64,000 nucleotides of DNA from Acidobacteriota bacterium (GCA_029263295.1 JAJCXT010000092.1:1-64000); one strand, 5' to 3'; shown: positions 1 to 64,000, numbered from the stretch's first letter. The notes: generated from the letters alone by a model not told the origin. Numbers and translations: made by a program.

Positions 1-1
1 C

Positions 2-688
2 TCGCTCGCGGGCCCCGACCAGACGTTCAACGGCGCCTGGGACAACGCCACCGGCGTTGCCGCGATCAGCGCGCTGGCCGACGCTTTCGCGATCGGTGAA
101 GCGCCGCGCCGTTCGCTTCTGTTCCTGGCGTGTGCCGCCGAGGAGAGCGGCTCACTGGGAAGCGCCTGGTTCGCGGCCGACACGCCCTTCGCCCTCAATC
201 GCGTGGTGGCCAACTTCAACATCGACATGCCACAGATCTTCGGCGTGACGAGCGACCTTGCCGCGATCGGTGTTGACACGAACAGCCTCGGCGCCACGCT
301 CCGGGAGGTGGCCGGTGAATTCACCGTCGCGCTGGACGGACGCGATGTCGCCGTGCGGGTAACGGGCGATCCCAACCCCTCGGCCGGTTCGTTCTACCGC
401 TCCGATCAGGTCAACTTCGCCAAAGCAGGCATCCCGGCTCTGTTCATGAACCCGGGAGTCGACTTCGTCAACGATCTCGGATTCGACCCGATTGAATACG
501 AGGCCTCTCGGTACCACCAGGTGACCGACGAAGTCACCGAGGAGTGGGAATTCAGCGGTATGGTGCGCGACCTCGAGATCATCATGGCGACGGTCCGGCG
601 GGTCGATGCGAACGACGCGATGCCGCAATGGAACGCTGGCAATGAATTCGAGACCGCCTGGCGCGCGCTCCACGGGATCGAGGAGTAG
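2..688 (+). CDS. M28 family metallopeptidase, C-terminal part (5' end outside window)
   Basis: The reading frame is open from the first bases of the window and ends at TAG 686-688, leaving 228 residues of a larger exopeptidase. Visible family M28 (aminopeptidase S/Y-like, di-zinc) features are NGAWDNATGVA, whose Asp bridges the two metals, AAEESGSLGS with the catalytic Glu pair, FNIDMPQ with another metal Asp, and YHQVTDEV near the end with the last metal His. Family members usually release N-terminal amino acids or act as carboxypeptidases in the periplasm or outside the cell. The signal peptide, if any, is upstream of the window. It converges with the barrel gene at 731 and a short GC hairpin lies between them. 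The ORF track starts it at 203, but the motifs upstream of 203 are in the same frame. Confidence 0.9.
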   Translation, partial: SLAGPDQTFNGAWDNATGVAAISALADAFAIGEAPRRSLLFLACAAEESGSLGSAWFAADTPFALNRVVANFNIDMPQIFGVTSDLAAIGVDTNSLGATLREVAGEFTVALDGRDVAVRVTGDPNPSAGSFYRSDQVNFAKAGIPALFMNPGVDFVNDLGFDPIEYEASRYHQVTDEVTEEWEFSGMVRDLEIIMATVRRVDANDAMPQWNAGNEFETAWRALHGIEE

Positions 689-706
689 CGCCTGCAACAG
701 GAGTCG

Positions 707-723
707 CGCCGGGACGCCCGGCG
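707..723. terminator. GC-rich hairpin between convergent genes
   Basis: CGCCGGG-ACG-CCCGGCG forms a perfect 7-bp stem with a 3-nt loop, placed between the M28 stop and the stop of the minus-strand barrel gene. No U-tract follows on either strand, so termination is inferred only from position and stem strength. Confidence 0.5.
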
Positions 724-730
724 GATGGAT

Positions 731-1471
731 CTACCAGGTGACACCGGCGACGACATAGAGCGCGCGCCATTTGGCGTCCACGCTGCTGCCCGAATTGTCG
801 ATGTCGGACAGCCCGTGGTTGTAGCGGAGGTCCACCGTGAGGGCCCATAGGAACTCATGGAACTCGACGCCAGCACCCAGGATGAGGCCCCAGTCGGTTG
901 CCTTGACGAGGGTCTCACCCTCGACGTCCTCGATCGTGCCGTCCGCATGTCGGCTCGAGCGCAAAGCGTCCATACGTATGCCCATGGCTGGCCCGGCCTG
1001 CAGGCTGAATATAGTCCCGCGACGCGAGCCCGGATACCACTTCGCCAGAAGCGGAATCTCCAGGTAGTTCACGCTCAACTTCTCCGACCCCTCGAAGCCG
1101 GAATCCTCCAGGTCGATCTCGGCGTGCTTGCGCACGATTAGCACTTCCGGCTGGATGGAGAACTTCCGCGACACTGGCACCTCGAACGAGATGCCCGCGG
1201 CGAAACCGAAGTCTCCGTCGAAACCGAAGGTACCCACGCCGGGTAGCGGCAGCTGGCCCGCCAGCGCCGCCCAGGAGGCCCCGGCCTTGATGCCATAGCG
1301 GATCTTCTCCCAGGGCTCCTTGGCCCAGCGCGGCGTCTTCTCGTCGGACTCCTGCTCGCCGACGACTACCGGCGGCTCCTGTGCCACCCTCTCATCCGCT
1401 TCCTGCGCCCGAGCCGCAGCCGGGGCAACACCCAGCGCAACCAGGGAGAGGATCATCACCGCACGACGCAC
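731..1471 (-). CDS. Outer-membrane beta-barrel protein (PorT-like)
   Basis: This 246-residue protein begins with a signal peptide ending near ARAQ, followed by a Glu/Asp-rich linker of about 25 residues. The rest has the alternating pattern of a transmembrane barrel, for example FGFAAGISFEVPV, KFSIQPEVLIV and NYLEIPLLAKWYP, and resembles the PorT/OMP_b-brl family of Bacteroidetes-type eight-strand barrels. It ends with an aromatic residue (VAGVTW), as expected for BAM-dependent insertion. The GTG start is chosen because GGAGG lies 5 nt upstream. It follows the molybdoenzyme operon on the same strand after 107 nt, which may give it its own promoter. Function beyond an envelope barrel is unknown. 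Confidence 0.8.
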   Translation of the reverse strand: MRRAVMILSLVALGVAPAAARAQEADERVAQEPPVVVGEQESDEKTPRWAKEPWEKIRYGIKAGASWAALAGQLPLPGVGTFGFDGDFGFAAGISFEVPVSRKFSIQPEVLIVRKHAEIDLEDSGFEGSEKLSVNYLEIPLLAKWYPGSRRGTIFSLQAGPAMGIRMDALRSSRHADGTIEDVEGETLVKATDWGLILGAGVEFHEFLWALTVDLRYNHGLSDIDNSGSSVDAKWRALYVVAGVTW

Positions 1472-1578
1472 ACCAACCTCCAGAAACTCTTGGTGCGACG
1501 TGCTGCCGCGCCTCGTCAGCAGTTTAGCAGCGGCGCCGGGGATCCTCCGCCCTAATCCGCGCCGGGTCTTACAGCCGG

Positions 1579-2421
1579 CTATCGCGCCGCGGCGGCCAGT
1601 TCCCGCAGCAGGCGTGACGTGCGCAGGGAACGCTGCCGCCAGTAAACGCCGATCGGCCCGGCGAGAGCTGGCGGGGCCGCCGCCAACTCGGCCAGTCCTT
1701 CGAGCGTAGCCGCGGCGTCCTGCGCCAGCAGCGCCTTGAGCGCGTAGCGACGCTCGCCAGCGCGTAGTGCCACGCCCGCCGTGGCCGCCACGCTCGCCAG
1801 GTCGGTGGGCGTCAGAATGAACCCCGCGCGGACCGGACTGAGCAGAGAGCCGATGAACGCCTCGGCGTCGTCGCCGGGAGGCTCCAGGTCAGACGCCGCC
1901 TGCAAGTGGGCTGGGAGACCCTCCGGCAGCCGCAGAGCTGCAACCTCGCTGGTGAGCCAGGCTCCTAGCGTTCGTCCCCACGCTACGTACGTCGGACTGC
2001 CGATCTGCTCCAGTTTCGCCAGCCAGAGCGGCAGCCAGCTCAACACGTGCTCCCACAGGAACGCCGCGCGCGCGCGTTGCCACGCCGCGCGCGCGCGTTT
2101 CGCCGGCGCCTCCACACCGTCCGGGGCGGCGTCTGCGAGGCTCGCATAGGCACCGAGCAGGGTCCCCAGGTGGTCAGGTTCGGGCGGTGGGATCTCGCCA
2201 AGCGCCCGCCAGAATCCGGCAATGCGATCGCGTGCCTCACCGCCCATCATGCCCGAGACGTCGAGATAGACGGACGCATACGGATACAACTGCTCCAGGA
2301 AGATCGCGTTGTACTCCCAGCCCTGCGGCGTGTCTGGAAGGTCGAGCAAGGCCGCGATGCGCTCGGTCTCGGCGCCAGGTGGCTCCACGAGCACAGCGAG
2401 GCAGCGCAGCAGTTCGCTCAC
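1579..2421 (-). CDS. TorD/DmsD-family molybdoenzyme maturation chaperone
   Basis: The 280-residue all-helical protein matches the TorD-like family (PF02613) in N-terminal pattern (LAVLVEPPGAETERIAALL), in EYNAIFLEQLYPYASVYLD, and in its place directly downstream of a molybdopterin oxidoreductase gene. Such chaperones bind the apo catalytic subunit and assist molybdenum cofactor insertion in the cytoplasm. It starts at GTG with GGAGG 7 nt upstream, 16 nt after the stop of the catalytic subunit, so it is the last gene of the operon. A 21-bp tandem duplication at 2061-2099 gives RARAAWQ followed by RARAAFL in a helix. The family is clear. The partner is inferred from gene order. Confidence 0.82.
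   Translation of the reverse strand: MSELLRCLAVLVEPPGAETERIAALLDLPDTPQGWEYNAIFLEQLYPYASVYLDVSGMMGGEARDRIAGFWRALGEIPPPEPDHLGTLLGAYASLADAAPDGVEAPAKRARAAWQRARAAFLWEHVLSWLPLWLAKLEQIGSPTYVAWGRTLGAWLTSEVAALRLPEGLPAHLQAASDLEPPGDDAEAFIGSLLSPVRAGFILTPTDLASVAATAGVALRAGERRYALKALLAQDAAATLEGLAELAAAPPALAGPIGVYWRQRSLRTSRLLRELAAAAR
2061..2099. repeat. 21-bp GC tandem duplication inside the TorD-like gene
   Basis: The segment ACGCCGCGCGCGCGCGTT occurs at 2061-2078 and again at 2082-2099, separated by GCC, giving a 21-bp period that keeps frame and duplicates seven residues. Confidence 0.85.
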
Positions 2422-2437
2422 GCGTCGACCTCCGGCA

Positions 2438-5356
2438 TCAATCGCCGTCGCGCGACACCGGCTCCGGCAGGCGGTAGGCCTCCCGATTCGGCTTCAGCGG
2501 ACGGATCAGCCAAAACGGTCGCCGCGTGCCATCCGGGGAGTGCTCGTGCGCACCGCGCGCGCGACCGAGCCATTCCCGATAGACCTCGCGCGAGCGCTCG
2601 GTATCAACGGCGATGTCGCCATAGTCGTCACCTTCTCCCGCACGACTCACCCTCACGGCCTGGTGCCAGCAGTGCATGCCGGACACCGGGTCCGGGTGCA
2701 CGCCGAACGCGAGATTCTGATGTACGCCAACGTCCGTCCACCAGATGCGCGCGGTGTCGGGATCGGACGACTCGAACGGCTGCGCGCCCCGCAGCCGTCG
2801 CAGGCCCCAGTTCGAACCGTCGTTGTTCAGGTCGGCCGTCGCCATGAGCTGTCGTTGACCACTGTCGTGCAACTTCCATCGACCCATGTGATGACTACAT
2901 GCGACAACCCCAGGACGGATCCCCTCGGTTACCCAGGCCTTCACGACGAAGTGGCCGGTCTGCGTCTCGACGCGCACCAGGTCGCCGGTGGCAACGCCAA
3001 TCTCGCTCGCGTGAGAAGGATGCAGCCACAACGGGTTTGTATGGGCGATCTCGTCGAGCCACTTGGAATTCGCCGAACGCGTGTGGATCTGCACTGGCAA
3101 CCGGAAGGTCGAAATCAACGGGACCTGCCCGGAGTCCATTCGCTCCGGGTGCACATGGCTCTTGATGTAGGTGGGCAGCGCCGCATCGCGCCAGCCCCAC
3201 TGCGCCAGCGTCGGCGAGTAGAACTCCAGCCGGCCGCTCGGCGTCGGGAACCCACGCAACACTTCTCCGTCGACGCGCACGCCCACGGCACGCCGCCCGT
3301 CCGCATCGGGCTCCGGGGCACCCGTTGGCACGATGTTCACGGGCGCGGGCGCCGGGGCGCTCGTGTAGACGCGGCCGAAGAGATCTTCGGCAAGACCCTC
3401 GAGTTGTTCCTCGCCGATGCGCTCCTCGTACAGAGGTCCGACCAACGGCGTGACCTCGAACGCACCGTACTGGCGCATGTACTCGAGCGGCGTCCGCCCC
3501 TCGGCGCCAGCCACCTCGGGCAGGCCGGGGACGGAGTTCTCGAAAATGTGCCCGTAGTATTCATCGACCGTGAGCTTCGTTCCCGGGTTGGCCTTGGACT
3601 CTGCGAAGCCACGGATTCCCAATTCACCATCGGGATCGATGCGCCAGGTGAGTTCGATCCAGAACTCGTTCTCTTCCCACACTTCACCGGGGTTCGACTG
3701 GCGCGTATCGCTGATCTTCTCGCCAAGTCGCTCGCGCGCCGCGCGCATCACCGGCTGGCGAAAGCCCAGCCACTGGGCGTCGTGGGTCTCGTACGAGTGG
3801 ATGTCATGGCGTTCCGCCCCGTGCCCCATCGGCAAAACATAGTCCGCGAAGTACGCCGTCTCATTCCATGTCGGGGTCAACGCGGCGTACAGACCCACGC
3901 GCTTCGGGTCGGTGAGCATCTCGATCCACGCGAAGCCATCAGGGTTGGTCCACACCGGGTTGTAGACTCGCGAGAAGTACACTTCCAGCCGCGCGTCGCG
4001 CTCGCGCATGATGTGCGGCAGCAGGAACGAGAGTTCGTACATCGCCAACGGGTAGTCGGCCGGCCAGTTCAACTCGTTCCAGGTTTGCGGGTGCGACGGC
4101 ACATGGATCGGCTTGGGAACGAACTTGTTCCAGGCGTTGGGGTGCAGGCCGCCTGGAGTGGCTACTGAACCTGTCAGCGCGTTCAGGAAGAACAGGCATC
4201 GCGCCACCTGCCAGCCGCCCTCATTACCCGCTCCGGCGCTGCGCCAGTTGTGCGTCGACAGCCGCGTCCCGGCAGTCGACACCACCTGGGCGATCTCGGC
4301 GATGACATCGGCATCGAGACCCGATTCCTGCGCGGCAAAATCGAACGTGTACTCGGTGTAAAGCCCCTTGAGCGCCGCCTCGAACCCCGCGAAGCTGGCG
4401 TCCTCGTCAGGACGCTCCTTCACCATGTATTCCTGCCAGTTGAACCAGCGCCTCATGAACTCGCGATCGTAGAGGTCGTTCTGGATCAGGTAGTTGGCGA
4501 CCGCGAGGAGCACCGCGGCCTCCGACCCTGGATAGCTCGCCAGCCAATAATCGGCGTGGGTCGCTGTGTTCGACAGCCTGGTGTCGAACACGATCACCTT
4601 GGCGCCGCGCTGGCGCGCCTCGGTAATCCGCTGTGCATGCGGGTTGAAATAGTGGCCAGTCTCGAGGTGCGCCGAGATCAGCAGGATCACATCGGCGTTC
4701 GCGTAGTCCGGGCTTGGGCGATCAATGCCCGTCCAGAAAGCGTAGCCGGCCCGAGCCGCAGCCGAGCAGACGTTGGTGTGCGAGTTGTGCCCGTCGACAC
4801 CCCACGAAGCGATGACGCGCTCGGTAAAGCCATCTTCGCCAGGACGCCCAACGTGGTACATGACCTCGTTGTGACGGTCTTCCTGCAAACAGGTGCGGAT
4901 CCGTCCGGCAAGGTCGTCGAGCGCGTCGTCCCAGGAGCACCGTTCCCACTTCCCGGCGCCACGCTCACCCACGCGCTTGAGCGGGTAGAGAATACGATCC
5001 GGATCGGTGATCTGATTATGTGTGGCAGGCCCCTTGGCGCAGTTGCGGCCTCGCGAGCCCGGGTGCTCGGGGTTGCCCTCGAACTTGCGCACCTGCATGG
5101 AGTCACGATCGACGTAGGCGAGCAATCCGCAGGCCGACTCGCAGTTGAAACAGGTCGTCGGCACCAGCATGTAGCGATGCTCTTCGCGTTCAGGCCAGGC
5201 ACGCGAGTCCAGTTCGACCCAATCGTCCCATCGTTCCTTGGGCGGGAAGCTCGCCAGGTGCACGCGGCTGGGACCCGGGTAGAAGGTCTCGCCTCGGCCT
5301 TCGACATCGCGGCGCGCCGCGCTGACTCTGCGTTCGAGTTCGTTGAGGTCAGTCAC
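2438..5356 (-). CDS. Molybdopterin oxidoreductase catalytic subunit (DMSO reductase superfamily)
   Basis: This is a large bis-MGD enzyme of 972 residues. The [4Fe-4S] ligands are Cys69, Cys72, Cys76 (TCFNCESACG) and Cys106 (GRNCAKGP). Cys197 in TNVCSAAARAG is the likely molybdenum ligand. The C-terminal molydopterin-binding domain follows (about 780-960). No twin-arginine signal is visible, so the subunit probably stays in the cytoplasm, as SoeA-type sulfite dehydrogenases do. The ORF track starts further upstream, but that would overlap the previous gene. GTG at 5354-5356 lies 7 nt after the upstream stop with a GAGGA motif. The partner genes are the FeS-NrfD fusion upstream and TorD downstream. 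The substrate (sulfur oxyanion, polysulfide or other) cannot be assigned. Confidence 0.88.
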   Translation of the reverse strand: MTDLNELERRVSAARRDVEGRGETFYPGPSRVHLASFPPKERWDDWVELDSRAWPEREEHRYMLVPTTCFNCESACGLLAYVDRDSMQVRKFEGNPEHPGSRGRNCAKGPATHNQITDPDRILYPLKRVGERGAGKWERCSWDDALDDLAGRIRTCLQEDRHNEVMYHVGRPGEDGFTERVIASWGVDGHNSHTNVCSAAARAGYAFWTGIDRPSPDYANADVILLISAHLETGHYFNPHAQRITEARQRGAKVIVFDTRLSNTATHADYWLASYPGSEAAVLLAVANYLIQNDLYDREFMRRWFNWQEYMVKERPDEDASFAGFEAALKGLYTEYTFDFAAQESGLDADVIAEIAQVVSTAGTRLSTHNWRSAGAGNEGGWQVARCLFFLNALTGSVATPGGLHPNAWNKFVPKPIHVPSHPQTWNELNWPADYPLAMYELSFLLPHIMRERDARLEVYFSRVYNPVWTNPDGFAWIEMLTDPKRVGLYAALTPTWNETAYFADYVLPMGHGAERHDIHSYETHDAQWLGFRQPVMRAARERLGEKISDTRQSNPGEVWEENEFWIELTWRIDPDGELGIRGFAESKANPGTKLTVDEYYGHIFENSVPGLPEVAGAEGRTPLEYMRQYGAFEVTPLVGPLYEERIGEEQLEGLAEDLFGRVYTSAPAPAPVNIVPTGAPEPDADGRRAVGVRVDGEVLRGFPTPSGRLEFYSPTLAQWGWRDAALPTYIKSHVHPERMDSGQVPLISTFRLPVQIHTRSANSKWLDEIAHTNPLWLHPSHASEIGVATGDLVRVETQTGHFVVKAWVTEGIRPGVVACSHHMGRWKLHDSGQRQLMATADLNNDGSNWGLRRLRGAQPFESSDPDTARIWWTDVGVHQNLAFGVHPDPVSGMHCWHQAVRVSRAGEGDDYGDIAVDTERSREVYREWLGRARGAHEHSPDGTRRPFWLIRPLKPNREAYRLPEPVSRDGD

Positions 5357-5363
5357 GTCATCC

Positions 5364-6908
5364 TCACGCCAAGGGCACCGACTGTCCGGCCTGGACATAC
5401 GCATGCTCGTGCAGCACCAGACCGACGAGTGCCATAACCGCGCCACCAATCAGCAACCACGGGGCCAGCACGCCAGCAAACAGGAGCACGGCCCCGGCAC
5501 GGAAGTGGCCACTGTGCCTGCCGCGGGTCATCTCTCTTACCGCCAGGCGAGCATGGGCCGTCGGGTGCGCCAGAGTCACCTCGCCCAGCACGAAGAGCAG
5601 ATGCACGGCCGAGCTGAGTGCCACCGTCCACAGCAGCGCCACCGGTAGCCGTGATGGAACGTGACCGGGCAACAAGGCGACCACGATGAAGAGCGTCGCC
5701 GCGCCGGCCAGCACGGCCTGGACAACCATGTGCGGAGGCAGCAGCGGACTCTGCCAGAGGTCACGTGCTTTGGCCTGTGCGAACAGGTATGCCGTATACA
5801 CCGCCGTCATGACGGCCAACGGCAGGCCCGGCAGGAGTAGCGCGGACTGCAACTGATGGTTGCCCACGAGGCTACCCAGCAAGTGCCCCATGAGCACCAG
5901 GCTATAGCCCGCGATGACATAGGCCCCCTTCACTAGCCAGCTGCGACGTTGGCCCTTCGTGAAGATGTAGTAAAAGCGCTTAGGGTGCTCGAGATCCCAA
6001 ATCAAGAGCGCTCCCGTGACGCCGAGAAACAACAGCGCCAGCAGCGGAATCACCCACTGCCACAGCAAGTGGTCGGGCGGTATCACGCCGAGGTAGGTCG
6101 CAAGCCCGCCGACGAGATAGGCGCCCGCGGCGATAGCTTTGGTCCATGTATAAGCGCTCACACGCCAGTCCCACGGCATCGAGTGCGGTACGTCGTAGGC
6201 AAGTACCGCGGCCGCGGAGCTGTTGGGCGCGTCGGGATGCCCGGAAACCACATGCTCACCACCGCTGACCTGCTCGCTCCACATGAACAGGTTGCCGGGA
6301 GGGCGCTGCGCGGCGAGCGGATCGAGCGTAGCCTGAGTCGCCCCACGGTAGAACAGCTTGGGGCGAGTCTCCTTCTCCGGCCGGCGAACCGATACCGGGT
6401 GGCGCTGCATCATCGCCGCCACCTTCGATGCAGGATCATTCATGTCGCCGACCATGATCGCCTCGGTGGGGCAAACCACCGCACACGCTGGCTCCAGTCC
6501 GATGTCCAGGCGGTGAGCGCAGAAGTTGCACTTCTCAGCCGAGTGGTCGTCCGGATTGATGAAGATCGCGTCGTAGGGACACGCGGCAATGCAGGCCTTA
6601 CAGCCGATGCAAATCGACTTGTCGAAATCGACGATGCCGTCCGGCCGCTGGTGCATCGCGGCCGTCGGGCAAGCGATGGCACACGGCGGGTTGTCGCACT
6701 GGTTGCAGCGCGTGACCTGATAGTTGCGCCGCACATGCGGGAAGGTGCCGACGTCGACGTACTTGACGTAAGTTCGGTTCACCGAGAGCGGTACCGCGTT
6801 CTCCGACTTGCATGCCGTTGAGCAGGCGTGACAACCGATGCAAAGGGTGTGATCGACGAGCTTGGCCCACTTCTGCTGCGGCGCGCCCTCTTCGACCAGT
6901 TGCCTCAT
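5364..6908 (-). CDS. Fused four-cluster ferredoxin and NrfD/PsrC-type membrane subunit
   Basis: This 514-residue protein joins two subunits that are normally separate. Residues 1 to about 190 hold 16 cysteines in four groups (CIGCHACSTAC, CNQCDNPPCAIAC, CIGCKACIAAC, CNFC plus CAVVC), as in DmsB/PsrB electron-transfer subunits with four [4Fe-4S] clusters. From about residue 245 there are about eight hydrophobic helices of the NrfD/PsrC type, which bind quinone. The protein would carry electrons between the catalytic subunit and the quinone pool, with the ferredoxin part on the same side as the catalytic subunit. It starts 8 nt after the exported first gene and ends 7 nt before the catalytic subunit. 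Direction of electron flow is unknown. Confidence 0.9.
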   Translation of the reverse strand: MRQLVEEGAPQQKWAKLVDHTLCIGCHACSTACKSENAVPLSVNRTYVKYVDVGTFPHVRRNYQVTRCNQCDNPPCAIACPTAAMHQRPDGIVDFDKSICIGCKACIAACPYDAIFINPDDHSAEKCNFCAHRLDIGLEPACAVVCPTEAIMVGDMNDPASKVAAMMQRHPVSVRRPEKETRPKLFYRGATQATLDPLAAQRPPGNLFMWSEQVSGGEHVVSGHPDAPNSSAAAVLAYDVPHSMPWDWRVSAYTWTKAIAAGAYLVGGLATYLGVIPPDHLLWQWVIPLLALLFLGVTGALLIWDLEHPKRFYYIFTKGQRRSWLVKGAYVIAGYSLVLMGHLLGSLVGNHQLQSALLLPGLPLAVMTAVYTAYLFAQAKARDLWQSPLLPPHMVVQAVLAGAATLFIVVALLPGHVPSRLPVALLWTVALSSAVHLLFVLGEVTLAHPTAHARLAVREMTRGRHSGHFRAGAVLLFAGVLAPWLLIGGAVMALVGLVLHEHAYVQAGQSVPLA

Positions 6909-6916
6909 GTATCCGG

Positions 6917-7687
6917 CTACTCTTCCCGCCCCTCAGGGACGTAGCTATAGATCACGTAGAACGACTCGGGCAGCTTGACCCAGATTGCCCAGTCGCGCGT
7001 CGGGTCGAGATGATATAGCTCTCGCTCGCATCGACCGCTATCGCTGACAAAGTCGATCTCGCTATCCACGCCGGTCGTCGCCTGCGGACTACAAGCTTTC
7101 ACGTCGGCCCGTTCGACGAGACGCTGCTCCTCGGTCAGCGGCAATACGAAACCGACCTGGCGCGCACCCGGCTCTCCCGCGACGACCTCGGCGCTGGCAC
7201 TGACTCGTATCCCCGCCGACATACAGATCTTCGCCGGCGGTGCCGTCCAGGCGAAGCGAACCTGGCCGACAGCCAGGTCGCTATCGATCGTATACAGCGC
7301 CCAGCCCTCGTCCACGCCGCGAGCATGAACCTCGAGATCGGTGTAGGGAATTCCTTGGACCGCACCGCTTGACGCCCGCAGATCCGGCCCGCGCGAAGCG
7401 TCCCGGCGTACCCAACGCCACCCGTCGCCAAGTTCGGAGAGGTGGTACCGAGAGAATGCTCCACGTCGATATCCAGCGTCGCGTTCGGCCAGCCAGTCGA
7501 CAGAGACCGGCTCTCCACGCGTCCAGCACAACTCGTCCGCGTTCGCGTAAACGTCGAGTTCGCGCGCGAGCATGCCGGGATTGGCGATCACGGACGGCGG
7601 CTGTGAGCCCGGCCCCTGCGCCGCAGCTGTCCCGGCGAGCGTGCCCAAGATCAGGGCCTTCGCAGCGCGACTAACAAACAAATGCAC
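6917..7687 (-). CDS. Exported protein of unknown function, first gene of the molybdoenzyme operon
   Basis: The protein has 256 residues with an N-terminal signal peptide ending near GTAAAQG. GTG at 7685-7687 is chosen over the longer ORF start because GGAGG lies 5 nt upstream and the signal peptide then sits at the N-terminus. The mature part holds several cysteines (LCWTRG, KICMSAG, VKACSPQ, SGRCERE) that could form disulfides in the periplasm. I see no heme, FeS or other cofactor motif and recognise no family. Its stop is 8 nt before the FeS-NrfD gene, so it is probably cotranscribed and may serve the same respiratory pathway, for instance as a substrate-binding or assembly factor. That role is inference only. 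Confidence 0.72.
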   Translation of the reverse strand: MHLFVSRAAKALILGTLAGTAAAQGPGSQPPSVIANPGMLARELDVYANADELCWTRGEPVSVDWLAERDAGYRRGAFSRYHLSELGDGWRWVRRDASRGPDLRASSGAVQGIPYTDLEVHARGVDEGWALYTIDSDLAVGQVRFAWTAPPAKICMSAGIRVSASAEVVAGEPGARQVGFVLPLTEEQRLVERADVKACSPQATTGVDSEIDFVSDSGRCERELYHLDPTRDWAIWVKLPESFYVIYSYVPEGREE

Positions 7688-7977
7688 GTGGGCCTCCAAG
7701 GTGCTCGAGCGGCCCCGAGACACCGTGCTTTCCGAAGAGTCCGCCGCAAGGCTATCGCGTAGTGCAAGCCGTGTCAGCGCGACAAAGAGGAGGGCGCAGT
7801 CCGATAACCTTCATCGCTGGCCCTTAACGGCACGACACGACCGCGAAGCGGTGATTAAATCTCTGGGTAACGTGATGGTAGCAAGCGATCGAACGTGGCC
7901 TACCCGTTCGCTGGCGGCGCCCTCGTGCCAATCCAACGCGCCGTAAACCGACGCAACGAATCGGGTGAAACATTCCA
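7688..7977. other. Divergent intergenic region before pckG
   Basis: This 290-nt stretch separates the minus-strand molybdoenzyme operon from pckG and must hold promoters for both. I see a small hairpin ACCGC-GAA-GCGGT near 7838-7850 and an AT-richer stretch near 7850-7870, but no convincing -35/-10 pair. Confidence 0.4.
7693..7697 (-). promoter_or_regulatory. Ribosome binding site deciding the GTG start at 7687
   Basis: On the minus strand GGAGG stands 5 nt before GTG. It supports the short form of the exported protein over the ORF-track start at 7723. Confidence 0.65.
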
Positions 7978-9783
7978 TTGAGCTCCAGCAACGAGACGCT
8001 GAATGCCTGGGTCCGAGACGTAGCCAACCTGTGCCGACCCGATGCCGTCGTCTGGTGCGACGGATCGGAGGCCGAGTACAACCGGCTGAGCCAATTGATG
8101 GTTGAAACGGGCACGTACATCGCGCTCGATCCGCAGCGCAAGCCCAACAGCTACCTGTGCCGGTCCGACCCTGCTGACGTCGCGCGTGTCGAGGATCGGA
8201 CGTACATCTGCTCCGAGCGCGAAGAAGACGCTGGCCCGACCAACAACTGGGCCGACCCGGAAGAGATGCGCGCGCAACTCCGTGGCTACTACGAGGGCTG
8301 CATGCGCGGGCGCACGATGTACGTCATCCCTTACTCGATGGGCCCCATTGGCAGCGACATCGCAGGAATCGGCGTCGAGATCAGCGACTCGCCTTACGTG
8401 GTGTGCAACATGCACATCATGGCGCGTGTGGGAAATGCGGTACTCGACGTTCTCGGCAACAGCGACGACTTCGTGCGTGGCTTGCACTCGGTCGGTTACC
8501 CGCTGACCGACCCCAAGCAGTCCGACCTGGCGTGGCCGTGCAACGCTGACAACAAATACATCTGTCACTTCCCCGAAGCGCGCGAGATCATGTCGTTCGG
8601 GTCGGGCTACGGCGGCAACGCTCTGCTCGGCAAGAAGTGTCACGCGCTGCGCATCGCCTCGGTCAAGGCCCGCGACGAGGGCTGGATGGCCGAACACATG
8701 CTCATCCTCAAACTCACCTCTCCCGCGGGCGAGGTGAAGTACGTCGCGGCGGCCTTCCCCAGCGCCTGTGGCAAAACCAACCTGGCGATGATGAAGCCGT
8801 CGATCCCCGGCTGGAAGGTCGAGACGATCGGCGACGACATCGCATGGATGAAGTTCGGTCCTGATGGGCGCCTGTACGCGATCAACCCGGAGGCGGGCTT
8901 CTTCGGAGTGGCCCCCGGCACGAACGACCACTCCAACCCGAACGCGATGCGTTCGCTGGAGTCCAACGCCATCTTCACCAACGTGGCGCTCACCCAGGAC
9001 GGCGATGTCTGGTGGGAGGACATGAGCGAAGCACCGGAGCAACTCACCGACTGGTTGCGTCGCCCATGGACCCCAGGCGCCGATCGCGCCGCCGCGCATC
9101 CGAATTCCCGGTTCACGGCCCCGGCCTCCCAGTGCCCGGTAATCGCTGATGAATGGGAGGACCCGGCCGGCGTGCCGATCAGCGCCATTCTCTTCGGTGG
9201 CCGGCGCGACACGGTGGTTCCGCTCGTCACCGAGGCTTTCGATTGGGAGCACGGCACTTTCCTCGGTGCCACGATGTCATCCGCGAAGACGGCCGCCGCA
9301 GCGGGCGTCGTGGGCCAGGTACGCCGCGATCCGATGGCCATGCTGCCATTCTGCGGCTACCACATGGGCGACTACTTCGCGCATTGGCTGGCCATCGGAT
9401 CCCACGAGAACGCGCACCTGCCACGTATCTTCTACGTCAACTGGTTCCGCAAAGACGACGAGGGTCGCTTCCTGTGGCCCGGCTTCGGCGAAAACTCCCG
9501 GGTGCTCAAGTGGGTATTCGAGCGGTGTGCCGGCACAGTCGGCGCGGACGATACCGCCATCGGTCGGACACCGACCGCCGGTTCGCTTGACGTGGACGGG
9601 CTGGATCTGGACGGCCCACAAATGGCAGAGCTGTTGCGCGTCGATGCAGAAGGCTGGCGCGCGGAACTACCGCTCATCGAAGAGCACTTCGCGCAATTCG
9701 GCGACCGGCTGCCGCAAGCCCTCCGTACCCAGCTCGCGTCGCTCACGGAACGTCTGCAGGGAAAGACGACCGCCGGCAGCTAG
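7978..9783 (+). CDS. pckG: Phosphoenolpyruvate carboxykinase (GTP)
   Basis: This 601-residue cytoplasmic enzyme converts oxaloacetate and GTP to phosphoenolpyruvate, GDP and CO2, the committing step of gluconeogenesis from TCA intermediates. The GTP-type family is shown by the P-loop [13 protein letters not shown], the following metal and nucleotide region ([23 protein letters not shown]) and a length close to the usual 600-620. It starts at TTG, since TGA lies in frame just upstream at 7966-7968 and no ATG is available near the conserved N-terminus. Two hairpins follow the stop. It fits a heterotroph that makes sugars from amino acids or fatty acids, in line with the proteases and beta-oxidation genes of this window. 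Confidence 0.96.
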
Positions 9784-9789
9784 TAGTGC

Positions 9790-9807
9790 CGGGCGGCGCG
9801 TCGCCCG
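9790..9807 (+). terminator. Short hairpin directly after pckG
   Basis: CGGGCG-GCGCGT-CGCCCG lies 6 nt after the pckG stop and forms a 6-bp GC stem. There is no U-tract. Confidence 0.4.
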
Positions 9808-9842
9808 ATCAGCACGACCACTGGGAGAATCCGCGCGGGGAC

Positions 9843-9877
9843 GGCACCGGCTGACGTGGCTGCGTACAGCCGGTGCC
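9843..9877. terminator. Strong hairpin between convergent pckG and arsR-like gene
   Basis: GGCACCGGCTG at 9843-9853 pairs perfectly with CAGCCGGTGCC at 9867-9877. The loop can extend the stem by three pairs with one bulged base. The element lies between two convergent stops and probably ends transcription from both sides, although no U-tract is present. Confidence 0.6.
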
Positions 9878-9927
9878 ATCCACCATCACGCGGTGGCCTT
9901 GGGGCCAAAACCTCTTGCCAGGTACCG

Positions 9928-10194
9928 CTAGCAGGCCTCGATCCAGGCCTCGATCCGGCGGTGCAGATCCTCGAGTCCGTCGCGTCGTGCGCGGTAGATG
10001 CGCTGCGCCCCCCGCTGCTCCACCTCGACCAGCCGTGCGGCCCGCAGCACTTTCAGATGCTGCGACACCGCGGGTTGGCTCACCGGTGCGCTCGCAGCCA
10101 GTTCCCCCACCGAACGCGGTGCCTCGACGATCCTGTCGAACAGCGCCCGCCGCGTCGGATCTGCGAGTGCCGCCAGCGCCCTAACATCATCCAC
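9928..10194 (-). CDS. ArsR/SmtB-family winged-helix repressor
   Basis: This 88-residue protein is a minimal ArsR-type winged helix. ALADPTRRALFDRIVEAP opens the fold, and the recognition helix SQPAVSQHLKVLRAARLVE and wing RGAQRIYRA follow. No CxC or other metal-binding cysteine pattern is present and the only Cys is the last residue, so a metal sensor is unlikely. The group resembles ArsR regulators that sit beside SRPBCC genes, but no such gene is adjacent. The GTG start stands one base from a 12-bp palindrome, leaving no room for a ribosome binding site, which suggests a leaderless mRNA and autorepression. Confidence 0.88.
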   Translation of the reverse strand: MDDVRALAALADPTRRALFDRIVEAPRSVGELAASAPVSQPAVSQHLKVLRAARLVEVEQRGAQRIYRARRDGLEDLHRRIEAWIEAC

Positions 10195-10195
10195 T

Positions 10196-10220
10196 ACTTA
10201 TATAAGTAATATCTAATATT
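10196..10220 (-). promoter_or_regulatory. AT-rich palindromes abutting the arsR-like start: probable operator and -10 box
   Basis: ACTTATATAAGT (10196-10207) is a perfect 12-bp palindrome and AATAT-CTA-ATATT (10208-10220) is a second inverted repeat directly beside it, in an otherwise GC-rich sequence. On the minus strand TATAAG ends two bases before the GTG start, the spacing expected of a -10 box for a leaderless transcript. TTGAAT lies 15 nt further upstream as a possible -35. ArsR-family repressors commonly bind AT-rich inverted repeats that overlap their own promoter. Confidence 0.55.
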
Positions 10221-10297
10221 CAAAATAAACTCAAGCTCGACCACGACCGGCATAGCTGAGCAGAGCTTGCGGGGGTATCGCCCCCCTGGCCGACCCG

Positions 10298-12943
10298 CTA
10301 GTTCTGGCCTGCGCCAGTAACGACCGGCGAGGCAGTCGCCGCGACCGCCTCGCCGTGCGAAATCGCCCGGTATCCCTCGGCCACCTGGGGCCGTCCCCAG
10401 GCGTCATAGAGGTCCGCTATCCAGCCCGCGAACTCAAGAACATCCACATCCTCGGGGCCCCATCGCTTGAAGGCAGCGTTGTAGGCCTTCAGGAGGCACT
10501 CTTCACCCTCTATATAGCGATCGAGCGCGGTGAGCGCCCGCCCCTTGCGCGCCAGTGCGTACACCACCTCGGGGTGATCGGTAGGCAACTTTGTGTCGAG
10601 GATCGCCATGGTCCGCTCGTAGTGCTCGAATGCCAACGCGACATCCCCGCGATCGAACTCCAGACTGCCTAACTGCCGGTACACATACGCCACCTGAACC
10701 GCGCCCTCCCCCCAGACCGCCGTCGAGATTTCCAAGCTCTCGCTCAAGAGCTCCTCGGCTTCGGGAAACCTCTTCATGCCAGTGAGCAGCACGGCGAGAT
10801 TGCTGATGCTGACCACGACTCCGGGGTGTTGTGCCCCGAGCGTGCGGCGGGATATGGCGAGAGCCTCCCGGTAGAGGGGCTCCGCCTCCTCCAGTTTGTC
10901 CCGATCGTGCAACAGGACCGCCAGGTTGTTGAGCGAGGTCGCCACTTCCGGATGAGTATCGCCAAGCACGCGACGCGAAATCGCGAGCGATTCCATATAC
11001 ATCTCCTCCGCGGCGTCATACTCGTCGCGATCGTGGAGGATCGTAGCCACGTTGTTCAGACTCCCGGCCACGTCTCTGTGATCGGGACCCAACACCTCCC
11101 TCCGGATCGCCAGCCCATCCCGATAGGCTTGTTCAGCCGCTTCCTCGTCGCCGCGTTCTTGATAGATGTTGCCGAGGTTGTCGAGCGACGTCGCGACATC
11201 AGCGTGCTGAGCACCGAAGATGCGTCGTCGCATGGCCAGCGCTTCATCATAGAGTCGCTCGGCACCGTCGAAATCACCGCGGTCGTACCGCACCTCCCCC
11301 AGCGCGTTAAGTGTCTCCGCGATCTCTGCGTGATCGCCGCCGAAGAGCTGACGCCGCAGCGTGAGCGCCTGGCGCAGCTGCTCGTCGGCCTCATCGAAAC
11401 GCCCCAGTCGAGCGAAGGTCTTGCCGATCGTGTATCGGATCACCGCCTCGATTTCGGGGTTCTCCGCGAAAGACGTACCGATCCGGGGAACAGCGTCCTC
11501 GACCGCTGCCAGCACGGAAACGTCGCGCCCCAGGCCCTCGATCGGGTCGGCGGCCGCGAGCACTTCCTGGAGGAAGGCGCTGACTGCCACGGCTTCGGCC
11601 GCTGCGTGCTCGGCACGATCACGTTCCGCCGCCACCCGTCGTGACTGCAAGAAGATCGTTCCGGTGAGAACGATCCCGAAGAGCATCGCAGTCGCGGCTA
11701 TGGCTGTGGGGACCCTGTGCCGGCGCAGAAACTTGCCAGCACGATAGCCAAAAGTGTCCGGCTGGGCGGCCACGGGACGACCTTCGAGATGATTCGCCAG
11801 ATCGTCTGCGAGCTTCTCCACAGATGAGTAGCGGCGTGGCGGCTCCTTGCGCAGAGCCTTGAGCACGATGTTGTCGAGATCGCCACCGAGCTCCCGTCGC
11901 AACCGCTCTGGCGTCGCCTGCCGCGCGCGTGCTACCGACTCGGGGCTTATCTCGCGCACTCCTCCGTCGCGTCCCGGCTCCTCGGAGTGCACCTCGACCA
12001 CGTCGCTCGGACGGTCGGGCTCGGCGGTGCATACGGTGAGCTCCATCTCGTGCAACGGCAGATCGCTAAGCGTGTAAGGGCGGTGCCCGGTAAGCAATTC
12101 ATACAGGAGCACTCCCAGCGAGTAGACATCGCTCGCCGTGGTCACCGCCTTTCCCTGCATCTGCTCGGGACTCGCGTACTCGGGCGTCATGACCCGAAGC
12201 TCCATCACGGTGGGCTCGCGCGTGTCGGAGCTGAGTTCCGGGTTGAGCAGTTTGGCGATGCCGAAGTCGAGCAATTTGGGAACACCATCCGCAGTCACGA
12301 GGATGTTTCCCGGCTTGAGGTCGCGATGAACCACCAGGTTCTGGTGCGCGAGCCTTACGGCATCGCACACTGACCGGAACAGCCTGATGCGATCTCTCAA
12401 CGGCAGCCGGTTGTTGTCACAGTAGTGGTGCAGCGGCTCGCCCTCGATGTACTCCATGACGAAGTAGGGCAAGCCATCTTCGGTAGACCCACCATCGAGA
12501 AGCCGCGCTATGTTCGGATGGTCGATCGATGCGAGAATCTGCCGCTCACTGCGAAAACGCTGGAGCATTTCGTCGGTGGCCATGCCTCGCCTTATGACCT
12601 TGAGCGCCACCCTGAGCTGAAACTCGTCGTCATCGCGCACCGCCAAGTACACCGAGCCAGTGCCCCCGCGCCCTACTCGACGGACGACCCGATAGGGTCC
12701 GAGACGCTTGCCCACCAGCGGTGCATCGGCCTCGAGCGAAAGGACCGCCGCCGCGTCCGCGCCTGGCGGTCGGCTCATGAACGTGCCGGCCTCATCGTGC
12801 GAAGAGAGGAGCGACTCGAGCTCGACACGCAACGTGGAGTCGTCGCCGCTGACCTCTTCGATGAAGTCCTGCCTTTCCTCGCCACGGCGCTCGAGCGCCA
12901 GCTGGAACAGGTCCTTGACCTCGTCCCAGCGGTCCTTCTTCAT
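10298..12943 (-). CDS. Membrane-anchored Ser/Thr protein kinase with C-terminal TPR array
   Basis: This 881-residue protein has a Hanks-type kinase domain at about 83-390 with the Gly loop GRGGTGSV, Lys115 in ALKVI, catalytic HRDLKPGN (Asp208) and DFG at 226-228. A single membrane helix follows (AIAATAMLFGIVLTGTIFL), then a short coiled coil and an extracytoplasmic array of 42-residue kinesin-light-chain-type TPRs (for example HPEVATSLNNLAVLLHDR). The N-terminal 80 residues carry the short helical prefix (KDRWDEVKDLFQLALERR) typical of kinases beside TIGR02999-type sigma factors. It overlaps the sigma gene by ATGA, so the two are translationally coupled. Likely role: signalling from a periplasmic protein interaction to the cytoplasm. 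Targets are unknown. Confidence 0.92.
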   Translation of the reverse strand: MKKDRWDEVKDLFQLALERRGEERQDFIEEVSGDDSTLRVELESLLSSHDEAGTFMSRPPGADAAAVLSLEADAPLVGKRLGPYRVVRRVGRGGTGSVYLAVRDDDEFQLRVALKVIRRGMATDEMLQRFRSERQILASIDHPNIARLLDGGSTEDGLPYFVMEYIEGEPLHHYCDNNRLPLRDRIRLFRSVCDAVRLAHQNLVVHRDLKPGNILVTADGVPKLLDFGIAKLLNPELSSDTREPTVMELRVMTPEYASPEQMQGKAVTTASDVYSLGVLLYELLTGHRPYTLSDLPLHEMELTVCTAEPDRPSDVVEVHSEEPGRDGGVREISPESVARARQATPERLRRELGGDLDNIVLKALRKEPPRRYSSVEKLADDLANHLEGRPVAAQPDTFGYRAGKFLRRHRVPTAIAATAMLFGIVLTGTIFLQSRRVAAERDRAEHAAAEAVAVSAFLQEVLAAADPIEGLGRDVSVLAAVEDAVPRIGTSFAENPEIEAVIRYTIGKTFARLGRFDEADEQLRQALTLRRQLFGGDHAEIAETLNALGEVRYDRGDFDGAERLYDEALAMRRRIFGAQHADVATSLDNLGNIYQERGDEEAAEQAYRDGLAIRREVLGPDHRDVAGSLNNVATILHDRDEYDAAEEMYMESLAISRRVLGDTHPEVATSLNNLAVLLHDRDKLEEAEPLYREALAISRRTLGAQHPGVVVSISNLAVLLTGMKRFPEAEELLSESLEISTAVWGEGAVQVAYVYRQLGSLEFDRGDVALAFEHYERTMAILDTKLPTDHPEVVYALARKGRALTALDRYIEGEECLLKAYNAAFKRWGPEDVDVLEFAGWIADLYDAWGRPQVAEGYRAISHGEAVAATASPVVTGAGQN

Positions 12944-13521
12944 CCAGACGAACTCCTGGTCAACTCACGATGCATCCACGCGCGGGCGGTCGCCCACTCG
13001 CGTTTCACCGTCGCCGGCGACACGCCGAGCACCTCGGCGGTCTCCTCGATCGTGAGGCCGCCAAAATATCGGAGCTCGACCAGACGCACTGCACGAGAAT
13101 CGAACTCCTCCAACCTGGTCAAGATGTCATCCAGCACTACCAGGTCAACGCTCCGCCTGGAACGCGGAGTCAACGAGTCCTCGAACTCGACGATCGTCAC
13201 GCCGCCGCCGCGCTTGGCCGCTTGACGCCGCCGCGCATAGTCCACCAGTATGCGCCGCATGAGCTGGGCCGCGATACCAAAAAAGTGCGCTCGGTTACGC
13301 CAGTGGACCCGGGTCTGATCAACAAGCCTCAGATAGGCCTCGTTTACCAGCGCAGTCGCCTGCAAGGTGTGCCCCGGTTTCTCTCCGACGAGTTGGCCGC
13401 TAGCGATCCTGCGAAGTTCTTCATAGACGGCCCGCAGGAGCTGGTCACGCGCTCCCACCTCGCCGCCATTCCAGGCGATCAGGAGCTGCGTAACGTCAGT
13501 ATTGTCGGCCGACTCAGACAT
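12940..13521 (-). CDS. ECF-type RNA polymerase sigma factor (TIGR02999-like)
   Basis: The 193-residue protein has sigma region 2 at about 20-95 (LNEAYLRL-like VNEAYLRLVDQ, FFGIAAQLMRRILVDYAR) and region 4 at about 130-190 with the helix-turn-helix YFGGLTIEETAEVLGVSPATVKREW. No anti-sigma gene is adjacent. Instead its stop overlaps the start of a Ser/Thr kinase with TPRs by 4 nt, the arrangement typical of kinase-associated ECF groups in Acidobacteria, Planctomycetes and some Xanthomonadales. The start follows a GAGGA motif. Activity may be controlled by phosphorylation by the neighbouring kinase, which is inference from gene order and known ECF groups. Confidence 0.93.
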   Translation of the reverse strand: MSESADNTDVTQLLIAWNGGEVGARDQLLRAVYEELRRIASGQLVGEKPGHTLQATALVNEAYLRLVDQTRVHWRNRAHFFGIAAQLMRRILVDYARRRQAAKRGGGVTIVEFEDSLTPRSRRSVDLVVLDDILTRLEEFDSRAVRLVELRYFGGLTIEETAEVLGVSPATVKREWATARAWMHRELTRSSSG

Positions 13522-13630
13522 GGGTTCCTCGGGGTCGAGCGCGAGTTTAGCAGGCTAAGGAACGACCCCTAGAGCCGCCCAGGCATTGAGTCATCCGCGG
13601 AAGAAATCGAGGCTACCGGACTCTTTTCGT

Positions 13631-13659
13631 CGAATCGGCAGTTTTCTTGAGCCGATTCG
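13631..13659. repeat. 9-bp inverted repeat
   Basis: CGAATCGGC and GCCGATTCG are exact reverse complements separated by 11 nt. The element lies about 110 nt upstream of the ECF sigma gene, with no coding gene around it. Confidence 0.6.
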
Positions 13660-13694
13660 CGACTGGTTTGCGCGTTGTCTTATGAGGCTTGTAC

Positions 13695-13715
13695 GGCGTT
13701 CTGTCGTAGAACGCC
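13695..13715. repeat. 8-bp inverted repeat with 5-nt loop
   Basis: GGCGTTCT-GTCGT-AGAACGCC is a perfect compact hairpin, 35 nt from the previous inverted repeat. Confidence 0.6.
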
Positions 13716-13806
13716 CGCATACCTGGCACAAAGTCTCGCTTTGGGAGGTCGGCGGAGCGCGATTGCAGGGGTCTTCGTCGCGCCGAGTCGGCCTCCCTAT
13801 CCACGG

Positions 13807-13834
13807 CCCGGAGTTCCTGACGCGGAACTCCGGG
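13807..13834 (-). terminator. Probable terminator of the DUF1015 gene
   Basis: CCCGGAGTTC and GAACTCCGGG form a perfect 10-bp stem around an 8-nt loop. The hairpin starts 30 nt after the DUF1015 stop on the minus strand. No U-tract follows. Confidence 0.5.
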
Positions 13835-13864
13835 TCGTCGAATCTCAGCTACCCGCGCTGCTTC

Positions 13865-15106
13865 CTAACTGAGCGGCAAGACAACGAGGCCGTCGCGGAG
13901 CTTCGGCTCGAACCAGGTGCTCTTCGTAGGCATCATCTCGCCGGCATCGGCGACCTCGAGGACCTCATCGAGCCCTGTTCGATAGAACGAGAACGCCGCG
14001 ACATGTTCGCCGGAGTCCACGCGACGTTCGAGTTCGGCGACACCGCGAATGCCGCCAATGAACTCGATGCGAGAATCGGTCTGTTGATTCGTGATTCCCA
14101 GCAGAGGGGCGAGGCAGTGCTTCTCCAGCAGGTTGATATCGAGTCGGCCAACGGGGTCCATGGGGATGCGATCCGGGCGGATCACGAGTCGGTACCACTG
14201 GCCGGCACAGTAGAGCCCGAACACGCCAGAGCGCTCCGGCTCGACGGCCGCGGCGGCTGGCTCCACATCGAAGCTCTCTGCCAGCCCCGCCAGCAATCCA
14301 TCCAGGTCACCGTCACCCAGCGTAGACACCACCCGATTGTAGGGCAGGATCTGGACTTGGTCGTGGGGGAAAAGCACAGCCAAGAACCAGTCTGCAGGAG
14401 CGACATCGGTGTCCTCGAGCCGTTGGGCTGCCCGCCATTCGGCCAGCTTCGCCGCCGCCGCCGAGCGATGATGCCCGTCGGCCATGTACACCGCTGGCAT
14501 CGCGTTGATCGCGCCCGCAAGGGAGGCGATCGAGTCCGGATCGGCGATCACCCACAATTCGTGCCGGATCCCATCCGCGGCTTCGACAACAGTGTCGGGA
14601 GGTCTCGAGCTCAGCTGTGCGATCTCGGCGTCGAGCGCGGCCTCGGCGCGGTACGCGAGAAAGAGGGTACCCGCGTGGGCATCCAGCGCGTCCGCGTTGC
14701 GGGCCCGATCCTCCACCTTCTTGGCGTTGGTCAGTTCGTGCTGTTTGATCCGGCCATCGAGATACGCTGCGAGGCTAGCCGCAGCCACCACGCCCGTCTG
14801 GACGTGCGCACCCATCGTGAGCCGGTATAGGTACAACGACGGCGTCTCTTCGCGACGCAGGAGCCCCTGCTCGACCAACCTGTCGAGATTCGCGCGCCCT
14901 CGAGCGTGAACTTCTGCGGCATGCGGGTCGACACCCGGCGGGAAATCGATCTCCGGCTTGGACACGTGCAAGAAAGAATCAACGTTGTCGCCGACAAGAG
15001 CGCGCGCTTCCTCGGTGTCCACGACGTCGTAGGGCGGAGCCGCAACGCTGGGAGCACGCTCCGGACAGACGCGGAGACCGCGGAATGGACGGACGATATC
15101 GGTCAT
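13865..15106 (-). CDS. DUF1015 family protein
   Basis: This 413-residue cytoplasmic protein matches DUF1015 (PF06245) from its first residues (IVRPFRGLRV, APPYDVVD) to the conserved central YMADGHHRSAAA and the ending DWFLAVLFPHDQVQILPYNR region. Members are found beside serine-biosynthesis genes in many bacteria and beside other pathways in others, and their reaction is not established. The ORF track extends it by 93 codons, but ATG at 15104-15106 matches the conserved N-terminus. It begins 20 nt after the Mog-type gene on the same strand, so the two are probably cotranscribed. Confidence 0.85.
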   Translation of the reverse strand: MTDIVRPFRGLRVCPERAPSVAAPPYDVVDTEEARALVGDNVDSFLHVSKPEIDFPPGVDPHAAEVHARGRANLDRLVEQGLLRREETPSLYLYRLTMGAHVQTGVVAAASLAAYLDGRIKQHELTNAKKVEDRARNADALDAHAGTLFLAYRAEAALDAEIAQLSSRPPDTVVEAADGIRHELWVIADPDSIASLAGAINAMPAVYMADGHHRSAAAAKLAEWRAAQRLEDTDVAPADWFLAVLFPHDQVQILPYNRVVSTLGDGDLDGLLAGLAESFDVEPAAAAVEPERSGVFGLYCAGQWYRLVIRPDRIPMDPVGRLDINLLEKHCLAPLLGITNQQTDSRIEFIGGIRGVAELERRVDSGEHVAAFSFYRTGLDEVLEVADAGEMMPTKSTWFEPKLRDGLVVLPLS

Positions 15107-15126
15107 GGCTTGATCTCTTGCCTGGG

Positions 15127-15660
15127 CTACGACCCTGGGCGGAAAGCGGTGATGTGTTCTGGATCGGTCGCGAGACAAGGTCCCCCGATCAGATCGATGC
15201 AATACGGCACAGCCGCGAATACCGCATCGAGGCATTCGGAGATGGCCTTTGGGCTGCCAGGAAGATTGATGATCAGGCAACTGCCACGCGTGCCGGCCGT
15301 CTGCCGCGACAGGATCGCGGTGGGCACGAAGCGAAGCGACTCGGTACGCATCGCTTCGCCGAAGCCTGGCAGCATGCGTTCGCACACCGCTGCGGTCGCC
15401 TCTGGCGTCACGTCGCGCGGTGCCGGTCCCGTACCGCCAGTGGTGATAACCAGGCAGCAGCCCGCTTGATCACTCAACTCGATGAGCGTCTCGACGATCA
15501 GCCCTGTCTCGTCGGCCACGATGTGCGCGATCACGTCGATCGGACTCTTCAGCACGCGATCGAGGTAGGCGCGCACCGCGGGACCGCCGCGATCCTCGTA
15601 CTCACCACGGCTGGCGCGATCCGAGACAGTAACGATGCCGATCTTGGCAGGGGCGGACAA
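15127..15660 (-). CDS. mog: MogA/MoaB-family molybdopterin adenylyltransferase
   Basis: This 177-residue protein is a MogA/MoaB-like enzyme that adenylates molybdopterin before molybdenum insertion. Family marks are IGIVTVSDRASRGEYEDRGG at the N-terminus, the nucleotide-binding TTGGTGPAPRDVTPEAT and LIINLPGSPKAISECLDAV. It starts at TTG, because TGA is directly upstream in frame and GGAGG stands 5 nt before TTG. It would supply cofactor to the molybdoenzyme encoded at 2.4-5.4 kb. The DUF1015 gene follows on the same strand and the BNR protein gene is divergent. MogA and MoaB are hard to tell apart from sequence alone, so the symbol is a family-level choice. Confidence 0.9.
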   Translation of the reverse strand: MSAPAKIGIVTVSDRASRGEYEDRGGPAVRAYLDRVLKSPIDVIAHIVADETGLIVETLIELSDQAGCCLVITTGGTGPAPRDVTPEATAAVCERMLPGFGEAMRTESLRFVPTAILSRQTAGTRGSCLIINLPGSPKAISECLDAVFAAVPYCIDLIGGPCLATDPEHITAFRPGS

Positions 15661-15684
15661 TCAATCCTCCGGCCGGCTGGACGG

Positions 15685-15711
15685 TTGCGACTAGCCGAAC
15701 AAAGATACAAC
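15685..15711 (+). promoter_or_regulatory. Possible promoter of the secreted BNR protein
   Basis: TTGCGA (15685-15690) and TACAAC (15706-15711) are spaced by 15 nt, which is short for a sigma-70 promoter. They lie about 46 nt upstream of the TTG start in the 96-nt divergent gap to the mog gene. Confidence 0.3.
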
Positions 15712-15756
15712 CCCACGCGACAACAGATTACCCGCCACGCACCGCTGGAGAACTCG

Positions 15757-18753
15757 TTGAAGAACATCCGCCTTCTACTCGTTGTTACCGTCGCACTTCT
15801 CGCGGCGCCAGTGTTGGCGGGCCCGGGTCGTGGTGCGCCCGCCGCCCAGCAACCGGCCACTGCTCCCAACCTCGTGGATGCTCTGCGCTGGCGCAACATC
15901 GGTCCTGCCAACATGACAGGCCGCATCGCGTCGATCGACGCTCTCGAGTCGGATCACCGCGTCGTACTCGTGGCATCCGCCTCGGGCGGCGTCTTTCTGA
16001 GCACCAACGCGGGAGTTACCTGGGACCCGATCTTCGACAGTGCCGATGGCGCGGGCTCGATCGGCGCGGCGGTCTTCTTCCAGGGGAATCCGGACGTCAT
16101 CTGGGTTGGCACCGGCGAAGCCGCAAACCGCAACAGCTCAGGGTGGGGCGACGGCGTCTGGCGAACTACCGACGGCGGGGCAACCTGGACTCACGTCGGG
16201 CTCACGCAGACAGGTCACGTTGCCGAGATCGCGACCCACCCCACCGACCCCGACATCGCGTATGTCGCATCGCCTGGCCATCTGTGGGGCTACTCGGGCG
16301 ACCGCGGCCTGTACAAAACCAGTGATGGCGGCGCCACGTGGGAGCAGCTCTCGAAGGGGCTCCCTGACGACGGCAGGACCGGCGCGAGCGACGTCATCAT
16401 GGACCCGAACGACCCGAACGTCCTCTACGCGGGCTTCTATCACCGTATCCGCCAGCCAGCCTCGATGTCCTCCGGTGGCGAGCAGGGCGGACTCTTCAAA
16501 AGCACTGATGCGGGCGCGACCTGGGCTCGGCTCACGGCCGGACTCCCCACCGTGACGGGCATGATCGACATTGCCATTCACCGCACCGATCCGCGCATCG
16601 TGGTGGCCGCGGTAGAAGCCAGCGACACGATCCCGTACTTCGACGAAGAAGGCGGAGCACCGGACAACCCTGGCGGCGGCATCTACATCTCTCGCGATGC
16701 CGGAGCCACTTGGCGTTGGTCGCTGCGCACCAACGTCCGGCCGTTCTACCACGGTCAAGTCGCCATCGACCCGCTCGATCCGAATCGCATTTATTCCGTC
16801 GGGCGAGAGTTCAAGGTCACCAAGGATGGCGGCAAGACCTGGGTTTTCCGTTGGTGGGGCGGCGGCGGCGACGATCACGATCTCTGGATCGCGCCCTACG
16901 ATGGGTCCATCCGCTACATGGCCACGGATCAGGGCGCGTACTTGACCATCGACGACGGCGCCACCGTCGTGAATTTCGACAACATGGCCATCGGCCAGTA
17001 CTACAAGGTCGGAGTGGACATGCGCGATCCGTACTGGGTCGGTGGCGGCCTGCAGGACAACGCCATCTGGATGGGGCCGAGCAACTCGCGCGAGAGGCGC
17101 GGCATCCTCAACATGCACAACACGTGGCTCGCCGAAGGTGATGGCTTCGCCACATGGTTCGACCCCACCGACTGGCGCACTGTCTACGGCGTGAACCATG
17201 TGGGATTCGCGATTCGTCTCAACACCGAGACCCGCGACCATGCCTTCATCACGCCGACTCCAGAGACGGTCGCGAACTTCGCGGATTATGTCGATCACGA
17301 ATTCCCCGAGGAGCCCATCCGCTACACGATCTACCCGGGTGAGCACTGGTTCGGGTACGGGCGGCCCGAACGGCCGCTGCTGCCACCGCAGTTCCGCTTC
17401 AACTGGAACAGTCCGTTCCTGATTTCACCGAACAGCCCGCAGGTCGTCTACTTCGCCGGCAACCACCTGTTCCGTTCGACCGACCGTGGCGACACCTGGA
17501 AGATCATCAGCCCCGACCTGAGTACCAACGACCCCGAACTCCGCGACCCGACTCTGCAAGGTGGACTGACGCGGTCGGTAACCGGTGGGGAGAATCACTT
17601 CACGATATTCACGATCGCCGAGTCGCCGCGGAATCCGTCGCTGGTCTGGGCCGGCACCGACGATGGCAACGTCCAGATCACTCACGACGGCGGCGCTTCG
17701 TGGGAGAACGTACGCGACAACGTCCCGGGGATGCCTGAGCGCGCTTGGGTCAACAAGATCGAGGCGTCCCACTTCGCCGAGTGTCGCGCTTACCTGACGC
17801 TCGACAACCACCGCGCTGACGACTTCCAGCCGTACGTCTATCGCACCGACGACTGTGGCGACAGTTGGGTGAACATCGGCGCAAGCCTGCCCGACGACGG
17901 CGGCAGCTACGTGACCATCGAAGACCCGGTAAGCCCCGACCTGTTGTTCGTCGGCACCGAGTGGGGGGTGTGGACTAGCGTCGATCGCGGGCACAGTTGG
18001 GCGCGACTGGCCAACGGCCTGCCCAAGGTCGCTGTGCGGGATCTGGTAGTCCATCCCCGCGACGGCGACCTCATTGCCGGCACTCACGGCCGCAGTATTT
18101 GGATCCTCGACGACATCACGCCGCTGCGACAAACCCGCCGAGATGTACTCGCGGAGTCGACATGGCTGTTCGAACCACGACACGCAACCCGTTGGGTCCG
18201 CATCAACCTGGGCCGTAAGCAGCAGTACTTCCTGTTCAGAGGCGAGAATCCACCTCGCGGCGCGCTCCTCAATTTCCTGCTCGCCGACGCCAGTGACGAC
18301 GTGTCGTTGACGATCGAGGAACTGGCGGGAGACCGCAGGGTGGCGCTTCCCTTCGAGCCTCGGTCCGGCATGAACCGGGTGACCTGGGACCTGACCTTCG
18401 CGCCGTCAGTGAACGACCGGACCGAGTTCGAGCGCCGCCTCAACGCGGCCGTCGAGACGCTCCGCCAGCGCGTACCGCAGGGTCGGCAGAACGCACTCGA
18501 CGATGCGGCACAGCGACTGGCGTCCATCGACGCGGGCGCCGAGGGCGTCGATCGTGACCTCAACTCCGTACGCAATCTCCTGGTACGCGAATACGGGGCC
18601 TACGCCTCAGGCAGATCGTTGTTCCCCGCCAAGATCGCCGGCCGTGCCGCCGAGCCTGGGACCTATCGAGTCGTATTGACCGCCGGTGCGCTGGTCCTGG
18701 AGCAGCGCCTCGAGATTCGTGACGACCCGCTGCGGGACAGCACTCACCAGTAA
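15757..18753 (+). CDS. Secreted BNR/sortilin-like beta-propeller protein
   Basis: This 998-residue protein begins with a signal peptide (LLLVVTVALLAAPVLAG) and then contains many BNR/Asp-box repeats such as STNAGVTWDP, TTDGGATWTHVG, TSDGGATWEQL, STDAGATWARL and SRDAGATWRW. These belong to the VPS10/sortilin-like or glycosyl-hydrolase-like propeller family that is common in secreted proteins of soil and marine bacteria. About 100 residues at the C-terminus are non-propeller. The start is TTG at 15757, with GGAG upstream and a proper signal peptide. The ORF-track start at 15085 would run through the mog gene. Sialidase activity is often annotated for such proteins but has no support here. Confidence 0.85.
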   Translation: MKNIRLLLVVTVALLAAPVLAGPGRGAPAAQQPATAPNLVDALRWRNIGPANMTGRIASIDALESDHRVVLVASASGGVFLSTNAGVTWDPIFDSADGAGSIGAAVFFQGNPDVIWVGTGEAANRNSSGWGDGVWRTTDGGATWTHVGLTQTGHVAEIATHPTDPDIAYVASPGHLWGYSGDRGLYKTSDGGATWEQLSKGLPDDGRTGASDVIMDPNDPNVLYAGFYHRIRQPASMSSGGEQGGLFKSTDAGATWARLTAGLPTVTGMIDIAIHRTDPRIVVAAVEASDTIPYFDEEGGAPDNPGGGIYISRDAGATWRWSLRTNVRPFYHGQVAIDPLDPNRIYSVGREFKVTKDGGKTWVFRWWGGGGDDHDLWIAPYDGSIRYMATDQGAYLTIDDGATVVNFDNMAIGQYYKVGVDMRDPYWVGGGLQDNAIWMGPSNSRERRGILNMHNTWLAEGDGFATWFDPTDWRTVYGVNHVGFAIRLNTETRDHAFITPTPETVANFADYVDHEFPEEPIRYTIYPGEHWFGYGRPERPLLPPQFRFNWNSPFLISPNSPQVVYFAGNHLFRSTDRGDTWKIISPDLSTNDPELRDPTLQGGLTRSVTGGENHFTIFTIAESPRNPSLVWAGTDDGNVQITHDGGASWENVRDNVPGMPERAWVNKIEASHFAECRAYLTLDNHRADDFQPYVYRTDDCGDSWVNIGASLPDDGGSYVTIEDPVSPDLLFVGTEWGVWTSVDRGHSWARLANGLPKVAVRDLVVHPRDGDLIAGTHGRSIWILDDITPLRQTRRDVLAESTWLFEPRHATRWVRINLGRKQQYFLFRGENPPRGALLNFLLADASDDVSLTIEELAGDRRVALPFEPRSGMNRVTWDLTFAPSVNDRTEFERRLNAAVETLRQRVPQGRQNALDDAAQRLASIDAGAEGVDRDLNSVRNLLVREYGAYASGRSLFPAKIAGRAAEPGTYRVVLTAGALVLEQRLEIRDDPLRDSTHQ

Positions 18754-18851
18754 GGGGCGGACAAAGGGGCCCGCCGCGCAAGACTGGACTTGCCGCGGGG
18801 AGGGTCCGCGGCGCACTCTCGTAGGGAGTCCATCCCCCACGAGCCGAGATC

Positions 18852-20081
18852 ATGCGCAGAGCACTCCTCATCGCACTCGCGGTTGCCCTCGCGGCGACGG
18901 CAGGCCGTACACGTGCGCAGGATCAGCGTCTCCCCCGACCCTCCGTCACCCTGCATGGTGCCGCCGACACGAGCACGGTCCCGTTCGAGAGCTACCGCCG
19001 CTGGATGGTCGTGGAGGCGCGCGTCGCCGGATCGAAGCCACTCAGGTTCATCCTCGATAGCGGCGCGCCCATCGTCGTGCTCGCCAGCCGTGATCTGGGG
19101 GAGCAACTACCGCTGCAGATAATCGGCCAAGCGCGACTAGGAGGAGTGGGCGACGGTGAATCGGCCACCGTGGCGCTCGCCGCAGGCGTAAAGGTCGAAC
19201 TTGACGGCGTGACGATCGAGAACGCTTCGATGGCGGTCGGAGCGGCGGGCGAAGCAATCGCCGGCATGGACGGCATCCTCGGAGGCTCGCTCTTCCGCAA
19301 CCTCGTGGTGGAGATCGACTGGGAATCGTCTCTCCTGACTCTGCACCATCCGGCTGGATTCCAGTACACGGGCAACGGCGTCGTGCTGCCGCTGTCGCTC
19401 CTGCCGAGCGGCCATCTGCTCGCCGAAGGCATCGTTGCTCAGGGAACGACCGCGCGCACCGCGCGCCTCCTAGTGGACACGGGCGCCGGCCACGCGCTTT
19501 CGCTCGAGCCCAGCCTTCTCGAACCGAAGGAACCACTGAGTAACCTGATCATCGGGTGGGGCTCGAACGGTGTCGCTCGCGGCGATATCGGGATGGTGGA
19601 GCGTCTGCGTCTGGGGGGCGTGGAGCTACGCGACGTGATCACTTCGTTCCCGGCCAGCGGCCCCTGGTCAGGCATGGGCGACGCTCAGGGCGAGACGATC
19701 CACGGCAACATCGGGCAACGCATCCTGCGCCGCTTCCACGTCATCTTCGACGTGCCCGGAGGGCGGCTGATCCTGGAACCCGGGCCGACATTCGGAGATC
19801 CCTTCGTGTTCGACACCACAGGCCTGGCGTTCGCACCATGGTCGCCCGGTAGCGAGGAGCTAGAGATCGTCGAGGTCATCCCCGGATCGCCCGCGGCAGA
19901 GGCAGGGATCCGTGCGGGCGACATTGTACTGGCCATCGACGGTCGCGGGGTGGCCGAGATTCACCCGGGAGACGTCGAGATGATGTTGTGGGGACCGCCA
20001 GGCGGCGAAGTCGAGATCGCCGTGCGGCAGAACGGCAGGCAGCAGCGGCATCGGCTCACGCGCCGCGCGCTTCTGCGCTAG
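18852..20081 (+). CDS. Exported tandem retropepsin-like aspartic protease with PDZ domain
   Basis: The 409-residue protein has a signal peptide (LIALAVALAATAGRTRAQ), two aspartyl-protease half-domains and a C-terminal PDZ domain. The catalytic Asp candidates are Asp69 in FILDSGAP and Asp209 in LLVDTGAG. Each is followed at about 70-80 residues by the hydrophobic-Gly segment of the fold (MDGILGGSLFRN, IHGNIGQRILRR), so one chain may form an active site that needs two subunits in viral retropepsins. The PDZ domain (about 335-405) contains IPGSPAAEAGIRAGDIVLAIDG and probably binds substrate C-termini. It probably acts in the periplasm on envelope or imported peptides. The substrate is unknown. 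Confidence 0.85.
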   Translation: MRRALLIALAVALAATAGRTRAQDQRLPRPSVTLHGAADTSTVPFESYRRWMVVEARVAGSKPLRFILDSGAPIVVLASRDLGEQLPLQIIGQARLGGVGDGESATVALAAGVKVELDGVTIENASMAVGAAGEAIAGMDGILGGSLFRNLVVEIDWESSLLTLHHPAGFQYTGNGVVLPLSLLPSGHLLAEGIVAQGTTARTARLLVDTGAGHALSLEPSLLEPKEPLSNLIIGWGSNGVARGDIGMVERLRLGGVELRDVITSFPASGPWSGMGDAQGETIHGNIGQRILRRFHVIFDVPGGRLILEPGPTFGDPFVFDTTGLAFAPWSPGSEELEIVEVIPGSPAAEAGIRAGDIVLAIDGRGVAEIHPGDVEMMLWGPPGGEVEIAVRQNGRQQRHRLTRRALLR

Positions 20082-20188
20082 GAGGCCGTGGTTAGAGTCC
20101 GATGGTCTCCTAGATGCCTGTGAGAAAGAAAACACAGACTCCCTCCCGCCAGACTCCCCCCGCTGCCGAAACGGGTATAGGATCGGCG

Positions 20189-20217
20189 CGAGCGCTCCTA
20201 GGGGTAGCGAGCGCTCG
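20189..20217. repeat. 9-bp inverted repeat upstream of a small ORF
   Basis: CGAGCGCTC at 20189-20197 and GAGCGCTCG at 20209-20217 are exact reverse complements with an 11-nt spacer, 20 nt upstream of the ATG at 20238. It could be an operator or a terminator. Confidence 0.5.
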
Positions 20218-20237
20218 ACTACCGAAGAGGAGTGGGA

Positions 20238-20492
20238 ATGTCTGAGCCGTGGCTGTGGTGCACCTGTACGACCGCCCGCGTTTGGGGCGAAAGCCTGGCC
20301 AGTTCATCGGACTGGCTCGCCGCGCTCGTAGAGGCTTCGCGAGAAGGGGCCGACGCGGCATCGGGCTTCGCCGAGCCGTGCACTGCTGACAACGAATCGA
20401 GGTCGGCTTCGTACGGCGCCGCCCGAGGTTCGACACTCGACACGACGACGACGCGCATCCCCGCGCTCTCGGCCGCCACGCGAAGCTCTTAG
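20238..20492 (+). CDS. Possible small protein of unknown function
   Basis: The ORF encodes 84 residues from ATG 20238, with AGGAG 5 nt upstream. No family, signal peptide or membrane segment is recognised. Its first half (MSEPWLWCTCTTARVW) is Trp/Cys-rich and its second half is Ser/Ala/Thr-rich. A minus-strand ORF of similar length (20219-20479) covers the same bases, so either one, or neither, may be real. The ribosome binding site favours the plus strand. Confidence 0.3.
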   Translation: MSEPWLWCTCTTARVWGESLASSSDWLAALVEASREGADAASGFAEPCTADNESRSASYGAARGSTLDTTTTRIPALSAATRSS

Positions 20493-20614
20493 ACCAGGAG
20501 TCAGACGCGGCCACGATCCGCGTACGTTTCGTCGGCAACCCAACCTGGCCTCGACACCGTACGGTAAACTCCGTCTGGGGAGGCGATACCGAAGACCCTT
20601 AAGGTGGGGAAACC

Positions 20615-21163
20615 ATGAAGAAACTGTGGGTGCTGGTGACGGTGTTGCTCTTGTTCGCCTACGCGGAGCCTGTGCTCGCCCAGGGCGGCAAGCTGCAGGC
20701 GCAGGGTGTCTACATCGGCGGTAGTGGTGGCGTCGGCCTGACGAAGCTCGACTTCGACGACATCAACCTGCTCGATGATTCTGCGGTTGTATGGAAGGCC
20801 GTAGTTGGTTTTCGCTGGCGCCATTTTTCGGTCGAGTTCGACTACCGCTCGATGAGCCAGGTAAAAGCCGTGTTCCCGGGCAGCGAACTGACCGCCGAGT
20901 CCAACGGATTCACGGGGTCTGTGCTCCTCATCCTGCCGCTCGGCCCGCTGGACCTCTTCGGTCGCGGCGGCGGGCATCGCGCGACGTCTACCGTCGGCTT
21001 TGGGGATGCCCTCACAGAGACGAAGGAATGGTCGCTCGTGTACGGCGGTGGTATCGGTATCAGGATCGGCAGTTTCGCTCTCCGGGCCGAGTACGAACGT
21101 CTCGACCTCGAGGCCATCGCGGAACTGAATCAGGTCACCGGCGGTTTCACGGTCGCCTTCTAG
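20615..21163 (+). CDS. Small outer-membrane beta-barrel protein
   Basis: This 182-residue protein has a signal peptide (LWVLVTVLLLFAYAEPVLAQ) and a mature part of about 158 residues, the size of an eight-strand barrel of the OmpA-N/Ail type (PF13505-like). Strand-like stretches include GVYIGGSGGVGLTKL, FRWRHFSVEFDYRSM, GSVLLILPLG and SFALRAEYERLDL, and it ends in a terminal Phe (GGFTVAF) that would direct it to the BAM machinery. AAGGTGGGGAAACC precedes the ATG. It converges with the ADOP permease gene and a strong hairpin lies between them. Role unknown. Confidence 0.82.
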   Translation: MKKLWVLVTVLLLFAYAEPVLAQGGKLQAQGVYIGGSGGVGLTKLDFDDINLLDDSAVVWKAVVGFRWRHFSVEFDYRSMSQVKAVFPGSELTAESNGFTGSVLLILPLGPLDLFGRGGGHRATSTVGFGDALTETKEWSLVYGGGIGIRIGSFALRAEYERLDLEAIAELNQVTGGFTVAF

Positions 21164-21184
21164 GCCCCTGGCACCGCCGATCCT

Positions 21185-21212
21185 GCGACTGGGTCCATCT
21201 GGACCCGGTCGC
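21185..21212. terminator. Bidirectional hairpin terminator between barrel gene and ADOP permease
   Basis: GCGACTGGGTCC and GGACCCGGTCGC pair over 12 bp with a single T-G wobble around an ATCT tetraloop. It lies between two convergent stops and has no U-tract. Confidence 0.6.
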
Positions 21213-21232
21213 GGACCCATCGCCGAGCGCGC

Positions 21233-24070
21233 TTACTCGTAGCGCAGAACCTCCATCGGATCGATGCGCGTCGCTCGTCGGGCCGGAATCCACACGGCGA
21301 GCAATGCCACGCCGAGGAAAATCGCGGACACGATCGCGAACGACCCGGGGTCAGTGGGTTCGATCTCGTAGAGCATCGACTCCAGCGCGCGCATGAGGAA
21401 GAGGGACCCGCCGATACCGGCAATGAGGCCAATAATCGCCAGGCCCATGCCCTCGCGCAGGACGCCGGAGAGAATCTGCCCGACCGGAGCGCCGAGCGCA
21501 CGTCGGATCGCCGTATCCCGAACGCCCTGCTGCACCATGTAGGCGAGCATCCCGTAGATCCCGACCGCCGCCAGCGTTAGCGAAAGCAGCGCAAACGCCA
21601 CCACGAGGCTGGCGTAGAAACGCGGCTCGGCGACGGAATCTGCCACGCGGTCGCGCACCGTCGACGCGCTGATGACCAGTACCTGAGGATCGATCTCACG
21701 TAGTGCCGATCGTACCGCTGGCAACACGCTCAGCGGCGCGGGGTCGGTGCGGATGAGAACCTGAGCGGTGCGAAATAACATCGGCACCATCTGGGGCGGC
21801 GCCTGCCTGTAGGGTAGGAAGATATCGGCCTGGGGCGCCGGATCGACTCCCGCGGTCCGCGTATCGTCCACGACACCGACGATCTCGAGCCGCTGCCCAC
21901 CGATGAAGTCCAGTTCTTCGCCGACCGGGTTCGGGTCGCCGAACATCGCTTCAGCACCGGTTCGACTGAGCACGGCCACCGGACGACCTTCGGGCCGGTC
22001 ATCGCGATTGAGTACGCGGCCTTCGGCGGCTGTGACACCAATGGCATCGAAGTAACCGGTCTCCACCATGCGCACGCCGACTGGCACGGGACGGGCGTCG
22101 GGGTCAGGCGCTTCGTCGCGCGATTGGGCCGAGATGCCAATGCGAATGTTCGCTGGCGCATAGGGCGTCTGGTTGGCCACCGCAGCCGACATGACTCCTG
22201 GCAACGTCTCCAGACGCTCCACCAGAGCGTCGTAGTAGCTGAGGTGCGACTCGGCATCCGGGTAGGCTCCGGCGGGCAGACTGATGTTGAGGTGCAGGAG
22301 GTTCTCTGGATCGTATCCAACATCGATCGAGGTGAGCCGAATGAAGCTCGAGACCAGTAGGCCTGCGCCCACCAGTAGCACCACCGCGAGCGTGATCTCC
22401 ACGGTCACCAACAACCGCCGGAAGCCACTGCGCCCGAGGCCCGTTTCGCTCCCGAACTCTGCCTTGAGCGCCCGATTGAGATCTAGCTTGGCAGCAGCAC
22501 GAGCCGGCAACAGCCCGAAGACAACCGCCGTTGCCGCCATCACGAGCAGCGTGAAGCCAAGCACCCGTGGGTCGATGGAGACCTCGTCGAGGCGAGGAAT
22601 GAACTCTGGGCCGAGCGAACTGATGGCGCGGAGCCCGAATACGGCGACGGCCAAGCCTAGCAATCCTCCGACCGTGGTCAGCAGCAGGCTCTCCGCCAGG
22701 GTGTACCGCACCAGGCTCCCCAGCCCAGCGCCGATAGCCGCACGCACCGCGGTCTCTTTGCGCCGCTCTACCGAGCGCGCCAGGATCAGGTTGGCGATGT
22801 TGGCGCAGGCAATGAGGAGAACAAACCCCACCGCGCCCATCAGCATGAGCAACGGCCCACGCACCGATCCGACCATCTGCTCCTGCATGGGCATGACGTC
22901 AACGACGGACACCGGGGTATCGGCGGTCGCAGCGGGATTCTGCGCGTCGAGCCCGGCAAGGAACGTCTTGCCCTCGTCCTCCGCCATCGCCGGCGAAACG
23001 CCGGCGGCGAGACGTCCGATCACGCGGCCCCACATTTCCATGTGCGCCTCGGGACCTTCTGGGCCGCCGCCACCGCCCTCCGGCCCGCCGTCCCCGCCGG
23101 GCCCGCCAGATCCATCGGGACCGCTCTCGGTCCTCGTCGCTCGGCGCTGCCCCTGTGTCCCTGAGGGCGGCGGTGCATCCGCTCCGACTGAGATCAACAT
23201 GCTCTCGGGCGGCGTGGCGAGCATCGGCACCCAGTACTCGATCGACGCGTCAGGAAACGCGAACCCAGCAGGCATCACGCCGAGGATGTTGCGCAGACGG
23301 GAGTCGAGCCGCAGCGTCGTACCGACGATGTCTGGATCGCCGCCAAAGTACCGCTGCCACGCCCGATAGCTGAGGAGGATGCCGGCATCGTTACCGGGCA
23401 GCTCAGCGTTCGGCGCGAACGCACGGCCGTGGATCGGTTCGGTGCGGAGAATGCCGAACAGAGTCGGCGACACCGCGACACCGTTCACACGGGCCGGCTC
23501 GTCGAAGCTGGTGACGGTCGCGGACTCCATCGAGTACATGGCGAGCTGGTCGAACGATCTTCCGTTCTCACGCCACTCGAGAAACAGACCCTGCGACGTC
23601 CCGGCAGGCCCCTCGCCATCGAGATCGTCACTCGATTGCTGCAGCACCACAATGCTGTCGGGGTCGCCGTACGGCAGCGGCGACAGCAGCACGCCGTCCA
23701 CGACGCTGAAGATCACCGTGTTGGCCCCGATGGCCAGCGCCAACGTAATCAGCACGATCACCGTGAAGGACGGTGTACGGATGAGAGCTCGGCCAGCATG
23801 ACGCAGGTCGCGAACGAAGTGCATGAGTGTCTCCTGTCCCTTTCGTTTTTGCAGAGTCGGTATCCCGTAAACGGTGCCGGAAATACTGATGGCGTCGCGG
23901 CACGCCCACCAGGTAGCGCGCCAGCTGCCCATGGAGGCAAGACGCAGGCGGAAGAGCTCCGCGACGTCGCCCTCGACCAGATCGCGGTAGCGCGCATCGC
24001 AGAGCTGCCGCAGTAGCCACCGCGCTGGCGATGGTGCCGGCACCGCTGCGATCGCTCCGCCGTCAGCCAT
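21233..24070 (-). CDS. ADOP-type ABC permease (MacB/FtsX family)
   Basis: This 945-residue protein matches the ADOP family (TIGR03434). Residues 1-75 form the short helical prefix domain (WLLRQLCDARYRDLVEGDVAEL). A first membrane helix follows at about 95-120 (FTVIVLITLALAIGANTVIFSVV), then a large periplasmic MacB-type domain, an FtsX core of three helices near 390-510, a second periplasmic domain, and a C-terminal FtsX core. A Gly/Pro/Glu-rich stretch (GSGGPGGDGGPEGG) interrupts the first periplasmic domain. Its start overlaps the end of a PadR gene by 8 nt, so the regulator and permease are coupled. No ATPase gene is adjacent. The family may act as a mechanotransducer or exporter, and its substrate is unknown. 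Confidence 0.88.
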   Translation of the reverse strand: MADGGAIAAVPAPSPARWLLRQLCDARYRDLVEGDVAELFRLRLASMGSWRATWWACRDAISISGTVYGIPTLQKRKGQETLMHFVRDLRHAGRALIRTPSFTVIVLITLALAIGANTVIFSVVDGVLLSPLPYGDPDSIVVLQQSSDDLDGEGPAGTSQGLFLEWRENGRSFDQLAMYSMESATVTSFDEPARVNGVAVSPTLFGILRTEPIHGRAFAPNAELPGNDAGILLSYRAWQRYFGGDPDIVGTTLRLDSRLRNILGVMPAGFAFPDASIEYWVPMLATPPESMLISVGADAPPPSGTQGQRRATRTESGPDGSGGPGGDGGPEGGGGGPEGPEAHMEMWGRVIGRLAAGVSPAMAEDEGKTFLAGLDAQNPAATADTPVSVVDVMPMQEQMVGSVRGPLLMLMGAVGFVLLIACANIANLILARSVERRKETAVRAAIGAGLGSLVRYTLAESLLLTTVGGLLGLAVAVFGLRAISSLGPEFIPRLDEVSIDPRVLGFTLLVMAATAVVFGLLPARAAAKLDLNRALKAEFGSETGLGRSGFRRLLVTVEITLAVVLLVGAGLLVSSFIRLTSIDVGYDPENLLHLNISLPAGAYPDAESHLSYYDALVERLETLPGVMSAAVANQTPYAPANIRIGISAQSRDEAPDPDARPVPVGVRMVETGYFDAIGVTAAEGRVLNRDDRPEGRPVAVLSRTGAEAMFGDPNPVGEELDFIGGQRLEIVGVVDDTRTAGVDPAPQADIFLPYRQAPPQMVPMLFRTAQVLIRTDPAPLSVLPAVRSALREIDPQVLVISASTVRDRVADSVAEPRFYASLVVAFALLSLTLAAVGIYGMLAYMVQQGVRDTAIRRALGAPVGQILSGVLREGMGLAIIGLIAGIGGSLFLMRALESMLYEIEPTDPGSFAIVSAIFLGVALLAVWIPARRATRIDPMEVLRYE

Positions 24071-24386
24071 CGTTGGCCTCGGTCAGCCGCCAGAGCGCTG
24101 CGCGGGCATCGCGGGCGCTCGCCAAGGTGTCGCTCCCCTGGTCGGTGAGCCGGAACAGACGCTTGCGGCGCCCGCCCTGCTTGGCTTCACCTCGGCCCAT
24201 CCGCGAGCGCACGAATTCCTTACGCTCGAGCCGCTCGAGTGCGGAATAGACCGCCCCGAGAGTGACTCGCCGGCTCGCGTTCGCCTCGATGGTCTGCTGG
24301 ACGGTAACCCCATAGGCATCGTCGCCCTGAGCCCGCACCGCGAGCATCACCAGTTCCTCGAGTTCGCCCAGATGATCCCCTTTCAT
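24063..24386 (-). CDS. PadR-family transcriptional regulator (module 1)
   Basis: The 107-residue protein is a PadR winged helix: LGELEELVMLAVRAQGDDAYGVTVQQTI, then RRVTLGAVYSALERLERKEFV as recognition helix and RRKRLFRLTDQG as wing. Members repress transcription and sense phenolic acids, drugs or unknown ligands. It lies directly upstream of, and overlaps by 8 nt, an ADOP permease gene on the same strand. This PadR-ADOP pairing is typical of ADOP loci. It is divergent from the ABC ATPase gene at 24569. Confidence 0.92.
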   Translation of the reverse strand: MKGDHLGELEELVMLAVRAQGDDAYGVTVQQTIEANASRRVTLGAVYSALERLERKEFVRSRMGRGEAKQGGRRKRLFRLTDQGSDTLASARDARAALWRLTEANDG

Positions 24387-24502
24387 GCCAGATCAGATGC
24401 CCCGTCGAGTCGAATAGTCGAGGGTTTGTTCTGCAAATGCGAAGTTCGCTCCAAGGAACTTTCTAGAGGCAGCGCCCGTAGGCCAAGTAGAGTGGCTCGC
24501 CC

Positions 24503-24531
24503 TTGAACGGTGAAGGGCCGCTAAATATGCT
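24503..24531 (+). promoter_or_regulatory. Sigma-70-type promoter of the ABC/M1 operon
   Basis: TTGAAC (24503-24508) and TATGCT (24526-24531) are separated by exactly 17 nt, giving an expected start about 30 nt before the ATG at 24569. GCCCTT/AAGGGC (24499-24518) is a 6-bp inverted repeat that overlaps the -35 and could be an operator. Confidence 0.55.
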
Positions 24532-24568
24532 CCGGCCACCCTTGTTCATGTGATCTGTAGAGGTATCG

Positions 24569-25462
24569 ATGCTGAAGATCCGCGATCTGGTGAAGGTCTA
24601 CCCGGGCCCGGTGGCCGCGCTGCAGGGCATCAGCCTGGATACCGCGCCCGGTATGTTCGGACTGCTCGGACCCAACGGCGCCGGCAAGACGACGCTAATG
24701 CGCATCATCGCCGGACTGCTCGAGCCGACCTCGGGCGCGGTGAGTTTTGACGGTGCCGACGTCGTGGCGAACCCACGCGACGTGTGGGCGCAACTGGGAT
24801 ACCTGCCTCAGGACTTCGGCTTCCCACCCCATATGACGGGCGAGGCGGTCCTGCGCTACCTGCTCAAGCTCAAAGGAGTCGAGGCGGCCGCCGGAACCAA
24901 GCAGCTGGTGGCGCAGTTGCTGGAACGCGTCAACCTGGCCCACGCCGCGAAACGCAAGGTCAAGGGGTACTCGGGCGGCATGCGACAGCGCCTCGGCATC
25001 GCCCAGGCGCTGGCCGGCGACCCGAAACTGATTATCGTCGACGAACCGACCGCCGGGCTGGACCCGGAGGAGCGGCTGCGCTTCTACCGACTGCTCGCCG
25101 AGCTAGCGGAGAACCGCACGGTCCTGCTCTCGACCCATATCGTCGAGGACGTGTCTGTGCTGTGCCCGCGATTCGCGGTAATCGCTGGCGGCCGGTTGGT
25201 GGCCCAGACGACGCCCGCAGAAGCCCGCGCCGCAGTGGCCGGCACGATCTACGAGGGCGGTGTTGATGCCGGTGATCTTGCCGAGTTCGAGGCCCGCTGG
25301 CGGGTCACGCAGGCCATTCTCGTCGAGGGTCGCAACCGCGTCCGCGTACACGTTCCCGATGGCGGCCCGCCTGATGGATTCGCGCCGATCGATGCCACGC
25401 TCGAAGACGCGTACCTGGTGCTCATGCGCGAGGCTGCTCGCCAACGCGAGGGCGCGGCTTGA
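24569..25462 (+). CDS. ABC transporter ATP-binding protein
   Basis: This 297-residue ATPase has Walker A GPNGAGKTT, Q-loop LPQDFG, signature YSGGMRQR, Walker B LIIVDEPTAGLDP and switch His in STHIVED. The type is the drug/gliding exporter class (CcmA/GldA-like) that pairs with ABC-2 permeases. The C-terminal 80 residues have the usual accessory domain. Its stop overlaps the next start as TTGA, so it is translationally coupled to the permease-aminopeptidase fusion, its obvious membrane partner. It would act as a dimer on the cytoplasmic face and power export or membrane-side peptide handling. Confidence 0.93.
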   Translation: MLKIRDLVKVYPGPVAALQGISLDTAPGMFGLLGPNGAGKTTLMRIIAGLLEPTSGAVSFDGADVVANPRDVWAQLGYLPQDFGFPPHMTGEAVLRYLLKLKGVEAAAGTKQLVAQLLERVNLAHAAKRKVKGYSGGMRQRLGIAQALAGDPKLIIVDEPTAGLDPEERLRFYRLLAELAENRTVLLSTHIVEDVSVLCPRFAVIAGGRLVAQTTPAEARAAVAGTIYEGGVDAGDLAEFEARWRVTQAILVEGRNRVRVHVPDGGPPDGFAPIDATLEDAYLVLMREAARQREGAA

Positions 25463-28400
25463 ACATCGGGCGCGTCGTAGAGGTCGGGCGCCACGAACTC
25501 GCGTTCACGGTCCGCCGGCCGATGCTGTGGGTGTTGATCGCCATCCTCGGCCTGCTGGTCTGGGGCCTGTCGGCAGGTGGGGTGACGATCTCCAGCGGCG
25601 ACTCGCAGGTGGGTGGCACCGAGGCCCATATCACCTCCCAGTTCTCGCAGGCACTCACCCTCTCGATCACCATCCTCACCCTCTACGGCTTCTTCCTGGC
25701 AGTCGCCGCCGGCATGGCGATCATTCGCGATGACGAACACAAACTCGGTGAGATCCTGCACGCCACCCTGCTCACTCCGGCCGAGTACGTCTGGGGCAAG
25801 TTCCTGGCGGTCATGGTCGCATTCGCGGGTGTTGTAGCAGCGCACCTGAGCCTGGCCGCGTTCTTCAATCATGCCCTCGCGGACGCCGCTTCGGCCGAGT
25901 ACATCGGCCCCTTCTCGCTGGCGAACTACATCGTCCCGGCGCTCGCCTTCGGCCTGCCGGTGATCGTGTTTCTGGGCGGAGTGGCGTTCGCTACTGGCGA
26001 GATCACGCGACGGCCGATCCTGGTTTTCCTGTTCCCGGTCGTGGTCATGTTCGGCACGCTGTCGTTTCTGATCTCATGGTCGCCCGACTGGCTCGATCCG
26101 GCGATCAATCGGTTGCTGATGATGGTGGACCCGAGCGGCTACCGCTGGCTGAATGAAACCTGGCTGAAGGTCGACCGCGGAGTCGAGTTCTACAACAGCG
26201 GCGCGATCGGGTTCGACGCGGGATTCATCCTCAGTCGAATCGGTTTCATCCTGGCCGGATTGGCGGCGGTGGTGGCCAGCCAACGGCACTTCGCACGAAG
26301 CCTGTCTGGCACTCCCGAGCCAGGTCGGCTGAGCCGCTTCGGACAGGCGATCGCGGGCCGTGTCTGGCGCCGATCCCGTGACGCGGGCGCCGTGATCACC
26401 GTCGCCCCGACGCGCAGGCCGCTCGCCGACCTCAGCATGACGACAGTCCCTGTCGGGTTCTTCCGGACCATCAGCACAATCGCCGCCTCCGAAGTGCGCG
26501 AACTGCTCACGCGGCCCGGGCTTTACCTGTTCGTGCCGCTCATCATGATCCAGGCGACCGGCAATATCGTGACCTCGGTGGCGGCCTTCGACGCCCCGGC
26601 ACTGCTGACTCCGGGCGCCATGGCGGGTCAGATGCTCAATACACTAAACCTGCTCGTCTGCTTCCTGCTGCTGTTCTACATGGTGGAGTCGCTGCAGCGC
26701 GAGTTCTCCACCGGGTTCGCGCCCATCTTCTACTCGACCCCGGCGCGGACCAGGGCCATCCTGATGGGTAAGGCGCTGGGCACTAGCCTCGTCGGCGTCG
26801 TAATCGTGGGCGCCATGATGGTTCTCTGCCTTGTGATCCTGCTGTTTCAGCAACTGGCGCACGGCAGTCCGGTGGCGCTGAGCGCATGGCCGTTTATCGT
26901 GACCTGGGGCGCCGTACTCGTGCCGACGTTCATCGTCTGGTGTTCGTTCGTCCTGGCGGTATTCGGACTCACGCGCAACCGCTACACCACCTACGCCGTC
27001 GGTATCGTGGCGATCATCTACACGATCTACCGGCAGGTCTTCAGCGATGGTCTGACCTGGCTGACCAACTGGCTCGGTTGGAGCGCGGTCGTCTGGAGTG
27101 ACATGGGCCTCTTCCCGCTCAACGGCGGCCCGCTCCTGTGGAACCGACTGTTCGTCCTGTCGCTCGCCGTGTTGTTGGTGACGCTCGCCGTGAACTGGTA
27201 CGGACGTCGCGACCACGACCCGCAGCGGATCTTCCAGCGTCTCCAGCCGAAGGCGTTGCTGTGGTCGGTCGGGCGCCTGTTGCCGGCGCTGATCGTCCCG
27301 CTAGGACTCGGGATCTCGCTGTGGCTGAACGTCGAGAGTGGGTACCAGAGCGAGGGTCAGGAGCGCCTTCAGAAAGACTACTGGCGCCGCAACTTCGCCA
27401 CCTGGCGCGACTCGAAGCAGCCCGGCCCGGAGCACGTGGAACTCGATGTCGAGTTGGACCCGGCCCGGCGCTGGATGCGCGTCGAGGGTACGTATCGACT
27501 GCAGAATCAGCACGATGTCCGCCTCGATTCGTGGGCCATGACGCCGGGATTCACGGAGGAACTTACGTGGACTCTCGCCGGCGAAGAGTTCGAGGCCGAC
27601 GATCGCGCCGGGCTGCACGTGTTCGATCACCCCCTCGATCCCGGGGAGACCGTCGAACTCGACTTCGCCTACGAGCGGTTCTTCCCGAAGGGGTACAACC
27701 GCACCGGTGGGGGCGCCGGCGAGTTCGTCCTCGATGCCGCCGTCGTGCTCACGTCGTTCGGGCCCCAGTGGGTGCCGATGATCGGCTATCTCGAGCAGGT
27801 CGGGATCGACGAGGACAACAGCTTCGAGCCGCGCGAGTACCCGGACGACTTCCATGAGGGCATCACCCCCAACGGCTTCGGCTTGCAGGGGCGACCGTAC
27901 ACGACGCGCATCCGCGTCACCGGACCCGAGGAGTTCCAGTTCAACTCCGTCGGCGTCCTGACCGAGTCGAGTGTGAGCGACGGCCGCCGGACCGTGGTCT
28001 GGGAAAGCGACCACCCGGTGACGTTCTTCAACCTCGTCGGCGGGCGCTGGGACGTGCGCGAGGGCGATGGGACGGCCGTCTACTACCATCCTGAACATAC
28101 CTACAACATCGACGAGATCAGCGGGGCGCTCGATGCCGCCCGCAAGTACTATTCGGAGTGGTTCTACCCGTATCCGTGGCAGCTGCTGAAGTTAAGTGAA
28201 TTCCCCGCGCTGGCCGGCTACGCGCAGGGGTTCCCCACGAACATCACCTTCTCGGAGGGAATCGGCTTCCTGACCAAGAGCGACCCGCGCTCGCAGGCCG
28301 CGTTCATGGTCACCGCTCACGAGGCCGCGCATCAATGGTGGGGCAACATCCTCACTCCTGGGCGCGGACCGGGCGGCAACCTGCTTTCGGAAGGTATGTC

Positions 28401-29106
28401 GCACTACTCCACGCTACTGCTCACGGAGCAGGAGCTTGGCGAGGGCCACCGGATCGAAACGTCGAAACGATTCGAGGGCCGCTACGCCAATGGACGCCGG
28501 GTCGACTCGGAACGACCGATGGTCAAGATCGACGGGTCCCGTCCCGGCGACAACGTCGTCACCTACGAGAAGATGGGCTGGGTAGCCTGGATGATGATGG
28601 AGCTGATTGGTCGTGATCAGATGCTCACGGGCCTGCAGGAGTTCATCGCCACCTACGCGCCGAGCCCCGACTATCCGGTCCTGCAGGACCTCGTCGCAAC
28701 GATGCGACCGCACGCACCGGACGCCGCTGCCTTCGACGCCTTCGTTGACCAGTGGTTCTTGGACGTGGTGATGCCGGAATACCGGTTGGCTGACGCCGCC
28801 GTCGAAGCTCAGGGCGACGGCTGGCTGGTCACCGCCACGATCGAGAACATCGGCACGGGCAGCATGCCCATCGAGCTTGCCGCTGTCCGTGGCGTACGCT
28901 TCCCGGAACTGGTCGAAGAAGCGGATGCTGACGCGGACCCTGCGCCCTACCTGGAAGCCCGCTCGTCAGTTACGTTGGCCGGCGGCGAATCGATGACCAT
29001 CGAGTTTCTCACGGACTTCGAGCCCGAGACCCTGATAGTCGACCCGGACGCCATCGTGCTGCAGCTGCGCCGCGAGGAGGCCGAAGCGGATCTCACGACC
29101 AACTGA
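25459..29106 (+). CDS. ABC-2 permease fused to an M1-family zinc aminopeptidase
   Basis: The 1215-residue protein begins with an ABC-2 permease of about 12 helices in two blocks (about 1-290 and 340-620). From about residue 640 onward it is an M1-like aminopeptidase on the extracytoplasmic side. Zinc ligands are His954 and His958 in HEAAHQWWG and Glu978 in LLSEGMSHY, with catalytic Glu955. The usual GAMEN exopeptidase motif is not obvious; FSEGIGF occupies that region, so specificity may differ. The start TTG overlaps the ATPase stop. Similar fusions occur in Bacteroidetes, Xanthomonadales and Acidobacteria. A plausible job is export or uptake coupled to peptide trimming at the membrane, which is inference. 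Confidence 0.9.
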   Translation: MNIGRVVEVGRHELAFTVRRPMLWVLIAILGLLVWGLSAGGVTISSGDSQVGGTEAHITSQFSQALTLSITILTLYGFFLAVAAGMAIIRDDEHKLGEILHATLLTPAEYVWGKFLAVMVAFAGVVAAHLSLAAFFNHALADAASAEYIGPFSLANYIVPALAFGLPVIVFLGGVAFATGEITRRPILVFLFPVVVMFGTLSFLISWSPDWLDPAINRLLMMVDPSGYRWLNETWLKVDRGVEFYNSGAIGFDAGFILSRIGFILAGLAAVVASQRHFARSLSGTPEPGRLSRFGQAIAGRVWRRSRDAGAVITVAPTRRPLADLSMTTVPVGFFRTISTIAASEVRELLTRPGLYLFVPLIMIQATGNIVTSVAAFDAPALLTPGAMAGQMLNTLNLLVCFLLLFYMVESLQREFSTGFAPIFYSTPARTRAILMGKALGTSLVGVVIVGAMMVLCLVILLFQQLAHGSPVALSAWPFIVTWGAVLVPTFIVWCSFVLAVFGLTRNRYTTYAVGIVAIIYTIYRQVFSDGLTWLTNWLGWSAVVWSDMGLFPLNGGPLLWNRLFVLSLAVLLVTLAVNWYGRRDHDPQRIFQRLQPKALLWSVGRLLPALIVPLGLGISLWLNVESGYQSEGQERLQKDYWRRNFATWRDSKQPGPEHVELDVELDPARRWMRVEGTYRLQNQHDVRLDSWAMTPGFTEELTWTLAGEEFEADDRAGLHVFDHPLDPGETVELDFAYERFFPKGYNRTGGGAGEFVLDAAVVLTSFGPQWVPMIGYLEQVGIDEDNSFEPREYPDDFHEGITPNGFGLQGRPYTTRIRVTGPEEFQFNSVGVLTESSVSDGRRTVVWESDHPVTFFNLVGGRWDVREGDGTAVYYHPEHTYNIDEISGALDAARKYYSEWFYPYPWQLLKLSEFPALAGYAQGFPTNITFSEGIGFLTKSDPRSQAAFMVTAHEAAHQWWGNILTPGRGPGGNLLSEGMSHYSTLLLTEQELGEGHRIETSKRFEGRYANGRRVDSERPMVKIDGSRPGDNVVTYEKMGWVAWMMMELIGRDQMLTGLQEFIATYAPSPDYPVLQDLVATMRPHAPDAAAFDAFVDQWFLDVVMPEYRLADAAVEAQGDGWLVTATIENIGTGSMPIELAAVRGVRFPELVEEADADADPAPYLEARSSVTLAGGESMTIEFLTDFEPETLIVDPDAIVLQLRREEAEADLTTN

Positions 29107-29131
29107 GCGTTACGCGGACGGACGGTATGGG

Positions 29132-29884
29132 CTAGCGCTCGGCGACCACGCGAGCCGACTCGACGTAGTCGAGCAGCGGGAAGTCACGCGCGAGATATGC
29201 CTCGCCCTCCGCTCCTATGCGGCCCTGGCTCGGACCCTGGCCGCCGGACTCAGCGCCCTCACCGTAGTCCGAGTACAGGCTGTCGATCACGCTCATGCCC
29301 TCGATCACCTCGCCGAAGGGCGAAAACCCCATGTTGTCTAGATTCAGGTTATCGCCGAGGTTGATGAACAGCTGCGTGGTCCGCGAGTTCGGCCCGCCAG
29401 TCGCGAACGTGAGCCGACCACGCGTATTCATCTCACCCATCGGGTCATCCGGAATCAAGGCCCGGTCCCAGGCTTCGTTGACGGCCGGGTCGCCGTTCAT
29501 GCCGAACTGAGCCACGAACCCGTCCAGGACGCGGAAGAAACGGTTGTTGTTGTAGTAGCCGACCTGCACGAGGTTGTAGAAACGATCGGCGCCAAGCGGC
29601 GCCCACGCCCGATGCACCTCCACGATGAACTCACCCTTGGTGGTAGCGAAGGCGACGCGGTACTGGCCCGGTGCCTGGCGGTTGGCGTCCGGATGGTCCG
29701 GGTCGAGCAGCGGCATGGTTCCGACGGTGCTGACCGGCTCCAGGTTCTCCTCTGGCGCGGGTGGTGCAGCCGCGCCGGCCGCATCGCCCGCGGGGGCCGG
29801 CTCGGCAGGCTCCTCGGCGCCGCCACAGGCCACGAGACCTATCGACAAGAAGAACACCGCGGTCCAGATCGAGCTTCGCTTCAT
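29132..29884 (-). CDS. Cyclophilin-type peptidyl-prolyl isomerase lipoprotein
   Basis: The protein of about 250 residues has a lipoprotein signal with lipobox LVAC, an Ala/Pro/Glu linker of about 35 residues, and a cyclophilin domain from about residue 80 (YRVAFATTKGEFIVEVHRAWAP, DRFYNLVQVGYYNNNRFFRV, FVAQFGMNGDP, TRGRLTFATGGPNSRTTQLFINL). The Arg, Phe and Gln residues around the active-site cleft are present. It catalyses cis-trans isomerisation of prolyl bonds in the periplasm. ATG at 29882-29884 and TTG one codon earlier are both possible starts, with AGGAG in front. It converges with the permease-aminopeptidase gene. Confidence 0.92.
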   Translation of the reverse strand: MKRSSIWTAVFFLSIGLVACGGAEEPAEPAPAGDAAGAAAPPAPEENLEPVSTVGTMPLLDPDHPDANRQAPGQYRVAFATTKGEFIVEVHRAWAPLGADRFYNLVQVGYYNNNRFFRVLDGFVAQFGMNGDPAVNEAWDRALIPDDPMGEMNTRGRLTFATGGPNSRTTQLFINLGDNLNLDNMGFSPFGEVIEGMSVIDSLYSDYGEGAESGGQGPSQGRIGAEGEAYLARDFPLLDYVESARVVAER

Positions 29885-29994
29885 CAAGATCGTCTCTCCT
29901 TCAACATCGGGTCACGGGCGGCGGGACGCCGCGGCGAAAGTCTACCGTGGGCACGGCCACCACACGTCCACGCGGTCTCACACATACCTGGTCG

Positions 29995-30023
29995 TTGCAT
30001 ACATCTTCTGAAGTGGATATAGT
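29995..30023 (+). promoter_or_regulatory. Sigma-70 promoter with PadR-type palindrome
   Basis: TTGCAT (29995-30000), a 17-nt spacer and TATAGT (30018-30023) form a near-consensus promoter about 40 nt upstream of the ATG at 30062. The palindrome CTTC-T-GAAG (30005-30013) sits inside the spacer and is a likely binding site for the PadR product. The promoter position argues for ATG 30062 over the TTG start at 30029. Confidence 0.6.
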
Positions 30024-30061
30024 CAACTTTGAAGATTTCCACCGCTTTCAGCGAGACTCTC

Positions 30062-30403
30062 ATGACTTCGAACAAGCCTGCGGACCTGCTGCCGCTTCGA
30101 CCTGTCGTCTTCGGCATCCTTAGCGTTCTGCGCCAGGCACCACTGCACGGCTACGGCATCATGCAGCAGGCCAATGACCACGTCGGCCACCGGGCGCTGC
30201 TCGGGCCAGGCACGCTGTACCGAACGCTGAAGGAGTTGCGCGCCGGCGGCATGATCGAGCATGCCGCAGCGCCGGGGGGCACGGACGCACGCCGCCAGTA
30301 CTACCAGTTGACGCGGTTTGGCGGCGACGTTGCCGTCGCGGAAGCCCAACGCCTGGGTCGCCTCATCGATACCGCCACTCTGGCGAGCCAGCAGGCCGGA
30401 TGA
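30062..30403 (+). CDS. PadR-family transcriptional regulator (module 2)
   Basis: This 113-residue winged-helix repressor has LPLRPVVFGILSVLRQAPLHGYGIMQQ, LGPGTLYRTLKELRAGGMIEHA as recognition helix and DARRQYYQLTRFGG as wing. It is the same type as the PadR at 24063 but clearly divergent in sequence. ATG at 30062 is chosen because the promoter just upstream would start transcription near 30030, past the TTG at 30029. Its stop overlaps the start of the ADOP permease as ATGA. It probably controls its own operon. Confidence 0.9.
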   Translation: MTSNKPADLLPLRPVVFGILSVLRQAPLHGYGIMQQANDHVGHRALLGPGTLYRTLKELRAGGMIEHAAAPGGTDARRQYYQLTRFGGDVAVAEAQRLGRLIDTATLASQQAG

Positions 30404-33117
30404 CGCCGGCCCAACCCGCGTCCCCGCCCACCGCGCCCATGAACCCACTATCCGCTGGAGAACGCCTCTACTGTGTGGCACTGCACCTGTTGCCGGCGCG
30501 TTTTCGAGCCGAGGCCGGACCCGAAATGCTTGCCGTCTTCAGAGACTGGCATGCCTCTGCTGGAGACCGCCCCTTCGGTGCTTTCCGGCTGTGGTGGCTC
30601 GCGCTGCGTGATCTCGCAAGCTGCATCCGCGCCGAGCGGTTGCGTTCGTCACTCGCACTTCCCCAGCTACAGGACCGAGCCCCGATGATCGAGATTCTGT
30701 TCAAGGACTTCCGCTACGCGCTACGCGGCCTGCGACGCGCCCCGGGCTTCGCTGCCATCGTCGTTCTGACTCTGGCGCTCGGCATCGGGGCCAACACTGC
30801 CATCTTCAGCGTCGTCGACGGCATCCTGCTGCGCGCGCTGCCCTTCGACGACCCCGAGGAGCTCGTTGCCGTCTGGGCCGACTATACGCGCCGCGACGGC
30901 CCTGTACGCGAATGGCTCTCCTACCCCAATTTCCATGATGTTCGTCAACTCGACGAGGTGTTCGTCGAGGTGGGCACCTACCTGGGTTTGGGAGCGACAC
31001 TGACCGGATCCGGCGATGCAGTGAGCGTTCGGGGAGCTCAAGTCAGCGAAGGCATGTTCAATCGCGTACTCGGCGTGCAGCCCGCGTTGGGCCGCGGTTT
31101 CGCGGCGAGCGATGACATCCCGGACGCGGAGCGTGTGGCGCTGCTCTCCTGGGCGCTGTGGCAGCAGCAGTGGCACGGTGATCCCTCGATCCTCGGCGAA
31201 GCGATCGTGCTCAGCGGCGAGCCCACTATCGTCATCGGCATCATGCCCGCCACATTCCAGCCGCCGTTCAGCCCGCAGGCAGAGCTCTGGGTAGCCCTGC
31301 GCATGGACGCGACTCAGAGCGCGGGCGCTCGGGGAGAGGCCCGGTACCGATCGATCGCCCGGCTGCAGCCGGAGGTCACCACCGCGACGGCCCAGAGCGC
31401 AGCTGACGCGCTGGGGTCCGCACTCGAACGGGAGTATCCGGACGCCAACGTCGGGATCGGATACGCGCTACGTCCGCTGCGCAGCGATATCGTCGGTGGC
31501 ACCAGCACCGCACTCTGGATCCTGCTCGGAGCTGTCGGCTTCGTATTGCTCATGGCCTGCGTGAACGTCGCCAACCTTCTCCTTGCGCAGGCCACCTCCC
31601 GCGTGGGCGAGATCGCCGTGCGTTCCGCCGTGGGCGCGAGCCGCGCCGCCATCATCCGGCAGTTGCTGGCCGAGAGCATCGTGCTGGCGACCACCGGGGG
31701 TGTGCTGGGTGCGCTGCTGGGAGTCTTCGGGACGCGCGCCCTGGTAGGCCTGGCCCCACCCGGCACTCCGCGCCTCGCCGAGGTATCCGCCGACGCCCGC
31801 GTTCTCGCTTTCACCGCGACCGTCACCCTCCTGGCCGCCTTCGCGTTCGGTCTTATCCCGGCGCTGCGCGCGTCTCGGGGCAACCTCTCCGTCGCCCTGA
31901 ACGAAGCGGGACGCAGCGCTGACGGCAGCGGCGGGCGCAGGCTACGCGCAGGGCTGGTTGTCGTGCAAGTCGCTCTGGCAATGGTGCTGCTGGTCAGCGC
32001 GGGATTGCTTCTGCGCACCTTCCAGCAGATGAACTCCGTCGACCTCGGCTTCGAACCCGGCGGCGTGCTGGCTTTGCAGCTGGGTCTGCCATCGGGGCGG
32101 TACGCGGATAACGCCGACCGGGTCGCCTTCTACGGCGAACTGGAACGCCGCCTGGCCGCGCTGCCCGGAGTAGACGCTGTAGGGGGCGTGGATACGCTGC
32201 CACTCAGTGGCTTCGACGGTGACGCCAATTTCCAGATCGAAGGTCAGCCCGAACCACCTCGCGACCAGCAGCGCATCGCGTGGGTCCGCCGCATGACACC
32301 GGGCTACCCCGAGACGATCGGCCTGCGCCTGACGTCCGGCCGGTTCTTCGAGTTGACCGATGATGGCGAAGCTGCACGGGTGGTCGTGATCAACCAGACC
32401 CTCGCCAGCACCTACTTCGATGGACAGGACCCGATAGGGCAGCGCGTCTACTTCGGCCGCGCGGACGACGATCCCTTCTACCTCACGATCGTCGGCGTGG
32501 TGGGCGACATCAAGAACTTCGGCGTGACCCAGGAGAGCCGCAACGCCATGTACTTCGCCTATGCGCAGTTACCCACCGGGTTCATGTCGATGGTGCTGCG
32601 CACGTCGGGAGACCCGTCGAGCCTGGCAGCACCGGCGCGCGCGGTGGTGGCTGACCTGGACAACCTGCTCGCCACGGCCAGCATCTCGACCGTGGACGAC
32701 GTGGTGCAGCAATCGCTCGCTTCCGAGCGCTTCACGACAACATTGATGAGCGCTTTCGCGGCGGTGGCCCTGGTTCTTGCCGTAATCGGACTATATGGCG
32801 TCATCTCGTACGCAGTGAGTATGCGTAGCCACGAGATCGGGGTGCGGATGGCGCTGGGGGCCAACCGACGAAATGTCGGCAGGCTTGTCGTTGGCGGCAG
32901 CGTGGGACTCGTAGTGGCCGGGGTCGCTCTCGGCACCGTTGGTGCCTGGGGCGCTACACGTGCGCTCACGGGTCTGCTTTACGAAACAGACCCGACCGAC
33001 CCGCTGACCTTCACGGCCGTCATCGGTGTGCTGCTGTTGGCCGGGATCGTCGCGGCGACACTACCTGCCAACCGCGCGAGCCGAATCGATCCGATCCGAG
33101 TGCTGTCTCGCGACTGA
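30400..33117 (+). CDS. ADOP-type ABC permease (module 2)
   Basis: The 905-residue protein has the same plan as the ADOP permease at 21233: an N-terminal prefix (GERLYCVALHLLPARFRAEAGPEML), a first membrane helix (FAAIVVLTLALGIGANTAIFSVV), a MacB-type periplasmic domain, an FtsX core near 375-490 (WILLGAVGFVLLMACVNVANLLLAQ), a second periplasmic domain and a last FtsX core (LVLAVIGLYGVISYAVSMRSHEIGVRM at about 785). The prefix is the PadR-associated kind. ATGA overlap couples it to the PadR gene. The Gly-rich insertion of the first ADOP is missing. Substrate unknown. Confidence 0.9.
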   Translation: MTPAQPASPPTAPMNPLSAGERLYCVALHLLPARFRAEAGPEMLAVFRDWHASAGDRPFGAFRLWWLALRDLASCIRAERLRSSLALPQLQDRAPMIEILFKDFRYALRGLRRAPGFAAIVVLTLALGIGANTAIFSVVDGILLRALPFDDPEELVAVWADYTRRDGPVREWLSYPNFHDVRQLDEVFVEVGTYLGLGATLTGSGDAVSVRGAQVSEGMFNRVLGVQPALGRGFAASDDIPDAERVALLSWALWQQQWHGDPSILGEAIVLSGEPTIVIGIMPATFQPPFSPQAELWVALRMDATQSAGARGEARYRSIARLQPEVTTATAQSAADALGSALEREYPDANVGIGYALRPLRSDIVGGTSTALWILLGAVGFVLLMACVNVANLLLAQATSRVGEIAVRSAVGASRAAIIRQLLAESIVLATTGGVLGALLGVFGTRALVGLAPPGTPRLAEVSADARVLAFTATVTLLAAFAFGLIPALRASRGNLSVALNEAGRSADGSGGRRLRAGLVVVQVALAMVLLVSAGLLLRTFQQMNSVDLGFEPGGVLALQLGLPSGRYADNADRVAFYGELERRLAALPGVDAVGGVDTLPLSGFDGDANFQIEGQPEPPRDQQRIAWVRRMTPGYPETIGLRLTSGRFFELTDDGEAARVVVINQTLASTYFDGQDPIGQRVYFGRADDDPFYLTIVGVVGDIKNFGVTQESRNAMYFAYAQLPTGFMSMVLRTSGDPSSLAAPARAVVADLDNLLATASISTVDDVVQQSLASERFTTTLMSAFAAVALVLAVIGLYGVISYAVSMRSHEIGVRMALGANRRNVGRLVVGGSVGLVVAGVALGTVGAWGATRALTGLLYETDPTDPLTFTAVIGVLLLAGIVAATLPANRASRIDPIRVLSRD

Positions 33118-33161
33118 GCCCCGACTGCCTGGTGTAACGCCTCAGGCCTGGCAGGGCGTGG

Positions 33162-34103
33162 CTAGCGGAGATCCACGAGCAGCGCCCGAACCACGATGGC
33201 CGCGTTGCGGGCAGCGATGGGAGCGAAGCTCTCCACGCGATTCTCGGCAGGGTTCGCTCCCGCCATGTCGGAGATCGATCGGACACCGATGTAGGGCACT
33301 CCGTTGGCGTGGGCGACGTGGCCGACAGCGGCCGTCTCCATATCGAAGCCATCGGGCGCGAACGTTTCCCACACCCAATCGCGATATGCGGCGTCGTCAA
33401 CGAAAGTCGGGCCGCTGACGCCGTTGCCGCCGACGCGCACGATCGGCTCGTACTCCAGGCACTCGCCCTCAGACACGCAGCGCTCCAGGGTTACCGAGCC
33501 GACCAGGCGTTCAACGCGCGCCAGCATCCCCGCATCGACGTCGAACCAGAGCTTCAGATCTTCGGCATCCGCTTCGCCAGCCGCCGATGTCGCCCGAACC
33601 TGCTGTGGGTACATCATCCCGAAACTGCCCAGGTCCTCGCTGCGCCAGCCCCGCCGCCAGCCGGCACGCGACGCATCGGTGAACACGTGCTCCTGGTACT
33701 GCGCCCAGCGGCGGGGCACCGTGACGTCGCCGATGTTGATCTCCGGGCTGGCTCCACCAGCAATGCCGGAGAAGACCACCGCCTGGATGTTGAAGTGATC
33801 GAGAGCCGCCTGGGCTCCCATCGTGGCGTTGACCATGCTGATGCCGGCCGCCAGCAGAACGACGTCAACCTCCTCGAGGGTGCCGACGTGGTGCGTGCGG
33901 CCGTTGACGATCTCGCGGCGTTCGATCTCGGCCGCTTCGAGCAACGGCTGCAACTCGATCGGCATGGCGGTGAGCACGAGTACGCGACTGACCGCGGCAG
34001 GTGGCGCGAGATCGCCGGCAGGGTCTCCTACCTGGCCACAACCCGTCGCGACGAACAGCACTACTCCCAACAGACCCGTTCGCACCGCTTGCGAGGTCCG
34101 CAC
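33162..34103 (-). CDS. Exported nucleosidase/phosphorylase-superfamily lipoprotein (MTAN-like)
   Basis: This 313-residue protein has a lipoprotein signal with a lipobox ending in Cys (FVATGC) and then the fold of 5'-methylthioadenosine/S-adenosylhomocysteine nucleosidases and purine phosphorylases: VLVLTAMPIELQPLLEAAEI, VVFSGIAGGASPEINIGDVTV, the purine/ribose motif FDMETAAVGHVA and the late catalytic Asp in RSISDMAG. MTAN enzymes are normally cytosolic, so surface or periplasmic location is unusual. It starts at GTG 34101-34103 and shares one base with the stop of the M20 peptidase gene (TAGTG), so the two are coupled. A role in salvage of nucleosides outside the cytoplasm is plausible but not shown. 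Confidence 0.82.
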   Translation of the reverse strand: MRTSQAVRTGLLGVVLFVATGCGQVGDPAGDLAPPAAVSRVLVLTAMPIELQPLLEAAEIERREIVNGRTHHVGTLEEVDVVLLAAGISMVNATMGAQAALDHFNIQAVVFSGIAGGASPEINIGDVTVPRRWAQYQEHVFTDASRAGWRRGWRSEDLGSFGMMYPQQVRATSAAGEADAEDLKLWFDVDAGMLARVERLVGSVTLERCVSEGECLEYEPIVRVGGNGVSGPTFVDDAAYRDWVWETFAPDGFDMETAAVGHVAHANGVPYIGVRSISDMAGANPAENRVESFAPIAARNAAIVVRALLVDLR

Positions 34104-35503
34104 TAGCTGGCTACCGAGCGCAGGAGTCGGTACCAGAACTCCACCGCCTCGTGAAACTCCTCCACTCCGATGCGTTCATCCAGGCCATGGGCGCGAACGT
34201 CGCCGGGGCTCTCGAAGATGGCGGACACTCCGTAGACCGGGATGCCGACGTTGCGTACCCAGAGGCCATCGGTAGCGCCTGTCGACATGCTCGGAACGAC
34301 GGGCGTTCCAGCCCACATTTCGCTGACGAGCACATCGAAACGCCCCGCCACGTCCCCGTTCCACGGCGAAGGACTGCTCGGGAAGGCGTCGGCGAGCCGG
34401 CGGAACGAAATCGACTCATCATCGACAACCGCGCGCAAGACTCCCTCGACTTCGTCGGGCGAGTGTCCCGGGAGGATGCGGCAGTTCACCGTGGCCCGGG
34501 CCGACCGCGGCAGCGCGTTCTCGGCGTGTCCGCCCGCCAACTGCGTCGCCACACAGGTAGTCCGCAAGGTGGCGTTGGAGAACGCGTTGTCGTCGGCCAG
34601 ACGCTCTGCGACACCGACGTCGAACGGCTCCCGGGCGACCTCGCGCATCAACTCGCCCGTCTCACCGTGGGCGAACTGCGCCGAACGTTCAAAGAAGGCC
34701 CGCGTGCCGTCGTTGAGTTCCAGAGGAAAATCGTGCCCCTCGATGCGCCCCAGTGCGCGGACCAGCGCGTAGATCGCGTTGTCCTGTCGCGGCACGGAGC
34801 TGTGCCCGCCGGGGTTCGTCGCCTCGAGCTCGAAGCTCTGATACAACTTCTCGCTCGTCTGAACATTGAATGCCTGGGGCTCGCCGTTGTCGTCATACAC
34901 ACCGCCACCGGCATCCGTATTCAGCGCGAACTCCGCGCCGATCAGATCCATGCGCTCGCTTGTCAGGTGGCCAATGCCATTCCCGGTGCTCTCTTCATCA
35001 CCGGTCAAGACCATGATGATGTCGCGTGCCGGAGTGAACCCCTCGCGCTTCAGGCGAATGAAGTTGGCCACGAGAGTTGCCGCACCGGCCTTGTTGTCCG
35101 TCGTGCCGCGCCCGTAGTAGTAGCCATCGATTTCGGCAAAACGAAACGGGTGCTCCTGCCACGCATCCGGCTCCGCATCGACAACGTCCACGTGCGCCAT
35201 GGTCAGCACGGGTTCAGCATCGCCAGTGCCCCGATAGCGGGCCACCAGGTTCGCGATGCCGTCGTTGGTGACGATCTCGATGTCGGCCGTCGGGAAGCCG
35301 GCCGTAACCAGTCGCTCGGCCACGCGGTCGAGCAACGCGCGGATCGCCTCGGGGAACGCTGCGCTCGAACGAAACTCAATCATCTCGCGGAGCAGTTCTT
35401 CGTTCAGTTGACGATCGGCATAGGCCGCAGGCACGCCGGCGGATGCACTGAAGGTTGCCAGACTGATCGCGAGCATCGCGGACGGGGAACGGAGAAGATT
35501 CAT
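34103..35503 (-). CDS. Secreted M20-family metallopeptidase
   Basis: The 466-residue enzyme has a signal peptide (MLAISLATFSASAGVPAAYA) and the M20 di-zinc site: TMAHVDVVDAE (His and catalytic Asp), GRGTTDNKAG (bridging Asp), TGDEESTG (catalytic Glu pair), NTDAGGG and a late His (AHGLDE). The dimerisation domain sits at about 210-330. It resembles carboxypeptidase/deacylase types of M20. The start is ATG 35501-35503, and the ORF-track extension to 35932 is rejected because it lacks similarity and would precede a good signal peptide. The MTAN-like lipoprotein gene overlaps its stop by one base. It would cut exported peptides or N-acyl amino acids. Confidence 0.9.
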   Translation of the reverse strand: MNLLRSPSAMLAISLATFSASAGVPAAYADRQLNEELLREMIEFRSSAAFPEAIRALLDRVAERLVTAGFPTADIEIVTNDGIANLVARYRGTGDAEPVLTMAHVDVVDAEPDAWQEHPFRFAEIDGYYYGRGTTDNKAGAATLVANFIRLKREGFTPARDIIMVLTGDEESTGNGIGHLTSERMDLIGAEFALNTDAGGGVYDDNGEPQAFNVQTSEKLYQSFELEATNPGGHSSVPRQDNAIYALVRALGRIEGHDFPLELNDGTRAFFERSAQFAHGETGELMREVAREPFDVGVAERLADDNAFSNATLRTTCVATQLAGGHAENALPRSARATVNCRILPGHSPDEVEGVLRAVVDDESISFRRLADAFPSSPSPWNGDVAGRFDVLVSEMWAGTPVVPSMSTGATDGLWVRNVGIPVYGVSAIFESPGDVRAHGLDERIGVEEFHEAVEFWYRLLRSVAS

Positions 35504-35640
35504 GGGGAACTCCAGGACGTGCGGGGACGCCAGCACGGCGAACTGTATCCAACCGAGCCCGCACGTTCCAACAGAGCGCGACGATCTGCCCCCCTCAGAC
35601 CTGGAGCCGAGACGTATCGGCCGCAGCCGCGCAACCGGCG

Positions 35641-36477
35641 CTACGCTGCTCCAGAGCGATGCACGGCAACCCTTCCCCGCATCAGAGGCTTGGCGGTGTA
35701 GTCGTCTACCTGCGCGGCGCGCACCAGCGTGCTGGCGGTGTCGCCACCACCACCCAGAGCGATCCCCACCCGGAACTCCTCGCGGATTTCGCGGCGACCA
35801 CGAGCGGTGACTCTCTCTGCAATGGACTTCACGCCGGCGAGGGTGCGAGCGTAGGCGAACAACGCCACTGTGTCCCCGCTGATCCGGACGACCATGTCTT
35901 CGGGCCGAGTAACTCTGGCCACCAGATGGCACAACTCGCGCACCACAGCGTCCACCTCCGGCTCTGGCGCGTCGCTGATCACCCGCACGACAACACAGCC
36001 GAGCCCATGGCCGTCGAGATCGAGGTCCGCGACATCGCGCACGGCGAAAGATCCTCCTACCACCGCCGGCGACGTCGCCATGCGCACGGGCCCCGCGGCG
36101 CGGCGACTACCGCTACGCACTACGACACCGAGTTGGGCCGCGGCCGCACCGCCGTCGTCGAGGATGTTGTGGCGACGATCCTCAACTTCGTGGTCGACGC
36201 GGCGGAACAGTGCCGAAATCTCTCGCCCGCGCACTTGCGACTCCCTTTGCACTCCGAGCAGGCGTAGCGCCGCGGGGTTCGCGTACTGCAGGCGGTCCTG
36301 CGCGTCGAGCAGGTAGATCCCCTCGTGCAGGCGATCGCCCACTGAGCGCAGCACGCCGAGCAAGACCGCGAGGGGGATCGAAGTCAGAGCAAAAGGCTCC
36401 ACCGAACGAATGGCAGGACGACCCAATTTCACCTCGTGGGTTGCGTGGCTGAACGCGCAGGCGGGTCTCCCGGCCAA
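35641..36477 (-). CDS. PAS-domain protein with degenerate GGDEF-like domain
   Basis: This 278-residue protein has a PAS sensor at about 45-105 (DRLHEGIYLLDAQDRLQYANPAALRLLGV), then a region that aligns with the second half of a GGDEF domain: DMVVRISGDTVALFAY in place of the GGDEF loop, IAERVTARGRREIREEFRVGIALGGGG, and the ending TLVRAAQVDDYTAK. The signature loop is SGDTV, so diguanylate cyclase activity is unlikely. The domain may bind nucleotide or act only as a fold. No signal peptide or membrane segment is obvious. The TTG start at 36477 has a weak ribosome binding site and a GTG further downstream is possible. Neighbours do not point to a pathway. Confidence 0.62.
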   Translation of the reverse strand: MAGRPACAFSHATHEVKLGRPAIRSVEPFALTSIPLAVLLGVLRSVGDRLHEGIYLLDAQDRLQYANPAALRLLGVQRESQVRGREISALFRRVDHEVEDRRHNILDDGGAAAAQLGVVVRSGSRRAAGPVRMATSPAVVGGSFAVRDVADLDLDGHGLGCVVVRVISDAPEPEVDAVVRELCHLVARVTRPEDMVVRISGDTVALFAYARTLAGVKSIAERVTARGRREIREEFRVGIALGGGGDTASTLVRAAQVDDYTAKPLMRGRVAVHRSGAA

Positions 36478-36581
36478 AGGAGTTAGTCACACGCCACGGC
36501 TCTTGCCAACGTGCCCCCCCCGTCCTCCCGAGGACGTGGGGCCAGGCGTGGCCTCGGCTGCGACCGGCTAGCGCCAGGCGG

Positions 36582-37979
36582 CTATCGACTGATCGGGTCC
36601 GCTTCTACCTCGGCCGCCATCCGCCGAATCGTGTCGACCATCTGCCCTGTCCGCTCCGGTTCCTGCGCGGCAACGTCGAAGACCTCGAAGCGGCTCGTCG
36701 CGAGGTCGTACAGCTCCACGCGTTGCAGCGCGCGATCGGCCAGCATCTTCCAGTCGCCGTCACGAAGCGCGTAGTGAAAACCCTGGTCGTCGTCGAATTC
36801 CCAGTAGATCGGCCGCTCACGCTGCCAGTCCTCGCCGCGCAACAATGCGGTGAGGTCCTCACCGTCGATCCGACGATCCGTCGGCACCCCGACGCCGACA
36901 ATCGCCGCGATGGTCGGCAGCAGGTCGTAGCCAACCACAGGCGCATCGGTCACCGAGCCCGGTGCCACGCGGCCCGGCCAGCGAGCGATCGCCGGCACCC
37001 TGATTCCGCCCTCGTACAGGTCGTGTTTACGGCCCCGGAACCCGCCAGTGCTGCCGTAGATATTCACCTCCCACCAGCGCCGCCAGTCGGTGGTCACGGC
37101 GCCGTTGTCGGAGGCGAAGAAGACGAAGGTCTCATCGGCGACGCCGAGGCGATCAAGCTCCGCCAGCAGGCGGCCGATCTGGTGGTCCATATACGTGATG
37201 TTGGCCCAATACTCGCCCGGACCGCGAGCGTCCACATTGTCGGGTGGCGCCGGCAAGCCGTTCTCGAACGGATCTGGCTCACCGCGCGTGTACTCCGAGT
37301 ACATCGCGTTGTACTGGTCGGGGTTGGCTATCGTCGAGTGAGGCTCCACCAGTGGCACGTAGAGAAAGAACGGTTGCTCCTCGTCGCGCCGCCCGAGCCA
37401 GGTAATGGCTTCATCGACGACGATCTGCCCGGTGTAGCCCGCGATCTCCCCCAAGGCCTCGCCGTTGCGGAAGAAGTTGCGCGGATTGCGATTGTGCGGC
37501 ACGGGCCAACCGTGCAGGGCCAGCCAGTGATCGAACCCGTGATCATCAGGCTGCGCGTGAGCTTCGATATCAAGACCGCCGTTCAGGTGCCACTTGCCCG
37601 TCATGGCGGTTTGGTAGCCGGCCCCCTTGAGCAGCGTCGCTAGCGTAATCTCGGCCGGCCCCAATTGGACGTCGGTCTCCGGCGGAATCCAGGTCTCGAC
37701 GCCGGTGCGATAGTGAACCCGCCCGGTGAGCAACGACGCGCGCGAGGGAGAGCACAGGGGGGACGGCGAGTAGTAGTCCGTGAACCTGATCCCCTCCGCC
37801 GCCAGCCGGTCGAGATTCGGTGTGTTGAGCGTCGGATGCCCGTATGAGCCCAGGTCGCCGTAGCCGAGGTCGTCCGCGTAGATCAGCAGGACGTTGGGCG
37901 GGCTCTGAGCACCGACGGGAGCCACGATGCCCCCTGCCGTGACGACTCCGCACAGAGCCGCTGCGAGCACCCCTCGCAC
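36582..37979 (-). CDS. Secreted arylsulfatase-type sulfatase
   Basis: This 465-residue protein has a signal peptide ending near APVGAQ and the type I sulfatase signature LCSPSRASLLTGR, in which Cys76 would be turned into formylglycine by an FGE or anSME enzyme (no maturase gene is in the window). Metal ligands include Asp36 and Asp37 in YADDLGYGD and the SDNGA segment. ALLKGAGYQTAMTGKWHL is the second family signature. It ends in VEADPISR. Substrates of the family are sulfate esters of polysaccharides, lipids or aromatics, and this one is not assigned. Its GTG start lies 4 nt after the metallo-beta-lactamase gene, so the two form an operon. Confidence 0.92.
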   Translation of the reverse strand: MRGVLAAALCGVVTAGGIVAPVGAQSPPNVLLIYADDLGYGDLGSYGHPTLNTPNLDRLAAEGIRFTDYYSPSPLCSPSRASLLTGRVHYRTGVETWIPPETDVQLGPAEITLATLLKGAGYQTAMTGKWHLNGGLDIEAHAQPDDHGFDHWLALHGWPVPHNRNPRNFFRNGEALGEIAGYTGQIVVDEAITWLGRRDEEQPFFLYVPLVEPHSTIANPDQYNAMYSEYTRGEPDPFENGLPAPPDNVDARGPGEYWANITYMDHQIGRLLAELDRLGVADETFVFFASDNGAVTTDWRRWWEVNIYGSTGGFRGRKHDLYEGGIRVPAIARWPGRVAPGSVTDAPVVGYDLLPTIAAIVGVGVPTDRRIDGEDLTALLRGEDWQRERPIYWEFDDDQGFHYALRDGDWKMLADRALQRVELYDLATSRFEVFDVAAQEPERTGQMVDTIRRMAAEVEADPISR

Positions 37980-37983
37980 CGCC

Positions 37984-38874
37984 CTACTCCGAGAGACTCT
38001 GGTAGACGATCCCGACGAAGCGCTCCACCGACATGAATCCGGTCGCCATCTCGTCGTAGCCGGCCGTCGGCGCGGCCTCCAGCACCTCCTCCAGGCTCAT
38101 CCCCTCATCGATATGGCCCTGGATTCGGTCGCGCACCGTGGTGAGCATCTCGTGGAACGCACGCAGCTGAACGATCCCCGCCAGCGGCCCGTGACCACCG
38201 ATGATCTTGGTGCTCTCGTCGACCAGACCCAGCACGTACTCGGAGGTCGAGATCATGCCGTCGACGCTACCGCCCGAGTCGAGATCGATGTACGGGAACA
38301 TGCCCACAAAAAAGTTGTCGCCCATGTGCACCACGTTGGCCTCATGGAACCAGACCACGGAGTCGCCGTCGGTGTGCCCCCGGCCCGGGTGATGCGCCTC
38401 GATATGTTCGCCGTTCCACCAGAAGCTGACGTCCTGGCTGAAAGTCACCACCGGCAGCGCCACGGCCGCAGCCTGGTTGCTGTTTCCCATTACGTCGGTG
38501 AACGTCGCCGGGTCCATCCGCCGACGGACGTTCTCGTGCGCGACGATCAGTGCTCCCGCCTCGCCGAACGGCTCATTGCCGCCCGTGTGATCACCGTGCC
38601 AGTGCGTGTTGAGCACGAACTCGACCTTGGCGTCCGTGACGGCTGCGACAGCCGCCATGATCTTGTCGCTGAGCGGCGCGAACTGGTCGTCGATAAGGAA
38701 CGCGCCATCCTCGCCAACACTGAGGCCCATGTTGCCGCCAGCACCGATCAGCATGTACAGACCATCGGCCAACTCGATCGTCTGGATCTCCACGGCATCG
38801 AAATCTCGTTGCGCCGTGGCCGTGAGGGGAAGGGCGAGAAGCAGCAAGACGACAGCGAACCTGAAGATGCGCAT
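37984..38874 (-). CDS. Secreted metallo-beta-lactamase-fold hydrolase
   Basis: The 296-residue protein has a signal peptide (FAVVLLLLALPLTATAQ) and the MBL motif NTHWHGDHTGG (His91, His93, Asp95, His96). Further ligands follow: HHPGRGHTDGDSVVW with a His, HMGDNFF with a bridging Asp and IIGGHGPLA with the last His. Without more, MBL-fold specificity cannot be read; related secreted proteins hydrolyse lactones or esters, and beta-lactam hydrolysis is one possibility among several. It is the upstream gene of the sulfatase, 4 nt apart, which suggests a shared pathway such as breakdown of a sulfated, esterified compound. That link is inference. Confidence 0.9.
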   Translation of the reverse strand: MRIFRFAVVLLLLALPLTATAQRDFDAVEIQTIELADGLYMLIGAGGNMGLSVGEDGAFLIDDQFAPLSDKIMAAVAAVTDAKVEFVLNTHWHGDHTGGNEPFGEAGALIVAHENVRRRMDPATFTDVMGNSNQAAAVALPVVTFSQDVSFWWNGEHIEAHHPGRGHTDGDSVVWFHEANVVHMGDNFFVGMFPYIDLDSGGSVDGMISTSEYVLGLVDESTKIIGGHGPLAGIVQLRAFHEMLTTVRDRIQGHIDEGMSLEEVLEAAPTAGYDEMATGFMSVERFVGIVYQSLSE

Positions 38875-38934
38875 GGGTGATTATCCATCGGGTAGGAGTA
38901 GAGAGGGTGGCGGTCAGGGTACACTGCCGAACCC

Positions 38935-40410
38935 ATGAAACGAGTAGCCCTTGTCGTAGTTGCCGTAGTCGCCGTGATGGTCGCCATCGTCGTGGTCCGC
39001 GCCTTGTCCCAGGAGTCTCTGCAGCCCGGCGCTGAAGAGGCCGTCCATCTCGAGGTGGACACCGCGGCGTTGGCCAGACGCTTCGCCCAGGCCATCACCT
39101 ACCCGACCATCTCGAATCAGGACCGCAGCGACCTCGATCATGTCGCGTTCCTCGGCCTGCACGATCACTTCGCCGCCAGCTACCCACTGGTGCACGAGCA
39201 ACTCGTGCTCGAGAAGGTCAACGACCTGAGCCTGCTGTACACGTGGCATGGTCGCGACCCTGCCCTGGCGCCGGTGTTGCTGATGGGGCATCAGGACGTC
39301 GTGCCGGTCATCCCTGGCACCGAGAACGACTGGCTGCAGCCGCCCTTTGGCGGTGTCATCGAAGACGGAGTGGTCTGGGGCCGCGGCGCGCTTGACGACA
39401 AGAGCAGCGTGGTGGCGATCCTAGAGGCCACCGAGTTGCTGCTGGCCGAGGGTTTCCAACCGGAGCGGACGATCTACCTGGCCTTCGGCCACGACGAAGA
39501 GGTCGGTGGCCCGGAGGGCGCGGGCCGGATCGCCGAGCTGTTCGAGGAACGTGGCATTGGCCCATTCGCATTCGTGCTGGACGAAGGCGGCGCGATCGCC
39601 GACGGCATGATCCCCGGCGTGCAAGGCAAGGTCGCCATCGTCGGGATCGCCGAGAAGGGCTTCATCAGCCTTGAACTGAAAGTCGAGGGCGACGGCGGGC
39701 ATTCCTCCGCGCCACCCGAGCACACCAACATCGGCATCCTCGCCGCCGCCATCGGCAAGCTCGAGAACGACCAGTTCGCGCCGCGTCTTGACGGTGCCAG
39801 CCTGGAGATGTTCCGCTACCTGACGCCCGAGATGCCCTTCGCCGGCAAGGCAGTCCTCGCCAACTTGTGGCTCTTCAAACCCATTGTCGTTCGCCTGATG
39901 CTCGGCGACCAGATGACGGCGGCGATGGTGCGTACCACCACCGCCGCAACCATCTTCAACGGTGGCGTGAAGGACAACGTGCTGCCGATCGACGCCACGG
40001 CCGTGGTCAACTTCCGCATCCTGCCCGGCGACACGAAGGCGACACTGACCGAGCGCGTACGTGAGGTCATCGACGATGACCGCGTGCAGATCCGCGATAT
40101 CTCCAGCAGCAGTGACCCGTCCGCGGTTTCGTCGCCGGACGGCCCCGCCTTCGCGATGCTCGGCAAGACCCTGCGCCAGGTCGTGGGCGACGACGTGCTC
40201 ATCACGCCGTACCTGGTGGTGGGTGGTACGGATGCCAAGTACTACTCGGGCAAGTCGCCGGCAGTGTTCCGCTTCCTGCCGATCATCATCGGTGCCGACG
40301 GCATGAAGCTGGCGCATGGCACCAACGAACGCGTGGGCGTCGACAGCCTCGCGATCGCAGTGCGCTACATGCACCAGTTCATCCGCAACACGGACGAACT
40401 TCCCGAGTAG
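38935..40410 (+). CDS. Membrane-anchored or secreted M20 peptidase, PM20D1/carboxypeptidase S-like
   Basis: The 491-residue protein starts with a hydrophobic segment (ALVVVAVVAVMVAIVVV) that is a signal anchor or uncleaved signal. M20 motifs are LLMGHQDVVPV, GRGALDDKSSV, FGHDEEVGG and LDEGG, then the dimerisation domain around HSSAPPEHTNIG, and a late His in GTNERVG context. Overall pattern (LLYTWHGRDPALAPVLLMGHQD) is like carboxypeptidase S and vertebrate PM20D1, which makes or breaks N-fatty-acyl amino acids. The bacterial substrate may be peptides or N-acyl amino acids. It is divergent from the MBL gene by 60 nt. Confidence 0.9.
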   Translation: MKRVALVVVAVVAVMVAIVVVRALSQESLQPGAEEAVHLEVDTAALARRFAQAITYPTISNQDRSDLDHVAFLGLHDHFAASYPLVHEQLVLEKVNDLSLLYTWHGRDPALAPVLLMGHQDVVPVIPGTENDWLQPPFGGVIEDGVVWGRGALDDKSSVVAILEATELLLAEGFQPERTIYLAFGHDEEVGGPEGAGRIAELFEERGIGPFAFVLDEGGAIADGMIPGVQGKVAIVGIAEKGFISLELKVEGDGGHSSAPPEHTNIGILAAAIGKLENDQFAPRLDGASLEMFRYLTPEMPFAGKAVLANLWLFKPIVVRLMLGDQMTAAMVRTTTAATIFNGGVKDNVLPIDATAVVNFRILPGDTKATLTERVREVIDDDRVQIRDISSSSDPSAVSSPDGPAFAMLGKTLRQVVGDDVLITPYLVVGGTDAKYYSGKSPAVFRFLPIIIGADGMKLAHGTNERVGVDSLAIAVRYMHQFIRNTDELPE

Positions 40411-40419
40411 TAGTGCCTG

Positions 40420-41709
40420 CTAAGCGGTGAACACCTCCGCGGCCGGCACGGGCAGCGGGTCGGCCATGCTCTGCCGGCTCAGTTCCACCAGGGCCATGTA
40501 GGCCTCGTCGGTGAGGCACCAGTGGGTCTGGCCGTCCTCCAGCATCATCTGTCGCAGATATCCGTCCTGCCGCAACAGTCGCGCACACTGGGCATCGCGG
40601 TCGTCGGTCAGCCGCCGCACCTCGAGGCGATGCAACACATTGCGACCGCGCTGGATGCGTACGCCGTCGAGTGCGGCGAGCCAACCCCGTATGCCGTCAT
40701 CAAAACGTTGCTCGTACGCCATCCGTAGCCAGTGCGCCAAGGGCACGCGCGGCGCCGTGGAAGCAGTTTGCGACTGGCCGGCCACGAAAGCGAAGAAGAC
40801 GATCATGGTGTCGATGAAAAGCGCGATGAACGCGAACACGATCGCCGTAGGTTCGCCTGCGAACAGGTCGGTGACGGCCCGCTGCCAGTACTCCTCGTTC
40901 TCGAGCGCGCTGGTATCGAGGATGGCCGGGTCGACGGCGACCGTCGCGAATTCGCCGCGGACCTCACGGATGCGACCGATCGGCACGATCGCCGATGCCC
41001 GCGAGTAGCTGGCACGCATGGCGTCGTGGTCAATCGCATCGCCACCGGTAAGCACCTCGATCTCGGCATCGATCCCGGCCAGGGCACCTGCGACCTCCGT
41101 CTCCATCTGCTGCAGACGCGGCGCCAGTGCCGTCAGGAAGCGGTGGCGCTCGCCCGACCCGCTTTGCACGAAGCGCAAATCAACGATCAGATCCGATTCC
41201 GCGACGAGTTGCTGCAGGTAAGGGCTCGAAATATTGCGCAGTCCACCGCCGGTGGAGGACTCCATCTCGATACGTTGATTGAGCTCTGCACCGGCCTCGC
41301 GCAGGGTCCCAAGGACGCCGGAGGTCTGACCGCGAACGTCGACGAGGTATCCGCGCAGCGACTCGTATCGCTCCAGACGCCGCTCCTTCGCGATGGTCTC
41401 CTCGGAGAACCCGCGGAAGTAGAAGACGTACGAGGTGAAGCTCGACATCACCACGGTGAAGCAGATCACCGCGACAACCATCGGCTGATACTGGTTGCGC
41501 TCACGCAGCGAGAGCGTGCTGGAGAGCATCCCGAGCTGGATGATCGCCGCCAGACCTAGGGCAGCGAGAACCGAGTACCCGAAGTTCGGGAAGATCTCGG
41601 AGATGCCGTTGAAGGTGCTGTACCCCGAAACCAGACAGCCGATCGCGGCGGCGAGCGCCGGGAACGTGTGGACAGGCGACTTGATGAAGCGAGCGAGCGC
41701 GCGGAACAA
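40420..41709 (-). CDS. Four-helix membrane protein of unknown function
   Basis: No family is recognised for this 429-residue protein. Three hydrophobic segments lie in the first 105 residues (FPALAAAIGCLVSGYSTF, YSVLAALGLAAIIQLGML, MVVAVICFTVVMSSFTSYVF), followed by about 170 residues rich in charged helix that could form coiled coil (KERRLERYESLRGYL, LQQMETEVAGALAGIDAEIEVL). A fourth helix (IVFAFIALFIDTMIVFFAFVAG) precedes about 120 residues with a winged-helix-like end (ARLLRQDGYLRQMM, HWCLTDEAYMALVELSRQ). It starts at TTG with GGAGG upstream. Genes on both sides are unrelated. It could be a membrane-tethered sensor or scaffold. Confidence 0.7.
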   Translation of the reverse strand: MFRALARFIKSPVHTFPALAAAIGCLVSGYSTFNGISEIFPNFGYSVLAALGLAAIIQLGMLSSTLSLRERNQYQPMVVAVICFTVVMSSFTSYVFYFRGFSEETIAKERRLERYESLRGYLVDVRGQTSGVLGTLREAGAELNQRIEMESSTGGGLRNISSPYLQQLVAESDLIVDLRFVQSGSGERHRFLTALAPRLQQMETEVAGALAGIDAEIEVLTGGDAIDHDAMRASYSRASAIVPIGRIREVRGEFATVAVDPAILDTSALENEEYWQRAVTDLFAGEPTAIVFAFIALFIDTMIVFFAFVAGQSQTASTAPRVPLAHWLRMAYEQRFDDGIRGWLAALDGVRIQRGRNVLHRLEVRRLTDDRDAQCARLLRQDGYLRQMMLEDGQTHWCLTDEAYMALVELSRQSMADPLPVPAAEVFTA

Positions 41710-41912
41710 AGGGATCCCCTCCCGGGTAATACCTCCGGCTCACAGCCCTGGCAGGCCGGTCGACACCGACCCTGTCGCTTTCGCCCTGGGGAGCAGTGTG
41801 CTTAGCATACGCTCCCTGCCTATAACAGACTATGGACCGGTCAGGAAAGTTTCATCTCTGTCGACCAAGACCGCCAACCGGTGACGAAAGTTGCATCGGG
41901 AGTTCTCGCAGC

Positions 41913-42680
41913 ATGCGTATCGCCACCTGGAACATCAATGGGCTACGCGCCCGTCTAGACTTCGTAACGCACTGGCTGCGAGCCCGGCAGCCTGACGTCG
42001 TCGGACTCCAGGAACTGAAACTGCAGGACGACCAGTTCCCCACTATCAGCTTCGAGGCCGAGGGTTATCACGTCGTCACGCACGGCCAGAAGGCGTGGAA
42101 CGGAGTGGCGATCCTCAGCCGCGAGCCCGCCGAGCTGCTGCAGCGTGGGCTGCCCGGCCAAGAAGAAATGGGCTCGCGCCTGATCACGGCCCGAGTCTCC
42201 GGCATCGACTTCACGACCATCTACCTGCCCAACGGCAAGAGCCTGGAGCACGAGGATTTCCCGCGCAAACTGGCGTGGCTCGAAAGCCTGCGCGAGCATT
42301 GGGCGGCGAGCCAGCCAGCGGACAGCAGCGCTGTTCTGTGCGGCGACTTCAACGTCTGCCCGGCTCCGCTCGACTCGTGGCACGAGGACCCGGCGCGGAT
42401 CTTCCACACTGACGAGGAGCGTCGGCGCTTCCAGGGCATCCTCGACACGGGTCTGACCGACCTGTTCCGCGACCGCTATCCGGACGTCCAGAAGTACTCG
42501 TGGTGGGACTACCGGATGGGCGCGTTCCACCGCAACATGGGGCTGCGGATTGATCTGCTGCTGGGCACACGAGCGGTGGCCGAGCGCGTCAGCGACGTGT
42601 GGACAGACCGCGACTATCGCAAGAAGCAGGAAGGTCTCACCGCTTCCGACCACGCGCCCGTCATCGCAGACCTCGACTAG
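41913..42680 (+). CDS. xthA: Exodeoxyribonuclease III
   Basis: This 255-residue enzyme removes 3' blocks and acts as an AP endonuclease in base-excision repair. Motifs: IATWNINGLRARL, LQELKLQDDQFP with the metal Glu, YLPNGK, CGDFNVCPAPLDSW with the Asp-Asn pair, WDYRMGAFHRNMGLRIDLLL, and the catalytic Asp-His in ASDHAPV. The length is normal for the family. ATG at 41913 matches the conserved N-terminus, and the longer track start is rejected. It converges with the DUF5117 metalloprotease gene and its stop overlaps a strong hairpin. Confidence 0.96.
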   Translation: MRIATWNINGLRARLDFVTHWLRARQPDVVGLQELKLQDDQFPTISFEAEGYHVVTHGQKAWNGVAILSREPAELLQRGLPGQEEMGSRLITARVSGIDFTTIYLPNGKSLEHEDFPRKLAWLESLREHWAASQPADSSAVLCGDFNVCPAPLDSWHEDPARIFHTDEERRRFQGILDTGLTDLFRDRYPDVQKYSWWDYRMGAFHRNMGLRIDLLLGTRAVAERVSDVWTDRDYRKKQEGLTASDHAPVIADLD

Positions 42681-42702
42681 CCCCGGCAAAGTCGCCGGGG
42701 CT
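42679..42702. terminator. Hairpin terminator after xthA
   Basis: AGCCCCGGC-AAAGTC-GCCGGGGCT is a perfect 9-bp stem that begins within the xthA stop codon and lies before the convergent metalloprotease stop. No U-tract follows. Confidence 0.6.
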
Positions 42703-42724
42703 CGCCGTCGCCTAGTAGCAGGCG

Positions 42725-45250
42725 CTAACCGCCGATCACGTAACTCGCTTCCAGCGCCGCGCCGATCGACTGCGCTAGATCCGACAGGTGATAGCGCGTC
42801 GCCGTATCACCAGCGCCGCGCGCGCCCGCCTCCAGGCGGTACTGCAGCTCGCCGAGCGCCCCACGCGCCACGGCCCGGAGCTCACCCGAAGAGCCGTCGT
42901 CCGTGATCTGAGTGATCAGCAGAGCCACGAATGAGCGCTGTAAAGCACGGCGATAGGGATCCACGCTGGAGCTGCTGGCACCGAGTTCCGCGAAGATCCC
43001 GGTCGCGAGGTCGCTGGTCATCTCAGCGAGGGTGTAGGTCGGGGAGGTGCTCGTCGCTTCGACAGCCACCAGCCGCGCCACCCGGCCGGGGCTATACAAC
43101 GTCCGTAACAGACGCTGTTGCGACACGTCGAGGCGCGCCACCATGGACGTCATGCCGATACGCGTCAGGACGTCGTCTGTGACCAGCCACGGCTGCACCT
43201 TGAACCCGTTCTCGAGCAGGAACGCCACCGCGTCCGCCTGCCGCTCGCGGGCCAACGGCGTGTACACGGAAGCATCCTGGCCATAGACCATGCGGTTGAT
43301 CTCAACACCGCCAACCAGGCTCGCGACGTGTCCGAGCTCGCGATCGCGCTGGCCGATGATGTTGGCGTGCATGGTGTTCAACAACGAGTAGTCCTCGCCC
43401 TCTTCACCGGTGGCCTGCACGACGAAGCTCGCCACGCGCTCCAGGTTCAGCAGCCCGAGGCGCGTAGCCTCGATGGCATCGGCCGAAAGATCCTCGGTCT
43501 GCGCCAGAGGATCGATACCGAACGACCCGAAGCGTAGGCAGGCATCGTCGAGTTGCCGCGCCGCAATGCGACCCAGGAAGTCCTTCTCGTCGTCCGCCGA
43601 CGCCGCACCCGCGACAGGCGTGTAGCCCCACTCGGTAGCGAAACGATCATAGGGCCCTATGCGCGGAATCAACCGTGCCCCGTCGCCCGGCTGCGCGACA
43701 TAGTTGAAGCGGCCGTAGTCCATGATCGAGGCCTCGTTGCCGTTGGCCTCGGTGAACTCGCGACTGCGCAGCTGCGCGACGGTGTAGCAGGAGCTCGCCT
43801 TCATGTTGTGCTGGAAGCCCAACGTGTGTCCCACTTCATGCGCGGAGATATAGCGAATCAGCTCGCCCATTAGGTCGTCGGGCAACGGCAGATCCTGCGC
43901 GCGTGGATCCATGGGAGAGGCCTGCACGAAGTACCAGTTCCGGGCCAGCTGGATGACGTTGTGGTAGAAGCGGATGTCCGCCTCGAGGATCTCGCCGGTG
44001 CGCGGATCGTGGATATGCGGGCCGAAGGCATTCTGAACCGTCGACGGCAGCCAGCGAATCGTCGAATAGCGTGAATCCTCTGCGTCCCAGTCGGGATCCT
44101 CCTCCTCGGTCGGCGCGTCGCGCGCCACGATCGCATTGCTGAACCCGGCGGCCTCGAAAGCCTCCTGCCAGTCTTCAACGCCCTGGGCCATGTACGAGCG
44201 CCACTTCGCGGGAATGCCACGACCAATGTAGTAGACGATCGGCTGCACGGGATCCGACACCGCGGCGTCCGGATCCTGCTTCTCGAGCCGCCAGCGCGTC
44301 ACGTAGCGAACGTTGTCGACCTCGTGCGAATCGGAGCTGTAGTTCTCGTACCCGAGTGAGAAGAAGCCCACCCGCGCGTCGAAGTTGCGCGGCATCATTG
44401 GGTCGTCCGGCAACTTCACCATGCTGTGGTGCAGCTCGACCGTGACTGAACCCAGTGTTCGATCGCTACGGCGCGGTGCCGGGATGCGGCTCGACTGTTG
44501 CTGAAACGGGTTACTTGGACTCTTGGAGAAAGTGGCCAGCACACGCGTTTCAACGTTCATCGGAAACGCCTTCACCGAGGTAAAGAAGCTCCGTGACTTG
44601 TCCATTCGCTGCACGTCGCGCAGCTGCACCTTGGGCGAGAACTCGGGCACGTCGTCCATGAACAGGCCGGTGACGTCGATCACCGCGGCGCCGTCTTCGG
44701 CGTAGGCGACAACGTCGAACTTCCTGATGATCGCCGGCACGGTCGAGGCATCCACGGCGATGGCCTCGTGTGTGCCCTCCTGCGCGCGCAGGTTGTACTC
44801 GACGTTACGCAGCAGGATGTGATCATCATGCTTGTCCCAACGAACGACACGGTTCTGCGCCTGCGTCCCGCCATAGCCGTAGCTGGTCTGGGTGCGGGCG
44901 ATCTGCGTTACCCAGATGAACTCACCGCCGAACTCGCTGACGGGAATCTCGTAGTACAGCTTGTCGTCGATGCGGTGGGTCTTGAAGACGCCCTCGCGCG
45001 TCTCGGCCTCGTCGGTGATGACCTCATCGTACGGCTTGATCTTGCCGTTCTTCTCTTCCTCCTCACCCTTCTCAGCCTCGTCACCTTCCTCTGCCGCCTG
45101 CTCCTCTTCCTCCTCCTGCTTCGGCTTGTCCTCTTCCTGGGCCGGCACCATGGGCACGACGGGCGCCGCGGCGAGGGCGGCGGGAGCTACCGCCAACAGG
45201 AACGTCAGGAGGACAGACAGCGCGACAGCAGACAGGCGAAGGGAACGCAT
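42725..45250 (-). CDS. Secreted zinc metalloprotease (DUF5117/DUF4953 type)
   Basis: This 841-residue protein has a signal peptide (LSVLLTFLLAVAPAALAAA), then an acidic linker with runs of Glu and Lys (EEDKPKQEEEEEQAAEEGDE), the DUF5117-like N-terminal beta region and the metzincin-like catalytic site HEVGHTLGFQH (His471, Glu472, His475, His481). SIMDYGRFNYVAQPGD follows as the Met-turn-like segment. The family is frequent in Bacteroidetes, Acidobacteria and Xanthomonadales and is presumed to be a periplasmic or surface endopeptidase. GGAG precedes the ATG. The next gene upstream is divergent and encodes another secreted metalloprotease. Confidence 0.9.
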   Translation of the reverse strand: MRSLRLSAVALSVLLTFLLAVAPAALAAAPVVPMVPAQEEDKPKQEEEEEQAAEEGDEAEKGEEEEKNGKIKPYDEVITDEAETREGVFKTHRIDDKLYYEIPVSEFGGEFIWVTQIARTQTSYGYGGTQAQNRVVRWDKHDDHILLRNVEYNLRAQEGTHEAIAVDASTVPAIIRKFDVVAYAEDGAAVIDVTGLFMDDVPEFSPKVQLRDVQRMDKSRSFFTSVKAFPMNVETRVLATFSKSPSNPFQQQSSRIPAPRRSDRTLGSVTVELHHSMVKLPDDPMMPRNFDARVGFFSLGYENYSSDSHEVDNVRYVTRWRLEKQDPDAAVSDPVQPIVYYIGRGIPAKWRSYMAQGVEDWQEAFEAAGFSNAIVARDAPTEEEDPDWDAEDSRYSTIRWLPSTVQNAFGPHIHDPRTGEILEADIRFYHNVIQLARNWYFVQASPMDPRAQDLPLPDDLMGELIRYISAHEVGHTLGFQHNMKASSCYTVAQLRSREFTEANGNEASIMDYGRFNYVAQPGDGARLIPRIGPYDRFATEWGYTPVAGAASADDEKDFLGRIAARQLDDACLRFGSFGIDPLAQTEDLSADAIEATRLGLLNLERVASFVVQATGEEGEDYSLLNTMHANIIGQRDRELGHVASLVGGVEINRMVYGQDASVYTPLARERQADAVAFLLENGFKVQPWLVTDDVLTRIGMTSMVARLDVSQQRLLRTLYSPGRVARLVAVEATSTSPTYTLAEMTSDLATGIFAELGASSSSVDPYRRALQRSFVALLITQITDDGSSGELRAVARGALGELQYRLEAGARGAGDTATRYHLSDLAQSIGAALEASYVIGG

Positions 45251-45430
45251 TCGATCTCCGGGTAAGGCGAAAATGAGTCGGGCAAACCGAGGCTACCACC
45301 CGGCCCCCCGCGAGTCTGTGACCGTCCCGGTGCTTGTTGTTGTCGAGCTCTCCACCAACGGGCGGCGGGCATGTGTGGAAACGGTACCGTCGAAGCAGGA
45401 TAATGCTGGAGGTTCCTGGCTCAGAGAATG

Positions 45431-45435
45431 GGAGG
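45431..45435 (+). promoter_or_regulatory. Ribosome binding site deciding the GTG start at 45441
   Basis: GGAGG is followed by a 5-nt spacer and GTG, which puts the signal peptide at the N-terminus of the metalloprotease. Confidence 0.65.
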
Positions 45436-45440
45436 TTGCC

Positions 45441-46703
45441 GTGAGGATGGTCGGATGGGCGCTGGTCACAATGTCGCTGGTGGTGGCGACGGGTGGAACA
45501 GGCAATGCTCACGGGCAGACCGAAGTCCGGGTAGACCTCTTTTCTCGAGCCCAACGACTGCCCGCGGAGCGAACCGCCCAGGACCCGCTCGCGACTCGTG
45601 CTACATGGGAGGTGCGGCTCAACGCCTCCTTGCTGCAAGTGTCGGAACCCTCGTCGGCTCTTCGCCTCGCTCTACCCGGCGGCACGATCGCCGATCTCGA
45701 CCTGGACTACGTGCAGAACGACCAGTTCAATGGGCAAGCCTGGATCGGCCACGTCAGCGGCACCGAACGACGCGCCATCTTCATGGTGGACGGCGACTCT
45801 GTCGCAGGTCACGTGAACCTCGGCCGGGCGTCGTTGGAGATTCGTCCACGCCGCGGACGGCAGCACGCCATCGACCTCGTTGACACGACCCTGCTGGCGC
45901 CGGAAGCCCCACCCATCGCTGTGCCGCACCGCGCGAAAGGGCGGATGAGCGCGGCCGAGGCCGCCGACAACGGCAAGGTGTTCGACGTGATGGTCCTCTA
46001 TACGAAGAACACGGTGGCCGGTGCGGGCAGCAACAAAGCCATTCGCATGCTGATCAAACTCGGGGTCACCGAGACCAACGTGGCTTTCGCCGACAGCAAG
46101 GTCATCCCTCGCATACGACTGGTCAAGCTGGCCAAAGACCCCTACAAGGAGACTGGCGACGCGTTCACGGATGTCGAGCGTCTACGAACTCTCGGCGATG
46201 GCCACTGGGTGAAGGTCGACCGGCTGCGCGATCGCTTTGGCGCCGACTTCGTCGTTGGCATCGTCGAACTGATCGGAATCGGCGGCGTGGCGTTCACGAT
46301 GAATGGCGTCAGCCCGGCCTTCGAGCGCTCGGCTGTGGCCCTTGTGCGGCGACCCCACATCAGCCCCGGCTACACCTTCGCCCACGAACTGGGCCACAAT
46401 TTCGGTCTACTCCATGATCGGGCGAATGCCCGTCTCGCTTCTGATTCGCGTTTCCGCGGCAGCAACCGCGCGTATTCCTTCTCCTATGGCTACGCCGACG
46501 TGCCCGGCAACTTCCGCACGATCATGGCGTACGCGCCGCCCGAGCCGCGCATCCTCCGATGGGCGAATCCGAAGAAGACCTTCAACGGGCGGCCAACTGG
46601 GATCGACCGGCGTGAGTCGGACTCCGCTGACGCTCGTATATCGATCAACAGAGCGCGCAGGACCCTGGCCAACTTCCGCCCGTGCACCAAGAAGTGCGGC
46701 TGA
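45441..46703 (+). CDS. Secreted adamalysin/reprolysin-like metalloprotease
   Basis: The 420-residue protein begins with a signal peptide (MVGWALVTMSLVVATGGTGNAHG), has a propeptide of about 150 residues, and a catalytic domain from about residue 175 (KVFDVMVLYTKNTVAGAG). The extended zinc motif HELGHNFGLLHD (His315, Glu316, His319, His325) is that of M12B-type metzincins, and RTIMAYAP is the Met-turn. It ends in CTKKCG, so a disulfide is possible. GTG at 45441 is selected because GGAGG stands 5 nt upstream; ATG 45447 is a second choice and the ORF-track start lies inside another gene's signal region. It would be secreted to degrade external protein. Confidence 0.9.
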   Translation: MRMVGWALVTMSLVVATGGTGNAHGQTEVRVDLFSRAQRLPAERTAQDPLATRATWEVRLNASLLQVSEPSSALRLALPGGTIADLDLDYVQNDQFNGQAWIGHVSGTERRAIFMVDGDSVAGHVNLGRASLEIRPRRGRQHAIDLVDTTLLAPEAPPIAVPHRAKGRMSAAEAADNGKVFDVMVLYTKNTVAGAGSNKAIRMLIKLGVTETNVAFADSKVIPRIRLVKLAKDPYKETGDAFTDVERLRTLGDGHWVKVDRLRDRFGADFVVGIVELIGIGGVAFTMNGVSPAFERSAVALVRRPHISPGYTFAHELGHNFGLLHDRANARLASDSRFRGSNRAYSFSYGYADVPGNFRTIMAYAPPEPRILRWANPKKTFNGRPTGIDRRESDSADARISINRARRTLANFRPCTKKCG

Positions 46704-46751
46704 GCGGAAGAAACGTCGAGCGGCTAGTGGGCGCCAACGTGAGCGCGGAAC

Positions 46752-47999
46752 TTACCGATAGGCGATAGCACCGCCGCAGCCGGCACAGGCCTTGCCGTGA
46801 CCTTGGGCGAACGCGCCGTAGCCGCCAACAAGGATGGTCTTGTTGGCGAAGGCTACCGACCAACCGAGGAACTCTGACACCTCGGAGTTGGGATACGTCG
46901 AGAGCAGTTTCTCGCGGCGTTCCCAAGTGCCCCGGCGACGTTTGAACAGGTACGTCGCGCCGTTGTCGTCGCCCCCCACGTCTTCCCAGGGCGCCCCGAC
47001 AAGGACCAGCTTGCCGTTGGTGGCAACGCTGAGACCGAAGTAGTCGGTACTCCCGTCGCTAGCGCCGTCACCGACGAGCGTAGCGTCCAGAGCCCACTTA
47101 CGTCCCTTCTTTCGATACACGAAAGCTCTACCCTGCAGCTCCGTCGGACGGCTCTCTCCCGAGGCACCGACTACCAGTGTGCGCTTCCGAATCGACACAG
47201 AACTCCCGAATCGCTCATCCGGCCGCTCCGAGGGCGAGATGAGCCTGGTGGTCTCACGCCACGTCACACGACCGGTCCGCGCTCCCACCGACCTGGCGAA
47301 GACGAACGCCGCGCCGGATCGCAGCAGGTCGCCAACCGCCGCTGTCGAACCAATGGCGACCGTGCCGCCATCGGTCGCGACGGAAAAGGCTCCGTCCTGC
47401 GTCCGCAGCGACGACCCCACCAGCGTGACCTCTTTGGTCCACCCGTCTTCGCCACGGCGGAACACATAGGCGCCCGGCGTAAGGGACCCGACCACGATGG
47501 TGTCGCCGGACACCCCGACGGATATGCCGAACGCATCTCCTGGAGCCACGTCGTCGGAGAGTAGCTGTTGCGCCAGCGACCACCCGCCGGACTCCCTCTC
47601 GAACACGTAAGCGGCACCGCCATTCGCAGCGCCATCATCGTCAGCCGGCGCTCCGACCACGATCGTGTCGCCATCGATCGCCACGCTCTTGCCGAACTGG
47701 TCGCCCCGGCTGCCCGATGGAGCTCGCAACCGGAACGGCCCCGTCCAGTCGCTACCTGAGCGCTCGTAGACGTACGTCGACCCCTTCTTCCGTTCCGAAG
47801 ATCTGACCGGCGACCCTATGACAGCGGTGTCACCGCTCCCGGCCACCGCAGCCCCGAACCAGTCGCCCCAGGCGCGATGGCCCAGCAAGATCTCGGTGCC
47901 CACGCGCCGCGCTTGCGCAACATCGCCGCTGCAGAGGAGAGCCACTCCAGCGAGAGCGAGAATCCAGCTGAGACGACTTGAACGAAGCGGCCAACGCAT
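46752..47999 (-). CDS. Secreted FG-GAP repeat beta-propeller protein
   Basis: This 415-residue protein has a signal peptide (LSWILALAGVALLCSGDVAQA) and about seven repeats with the pattern of FG-GAP/integrin-like blades: DWFGAAVAGSGDTAVIGSP, DQFGKSVAIDGDTIVVGAP, DAFGISVGVSGDTIVVGS, ERFGSSVSIRKRTLVVGAS, DYFGLSVATNGKLVLVGAP and FLGWSVAFANKTILVGG. Calcium-binding Asp-rich loops of true integrins are only partly kept. Such proteins are extracellular binding modules with no known reaction. It ends with a CAGCGG stretch and converges with the adamalysin-like gene, 48 nt apart. GGAGG precedes the ATG. Confidence 0.88.
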   Translation of the reverse strand: MRWPLRSSRLSWILALAGVALLCSGDVAQARRVGTEILLGHRAWGDWFGAAVAGSGDTAVIGSPVRSSERKKGSTYVYERSGSDWTGPFRLRAPSGSRGDQFGKSVAIDGDTIVVGAPADDDGAANGGAAYVFERESGGWSLAQQLLSDDVAPGDAFGISVGVSGDTIVVGSLTPGAYVFRRGEDGWTKEVTLVGSSLRTQDGAFSVATDGGTVAIGSTAAVGDLLRSGAAFVFARSVGARTGRVTWRETTRLISPSERPDERFGSSVSIRKRTLVVGASGESRPTELQGRAFVYRKKGRKWALDATLVGDGASDGSTDYFGLSVATNGKLVLVGAPWEDVGGDDNGATYLFKRRRGTWERREKLLSTYPNSEVSEFLGWSVAFANKTILVGGYGAFAQGHGKACAGCGGAIAYR

Positions 48000-48080
48000 A
48001 CAACCTCCAGCTCCCCGAGGAAAAAGCCGGCCCTATTATGCCTGCCGCAACGCCGCCGAGCACCAGTCAACGCGCTACTT

Positions 48081-49211
48081 CTATCTGGCCTTCGCCGTTC
48101 CGCTGATCTCTGCCAATTCGTAGCGGTAGTTGATCTCGATCTCGCGCTCGATGTTCTCGATGCGGTCGTCGGGCTTCACATGAGCCTCCAGCAGCGTTTC
48201 GTTGTCGTAGGCCATGTAGCCGTAGCGCTCACGGAAACGCTCCCAGATCTCAGGCCCGGCGTACACGTCGTAGCCGGCCTCGAACGCGTACCGAGTACCG
48301 ACCCGGTCCGCCTGGGCTTCCATGTCAGAGCCATAGCCCGCCGTCCACATGCGGGTGCCGGCAAGCGCCGCCACCTGGCCGACGTCGCGTGCGGTGCCGC
48401 CCGGCATCAACCCGAGCAGGACGCTCGCGCCCACGCTGGCGAGGGTCTGCTGCCACCAAGACGCGCCGGTGTCCTTGCGCGCGTGCTCGTGGGTGTAGTG
48501 GGCGAGTTCGTGACCGAGGACGATCGCCAGTTCGTCGTCGCTCAGCGCATCAATCAGACCCGTGTTGACCCAGATCGAGCCATTGGGCATCGCGACGGCA
48601 TTCCACAGTTCGGCTTCCACCACGTACATACGAATCTCGCCAGGCGCGAGGTATGGCGGCTTCAGATTGTTCATGATGCGCTCCACGCGCACGACCCGAT
48701 CGTCATAGTCGATGATGTCGCCGATAACCACCTGGTGGTCGCCCTCGTCCTGGTAGACATAGCCCACCTGAGCCCAGGCGTTCTCGAGATTATTGGCCAT
48801 CGACTCGACCGAACCTGACAGGAACTCGCGAACATTGGGCTCCGACTCGATCTTGTCGGCAACGATGAGCCCTTCCGAAATGCGCACGCCTTCTACTTTG
48901 AAGCGGTAGCCGAGCTTCACGTCGGCGGGGTTGGGGACATCTTCGCCAATCATCTCGGTGCCGACCCAGATCCGCACTCGCTGGCCGTCGGAGATAAAGA
49001 TCCCGCCCTTGCGGAACTCGGCATAGGCTTCGATTTCGATCGGAAGACCCGCCGGAAGCGCCTCGCTCTCGAAGACCGGGCGCTCTTTCTGTTCCTGTTC
49101 TTCCTGTGCCTGCTGGTGGTCTTGCGCCGCGGCCGCACCAACGACGGAGAGCGTAGTCAGAACCAGAAAGACAGCAAGAAGCGCGCGGCATGATCGCGCG
49201 AAAATGCGCAT
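48081..49211 (-). CDS. Periplasmic M48-family metalloprotease
   Basis: The 376-residue protein has a signal peptide (LLAVFLVLTTLSVVGAAAAQ), a Gln/Glu-rich segment, a beta-rich domain of about 100 residues (PIEIEAYAEFRKGGIFISDGQ), and the M48 catalytic domain at about 190-340. HELAHYTHEHA (His234, Glu235, His238) and the later Glu in SDMEAQADRVGTRYA bind zinc. BepA/YfgC-like peptidases assist outer-membrane assembly and clear misfolded proteins. TPRs typical of BepA are absent, so it may be a simpler homologue. ATG 49209-49211 is used since the longer ORF overlaps the divergent BNR gene. Confidence 0.9.
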   Translation of the reverse strand: MRIFARSCRALLAVFLVLTTLSVVGAAAAQDHQQAQEEQEQKERPVFESEALPAGLPIEIEAYAEFRKGGIFISDGQRVRIWVGTEMIGEDVPNPADVKLGYRFKVEGVRISEGLIVADKIESEPNVREFLSGSVESMANNLENAWAQVGYVYQDEGDHQVVIGDIIDYDDRVVRVERIMNNLKPPYLAPGEIRMYVVEAELWNAVAMPNGSIWVNTGLIDALSDDELAIVLGHELAHYTHEHARKDTGASWWQQTLASVGASVLLGLMPGGTARDVGQVAALAGTRMWTAGYGSDMEAQADRVGTRYAFEAGYDVYAGPEIWERFRERYGYMAYDNETLLEAHVKPDDRIENIEREIEINYRYELAEISGTAKAR

Positions 49212-49277
49212 GAAAGACTCCGAGAGTCGGCGGGGACGCCTCGACAGCAACGTAACATTCAGGATAACTACTCCGCT

Positions 49278-50342
49278 ATGAGGCATTCAGCACGCACGTT
49301 CGCTTCCCTACTCGTTGTACTTTCCCTGTCGCTGCTTCTCGCGCTCTCGACAACGGTCGTTGCGCAGCAACCTCACCTCGAGTGGGCGCTGCAGGAGTCC
49401 GGCACCGACGCGAGTCTGCGCGGGCTCTCCGCCGTCAGCGACCGGGTCGCCTGGGCCACCGGATCGAACGGCACCTGGCTGCGAACGATCGACGGCGGCG
49501 CCTCCTGGCAAGGCGGGCAGATCGCCGGGGCCGAGGAACTGGGTGTTCGCGACATTCACGCTTTCGACGAACTCCACGCGGTCGCGCTCACAATCGGCTC
49601 GCCGGGGCGCGTCTACCGCACGCACGATGGCGGCTACAGCTGGCAGCTGGTGTTCGAGGATGACCGTCCCGAGGTGTTCTTCAACTGCATGGACTTCGCC
49701 GACGAAAAGCGCGGCTATGCCGTAGGCGACCCTATGGGCGGGCGCTTCCTCTTCATCGAAACGCGCGACGGTGGCAAGAACTGGGCGCCACTTTCCGCTC
49801 CGAGTCGCCCCGAGCCGGGCGACGGCGAGGCTCAGTTCGCCGCCAGTGGCACATGCTTGCAGGCACGTGGCGAAAACGTGTGGATAGGAAGTGGTGGCAG
49901 CCGCGCACGGGTGTTCCGGTCTCCGGACCGCGGTCGCACCTGGGATGCTGCCTCCACGACGCTGCAACACGGTGCAGCATCCAAGGGTGTTTTCGGGCTG
50001 CTGTTCTGGACCGATCGCGACGGTGTCGTGGTGGGCGGCGACTACACCCGGGAAACCGACCCTACAGACGGACTCGCCATCACCACGGATGGTGGCGCCA
50101 GCTGGAGCGCGGGTGGCGGCACCAGGCCGGGTGGCTTTCGGTCAGCCGTAGTGCGTTCGCAGCAGGACGGTTTCGCAGCGCTTGTGGCGGTAGGCCCCTC
50201 CGGCAGCGACCTGTCCCTGGACGATGGCCGCGCCTGGACGCCGATCGAAGGCCCCGGATTCCACGTGGTGAGTCTCGCTGCCGACGGCACCATCTGGGCC
50301 GCCGGCGCAGAGGGCCGGATCGCGAGGCTAGTCCGCCGATAG
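49278..50342 (+). CDS. Secreted BNR-repeat protein, Ycf48-like
   Basis: This 354-residue protein has a signal peptide (LLVVLSLSLLLALSTTVVAQ) and a propeller of BNR/YCF48-type repeats, seen as RTIDGGASWQGG, RTHDGGYSWQLV, ETRDGGKNWAPL, RSPDRGRTWDAA, TTDGGASWSAGG and SLDDGRAWTPI. Ycf48/HCF136 proteins help photosystem II assembly in phototrophs, but in heterotrophs the family is secreted and of unknown role, sometimes labelled oxidoreductase without evidence. It is divergent from the M48 gene with 66 nt between starts. The other BNR protein at 15757 is three times longer and not a close copy. Confidence 0.85.
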   Translation: MRHSARTFASLLVVLSLSLLLALSTTVVAQQPHLEWALQESGTDASLRGLSAVSDRVAWATGSNGTWLRTIDGGASWQGGQIAGAEELGVRDIHAFDELHAVALTIGSPGRVYRTHDGGYSWQLVFEDDRPEVFFNCMDFADEKRGYAVGDPMGGRFLFIETRDGGKNWAPLSAPSRPEPGDGEAQFAASGTCLQARGENVWIGSGGSRARVFRSPDRGRTWDAASTTLQHGAASKGVFGLLFWTDRDGVVVGGDYTRETDPTDGLAITTDGGASWSAGGGTRPGGFRSAVVRSQQDGFAALVAVGPSGSDLSLDDGRAWTPIEGPGFHVVSLAADGTIWAAGAEGRIARLVRR

Positions 50343-50398
50343 GCTCACGAGTGGCGGCGAACTCACCGACATCTGACTGGTAGGGGCGGCCAGTGCTC

Positions 50399-52486
50399 CT
50401 AGACGTCTAGAGTCCGCTTCGCCTCACCACCTACGCGACCGCGACGGCAGGCGTCGGTAACCATGAAGTCGGCAGAGTGACGTGACTGCACGTCTACCGC
50501 TTCGGCGAGCGTCGCCGCACAGGAGCCCTGCACACAGTCGACGATCGCCTTGCGCGCGGCCTCGAGCGCCGGATCGCCGGTGGCCAGGCCAGGCACCTCG
50601 GTGGGCACGCCTGAAACAGCACCCTCCTCGAGCGGCCGCCGAACGATCCCATGATCACCATCAGTCGCCAGCGCCCACACGAGCGGCAGACACTCGTCCA
50701 TGATGCCGACAGCATCGACGAGCCAACCGGCAGCTTTCTCGCCACCGACGAAGCGGCCGCTGAGCAACATCTGCATCAGCTTGGCATGCCCCGCGCCATC
50801 CGTGCGACGGAACGGCCAGTGACAGCCTTCCATGCCGGGAACGACGGGTAGTGTGACCTCGGGGAATCCCAGCGTCGCGTCATCGACAGCCACCACGTAG
50901 TGGCAATGGCTCATCAGTTCGAGCATGCCACCGAGACAGCGCTTGCCGTTGATGAAGCCCACCGAAACCACGAACTCGTCATTGAGCCGACGTGCGGTCT
51001 TCGACCAGTCGTTGGAGACCGCGAAGCCGGCATCGGTGTCCTCGAGGGCTGGGAAGAAGTTGCTGGTGTCGGCACCGACGAGCTGCCCCGCGAGGTGGAA
51101 ATCGCCGGTCAGGATGACTCGCTCGATAGCGGCCGCCTTGAGCCAGTCGATAGCGCGATTCAGCTCGGCGTCAACGTCATGGTTGTAGGCCTCGCGACCG
51201 ATGGTCACGACACCGACCGTACCGTCGTGCTCGGCATTGACGTACAGCTGCTGCCACTCGGCCGACTCGATCGCTGCCAGCGTATCGGGGTGCCAGGCGG
51301 CGCCCGCGGCGTCCGGGTGCAGGGCGTGGTACCGCTCCACGGTGGCGATCACCGCTTCGGCCCCGGCAGCGCGCATCATCGCCAGCGTGCCTGAACGGAA
51401 TTGCGCACACTGCTCACCGATGAGGTTCATCATCGCCAGATGCGCACGCTGCTCCTGCAGCATCAAGGTGGTCATCTGAAACATCGGACCGTACAGCCAT
51501 GTGCGCAGTTCGTCGTTTGCGGCGGCCTCCAGTGACCAGTCCACCATCGGGCGGAAGTGGTTGGGCGGATACCAGTTCAATCCGGTGTCCTTGCGCTCAT
51601 CGAGCATTGGCGTGGGCCGGAACACCTCGCCGTAGTTCTCCGCCAGGTGGTGCAGACACGACCAGGTGAGGAAGTCCGCGCCCTTGGCACCGATCGCATC
51701 GTGCGCGCGGAAGGGGTTCGCCCCAATCAGGCGACGCACATGCTTGTCGATCTTCCAGAAAGGCATGTTCGAAGCATCGTGGTAGCGCAGCCCGGCGAGA
51801 GTAACGCCGCAGAACAGCACGTCGAGGACGAACGACCAGTTGTCACTCACCCGCATCGGCTGCAGCCCGAGAGCCCAGAGCATGCGCGTCACATCCGACG
51901 TTTCCTGCTCCACGATCTCGTAGATCTTGTTGATCTCGTGTGGGAAGGCGGGGTGAGCCACGCCAACGCCGAGTTGCTCGCTCGGGAAGCCCGAGGTGAC
52001 CGAGCGGATCTCGATCTCTGGATAACGACCGCGGAAGAGGTCGTAGTGCCCCTTCTTGATCTCGAGGATCTCGGGAATGGCCTCGAGCAGGAAGCGCGGG
52101 TTGTAGCGATCGAGCTCGGTGGGCAACGTGGCGCCGTCGTAGCTGATGCGCACGATGTTCTGCATGATGCCGTCGGCACCGTCGCGGCCGAACGCTCGTA
52201 CCAGGCCGCTGTAGTGCTTGCTGATGCCATCGGGCGCGCTGGGCAGGTCAAGCGCCACGATGGGCACGCCGTAGGGCTGCAGACGCGAGCCCAGCTGCAT
52301 CGCCTTGCCCGAACCGACGATACCGTTGGCGCCGGAAATCACCAGCGCGCCACGCTCGCCGGTCGGGCCGAAGACCGCATCGACGGCCGCATCCGGCGTT
52401 ACCGGCATCGCGCCGTTGGCGAAGATATCTCGCACTGTGCCGAGATCGAGCGTCTCCAACGTTGTCTGACGCATTGTCGTAGTCAT
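50399..52486 (-). CDS. Bifunctional 3-hydroxyacyl-CoA dehydrogenase/enoyl-CoA hydratase, reversed domain order
   Basis: The 695-residue enzyme has a nucleotide-binding dehydrogenase domain first (LVISGANGIVGSGKAMQLGSRL; 3HCDH C-terminal region to about 320) and a crotonase domain second (about 420-600). Its crotonase oxyanion and acid-base residues are visible in LGGMLELMSHCHYVVAVDDA and LGFPEVTLPVVPGMEG. In FadB and FadJ the order is the opposite. It starts 3 nt after a thiolase gene with GGAGGGG in front, so the pair would carry out the last steps of a beta-oxidation round: hydration, NAD-dependent oxidation and thiolysis. The Rossmann signature GANGIVG departs from the usual GAGxMG, so the cofactor use deserves care. 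Confidence 0.82.
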   Translation of the reverse strand: MTTTMRQTTLETLDLGTVRDIFANGAMPVTPDAAVDAVFGPTGERGALVISGANGIVGSGKAMQLGSRLQPYGVPIVALDLPSAPDGISKHYSGLVRAFGRDGADGIMQNIVRISYDGATLPTELDRYNPRFLLEAIPEILEIKKGHYDLFRGRYPEIEIRSVTSGFPSEQLGVGVAHPAFPHEINKIYEIVEQETSDVTRMLWALGLQPMRVSDNWSFVLDVLFCGVTLAGLRYHDASNMPFWKIDKHVRRLIGANPFRAHDAIGAKGADFLTWSCLHHLAENYGEVFRPTPMLDERKDTGLNWYPPNHFRPMVDWSLEAAANDELRTWLYGPMFQMTTLMLQEQRAHLAMMNLIGEQCAQFRSGTLAMMRAAGAEAVIATVERYHALHPDAAGAAWHPDTLAAIESAEWQQLYVNAEHDGTVGVVTIGREAYNHDVDAELNRAIDWLKAAAIERVILTGDFHLAGQLVGADTSNFFPALEDTDAGFAVSNDWSKTARRLNDEFVVSVGFINGKRCLGGMLELMSHCHYVVAVDDATLGFPEVTLPVVPGMEGCHWPFRRTDGAGHAKLMQMLLSGRFVGGEKAAGWLVDAVGIMDECLPLVWALATDGDHGIVRRPLEEGAVSGVPTEVPGLATGDPALEAARKAIVDCVQGSCAATLAEAVDVQSRHSADFMVTDACRRGRVGGEAKRTLDV

Positions 52487-52489
52487 CGT

Positions 52490-53671
52490 CTACCCCTCCA
52501 CCTGCAGAATCGCGGCGATGCCCACGTCGCCAGCAGCGCATCCGAACACGAGCACGTAGCCGCCACCAAGATCGACCGCTTCTTCGAGCGCCTCGATCAC
52601 GATGCGCGTGAGCGTCGGCCCCTGCGGGTGGCCCCAGACCAGCGAGCAGCCTGTCTTGTTCATCTCACGCCAGTCGTAGTCGAACACCTTGGCGAAGATG
52701 GCGTCGTTCACCGCGAACGGGTTGTGGTCCTTCACGACCTTCATGTCGGCCATCGTCAGCCCGGTGCGCTGGAGCAGTTTCTTCACGGCCATCGCCGGCG
52801 CCTCGGGCATCATCGCCGGGTTCACCCGCACCTCCGTCTTCGCCACGATCTTGATGTCGATCTCGGGTCGCGGGCTCAGGTCTGCCACCCGATCCTTATG
52901 GGCCACGAGTAGCGTCGCCATGCCGTCGGCCGCGTGCGTCTGCGTTCCTGACGTAACGCAGGTGTCGAGTTCGCGCTGGGCGGCCAGGCCCTCGCGCGTG
53001 AGCATGCGCACGCCCTTGTCAGAATCGATCGTGCCCAGCTTCTTGCCGCTGACGTTGAGGATGTCCAACGGCACCAGCACGCGATCGAGGAACCCCGACT
53101 CCTTGGCCTCGAAGTACTGCTGATAGCGATAGAACGTCAGGTCGTCGACCTCGCGGCGATCCAGCCTGTACTTACGTGCCGCGTTCCCACCAGTGTTGAG
53201 CATCGCCTGCCCTGTGACCGGATCGAAGCCGAAGTTGTCCCAGACGTCCGCGATCGGCACTGTGCGCTGATACGAACGGCGCTCGGGGAAGACACCCACC
53301 GGCGAGTCGCTGGTGCGATCGAAGGTCAGCACGCCGACCACATCGAAGGTGCCATTGTTGACCTCGTTGTTCGCCTGCAGAATCGCTTGCAAGCCCGTCG
53401 CGCACGCCTGTTCCACGTGATATCCGGGAATGCGCTGATCAATCAGACCGGCGAGCAGCGGCGCGGTCCAGAACTTCCAGTGGTACGGCACCGTCGAGCC
53501 GATGACCAGGTATTCGAGTTCGCTCTTCCGAACCCCGCGTAGGCCGAGGATGCGGCCCATCGCCTCGCCGGCGAACTGGCCAATGTTGACCTCGGCCAGC
53601 GCTGATGTCTGCCAGGCAGGAAAGTAGCTACTTCCCCAGGTCCCGTAAGGGATGCGGGCTTCGGACAGCAT
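52490..53671 (-). CDS. Thiolase-family acyl-CoA acetyltransferase (non-canonical)
   Basis: This 393-residue enzyme has the thiolase nucleophile Cys90 in VEQACATGLQA, HNPFAVND where canonical thiolases have NEAFA, TGCSLVWGHPQGPTLTR with the general-base His, and GCAAGDVGIAAI with the second catalytic Cys. The length is normal. N-terminal residues (EARIPYGTWGSSY) fit the family. GAGGTG precedes the ATG. It forms an operon with the reversed-order dehydrogenase/hydratase, so thiolysis of 3-ketoacyl-CoA is likely. It is divergent from typA. Chain-length preference is unknown. Confidence 0.9.
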   Translation of the reverse strand: MLSEARIPYGTWGSSYFPAWQTSALAEVNIGQFAGEAMGRILGLRGVRKSELEYLVIGSTVPYHWKFWTAPLLAGLIDQRIPGYHVEQACATGLQAILQANNEVNNGTFDVVGVLTFDRTSDSPVGVFPERRSYQRTVPIADVWDNFGFDPVTGQAMLNTGGNAARKYRLDRREVDDLTFYRYQQYFEAKESGFLDRVLVPLDILNVSGKKLGTIDSDKGVRMLTREGLAAQRELDTCVTSGTQTHAADGMATLLVAHKDRVADLSPRPEIDIKIVAKTEVRVNPAMMPEAPAMAVKKLLQRTGLTMADMKVVKDHNPFAVNDAIFAKVFDYDWREMNKTGCSLVWGHPQGPTLTRIVIEALEEAVDLGGGYVLVFGCAAGDVGIAAILQVEG

Positions 53672-53919
53672 GGGTCACCTCGCGTTGCTGCGGCGGCCGC
53701 TGTGGGGCCGCGGAAACTCGTCGGTTGATCCTCCCACACCAAGCCTGGCTCGTTATGCGGGTTCAGCGGCGACAGTGCTCAAACCGGAGAGGATCGTTTT
53801 GGGGCGACAAGAATGTCGCTCACGTCGCATACTTGGGGTGTGCCGTCGCGATACCCCGCGAGGCTCACTCGCTCCATAAGCGACGCCACACCTCTGTCTT
53901 TCAATGGCGCAGGCTCCGC

Positions 53920-55749
53920 ATGATCTCCAAGCTCCGCAACATCGCCATCATTGCGCATGTCGACCATGGCAAGACCACGCTGGTCGACGAGATGCTCAAG
54001 CAGTCGGGCACGCTCGATCTCCGGACGGAGGTCCGCGAGCGGATCATGGACTCGAACGACCTCGAGCGTGAGCGTGGCATCACGATTCTGTCCAAGAACA
54101 CGGCCATCCGGTGGAGCGACTACCGCATCAACATCGTGGACACACCGGGGCACGCAGACTTCGGCGGCGAGGTCGAGCGGGTGCTCTCGATGGTCGACTC
54201 TGTGCTGCTGCTCGTCGATGCGGTAGACGGACCGATGCCGCAGACACGCTTCGTCACCCAGAAGGCTTTCAACCACGGCCTGCACCCGATCGTGGTGATC
54301 AACAAGATCGACCGCGAATCCGCACGTCCCGACTGGGTGCTGGATCAGACCTTCGAGCTGTTCGACCGCCTCGGCGCCACCGACGAGCAACTCGATTTCC
54401 CCGTGATCTACACGTCGGCCATCCAGGGCACGGCCACACTCGACTGGCACCAGCCCGGCACGGACCTCGAACCCCTGTTCCAGACCCTGGTCGACCACGT
54501 GCCGCCGCCGGCGGTCGACCCCGATGGTCCGCTGCAGCTGCAGGTCAGTTCGCTCGACTACTCGTCGTACGTCGGTGCCATCGGCGTCGGCCGCATCCAA
54601 CGCGGCACGCTGCGCTGCAACGACAACGTCACGGTAATCGACGCCCAGGGCGAAGCTCGCAAGGAAAAGGTACTGCAGGTACTCGGCTTCCACGGCCTCG
54701 AGCGGATCGAAGTCGAGAGCGCCACTGCTGGCGACATCGTCGCGTTCAGCGGCATCCCGACGCCCCACATCTCAGACACCCTCTGCGACCCGGAACACGT
54801 CGAGGCACTCCCCGCCCTGACCGTCGACGAACCGACGATCCGGATGACGTTCGAGACCAACACGTCGCCGTTCTCGGGACGCGAAGGCAAGTTCGTAACC
54901 AGCCGACAGGTTCGCGAACGCCTCTTCCGCGAGGCACTCACCAACGTAGCGCTGCGGGTGACGGAGACCTCGGAGGCGGAGAAGTTCGAGGTTGCCGGCC
55001 GCGGCGAACTCCACCTGTCGATCTTGCTGGAGACGATGCGCCGCGAAGGCTACGAGGTCGCGGTGTCGCGCCCGCGCGTCGTCTACCGCGAGGTCGATGG
55101 CAAGCGCCACGAACCTTTCGAACAGGTCAGCGTTGATATCGAAGACGTCAATCAGGGCGCCGTCATGGAGGCGCTCGGCGCCCGCGGCGCCGAGCTGAAG
55201 GACATGGTCCCGGACGGCAAGCGACGCGTGCGACTGGACTTCATCATGCCGTCGCGCGGGCTCATCGGCTTCCAGTCGGAATTCCGCACCATGACTTCCG
55301 GCAGCGGCATTCTCGTGCACACGTTCGACCACTACGGCCCGGTGAAGAAGGTCGCACGGGTCCGGCGGCCGAACGGCGCACTCGTCTCGATGGCCCAGGG
55401 CAAGGCCCTCGGATTCGCCATCTTCAACCTGCAGGAGCGCGGGCAGATGATGATCAGCCCCGGCGACGAGGTCTACGAGGGGCAGATTGTGGGCGTCAAT
55501 GCGCGCGACAGAGACCTGGCGGTCAACCCGCTGAAGGGCAAGAAACTGACCAACATGCGCGCCTCGGGCAAGGACGATGCCATCGCCCTGACGACGCCGC
55601 TGAGGTTCGCGCTCGAACAGGCGATGGAGTTCATCGAGGACGACGAACTACTCGAGGTGACGCCCGCGGCCTTGCGGCTGCGCAAGCGCCACCTCAAAGA
55701 AGTAGATCGTCGACGCGCCGCCAAGCAGCGCGAGACTGTCGCCGGCTGA
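53920..55749 (+). CDS. typA: Ribosome-associated GTPase TypA/BipA
   Basis: The 609-residue GTPase assists ribosome assembly and stress adaptation. G motifs are AHVDHGKTT (G1), ERGITI (G2), DTPGH (G3) and NKID (G4). Domains II, III, V and the TypA-specific C-terminal part follow, with [22 protein letters not shown] and [18 protein letters not shown] 53920 ([17 protein letters not shown]) matches the family start; the longer track ORF is rejected. The wording of the sequence is closest, from memory, to gammaproteobacterial TypA ([22 protein letters not shown]). Convergent with the FKBP gene, with a hairpin between. Confidence 0.97.
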
Positions 55750-55762
55750 TCCCTCTTCGCTC

Positions 55763-55790
55763 AGATCGTCAGATCGCTAGCTGACGATCT
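55763..55790. terminator. Bidirectional hairpin between typA and FKBP gene
   Basis: AGATCGTCAG and CTGACGATCT form a perfect 10-bp stem with an 8-nt loop. The loop contains the TAG stop of the minus-strand FKBP gene, so it lies in both transcripts. No U-tract. Confidence 0.6.
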
Positions 55791-56472
55791 CGAGCAGCTC
55801 GACCTCGAAGATCAGGGTCTCGCCTGGACCGAACGGCGCGCCGGGCGGTGGGGTCATCGCGTAGGCGAGATCCTGCGGGATGTAGAACTTGTAGTGCGAG
55901 CCCACGTTCATCAACTGCAGGCCTTCGGTCCAACCCGAGATCACACGGTTGAGCGGGAACTCGGCGGGCTGTCCCCTGTCGTAGGAAGCGTCGAACGTCT
56001 CGCCGCCCAGCGTGGTGCCGCGATAGTGCACTCGCACGACATTGGTCTCGATCGGCTTCTCGCCGTCCCCCTCGCTGATCACCTCGTACTGCAGGCCGCT
56101 CTCAGTCTCGACGACCTCGGCACGATCGCGGTTGCCCGCGAGGAAAGCGGTACCCGCGGTGATGTTCGCCTCGGTCGCAGCGTTGTTGGCAGCCATCTCG
56201 AGTTCTCCCATCGCGGCCAACCCGGCCTGCATTTCGTCGTCGGTGTACTGCGGATCAGCGTTGCTGATGCCCGCCTGGACACCTGCCAGAAAGGACGCGT
56301 CATCGAGGACTTCACTCTGAGCCTGCCGGCCCATCACCAGACCCCGCGCGTAGCTACCCACGGCAGTTTCGGAATTGGACGAGGTGGTTGCTGCGTCGCC
56401 AGGCGCCGCAGCGTCGCACCCGGCCAGCAGGACAGTTGCGCACACGAGTGCCGCAAGACGTGATGAGTTCAT
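55777..56472 (-). CDS. FKBP-type peptidyl-prolyl isomerase lipoprotein
   Basis: The 231-residue protein has a lipoprotein signal with lipobox LLAGC, a Ser/Thr/Ala linker, a helical dimerisation region of about 75 residues (SYARGLVMGRQAQSEVLDDASFLAGVQAGI), and a C-terminal FKBP domain (VVRVHYRGTTLGGETFDASYDRGQPAEFPLNRVISGWTEGLQ, KFYIPQDLAYA, LIFEVELLEI). This is the Mip/FkpA architecture; such proteins are periplasmic folding catalysts. GGAGG precedes the ATG. It is the second prolyl isomerase lipoprotein in the window (cyclophilin at 29132). Confidence 0.94.
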   Translation of the reverse strand: MNSSRLAALVCATVLLAGCDAAAPGDAATTSSNSETAVGSYARGLVMGRQAQSEVLDDASFLAGVQAGISNADPQYTDDEMQAGLAAMGELEMAANNAATEANITAGTAFLAGNRDRAEVVETESGLQYEVISEGDGEKPIETNVVRVHYRGTTLGGETFDASYDRGQPAEFPLNRVISGWTEGLQLMNVGSHYKFYIPQDLAYAMTPPPGAPFGPGETLIFEVELLEIVS

Positions 56473-56623
56473 CAGGAACCTCCGAAGGGGGGGGCCGCCG
56501 CGTTCTCTGGAGATTCAGGCGGCAAACCGAAAAGATCGTTGCCTCAAGGTAGCACGGGCGCTGTTGCCGATCTCGCCGCGCCGTCGCAGCTGCAGCGCGG
56601 TCGAGAATCCGGTCGGGGCATGG

Positions 56624-58018
56624 CTACTGGATGTAGCCCAGGGCGCGGAGTTCTTCGACTTCGGCGGGGTCGAGTTGAACCTCTTCGCCCCGCAAGCGAC
56701 GCCGCACGTTGCGTAGGAGCTGGCGCAACTCGTTCGCTGTCTCCGCCGCGGTGGACTCGGACAGAGCTACGAGGTCCATCCGCTCGGCGAAGTCGCGCTG
56801 CAAATCGAAGAGCATCATGCTCTCCGGGTCCGGACCCGTGATGAGCTTGTACGGCCAGCGGATGACTGCCTGGACGTCAGAGCCGTTCACCTCGATCTCT
56901 GCAGCGATCAGTCGCTCTGGGAACGGCTCCATGCCGGCGAGCGGCCCGAGCAACGAAACGCCCGGCAAGCCTGGCGGCGACGGGGCGCCTGCCCACTGCA
57001 GCGCAGTCGGAGTGAAGTCGACCAACGAGACCGGCGCTCGTTCACGCGCGCCTGTGGGGGCAGCACCCCAGACCACGAGCGGAACTCGGATCAACTCGTT
57101 GTAGAGCGTGCCGCCGTGGCCGCGCTCATCATGGTCATGCAGCGATTCGCCGTGGTCAGCGGTCATTACGACGAGGGCCTCGTCCCATATACCGCGGTCA
57201 CGCAGGCCATCAACGAAGCGCCCCACCTGATCGTCCGTGTAGGCGATCTCCTCATCGTAGGCCGCCACGTGAAACTCGAGGTCGCTCTGGCGCTCCGCCT
57301 CGAGGCGGCTCTCGAGCGTGGCCAGCGTGTCGCCATATCGATCCCGGTAGGCCTCCGTGAACTTGCCGCGAAACGGTTCCGGGGCGTCGAAGTGCCGGTG
57401 AGGATCGAACAGGTGCAACATGAAGAAGAAAGGCCGGTCGTCGTTCGCGTCGATCCACGCGAGAGCCCGATCAACACTCTCACCGGCTCGACGACTCTCC
57501 TCGTCGGTGCTGGATACCCAGTCGTAGGTGTCGAAGCCGCGACCGAAGCCGAAACGCGGACTCATGAAACCGACGTTCGCCACGGCGCCGGTTGCGTACC
57601 CGGCGTCCTGTAGCAGTTCGGCCAGCGTCGGCACCTCTTCGCGCAAGCGGCTGAAACGCTGGCGGCCGCCGCGCGTCCGCGCGTATCCTGCCCCGTGCTC
57701 GCGCGGCCATGTCCCGGTCAGCAACGACGTCATCGACGGCAGCGTCCAGGAAGCTGTGGCGAAGGCGTGCTCGAAGACCACGCCCTCGGCGGCCAGAGAA
57801 TCGAGGCGTGGCGACGTCTCGCGCTCGTACCCATAAAGCCCTAGGTGATCGGCCCGCAGAGTATCGATCGCGATCACGATGATCGGCCCACGAGGCGCCA
57901 GGCCCGGTGAGTCGGTTCGGCAGGCTGTCAGGGCTAGCGCCAGTACCAAGGGCAACACGAGAGGCACGCGCGCGCCCGTCCCCGGCGAGAGAATCGATCG
58001 AAATCCGTAAGGCTTCAT
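56624..58018 (-). CDS. Sulfatase-fold lipoprotein with Thr at the formylglycine position
   Basis: This 464-residue protein has a lipobox ending in Cys33 (LALTAC) and the alkaline-phosphatase/sulfatase fold: VIAIDTLRADHLGLYGYERETSP with a metal Asp, SWTLPSMTSLLTG, MTADHGESL and a late His region. In arylsulfatases the loop reads CxPSR; here it is TLPSM, so Thr92 replaces the Cys and Met replaces Arg. A Thr nucleophile is found in phosphoethanolamine transferases and lipoteichoic acid synthases, so this enzyme may act on phosphodiesters or be an unusual hydrolase. ATG 58016-58018 is preferred, with a TTG 33 nt upstream possible. Confidence 0.82.
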   Translation of the reverse strand: MKPYGFRSILSPGTGARVPLVLPLVLALALTACRTDSPGLAPRGPIIVIAIDTLRADHLGLYGYERETSPRLDSLAAEGVVFEHAFATASWTLPSMTSLLTGTWPREHGAGYARTRGGRQRFSRLREEVPTLAELLQDAGYATGAVANVGFMSPRFGFGRGFDTYDWVSSTDEESRRAGESVDRALAWIDANDDRPFFFMLHLFDPHRHFDAPEPFRGKFTEAYRDRYGDTLATLESRLEAERQSDLEFHVAAYDEEIAYTDDQVGRFVDGLRDRGIWDEALVVMTADHGESLHDHDERGHGGTLYNELIRVPLVVWGAAPTGARERAPVSLVDFTPTALQWAGAPSPPGLPGVSLLGPLAGMEPFPERLIAAEIEVNGSDVQAVIRWPYKLITGPDPESMMLFDLQRDFAERMDLVALSESTAAETANELRQLLRNVRRRLRGEEVQLDPAEVEELRALGYIQ

Positions 58019-58099
58019 GCAGCCGCCGATTCTCCCCGGCCAGACGCGCAAACGCTAGCGCTCCGACGCAGAAGTCCGCCGCCAGCGCATAGCCAGCGC

Positions 58100-58108
58100 G
58101 GAAATTCC
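58100..58108. promoter_or_regulatory. Small palindrome upstream of the Rrf2 gene
   Basis: GGAA-A-TTCC is a 9-nt palindrome about 67 nt upstream of the Rrf2-family start, close to the AT-rich stretch GAATAAATC. It could be an operator, but the evidence is weak. Confidence 0.25.
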
Positions 58109-58174
58109 GAATAAATCAGAGTTTCGTATCCCCAAATGGTTGCCTCGCGCGCCTGGACCGTCTAGCCTCGGCTA

Positions 58175-58618
58175 ATGCTGACAACAGACTCCGCTAAGTA
58201 CGCAGTCCGTGCCCTGGCAAACATGGCATCGCGCGAAGACCTCCTGCGCCCCGTAAGCGCTGCGGAAATCGCGGCCAATGAGGATCTACCTCAGTACTAC
58301 CTGGCCAAGGTGATGCAAGACCTGGTTCGCGCTCGGATACTGAAGTCGACGCGAGGTCGCGGCGGCGGATTCGTCCTTGCCGCAGCACCCGAAGCGACGA
58401 AAGTGATCAAGGTATTGAAGGCGGTCGAGGATATGGAGGCCTTCGAGCATGACTGCATCCTCGGATTGGCCACCTGCTCCGACACCGCGCCCTGCCCGAT
58501 GCACGACATGTGGGGCCCCGTCCGCGCGGATCTTCTCGCGACGCTGCGGTCAATGACCGTCGCTGATCTTGCCGAAGAGATGATGCGCAAGAAAGCGGAT
58601 CACGGCGACGATAAGTAG
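58175..58618 (+). CDS. Rrf2-family regulator with Fe-S-type cysteines
   Basis: This 147-residue protein has a winged helix (KYAVRALANMAS, VSAAEIAANEDLPQYYLAKVMQDLVRARILKSTRGRGGGFVLA) and three cysteines, Cys94, Cys101 and Cys107 (HDCILGLATCSDTAPCPMH), spaced as in IscR, NsrR and RsrR, which hold a [2Fe-2S] or [4Fe-4S] cluster. It probably senses redox, iron or nitric oxide. No iron-sulfur or nitrosative gene is adjacent: the neighbours are a sulfatase-like gene and a ligase-CBS gene. It is divergent from the sulfatase gene, separated by 156 nt. Confidence 0.92.
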   Translation: MLTTDSAKYAVRALANMASREDLLRPVSAAEIAANEDLPQYYLAKVMQDLVRARILKSTRGRGGGFVLAAAPEATKVIKVLKAVEDMEAFEHDCILGLATCSDTAPCPMHDMWGPVRADLLATLRSMTVADLAEEMMRKKADHGDDK

Positions 58619-58654
58619 CTCGCCCGGTTTGCGCCTACAGCCCGCCGAGTCCAG

Positions 58655-60568
58655 CTAGCGCGCGGCCAGCCCGTCGCTCGCGAGATGAATGAAGTCGCGC
58701 TCGCTGACGATGCCCACCAAGGCTCCGTCGCTGACCACAGGCAGACAATCCGCCTCGTGCTGGCGCATGAGCGCAATCGCCTCGATCGCAGTGGTCTGCG
58801 GCGAAATCGACTGCGACGCCGTGTTCATTATCGATTCCACGGCAACCTCGCCGGGGGGCGTAGCCTCGCCCGCCCGCAGATCGTACTTGGAAAGATGCTC
58901 GATCACCTCGAGACTCGAGACGATCCCCATGTAATTGCCGTCGGCGTTCTCGACGGGAACGTGTCGCACGTTCTGCCAGGTCATGAGCGCCGCCACCTGC
59001 GAGACCGACTCGTCCGGCTGCACGGTAACAAGGTCCGTCGTCATGAACTCTTCGACAGTGGTCTTGCTGGCTCCCATATCGATGATCTCCCGGCGTCTAG
59101 CCAACGGCCACTCGCCAACCGGCATCCCGGAGGCCCGTAGCCCAGTCATGTTCTCGGTCAGAGCGACCAGTGCCTCTCCCGGTCCGCAGCGGTCCGATAT
59201 TGCGCTGAGAGAATTGAGCTGCCACGCGGCGCCGGTCTGCAGACCCTCCACGCGTTGCTCGATCACGCTCAGGTAGCGCTCCACATCGTCCGCGTCCAGA
59301 CCGCGGTCTAGCAACCCCTCGCGGGCGGCCGGGAGCACTCGATTCAGCAACAGGTCCACGGCGCCGATACGCTCGCCATCGAGCCATGTGAAGCGGGCGC
59401 CAAGACCATGCTCTGCTGCGACGTTGAAATTGCGCCGTGCATCGACGAATCGCAGACGCGAACGAACATCGCCGACCTCTGCCTCGAGCGCGAGCAGCGC
59501 ACCCCAGAACAGCGCCGCGTTGGCGACCTCGTCGAGCAGAGTCGGTCCCGCCGCCACGGCCCGCGCCTCGATGCGAAGGTGGGGCACGCCGGCCGTCGCC
59601 CCATAACAGGCTCTGTTCCATCGATACACCGTGCCGTTGTGAATCTGCAGCGCAGCGAGCGCCGGCACCTCGCCGCGTCCGAGAGCGGCGAAAGGATCTT
59701 CCTGTCTATTTCCGTACAGGAGCGTGCGGAAGCTGGCGACGTCCTCGCGGAACAACTGCAACACGCTGTCGTCCACCCAGCGCTGCCCGAAACTCACCCG
59801 CGGCTGGCGGCCCCGCACGTGGTAGCTGGCGTGGCGCGTGTCGATCGACTGCTGGAACAGCGGGATACGGGTCTCGTGCCAGAGGCGCTTGCCGAAGAGC
59901 ACGGGGGAGTTGGCCGACGCCGCCACCAGCGGTGCCGTAACGGCCTGCGCGAGATTGTAGAGGCGTGCGAATTCGTCGGGAGCGACCTGGAAGTGGAACT
60001 GGAAACTCGTACAGCACGACTCCAACATCACCGAGTCGTGCGTCACGGACAACTCGTCGAACCCCGCAATATCGAGGTTGTATCCGCCCCCGGCGGCCCG
60101 GGTCATCGCTTCGTCGAGCGCACGATACCGTTCCCGCGGCGCCATGTTCTCCAGGGCGAGGTCCGACTTCCTCAACGTCGGCAGAATGCCTGCCAGAACG
60201 ACCCTGGAACCGATGGCCTGCGCCGCTTCATCGGCTTGGGCGACAACTCCCTCGAGACCCGCCTCGAGCTGCGACAGGCAGGCGCCGCCGAATTCCAGGG
60301 GCGGGAGGTTGCACTCGAGATTGTAGGCAGCGAGTTCCGTCGTGAAGGCTTCCGGCAGGCGCTCCAACATGGCGATGCACACCGGCGCCGGCCGCCAGTC
60401 GGCGTCGACCAGAAAGAACTCCTGCTCGGCGCCGATTCGCCGCTTGCCCGCTTCGATCTGGCCGCCTTCGATCATCTCCTGCAGAGCTTCGAGATCGCGC
60501 AGGACGGCACGCTGATGGGCGCGGCATGACTCGGGAGATGACTCGGAGTGAACTCGCTGGTCACCCAT
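58655..60568 (-). CDS. Glutamate-cysteine ligase-like enzyme fused to two CBS domains
   Basis: The 637-residue protein has a GCS2-like ATP-grasp-type ligase domain at about 20-490 (GAEQEFFLVDADWRPAPVC, YNLECNLPPLEFGG, HDSVMLESCCTSFQFHFQV, ASANSPVLFG, RIEARAVAAGP) and two C-terminal CBS domains (VEEFMTTDLVTVQPDESVSQVAALM and VESIMNTASQSISPQTTAIEAIALMRQHEADCLPVV). The ligase part resembles the glutamate-cysteine ligase type 2 group that makes gamma-glutamylcysteine or other gamma-glutamyl compounds. CBS pairs normally bind adenosine nucleotides and would regulate activity. Acceptor substrate is not known. Convergent with the Rrf2 gene. Confidence 0.82.
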   Translation of the reverse strand: MGDQRVHSESSPESCRAHQRAVLRDLEALQEMIEGGQIEAGKRRIGAEQEFFLVDADWRPAPVCIAMLERLPEAFTTELAAYNLECNLPPLEFGGACLSQLEAGLEGVVAQADEAAQAIGSRVVLAGILPTLRKSDLALENMAPRERYRALDEAMTRAAGGGYNLDIAGFDELSVTHDSVMLESCCTSFQFHFQVAPDEFARLYNLAQAVTAPLVAASANSPVLFGKRLWHETRIPLFQQSIDTRHASYHVRGRQPRVSFGQRWVDDSVLQLFREDVASFRTLLYGNRQEDPFAALGRGEVPALAALQIHNGTVYRWNRACYGATAGVPHLRIEARAVAAGPTLLDEVANAALFWGALLALEAEVGDVRSRLRFVDARRNFNVAAEHGLGARFTWLDGERIGAVDLLLNRVLPAAREGLLDRGLDADDVERYLSVIEQRVEGLQTGAAWQLNSLSAISDRCGPGEALVALTENMTGLRASGMPVGEWPLARRREIIDMGASKTTVEEFMTTDLVTVQPDESVSQVAALMTWQNVRHVPVENADGNYMGIVSSLEVIEHLSKYDLRAGEATPPGEVAVESIMNTASQSISPQTTAIEAIALMRQHEADCLPVVSDGALVGIVSERDFIHLASDGLAAR

Positions 60569-60650
60569 GGCGCACCACCGTGGCTGGTCGCTTCGGCTAA
60601 ATCGGATCGTCGAGTGGCGTTCACCCTGAATGTATACCGAAGCGACCCGA

Positions 60651-60671
60651 GCCGTCGATGAGCTCGACGGC
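60651..60671 (-). terminator. Hairpin terminator after the di-heme peroxidase gene
   Basis: GCCGTCGA-TGAGC-TCGACGGC is a perfect 8-bp stem located about 25 nt after the peroxidase stop on the minus strand, before the ligase-CBS gene. Confidence 0.55.
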
Positions 60672-60696
60672 CCGGATCCTCCGCTGCCCCGCAGTG

Positions 60697-62115
60697 TCAG
60701 CGTGTCAGCAACCCGCTCGGCACTCGCGCAGGTACCTGGCTGCTCAGATCTCGCGCGGAGGGATCCGTGAGCGAGCGCAGGAACGCGATCAGCTCGTCTA
60801 TGTCCCGGTTGTTCAGGCGCCCTCTCCTGGCCTCGTTGCTAGCGGCAATCGCCGCCACGCGGCGGGGATCCTGCATGACAAGGAGATCGAATCGGTCGAG
60901 GTTGCGGCGCGACGGCAGAATCAGCTGCGACGGGTCGTAGTCGCGGATCTCCCGTTGTGGGTCGCGATAGTGCTCGACCATCGCCTCGAGGGAGGAGTAG
61001 GCCCCACTGTGCCCATACGGCGAAGTCAACTCGACGTTGCGCAGCGAAGGCGTGCGGAACTCGTAGCGATCCGCGCGGTTGCCGGTCACCCGCTCACGCC
61101 CGAAGTCCTCGCGCCCATCCACACCGTCGCCCGTTCCGGGGCCGACCTGCGGCATCGCGATCGAATGGAACCGGCGATCAGTCTGAAGCGCCCCCGCGTG
61201 GCAGCGCGCGCAGCCGGCGCGGCCGTAGAACAGGTTCATGCCGCGACGCTGCTGCTGTGAGATCGCGTTCGGGTCGCCCCGCAGGACCCGATCGAACGGG
61301 CTGTTGTCGCTGCGAAACGCGTCCATCTCGAACTCCGCGATCGCGTTGGCGACGTGCGTCATGGTGAGATCGGAGGCGTCATCGACATCGTCGAAGGCGT
61401 TGCGGAAGAGACGCACGTACTCGGGAATGTCACGCAGCCGCTGCGCCAGCAGGTTCCAGACTCCCCGATCGCCGGCGAGTCGGCCGCGCGCGGCGGCTCT
61501 GCCGATCTCGTTGGTGCCACGCCGACCTGCCATCTCGATCTCCGAGGTAACCGGGAACAACGCCTGAGCCGCCAGCACACTGCCGAGGCCAGTGGGCAGA
61601 GCGGCGCCCGCGGGAGTGGCAAAGCCCGATGCCGTACCGGCATCAATGGCTACGCGGCCGTCGTGGAACAGACTGCGGAACTGCCGGGCGCCAAGGTTGA
61701 AGAGCGCAGGTGAGTTGCGCGGTACACGCTGGCGCACGCGAGTCGCGCCGGTACCCGTGGTCCGTGCGACACCGAGCCCTACGCCGCCTTCACCCAAGGG
61801 AAGCGAAAGCGCATCTCCCGTTGCGTTGTCCGGGTGATGACAGGTGGCACAGGAGATGTTGCGATTGCCGCTGAGGACCTCGTCGAAGAAGAGCAGCCGT
61901 CCGAGGTCGACGAGATCGTCGTCGTAATTGCCGTTGTTCAGATAGTCGGCGTCACGAACGGGCCCGAAGTTCGGCCCCCCACCATTCTGGGCGTGGGTCA
62001 CGAACGGTACGAGGAGCACGGCGACAAGGACCGTGAACACGGCCGCAGTAGCGAGACGTGTCGTGCTCTCGGCACATGAGCGGAAACCGGAAAGTCTGAG
62101 CCTGCGCAAAACCAT
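60697..62115 (-). CDS. Di-heme cytochrome c peroxidase/MauG-family protein
   Basis: This 472-residue periplasmic protein has a signal peptide (FTVLVAVLLVPFVTHAQ), a first heme site CATCHHP (Cys89-His93) and a second CARCHAG in the C-terminal half. ELGRLLFFD-like DLGRLLFFDEVLS, FRTPSLRNVELTSPYGHSGAY and PRRVAAIAA mark the cytochrome c peroxidase/MauG superfamily. Family members reduce hydrogen peroxide with electrons from small cytochromes, or modify protein side chains as MauG does. No small cytochrome gene is adjacent. The N-terminal region VRDADYLNNGNYDDD is longer than in classical CcpA. AGGAAGGA precedes the ATG. Confidence 0.9.
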   Translation of the reverse strand: MVLRRLRLSGFRSCAESTTRLATAAVFTVLVAVLLVPFVTHAQNGGGPNFGPVRDADYLNNGNYDDDLVDLGRLLFFDEVLSGNRNISCATCHHPDNATGDALSLPLGEGGVGLGVARTTGTGATRVRQRVPRNSPALFNLGARQFRSLFHDGRVAIDAGTASGFATPAGAALPTGLGSVLAAQALFPVTSEIEMAGRRGTNEIGRAAARGRLAGDRGVWNLLAQRLRDIPEYVRLFRNAFDDVDDASDLTMTHVANAIAEFEMDAFRSDNSPFDRVLRGDPNAISQQQRRGMNLFYGRAGCARCHAGALQTDRRFHSIAMPQVGPGTGDGVDGREDFGRERVTGNRADRYEFRTPSLRNVELTSPYGHSGAYSSLEAMVEHYRDPQREIRDYDPSQLILPSRRNLDRFDLLVMQDPRRVAAIAASNEARRGRLNNRDIDELIAFLRSLTDPSARDLSSQVPARVPSGLLTR

Positions 62116-62320
62116 TGGCGTCCTTCCTCTGTCGGGGCAGCGGCCTGGAGTGATTACGAACCCAGCTAAGCGTCGAAACGGGGGGACTCGAGGCCTTTGA
62201 CCACATGTCCGGGGATTTCATTCCCGCGAGCCCTCACCACGGTCCGTCAGGACGCGTATGATGAATTCGCTCCGGGAAGCTCGTGCGGTCCGCCAGGATG
62301 ACTGCGGAACGGGAGAACAC

Positions 62321-62812
62321 GTGCGCCATCTCATCGAACAGAATCTCGAGAGCATCGGGCCGCGCCGGAGTCTGCTGCTGGTCACGATGGCCATCGTGTG
62401 GGCTTCGATCACCGTGGCCATAGTGGTCTGGGCGTTGGCGAAGGGCGTGATGGAGACTCTCTGGATAACCCTGGCGATCGCCAGCGGGAGTCCGATCGAT
62501 ATCGCCGTGGCCATCGGCCTGTGGGCATTTATCCTGTTGACCGTGCCGCTGGTCCGCGCGGGGCTCGGAGTGTGGCGAAAGTGGCAGGACGAGCGCTGGG
62601 AAGCGAAGGTCGCGCTGGACCAGCTCGAGGAGCAGCTATTCCCAGGCGCTCCTAATACCCGCCATTTCGACAGCCCCCGCGAGCGGCTCGCCCAACGGGC
62701 GCTGGAGGAACTCGAACGCCGCGTCTTCGGGGCGCCACGGCAGGAGGACGGTGCATGCGAGGCTCGTCTGAAGGAACTGGCCCAACACGCAAGAAGGCGG
62801 CCGCCTGACTAG
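62321..62812 (+). CDS. Small membrane protein of unknown function
   Basis: This 163-residue protein has two hydrophobic helices (LLLVTMAIVWASITVAIVVWALA and DIAVAIGLWAFILLTVPLVRAG) and a charged, helical cytoplasmic tail (VALDQLEEQLF, ERLAQRALEELERRVFG). No family is recognised. GTG 62321 has GGGAG with 5-nt spacing. An upstream ATG at 62258 is also in frame, but that extension has weaker codon use. The stop lies in the loop of a large hairpin shared with the convergent lipoprotein gene. A tail-anchored or regulatory role is conceivable but unsupported. Confidence 0.65.
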   Translation: MRHLIEQNLESIGPRRSLLLVTMAIVWASITVAIVVWALAKGVMETLWITLAIASGSPIDIAVAIGLWAFILLTVPLVRAGLGVWRKWQDERWEAKVALDQLEEQLFPGAPNTRHFDSPRERLAQRALEELERRVFGAPRQEDGACEARLKELAQHARRRPPD

Positions 62813-62825
62813 GCGATCGCCTTCT
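62792..62825. terminator. Bidirectional hairpin between convergent genes
   Basis: AGAAGGCG and CGCCTTCT pair over 8 bp, and an inner CGCCT-GACT-AGGCG stem of 5 bp stacks above a 2x2 internal loop. The TAG stop of the small membrane protein is in the top loop. No long U-tract. Confidence 0.65.
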
Positions 62826-62836
62826 AGAGTCGTGGA

Positions 62837-63973
62837 TCAGCTCGCTCCCACCGTGAAGACTAGACGAAGGCGATCGAGGGTTGGCCGGCCCACCTGATCC
62901 TCGACGAGCGGCTCGTCGAACAGGCGTTCAAGACTGTTGCCGGCCAGATCCTCCAGGTCGGGATCCACGCTGATCGCATACCTGCCCGGCGCCCACGGTG
63001 AACTGGGTGCGAAACTCCATGCGCGCTCGCCGCGGGCGACCGTGACCTCTCCACCGACCGGCGTGCCGGCCTGGGTTTCGACAAACAGCATGCGGTTCAA
63101 AAGCGCCCGGTCGAGAACTTCCGGAAGATCGACCCGTAGAGGGTCCTGCGGAGTCTCCGGCGTATGCACGGTCCACGCATCGGTGCGTGGCTGCTCGCGG
63201 TCAGCCTCCACGACCTGCCAGGTGTGTTCGAAGCTCTCGCGCAGTGGTGCCCCATGTGCATCACGCCATTCCGCCTGCACCCTTAGGGTCACTTCTTGTC
63301 CTGCCCGCAGCGGAGGGCCGGCAGCAAGGTTGGGGCCGACCCCCTGCTTGAGCCTGCCGGGATCGAAGAACAGCGTCAGGCGGTCGTCGGTCGGACTCCA
63401 CAGCTCCTGCTCCGGCACCACGAAGGCCCCGGCGATCGGAGCGTCGTCCTCGCCGACCAACTCAACGAACCGCGTTGCACCGCCGCGACTCATCGGTGCG
63501 GAGAACTGGATATAGAGCCGCAGGAGATTCTCCGGGACTACGTCACTCGACGGAAATACCGCTTCGACCCTCGTGGTAGCCGCAAGTTCCAGCCCTGGCA
63601 CCGTAAATGTCGCGGTGATCCTGTCGCCGTCCAGCGGCTGCCAGACCGCGGTGTACCGCTGGCCGGGCTGAAGCGGGTAGCGAGGGGCCCAGCTGACTCC
63701 TGTGCGTCCCCCGCTCGTCGCCCCCAATACGGAAACCCGTCCGGCGGCCAGTTCATCGCGCGGTCCCGTGAACACCCGCAGGTCGCCTGCCTGTTCGCCG
63801 CCAGCAAACGTGACCACCCACCCGGACTCCTGATCACCGGCCAGTCTGGGCGTCGCCTCGGTGCCACCCTGACCGCTACAGCCGACGGCCGCGACCACGA
63901 CCAGTGTCGCGACCGCGGCCCTTCGGGCGAACTTCGGGCAGGAGTTCAGGAACTCAGAGCCAGCGATTCTCAC
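62837..63973 (-). CDS. Lipoprotein with Ig-like domains
   Basis: The 378-residue protein has a lipoprotein signal (ATLVVVAAVGC, lipobox AVGC) and then about three beta-sandwich segments resembling bacterial Ig-like domains. One near residue 150 reads VFPSSDVVPENLLRLYIQFSAPMSRG, a pattern of SbsA-type Ig-like domains, and a later one reads ISVDPDLEDLAGNSL. No catalytic motif is seen. Such proteins are surface or periplasmic binding or structural modules. GTG at 63971-63973 is the start; no strong ribosome binding site is visible. Confidence 0.78.
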   Translation of the reverse strand: MRIAGSEFLNSCPKFARRAAVATLVVVAAVGCSGQGGTEATPRLAGDQESGWVVTFAGGEQAGDLRVFTGPRDELAAGRVSVLGATSGGRTGVSWAPRYPLQPGQRYTAVWQPLDGDRITATFTVPGLELAATTRVEAVFPSSDVVPENLLRLYIQFSAPMSRGGATRFVELVGEDDAPIAGAFVVPEQELWSPTDDRLTLFFDPGRLKQGVGPNLAAGPPLRAGQEVTLRVQAEWRDAHGAPLRESFEHTWQVVEADREQPRTDAWTVHTPETPQDPLRVDLPEVLDRALLNRMLFVETQAGTPVGGEVTVARGERAWSFAPSSPWAPGRYAISVDPDLEDLAGNSLERLFDEPLVEDQVGRPTLDRLRLVFTVGAS

Positions 63974-64000
63974 GCGCCGACAAACGCAGAGTGCCGTTTT

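Follow-up and report, generated by a model that had tools for sequence, protein, structure and literature searches.

In Escherichia coli, the FadBA and FadIJ systems supply three β-oxidation activities from α- and β-subunits encoded side by side, and the α-subunits FadB and FadJ carry the crotonase domain first and the 3-hydroxyacyl-CoA dehydrogenase (HCDH) domain last. A two-domain enzyme with HCDH first and crotonase last has been characterised in R. eutropha, where FadB′ (H16_A0461), an HCDH/enoyl-CoA hydratase from a degradation operon with a role in fatty acid degradation, was described by its authors as having an "inverted order" (PMC4230905). Below aromatic ring cleavage, E. coli PaaH (the 3-hydroxyadipyl-CoA dehydrogenase), the hydratase PaaF and the thiolase PaaJ handle an omega-carboxy-acyl-CoA as separate enzymes with canonical motifs. 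In Aromatoleum sp. CIB, separate genes encode a 2,3-dehydropimelyl-CoA hydratase (AabB), a 3-hydroxypimelyl-CoA dehydrogenase (AabC) and a 3-oxopimelyl-CoA thiolase (AabD), and loss of aabC results in a longer lag on benzoate and on cyclohexane carboxylate (PMC9795900). An HCDH and a thiolase of ORM2a, which degrades benzene under methanogenic conditions, are abundant, have the consecutive accessions WAC08791 and WAC08792, and were assigned to the 3-hydroxypimelyl-CoA step (PMC13101534).

Here, we describe a gene pair located within 64,000 nucleotides of DNA from an Acidobacteriota bacterium (the whole stretch analysed, hereafter the window), which encodes a thiolase and a multifunctional protein (MFE). 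The pair is best explained, with a probability of roughly 0.55, as the equivalent of AabC-AabB, in fused form, plus AabD, oxidising omega-carboxy-acyl-CoAs released by ring cleavage, chiefly 3-hydroxypimeloyl-CoA.

Organization and Domain Architecture of the Gene Pair

Both open reading frames lie on the minus strand, with the thiolase gene upstream and a spacer of 3 nt (52487-52489) separating it from the MFE gene (Table 1). The original prediction had placed a dehydrogenase domain before the crotonase domain, set the two genes 3 nt apart and reported the motifs GANGIVG, HNPFAVND and WGHPQG. All of this was borne out, the motifs being recovered exactly; given that they are kept in ∼75 homologues, they are not chance occurrences. 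Pfam and NCBIfam did not yield a name for the family: the best NCBIfam matches were far under cut-off for both proteins, and thus no family name could be applied. An uninformative scan of positions 50300-54000 returned no promoter or terminator, a plasmid search returned no close relative, and a literature search on the MFE-thiolase family returned nothing.

Table 1. Features of the thiolase-MFE gene pair, in coordinates of the window
Feature	Position	Strand	Evidence or conservation
Thiolase, 393 aa, HNPFA-type, first gene of pair	52490..53671	(-)	Pfam Thiolase_N/C, AF2 model, orthologues
Predicted nucleophile Cys90, ACATG	53402..53404	(-)	invariant
HNPFAVND loop, residues 316-323, replaces NEAFA	52703..52726	(-)	H316-A320, N322, D323 invariant; common to a family B thiolase
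WGHPQG with predicted catalytic His348	52619..52636	(-)	G347, H348, P349, Q350 invariant
GCAAGD with predicted catalytic Cys378	52526..52543	(-)	invariant
MFE, 695 aa, HCDH-fold N-terminal half and crotonase C-terminal half	50399..52486	(-)	
HCDH part, ~residues 40-405, Rossmann and C-terminal helical domains	51272..52369	(-)	Foldseek 6acq, 1f0y, 1wdm; profile 4dyd
Nucleotide-binding loop GANGIVG, residues 52-58, GxxGxxG not GxGxxG	52313..52333	(-)	G52, G55, G58 invariant (45 members)
Predicted catalytic His178, HPAFP (equivalent of HFFNP)	51953..51955	(-)	invariant; +12 to Glu as in FadB
Predicted catalytic Glu190	51917..51919	(-)	invariant; alignment with FadB, FadJ, PaaH
Asp222, in place of canonical HCDH active-site Asn	51821..51823	(-)	invariant Asp in family
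Crotonase core, ~residues 413-608	50663..51250	(-)	Pfam ECH_1 3.4e-7; profile 1.9e-15 to 3pea
Crotonase Glu523, first predicted catalytic Glu, GGMLELM	50918..50920	(-)	invariant
Crotonase Glu543, second predicted catalytic Glu, GFPEVTL	50858..50860	(-)	invariant

The AlphaFold model of the MFE (pLDDT 90, pTM 0.92) matched the L-3-hydroxyacyl-CoA dehydrogenases 6acq and 1f0y with a Foldseek probability of 1.00 and a TM of ∼0.7 by target, and a profile built from 45 family members matched the diketoreductase 4dyd over residues 63-268 (E = 2e-5). Given that these two lines of evidence are independent, the N-terminal half was assigned as HCDH. Pfam recognised only the crotonase domain of the MFE, together with a trace of the C-terminal HCDH domain that stayed below threshold; 3HCDH_N (PF02737) gave no match in the MFE at E ≤ 1, and none at the locus in a genome-wide search, because the Rossmann domain is strongly divergent. 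Alignment to FadB, FadJ and PaaH revealed that Ser162, His178 and Glu190 are invariant across the family and that Asp222 occupies the position of the canonical Asn. An Asp at this position is also present in some members of a second group of pairs, family B (see below). The loop GANGIVG aligns with GSGSIG in family B and with GAGIMG in FadB, and Asp80, which closes the second strand, has a conservation of ≥90% and points to NAD over NADP as the likely cofactor. The Asn-to-Asp change and the altered nucleotide loop leave the predicted cofactor and activity unproven.

Within the C-terminal half, ECH_1 was matched at residues 423-590 with 30.3 bits against a cut-off of 27, and the GAD oxyanion segment is invariant, as are both Glu residues. 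The AF2 model of the thiolase (pLDDT 80) matches thiolases at a TM of ∼0.8, and the protein possesses the thiolase fold and Cys-His-Cys set of that superfamily. A His at the Asn position of NEAFA is common in other thiolases (HEAF, HDCF). The HNPFA loop, picked out originally for its departure from NEAFA, is unusual in that His replaces Asn, but is not unheard of: the structure 2wku in the PDB is the N316H mutant of the Zoogloea thiolase.

Conservation of the Pair and Its Relation to Known Enzymes

Relatives were collected by scanning a single genome for each species; 99 were found and 80 kept. The kept relatives are 56-86% identical and span about a dozen phyla, mainly of bacteria that have not been cultivated, and almost all of them are in metagenome-assembled genomes. 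By the names given in record titles, the phyla are Acidobacteriota, Gemmatimonadota, Zixibacteria, Eisenbacteria, Krumholzibacteria, Latescibacterota, Planctomycetota, Bacteroidota including Ignavibacteria, Calditrichaeota, Neomarinimicrobiota, Elusimicrobia, Verrucomicrobia and Deltaproteobacteria. The thiolase gene is directly upstream of the MFE gene in every locus having upstream sequence (75 of 75), mostly at a distance of ≤20 nt or overlapping, and the encoded orthologues are 53-88% identical. At least 98% identity was observed in 175 of the 695 MFE columns and 105 of the 393 thiolase columns. Given that only 14 of 396 Acidobacteriota genomes bear the pair, its distribution in this phylum is sporadic.

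No characterised pair resembles this one closely. The window thiolase is at most 27% identical to E. coli FadA, FadI and PaaJ, the last of these reaching 27%, and is likewise ≤27% identical to the three other thiolases of its own genome; the family lies apart from all of these in the thiolase tree. Compared with FadBA and FadIJ, the three predicted activities and the adjacent genes are alike, whereas the domain order is opposite, the thiolases are 22-26% identical, and the proteins are set apart in both the thiolase and the HCDH trees. In the HCDH tree the branch leading to the family is very long (4.2 changes per site), and the family's exact sister is therefore unsure. FadB′ resembles the MFE in its order of domains and, when compared by description, differs in its 3HCDH_N domain, which Pfam did not detect in the MFE. 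The reversed order pointed out originally was already characterised in FadB′ (PMC4230905), is likewise found in family B, and was dropped as the point of novelty. What is new here is that the Rossmann loop is divergent, that the MFE has a dedicated thiolase, and that the family is conserved across phyla.

Of the relatives seen, the nearest are the family B pairs of other Acidobacteriota (loci L022, L023, L026, L030 and L033). They share the domain order and have an adjacent thiolase that is 34-39% identical, and the sole family B thiolase inspected (L140/L033) contains the HNPFAVND, GHPQ and GCAAGD motifs. By contrast, their Rossmann motif is the canonical GxGxxG, and their MFEs are only 23-28% identical to that of the window.

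Genomic Context and Alternative Substrates

Analysis of the regions surrounding the pair revealed a gene for Had, Oah, Dch, a benzoyl-CoA-reductase-like protein, hydroxybenzoyl-CoA reductase or BoxB within 6 kb in 29 of the 80 loci, which are the closest matches and not a random sample; the corresponding figure for loci longer than 12 kb is 20 of 43. In Bacteroidota/Ignavibacteria loci, Had, Oah and Dch are followed by the pair. Locus L064 has the order Had-Oah-Dch-thiolase-MFE, in which Had (429.7 bits against a curated cut-off of 338.65) and Oah (588.1 against 464.45) score well over the threshold, and Dch is a best hit only, below its cut-off. In Zixibacteria loci, the genes next to the pair are for an ADP-forming acyl-CoA ligase, a transporter and a benzoyl-CoA-reductase-like protein with its activase. 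Genes for BoxB, a BoxC-like protein, an aldehyde dehydrogenase and a crotonase are found within a few kb of the pair, all on one strand with it, in two Acidobacteriota genomes; elsewhere in the phylum, an equivalent operon with Oah, a BCR-like protein, an ACD/ligase and a transporter has, in place of the pair, a thiolase and a distant MFE whose domains are in the same order.

A similar association was observed at the level of whole genomes. Among the 50 bearers outside Acidobacteriota, the ring-cleaving hydrolase Oah scored over cut-off in 34, with partial genes in 3 more and no match at all in the remaining 13, and BadI, of the cyclohexane carboxylate route, was over cut-off in no genome. In tests that ignore shared ancestry, Oah was found in 3 of 9 Gemmatimonadota bearers against 3 of 161 others (p = 0.002, or 0.018 without the centre genome), and Oah or BoxB in 8 of 14 Acidobacteriota bearers against 78 of 382 others (p = 0.0035). 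The original prediction, of a distinct trifunctional complex with its own substrate range, is supported in part, in that the pair is distinct, obligately paired and has its own likely substrate class; the benzoyl-CoA context had been missed, being visible only in relatives.

This bias of synteny and co-occurrence towards benzoyl-CoA genes counts against a general fatty-acid β-oxidation pair, that is, an old divergent lineage of FadB′/FadN plus FadA with no special substrate. In favour of such a role, the three activities and the inverted order are those of FadB′ (PMC4230905), and the pair does occur in genomes with no detected aromatic ring-cleavage gene, the genome of the window included. However, contig C83 of that genome encodes a FadB-like MFE of 737 aa with a FadI-like thiolase nearby, and contig C36 an HCDH with a further thiolase nearby; the pair is therefore not its only β-oxidation set, and general fatty-acid oxidation is already covered. 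Given also the extreme sequence conservation described above, we consider a general role unlikely.

It is also unlikely that the pair belongs to a β-oxidation module for some other ring or branched substrate, sharing genomes with benzoate degradation. The substrates would in this case be, for example, alicyclic, naphthoyl or sterol-ring CoA esters, or the chemistry that of 2-hydroxyacyl-CoA by way of a neighbouring dehydratase-like protein. The neighbours do vary and include a 2-hydroxyacyl-CoA dehydratase-like protein with its activase, KorA, methylmalonyl-CoA mutase with a CoA transferase, or LeuCD, and an HGD-D protein (benzoyl-CoA reductase superfamily) is present in 12 of the 19 bearers that have no Oah over cut-off. 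Nevertheless, the neighbours that recur most and are most specific belong to the benzoyl-CoA pathway: Had, Oah and Dch. A synthetic direction (reverse β-oxidation), making 3-hydroxy or dicarboxylic acyl-CoA, is very improbable: the thiolase and HCDH steps are reversible and the nearest thiolase structures by sequence bear the name acetyl-CoA acetyltransferase, but the recurrent neighbours are catabolic and no polymerase or acyl-chain synthase recurs among them.

Discussion

Surveys of genomes for the anaerobic degradation of aromatics usually follow the pathway as far as ring cleavage and assume generic β-oxidation beyond it. The oxidation of omega-carboxy-acyl-CoAs by the thiolase-MFE pair would occupy the stage that follows. 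The crotonase half of the MFE would hydrate 2-enoyl-CoA, the HCDH half would oxidise (S)-3-hydroxyacyl-CoA with NAD+, and the thiolase would cleave the resulting 3-oxoacyl-CoA, such that the pair would carry out the final three steps of a β-oxidation round as one functional unit, and may form a complex. Where Oah releases 3-hydroxypimeloyl-CoA, the HCDH and thiolase would then be needed to yield glutaryl-CoA and acetyl-CoA, and the hydratase would be needed too where pimeloyl-CoA enters. From its gene context, the pair probably fulfils an AabC/AabD-type role on C7 dicarboxylyl-CoA. This likeness to AabB, AabC and AabD lies in the proposed reactions and in the position below benzoyl-CoA ring cleavage, the comparison being one of function and not of sequence; the separate genes of Aromatoleum contrast with the fused HCDH-crotonase of the window pair. 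In some lineages, association with Box genes suggests that the C6 (adipyl) compounds arising in the aerobic Box pathway, possibly 3-hydroxyadipyl-CoA, may be handled as well.

A broader reading is tentative and falls a little short of even odds: that this is an undescribed cross-phylum pair for omega-carboxy-acyl-CoA with a remodelled nucleotide loop, which would supply the missing lower benzoyl-CoA pathway in many uncultivated lineages, including Zixibacteria, Ignavibacteria and other Bacteroidota, Gemmatimonadota, Eisenbacteria, Calditrichaeota and others.

For the window copy, the main explanation is weakest in that no ring-cleavage gene was recognised in its own lineage. The window genome (G000, 78% complete), a genome of the same genus (G001, 95% complete) and a third (G090) all bear the pair, and are without Oah, BoxB or BadI over cut-off or any HGD-D protein. 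In these genomes the pair may serve a ring-cleavage route that is not recognised or a wider dicarboxylate role, or may have been kept for another substrate. A route through HGD-D, considered for bearers without Oah, was rejected, as none of the 12 genomes carrying such a protein is in the family of the window. A phenylacetate route was likewise rejected: G000, G001 and G090 carry PaaA/PaaC-like diiron proteins, but these score below the PaaA cut-off, and no PaaZ/PaaG/PaaK cluster was recognised nearby by eye. Given that G017, a genome of the same genus with no close pair, also has PaaA/PaaC-like proteins, no phenylacetate link is claimed. G017 does have an Oah gene, split over two contigs, and its want of a close pair counts against the proposed tie to ring cleavage.

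If the pair does travel with ring-cleavage genes across phyla to fill the post-cleavage step, it would be usable as a genomic marker for degraders of aromatic or alicyclic acids, aerobic or anaerobic, even where no ring-cleavage gene is recognised. Bearers of the latter kind, the window lineage among them, might then have an upstream pathway that has escaped recognition. For enzymology, the question would be how an HCDH works with a GxxGxxG loop and an Asn-to-Asp change. Finally, the GKRCLGG segment of the crotonase half contains charged residues that are invariant in the family and that might, speculatively, bind the omega-carboxylate.

Distribution of Oah and the thiolase-multifunctional enzyme pair

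Within the single genus to which the window belongs, the distribution of the pair and of Oah, the ring-cleaving hydrolase of the benzoyl-CoA pathway, is patchy. The pair is present and Oah absent in the window's own genome and in G001, whereas G017 lacks the pair and carries Oah, the gene being divided between two contigs.

Genes neighboring the pair in other loci

In four Zixibacteria loci (L045, L050, L057, and L058), the pair is followed by a lone 2-hydroxyacyl-CoA dehydratase/benzoyl-CoA-reductase-like subunit of about 414 aa, a single activase, an acyl-CoA ligase of the ADP-forming type, and a transporter of the sodium-solute type. The locus stretch examined showed no second subunit of the reductase. 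LeuC/LeuD-like genes precede the pair in some loci (L072, L098, and L114), the thiolases of which group in a sub-clade and are 55-57% identical to that of the window. In L098, a crotonase, a DRE-TIM-type protein, and Oah follow the pair.

Additional genes in the window and its genome

Two adjoining genes for PaaA/PaaC-family diiron proteins were found elsewhere in the window's genome, with a Zn-type alcohol dehydrogenase gene next after them. Such proteins, which score under the phenylacetyl-CoA epoxidase cut-off, are also present in G001, G017, and the pair-bearing genome G090. Inspection by eye recognized no PaaZ/PaaG/PaaK cluster with these genes.

Positions of the diiron protein genes in the window's genome
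Feature	Locus and position	Contig
PaaA/PaaC-family diiron gene	L167:514-1449	C116
PaaA/PaaC-family diiron gene	L167:2128-2949	C116

In the window itself, a molybdopterin oxidoreductase (1003 aa) adjoins a 4Fe-4S and NrfD-type membrane-domain fusion protein (514 aa) at 2438-6908 (minus strand), a gene set for a polysulfide-reductase-type respiratory complex. A secreted-looking protein with an M12B (reprolysin-like) metallopeptidase domain is encoded at 44961-46703 (plus strand) of this Acidobacteriota genome.
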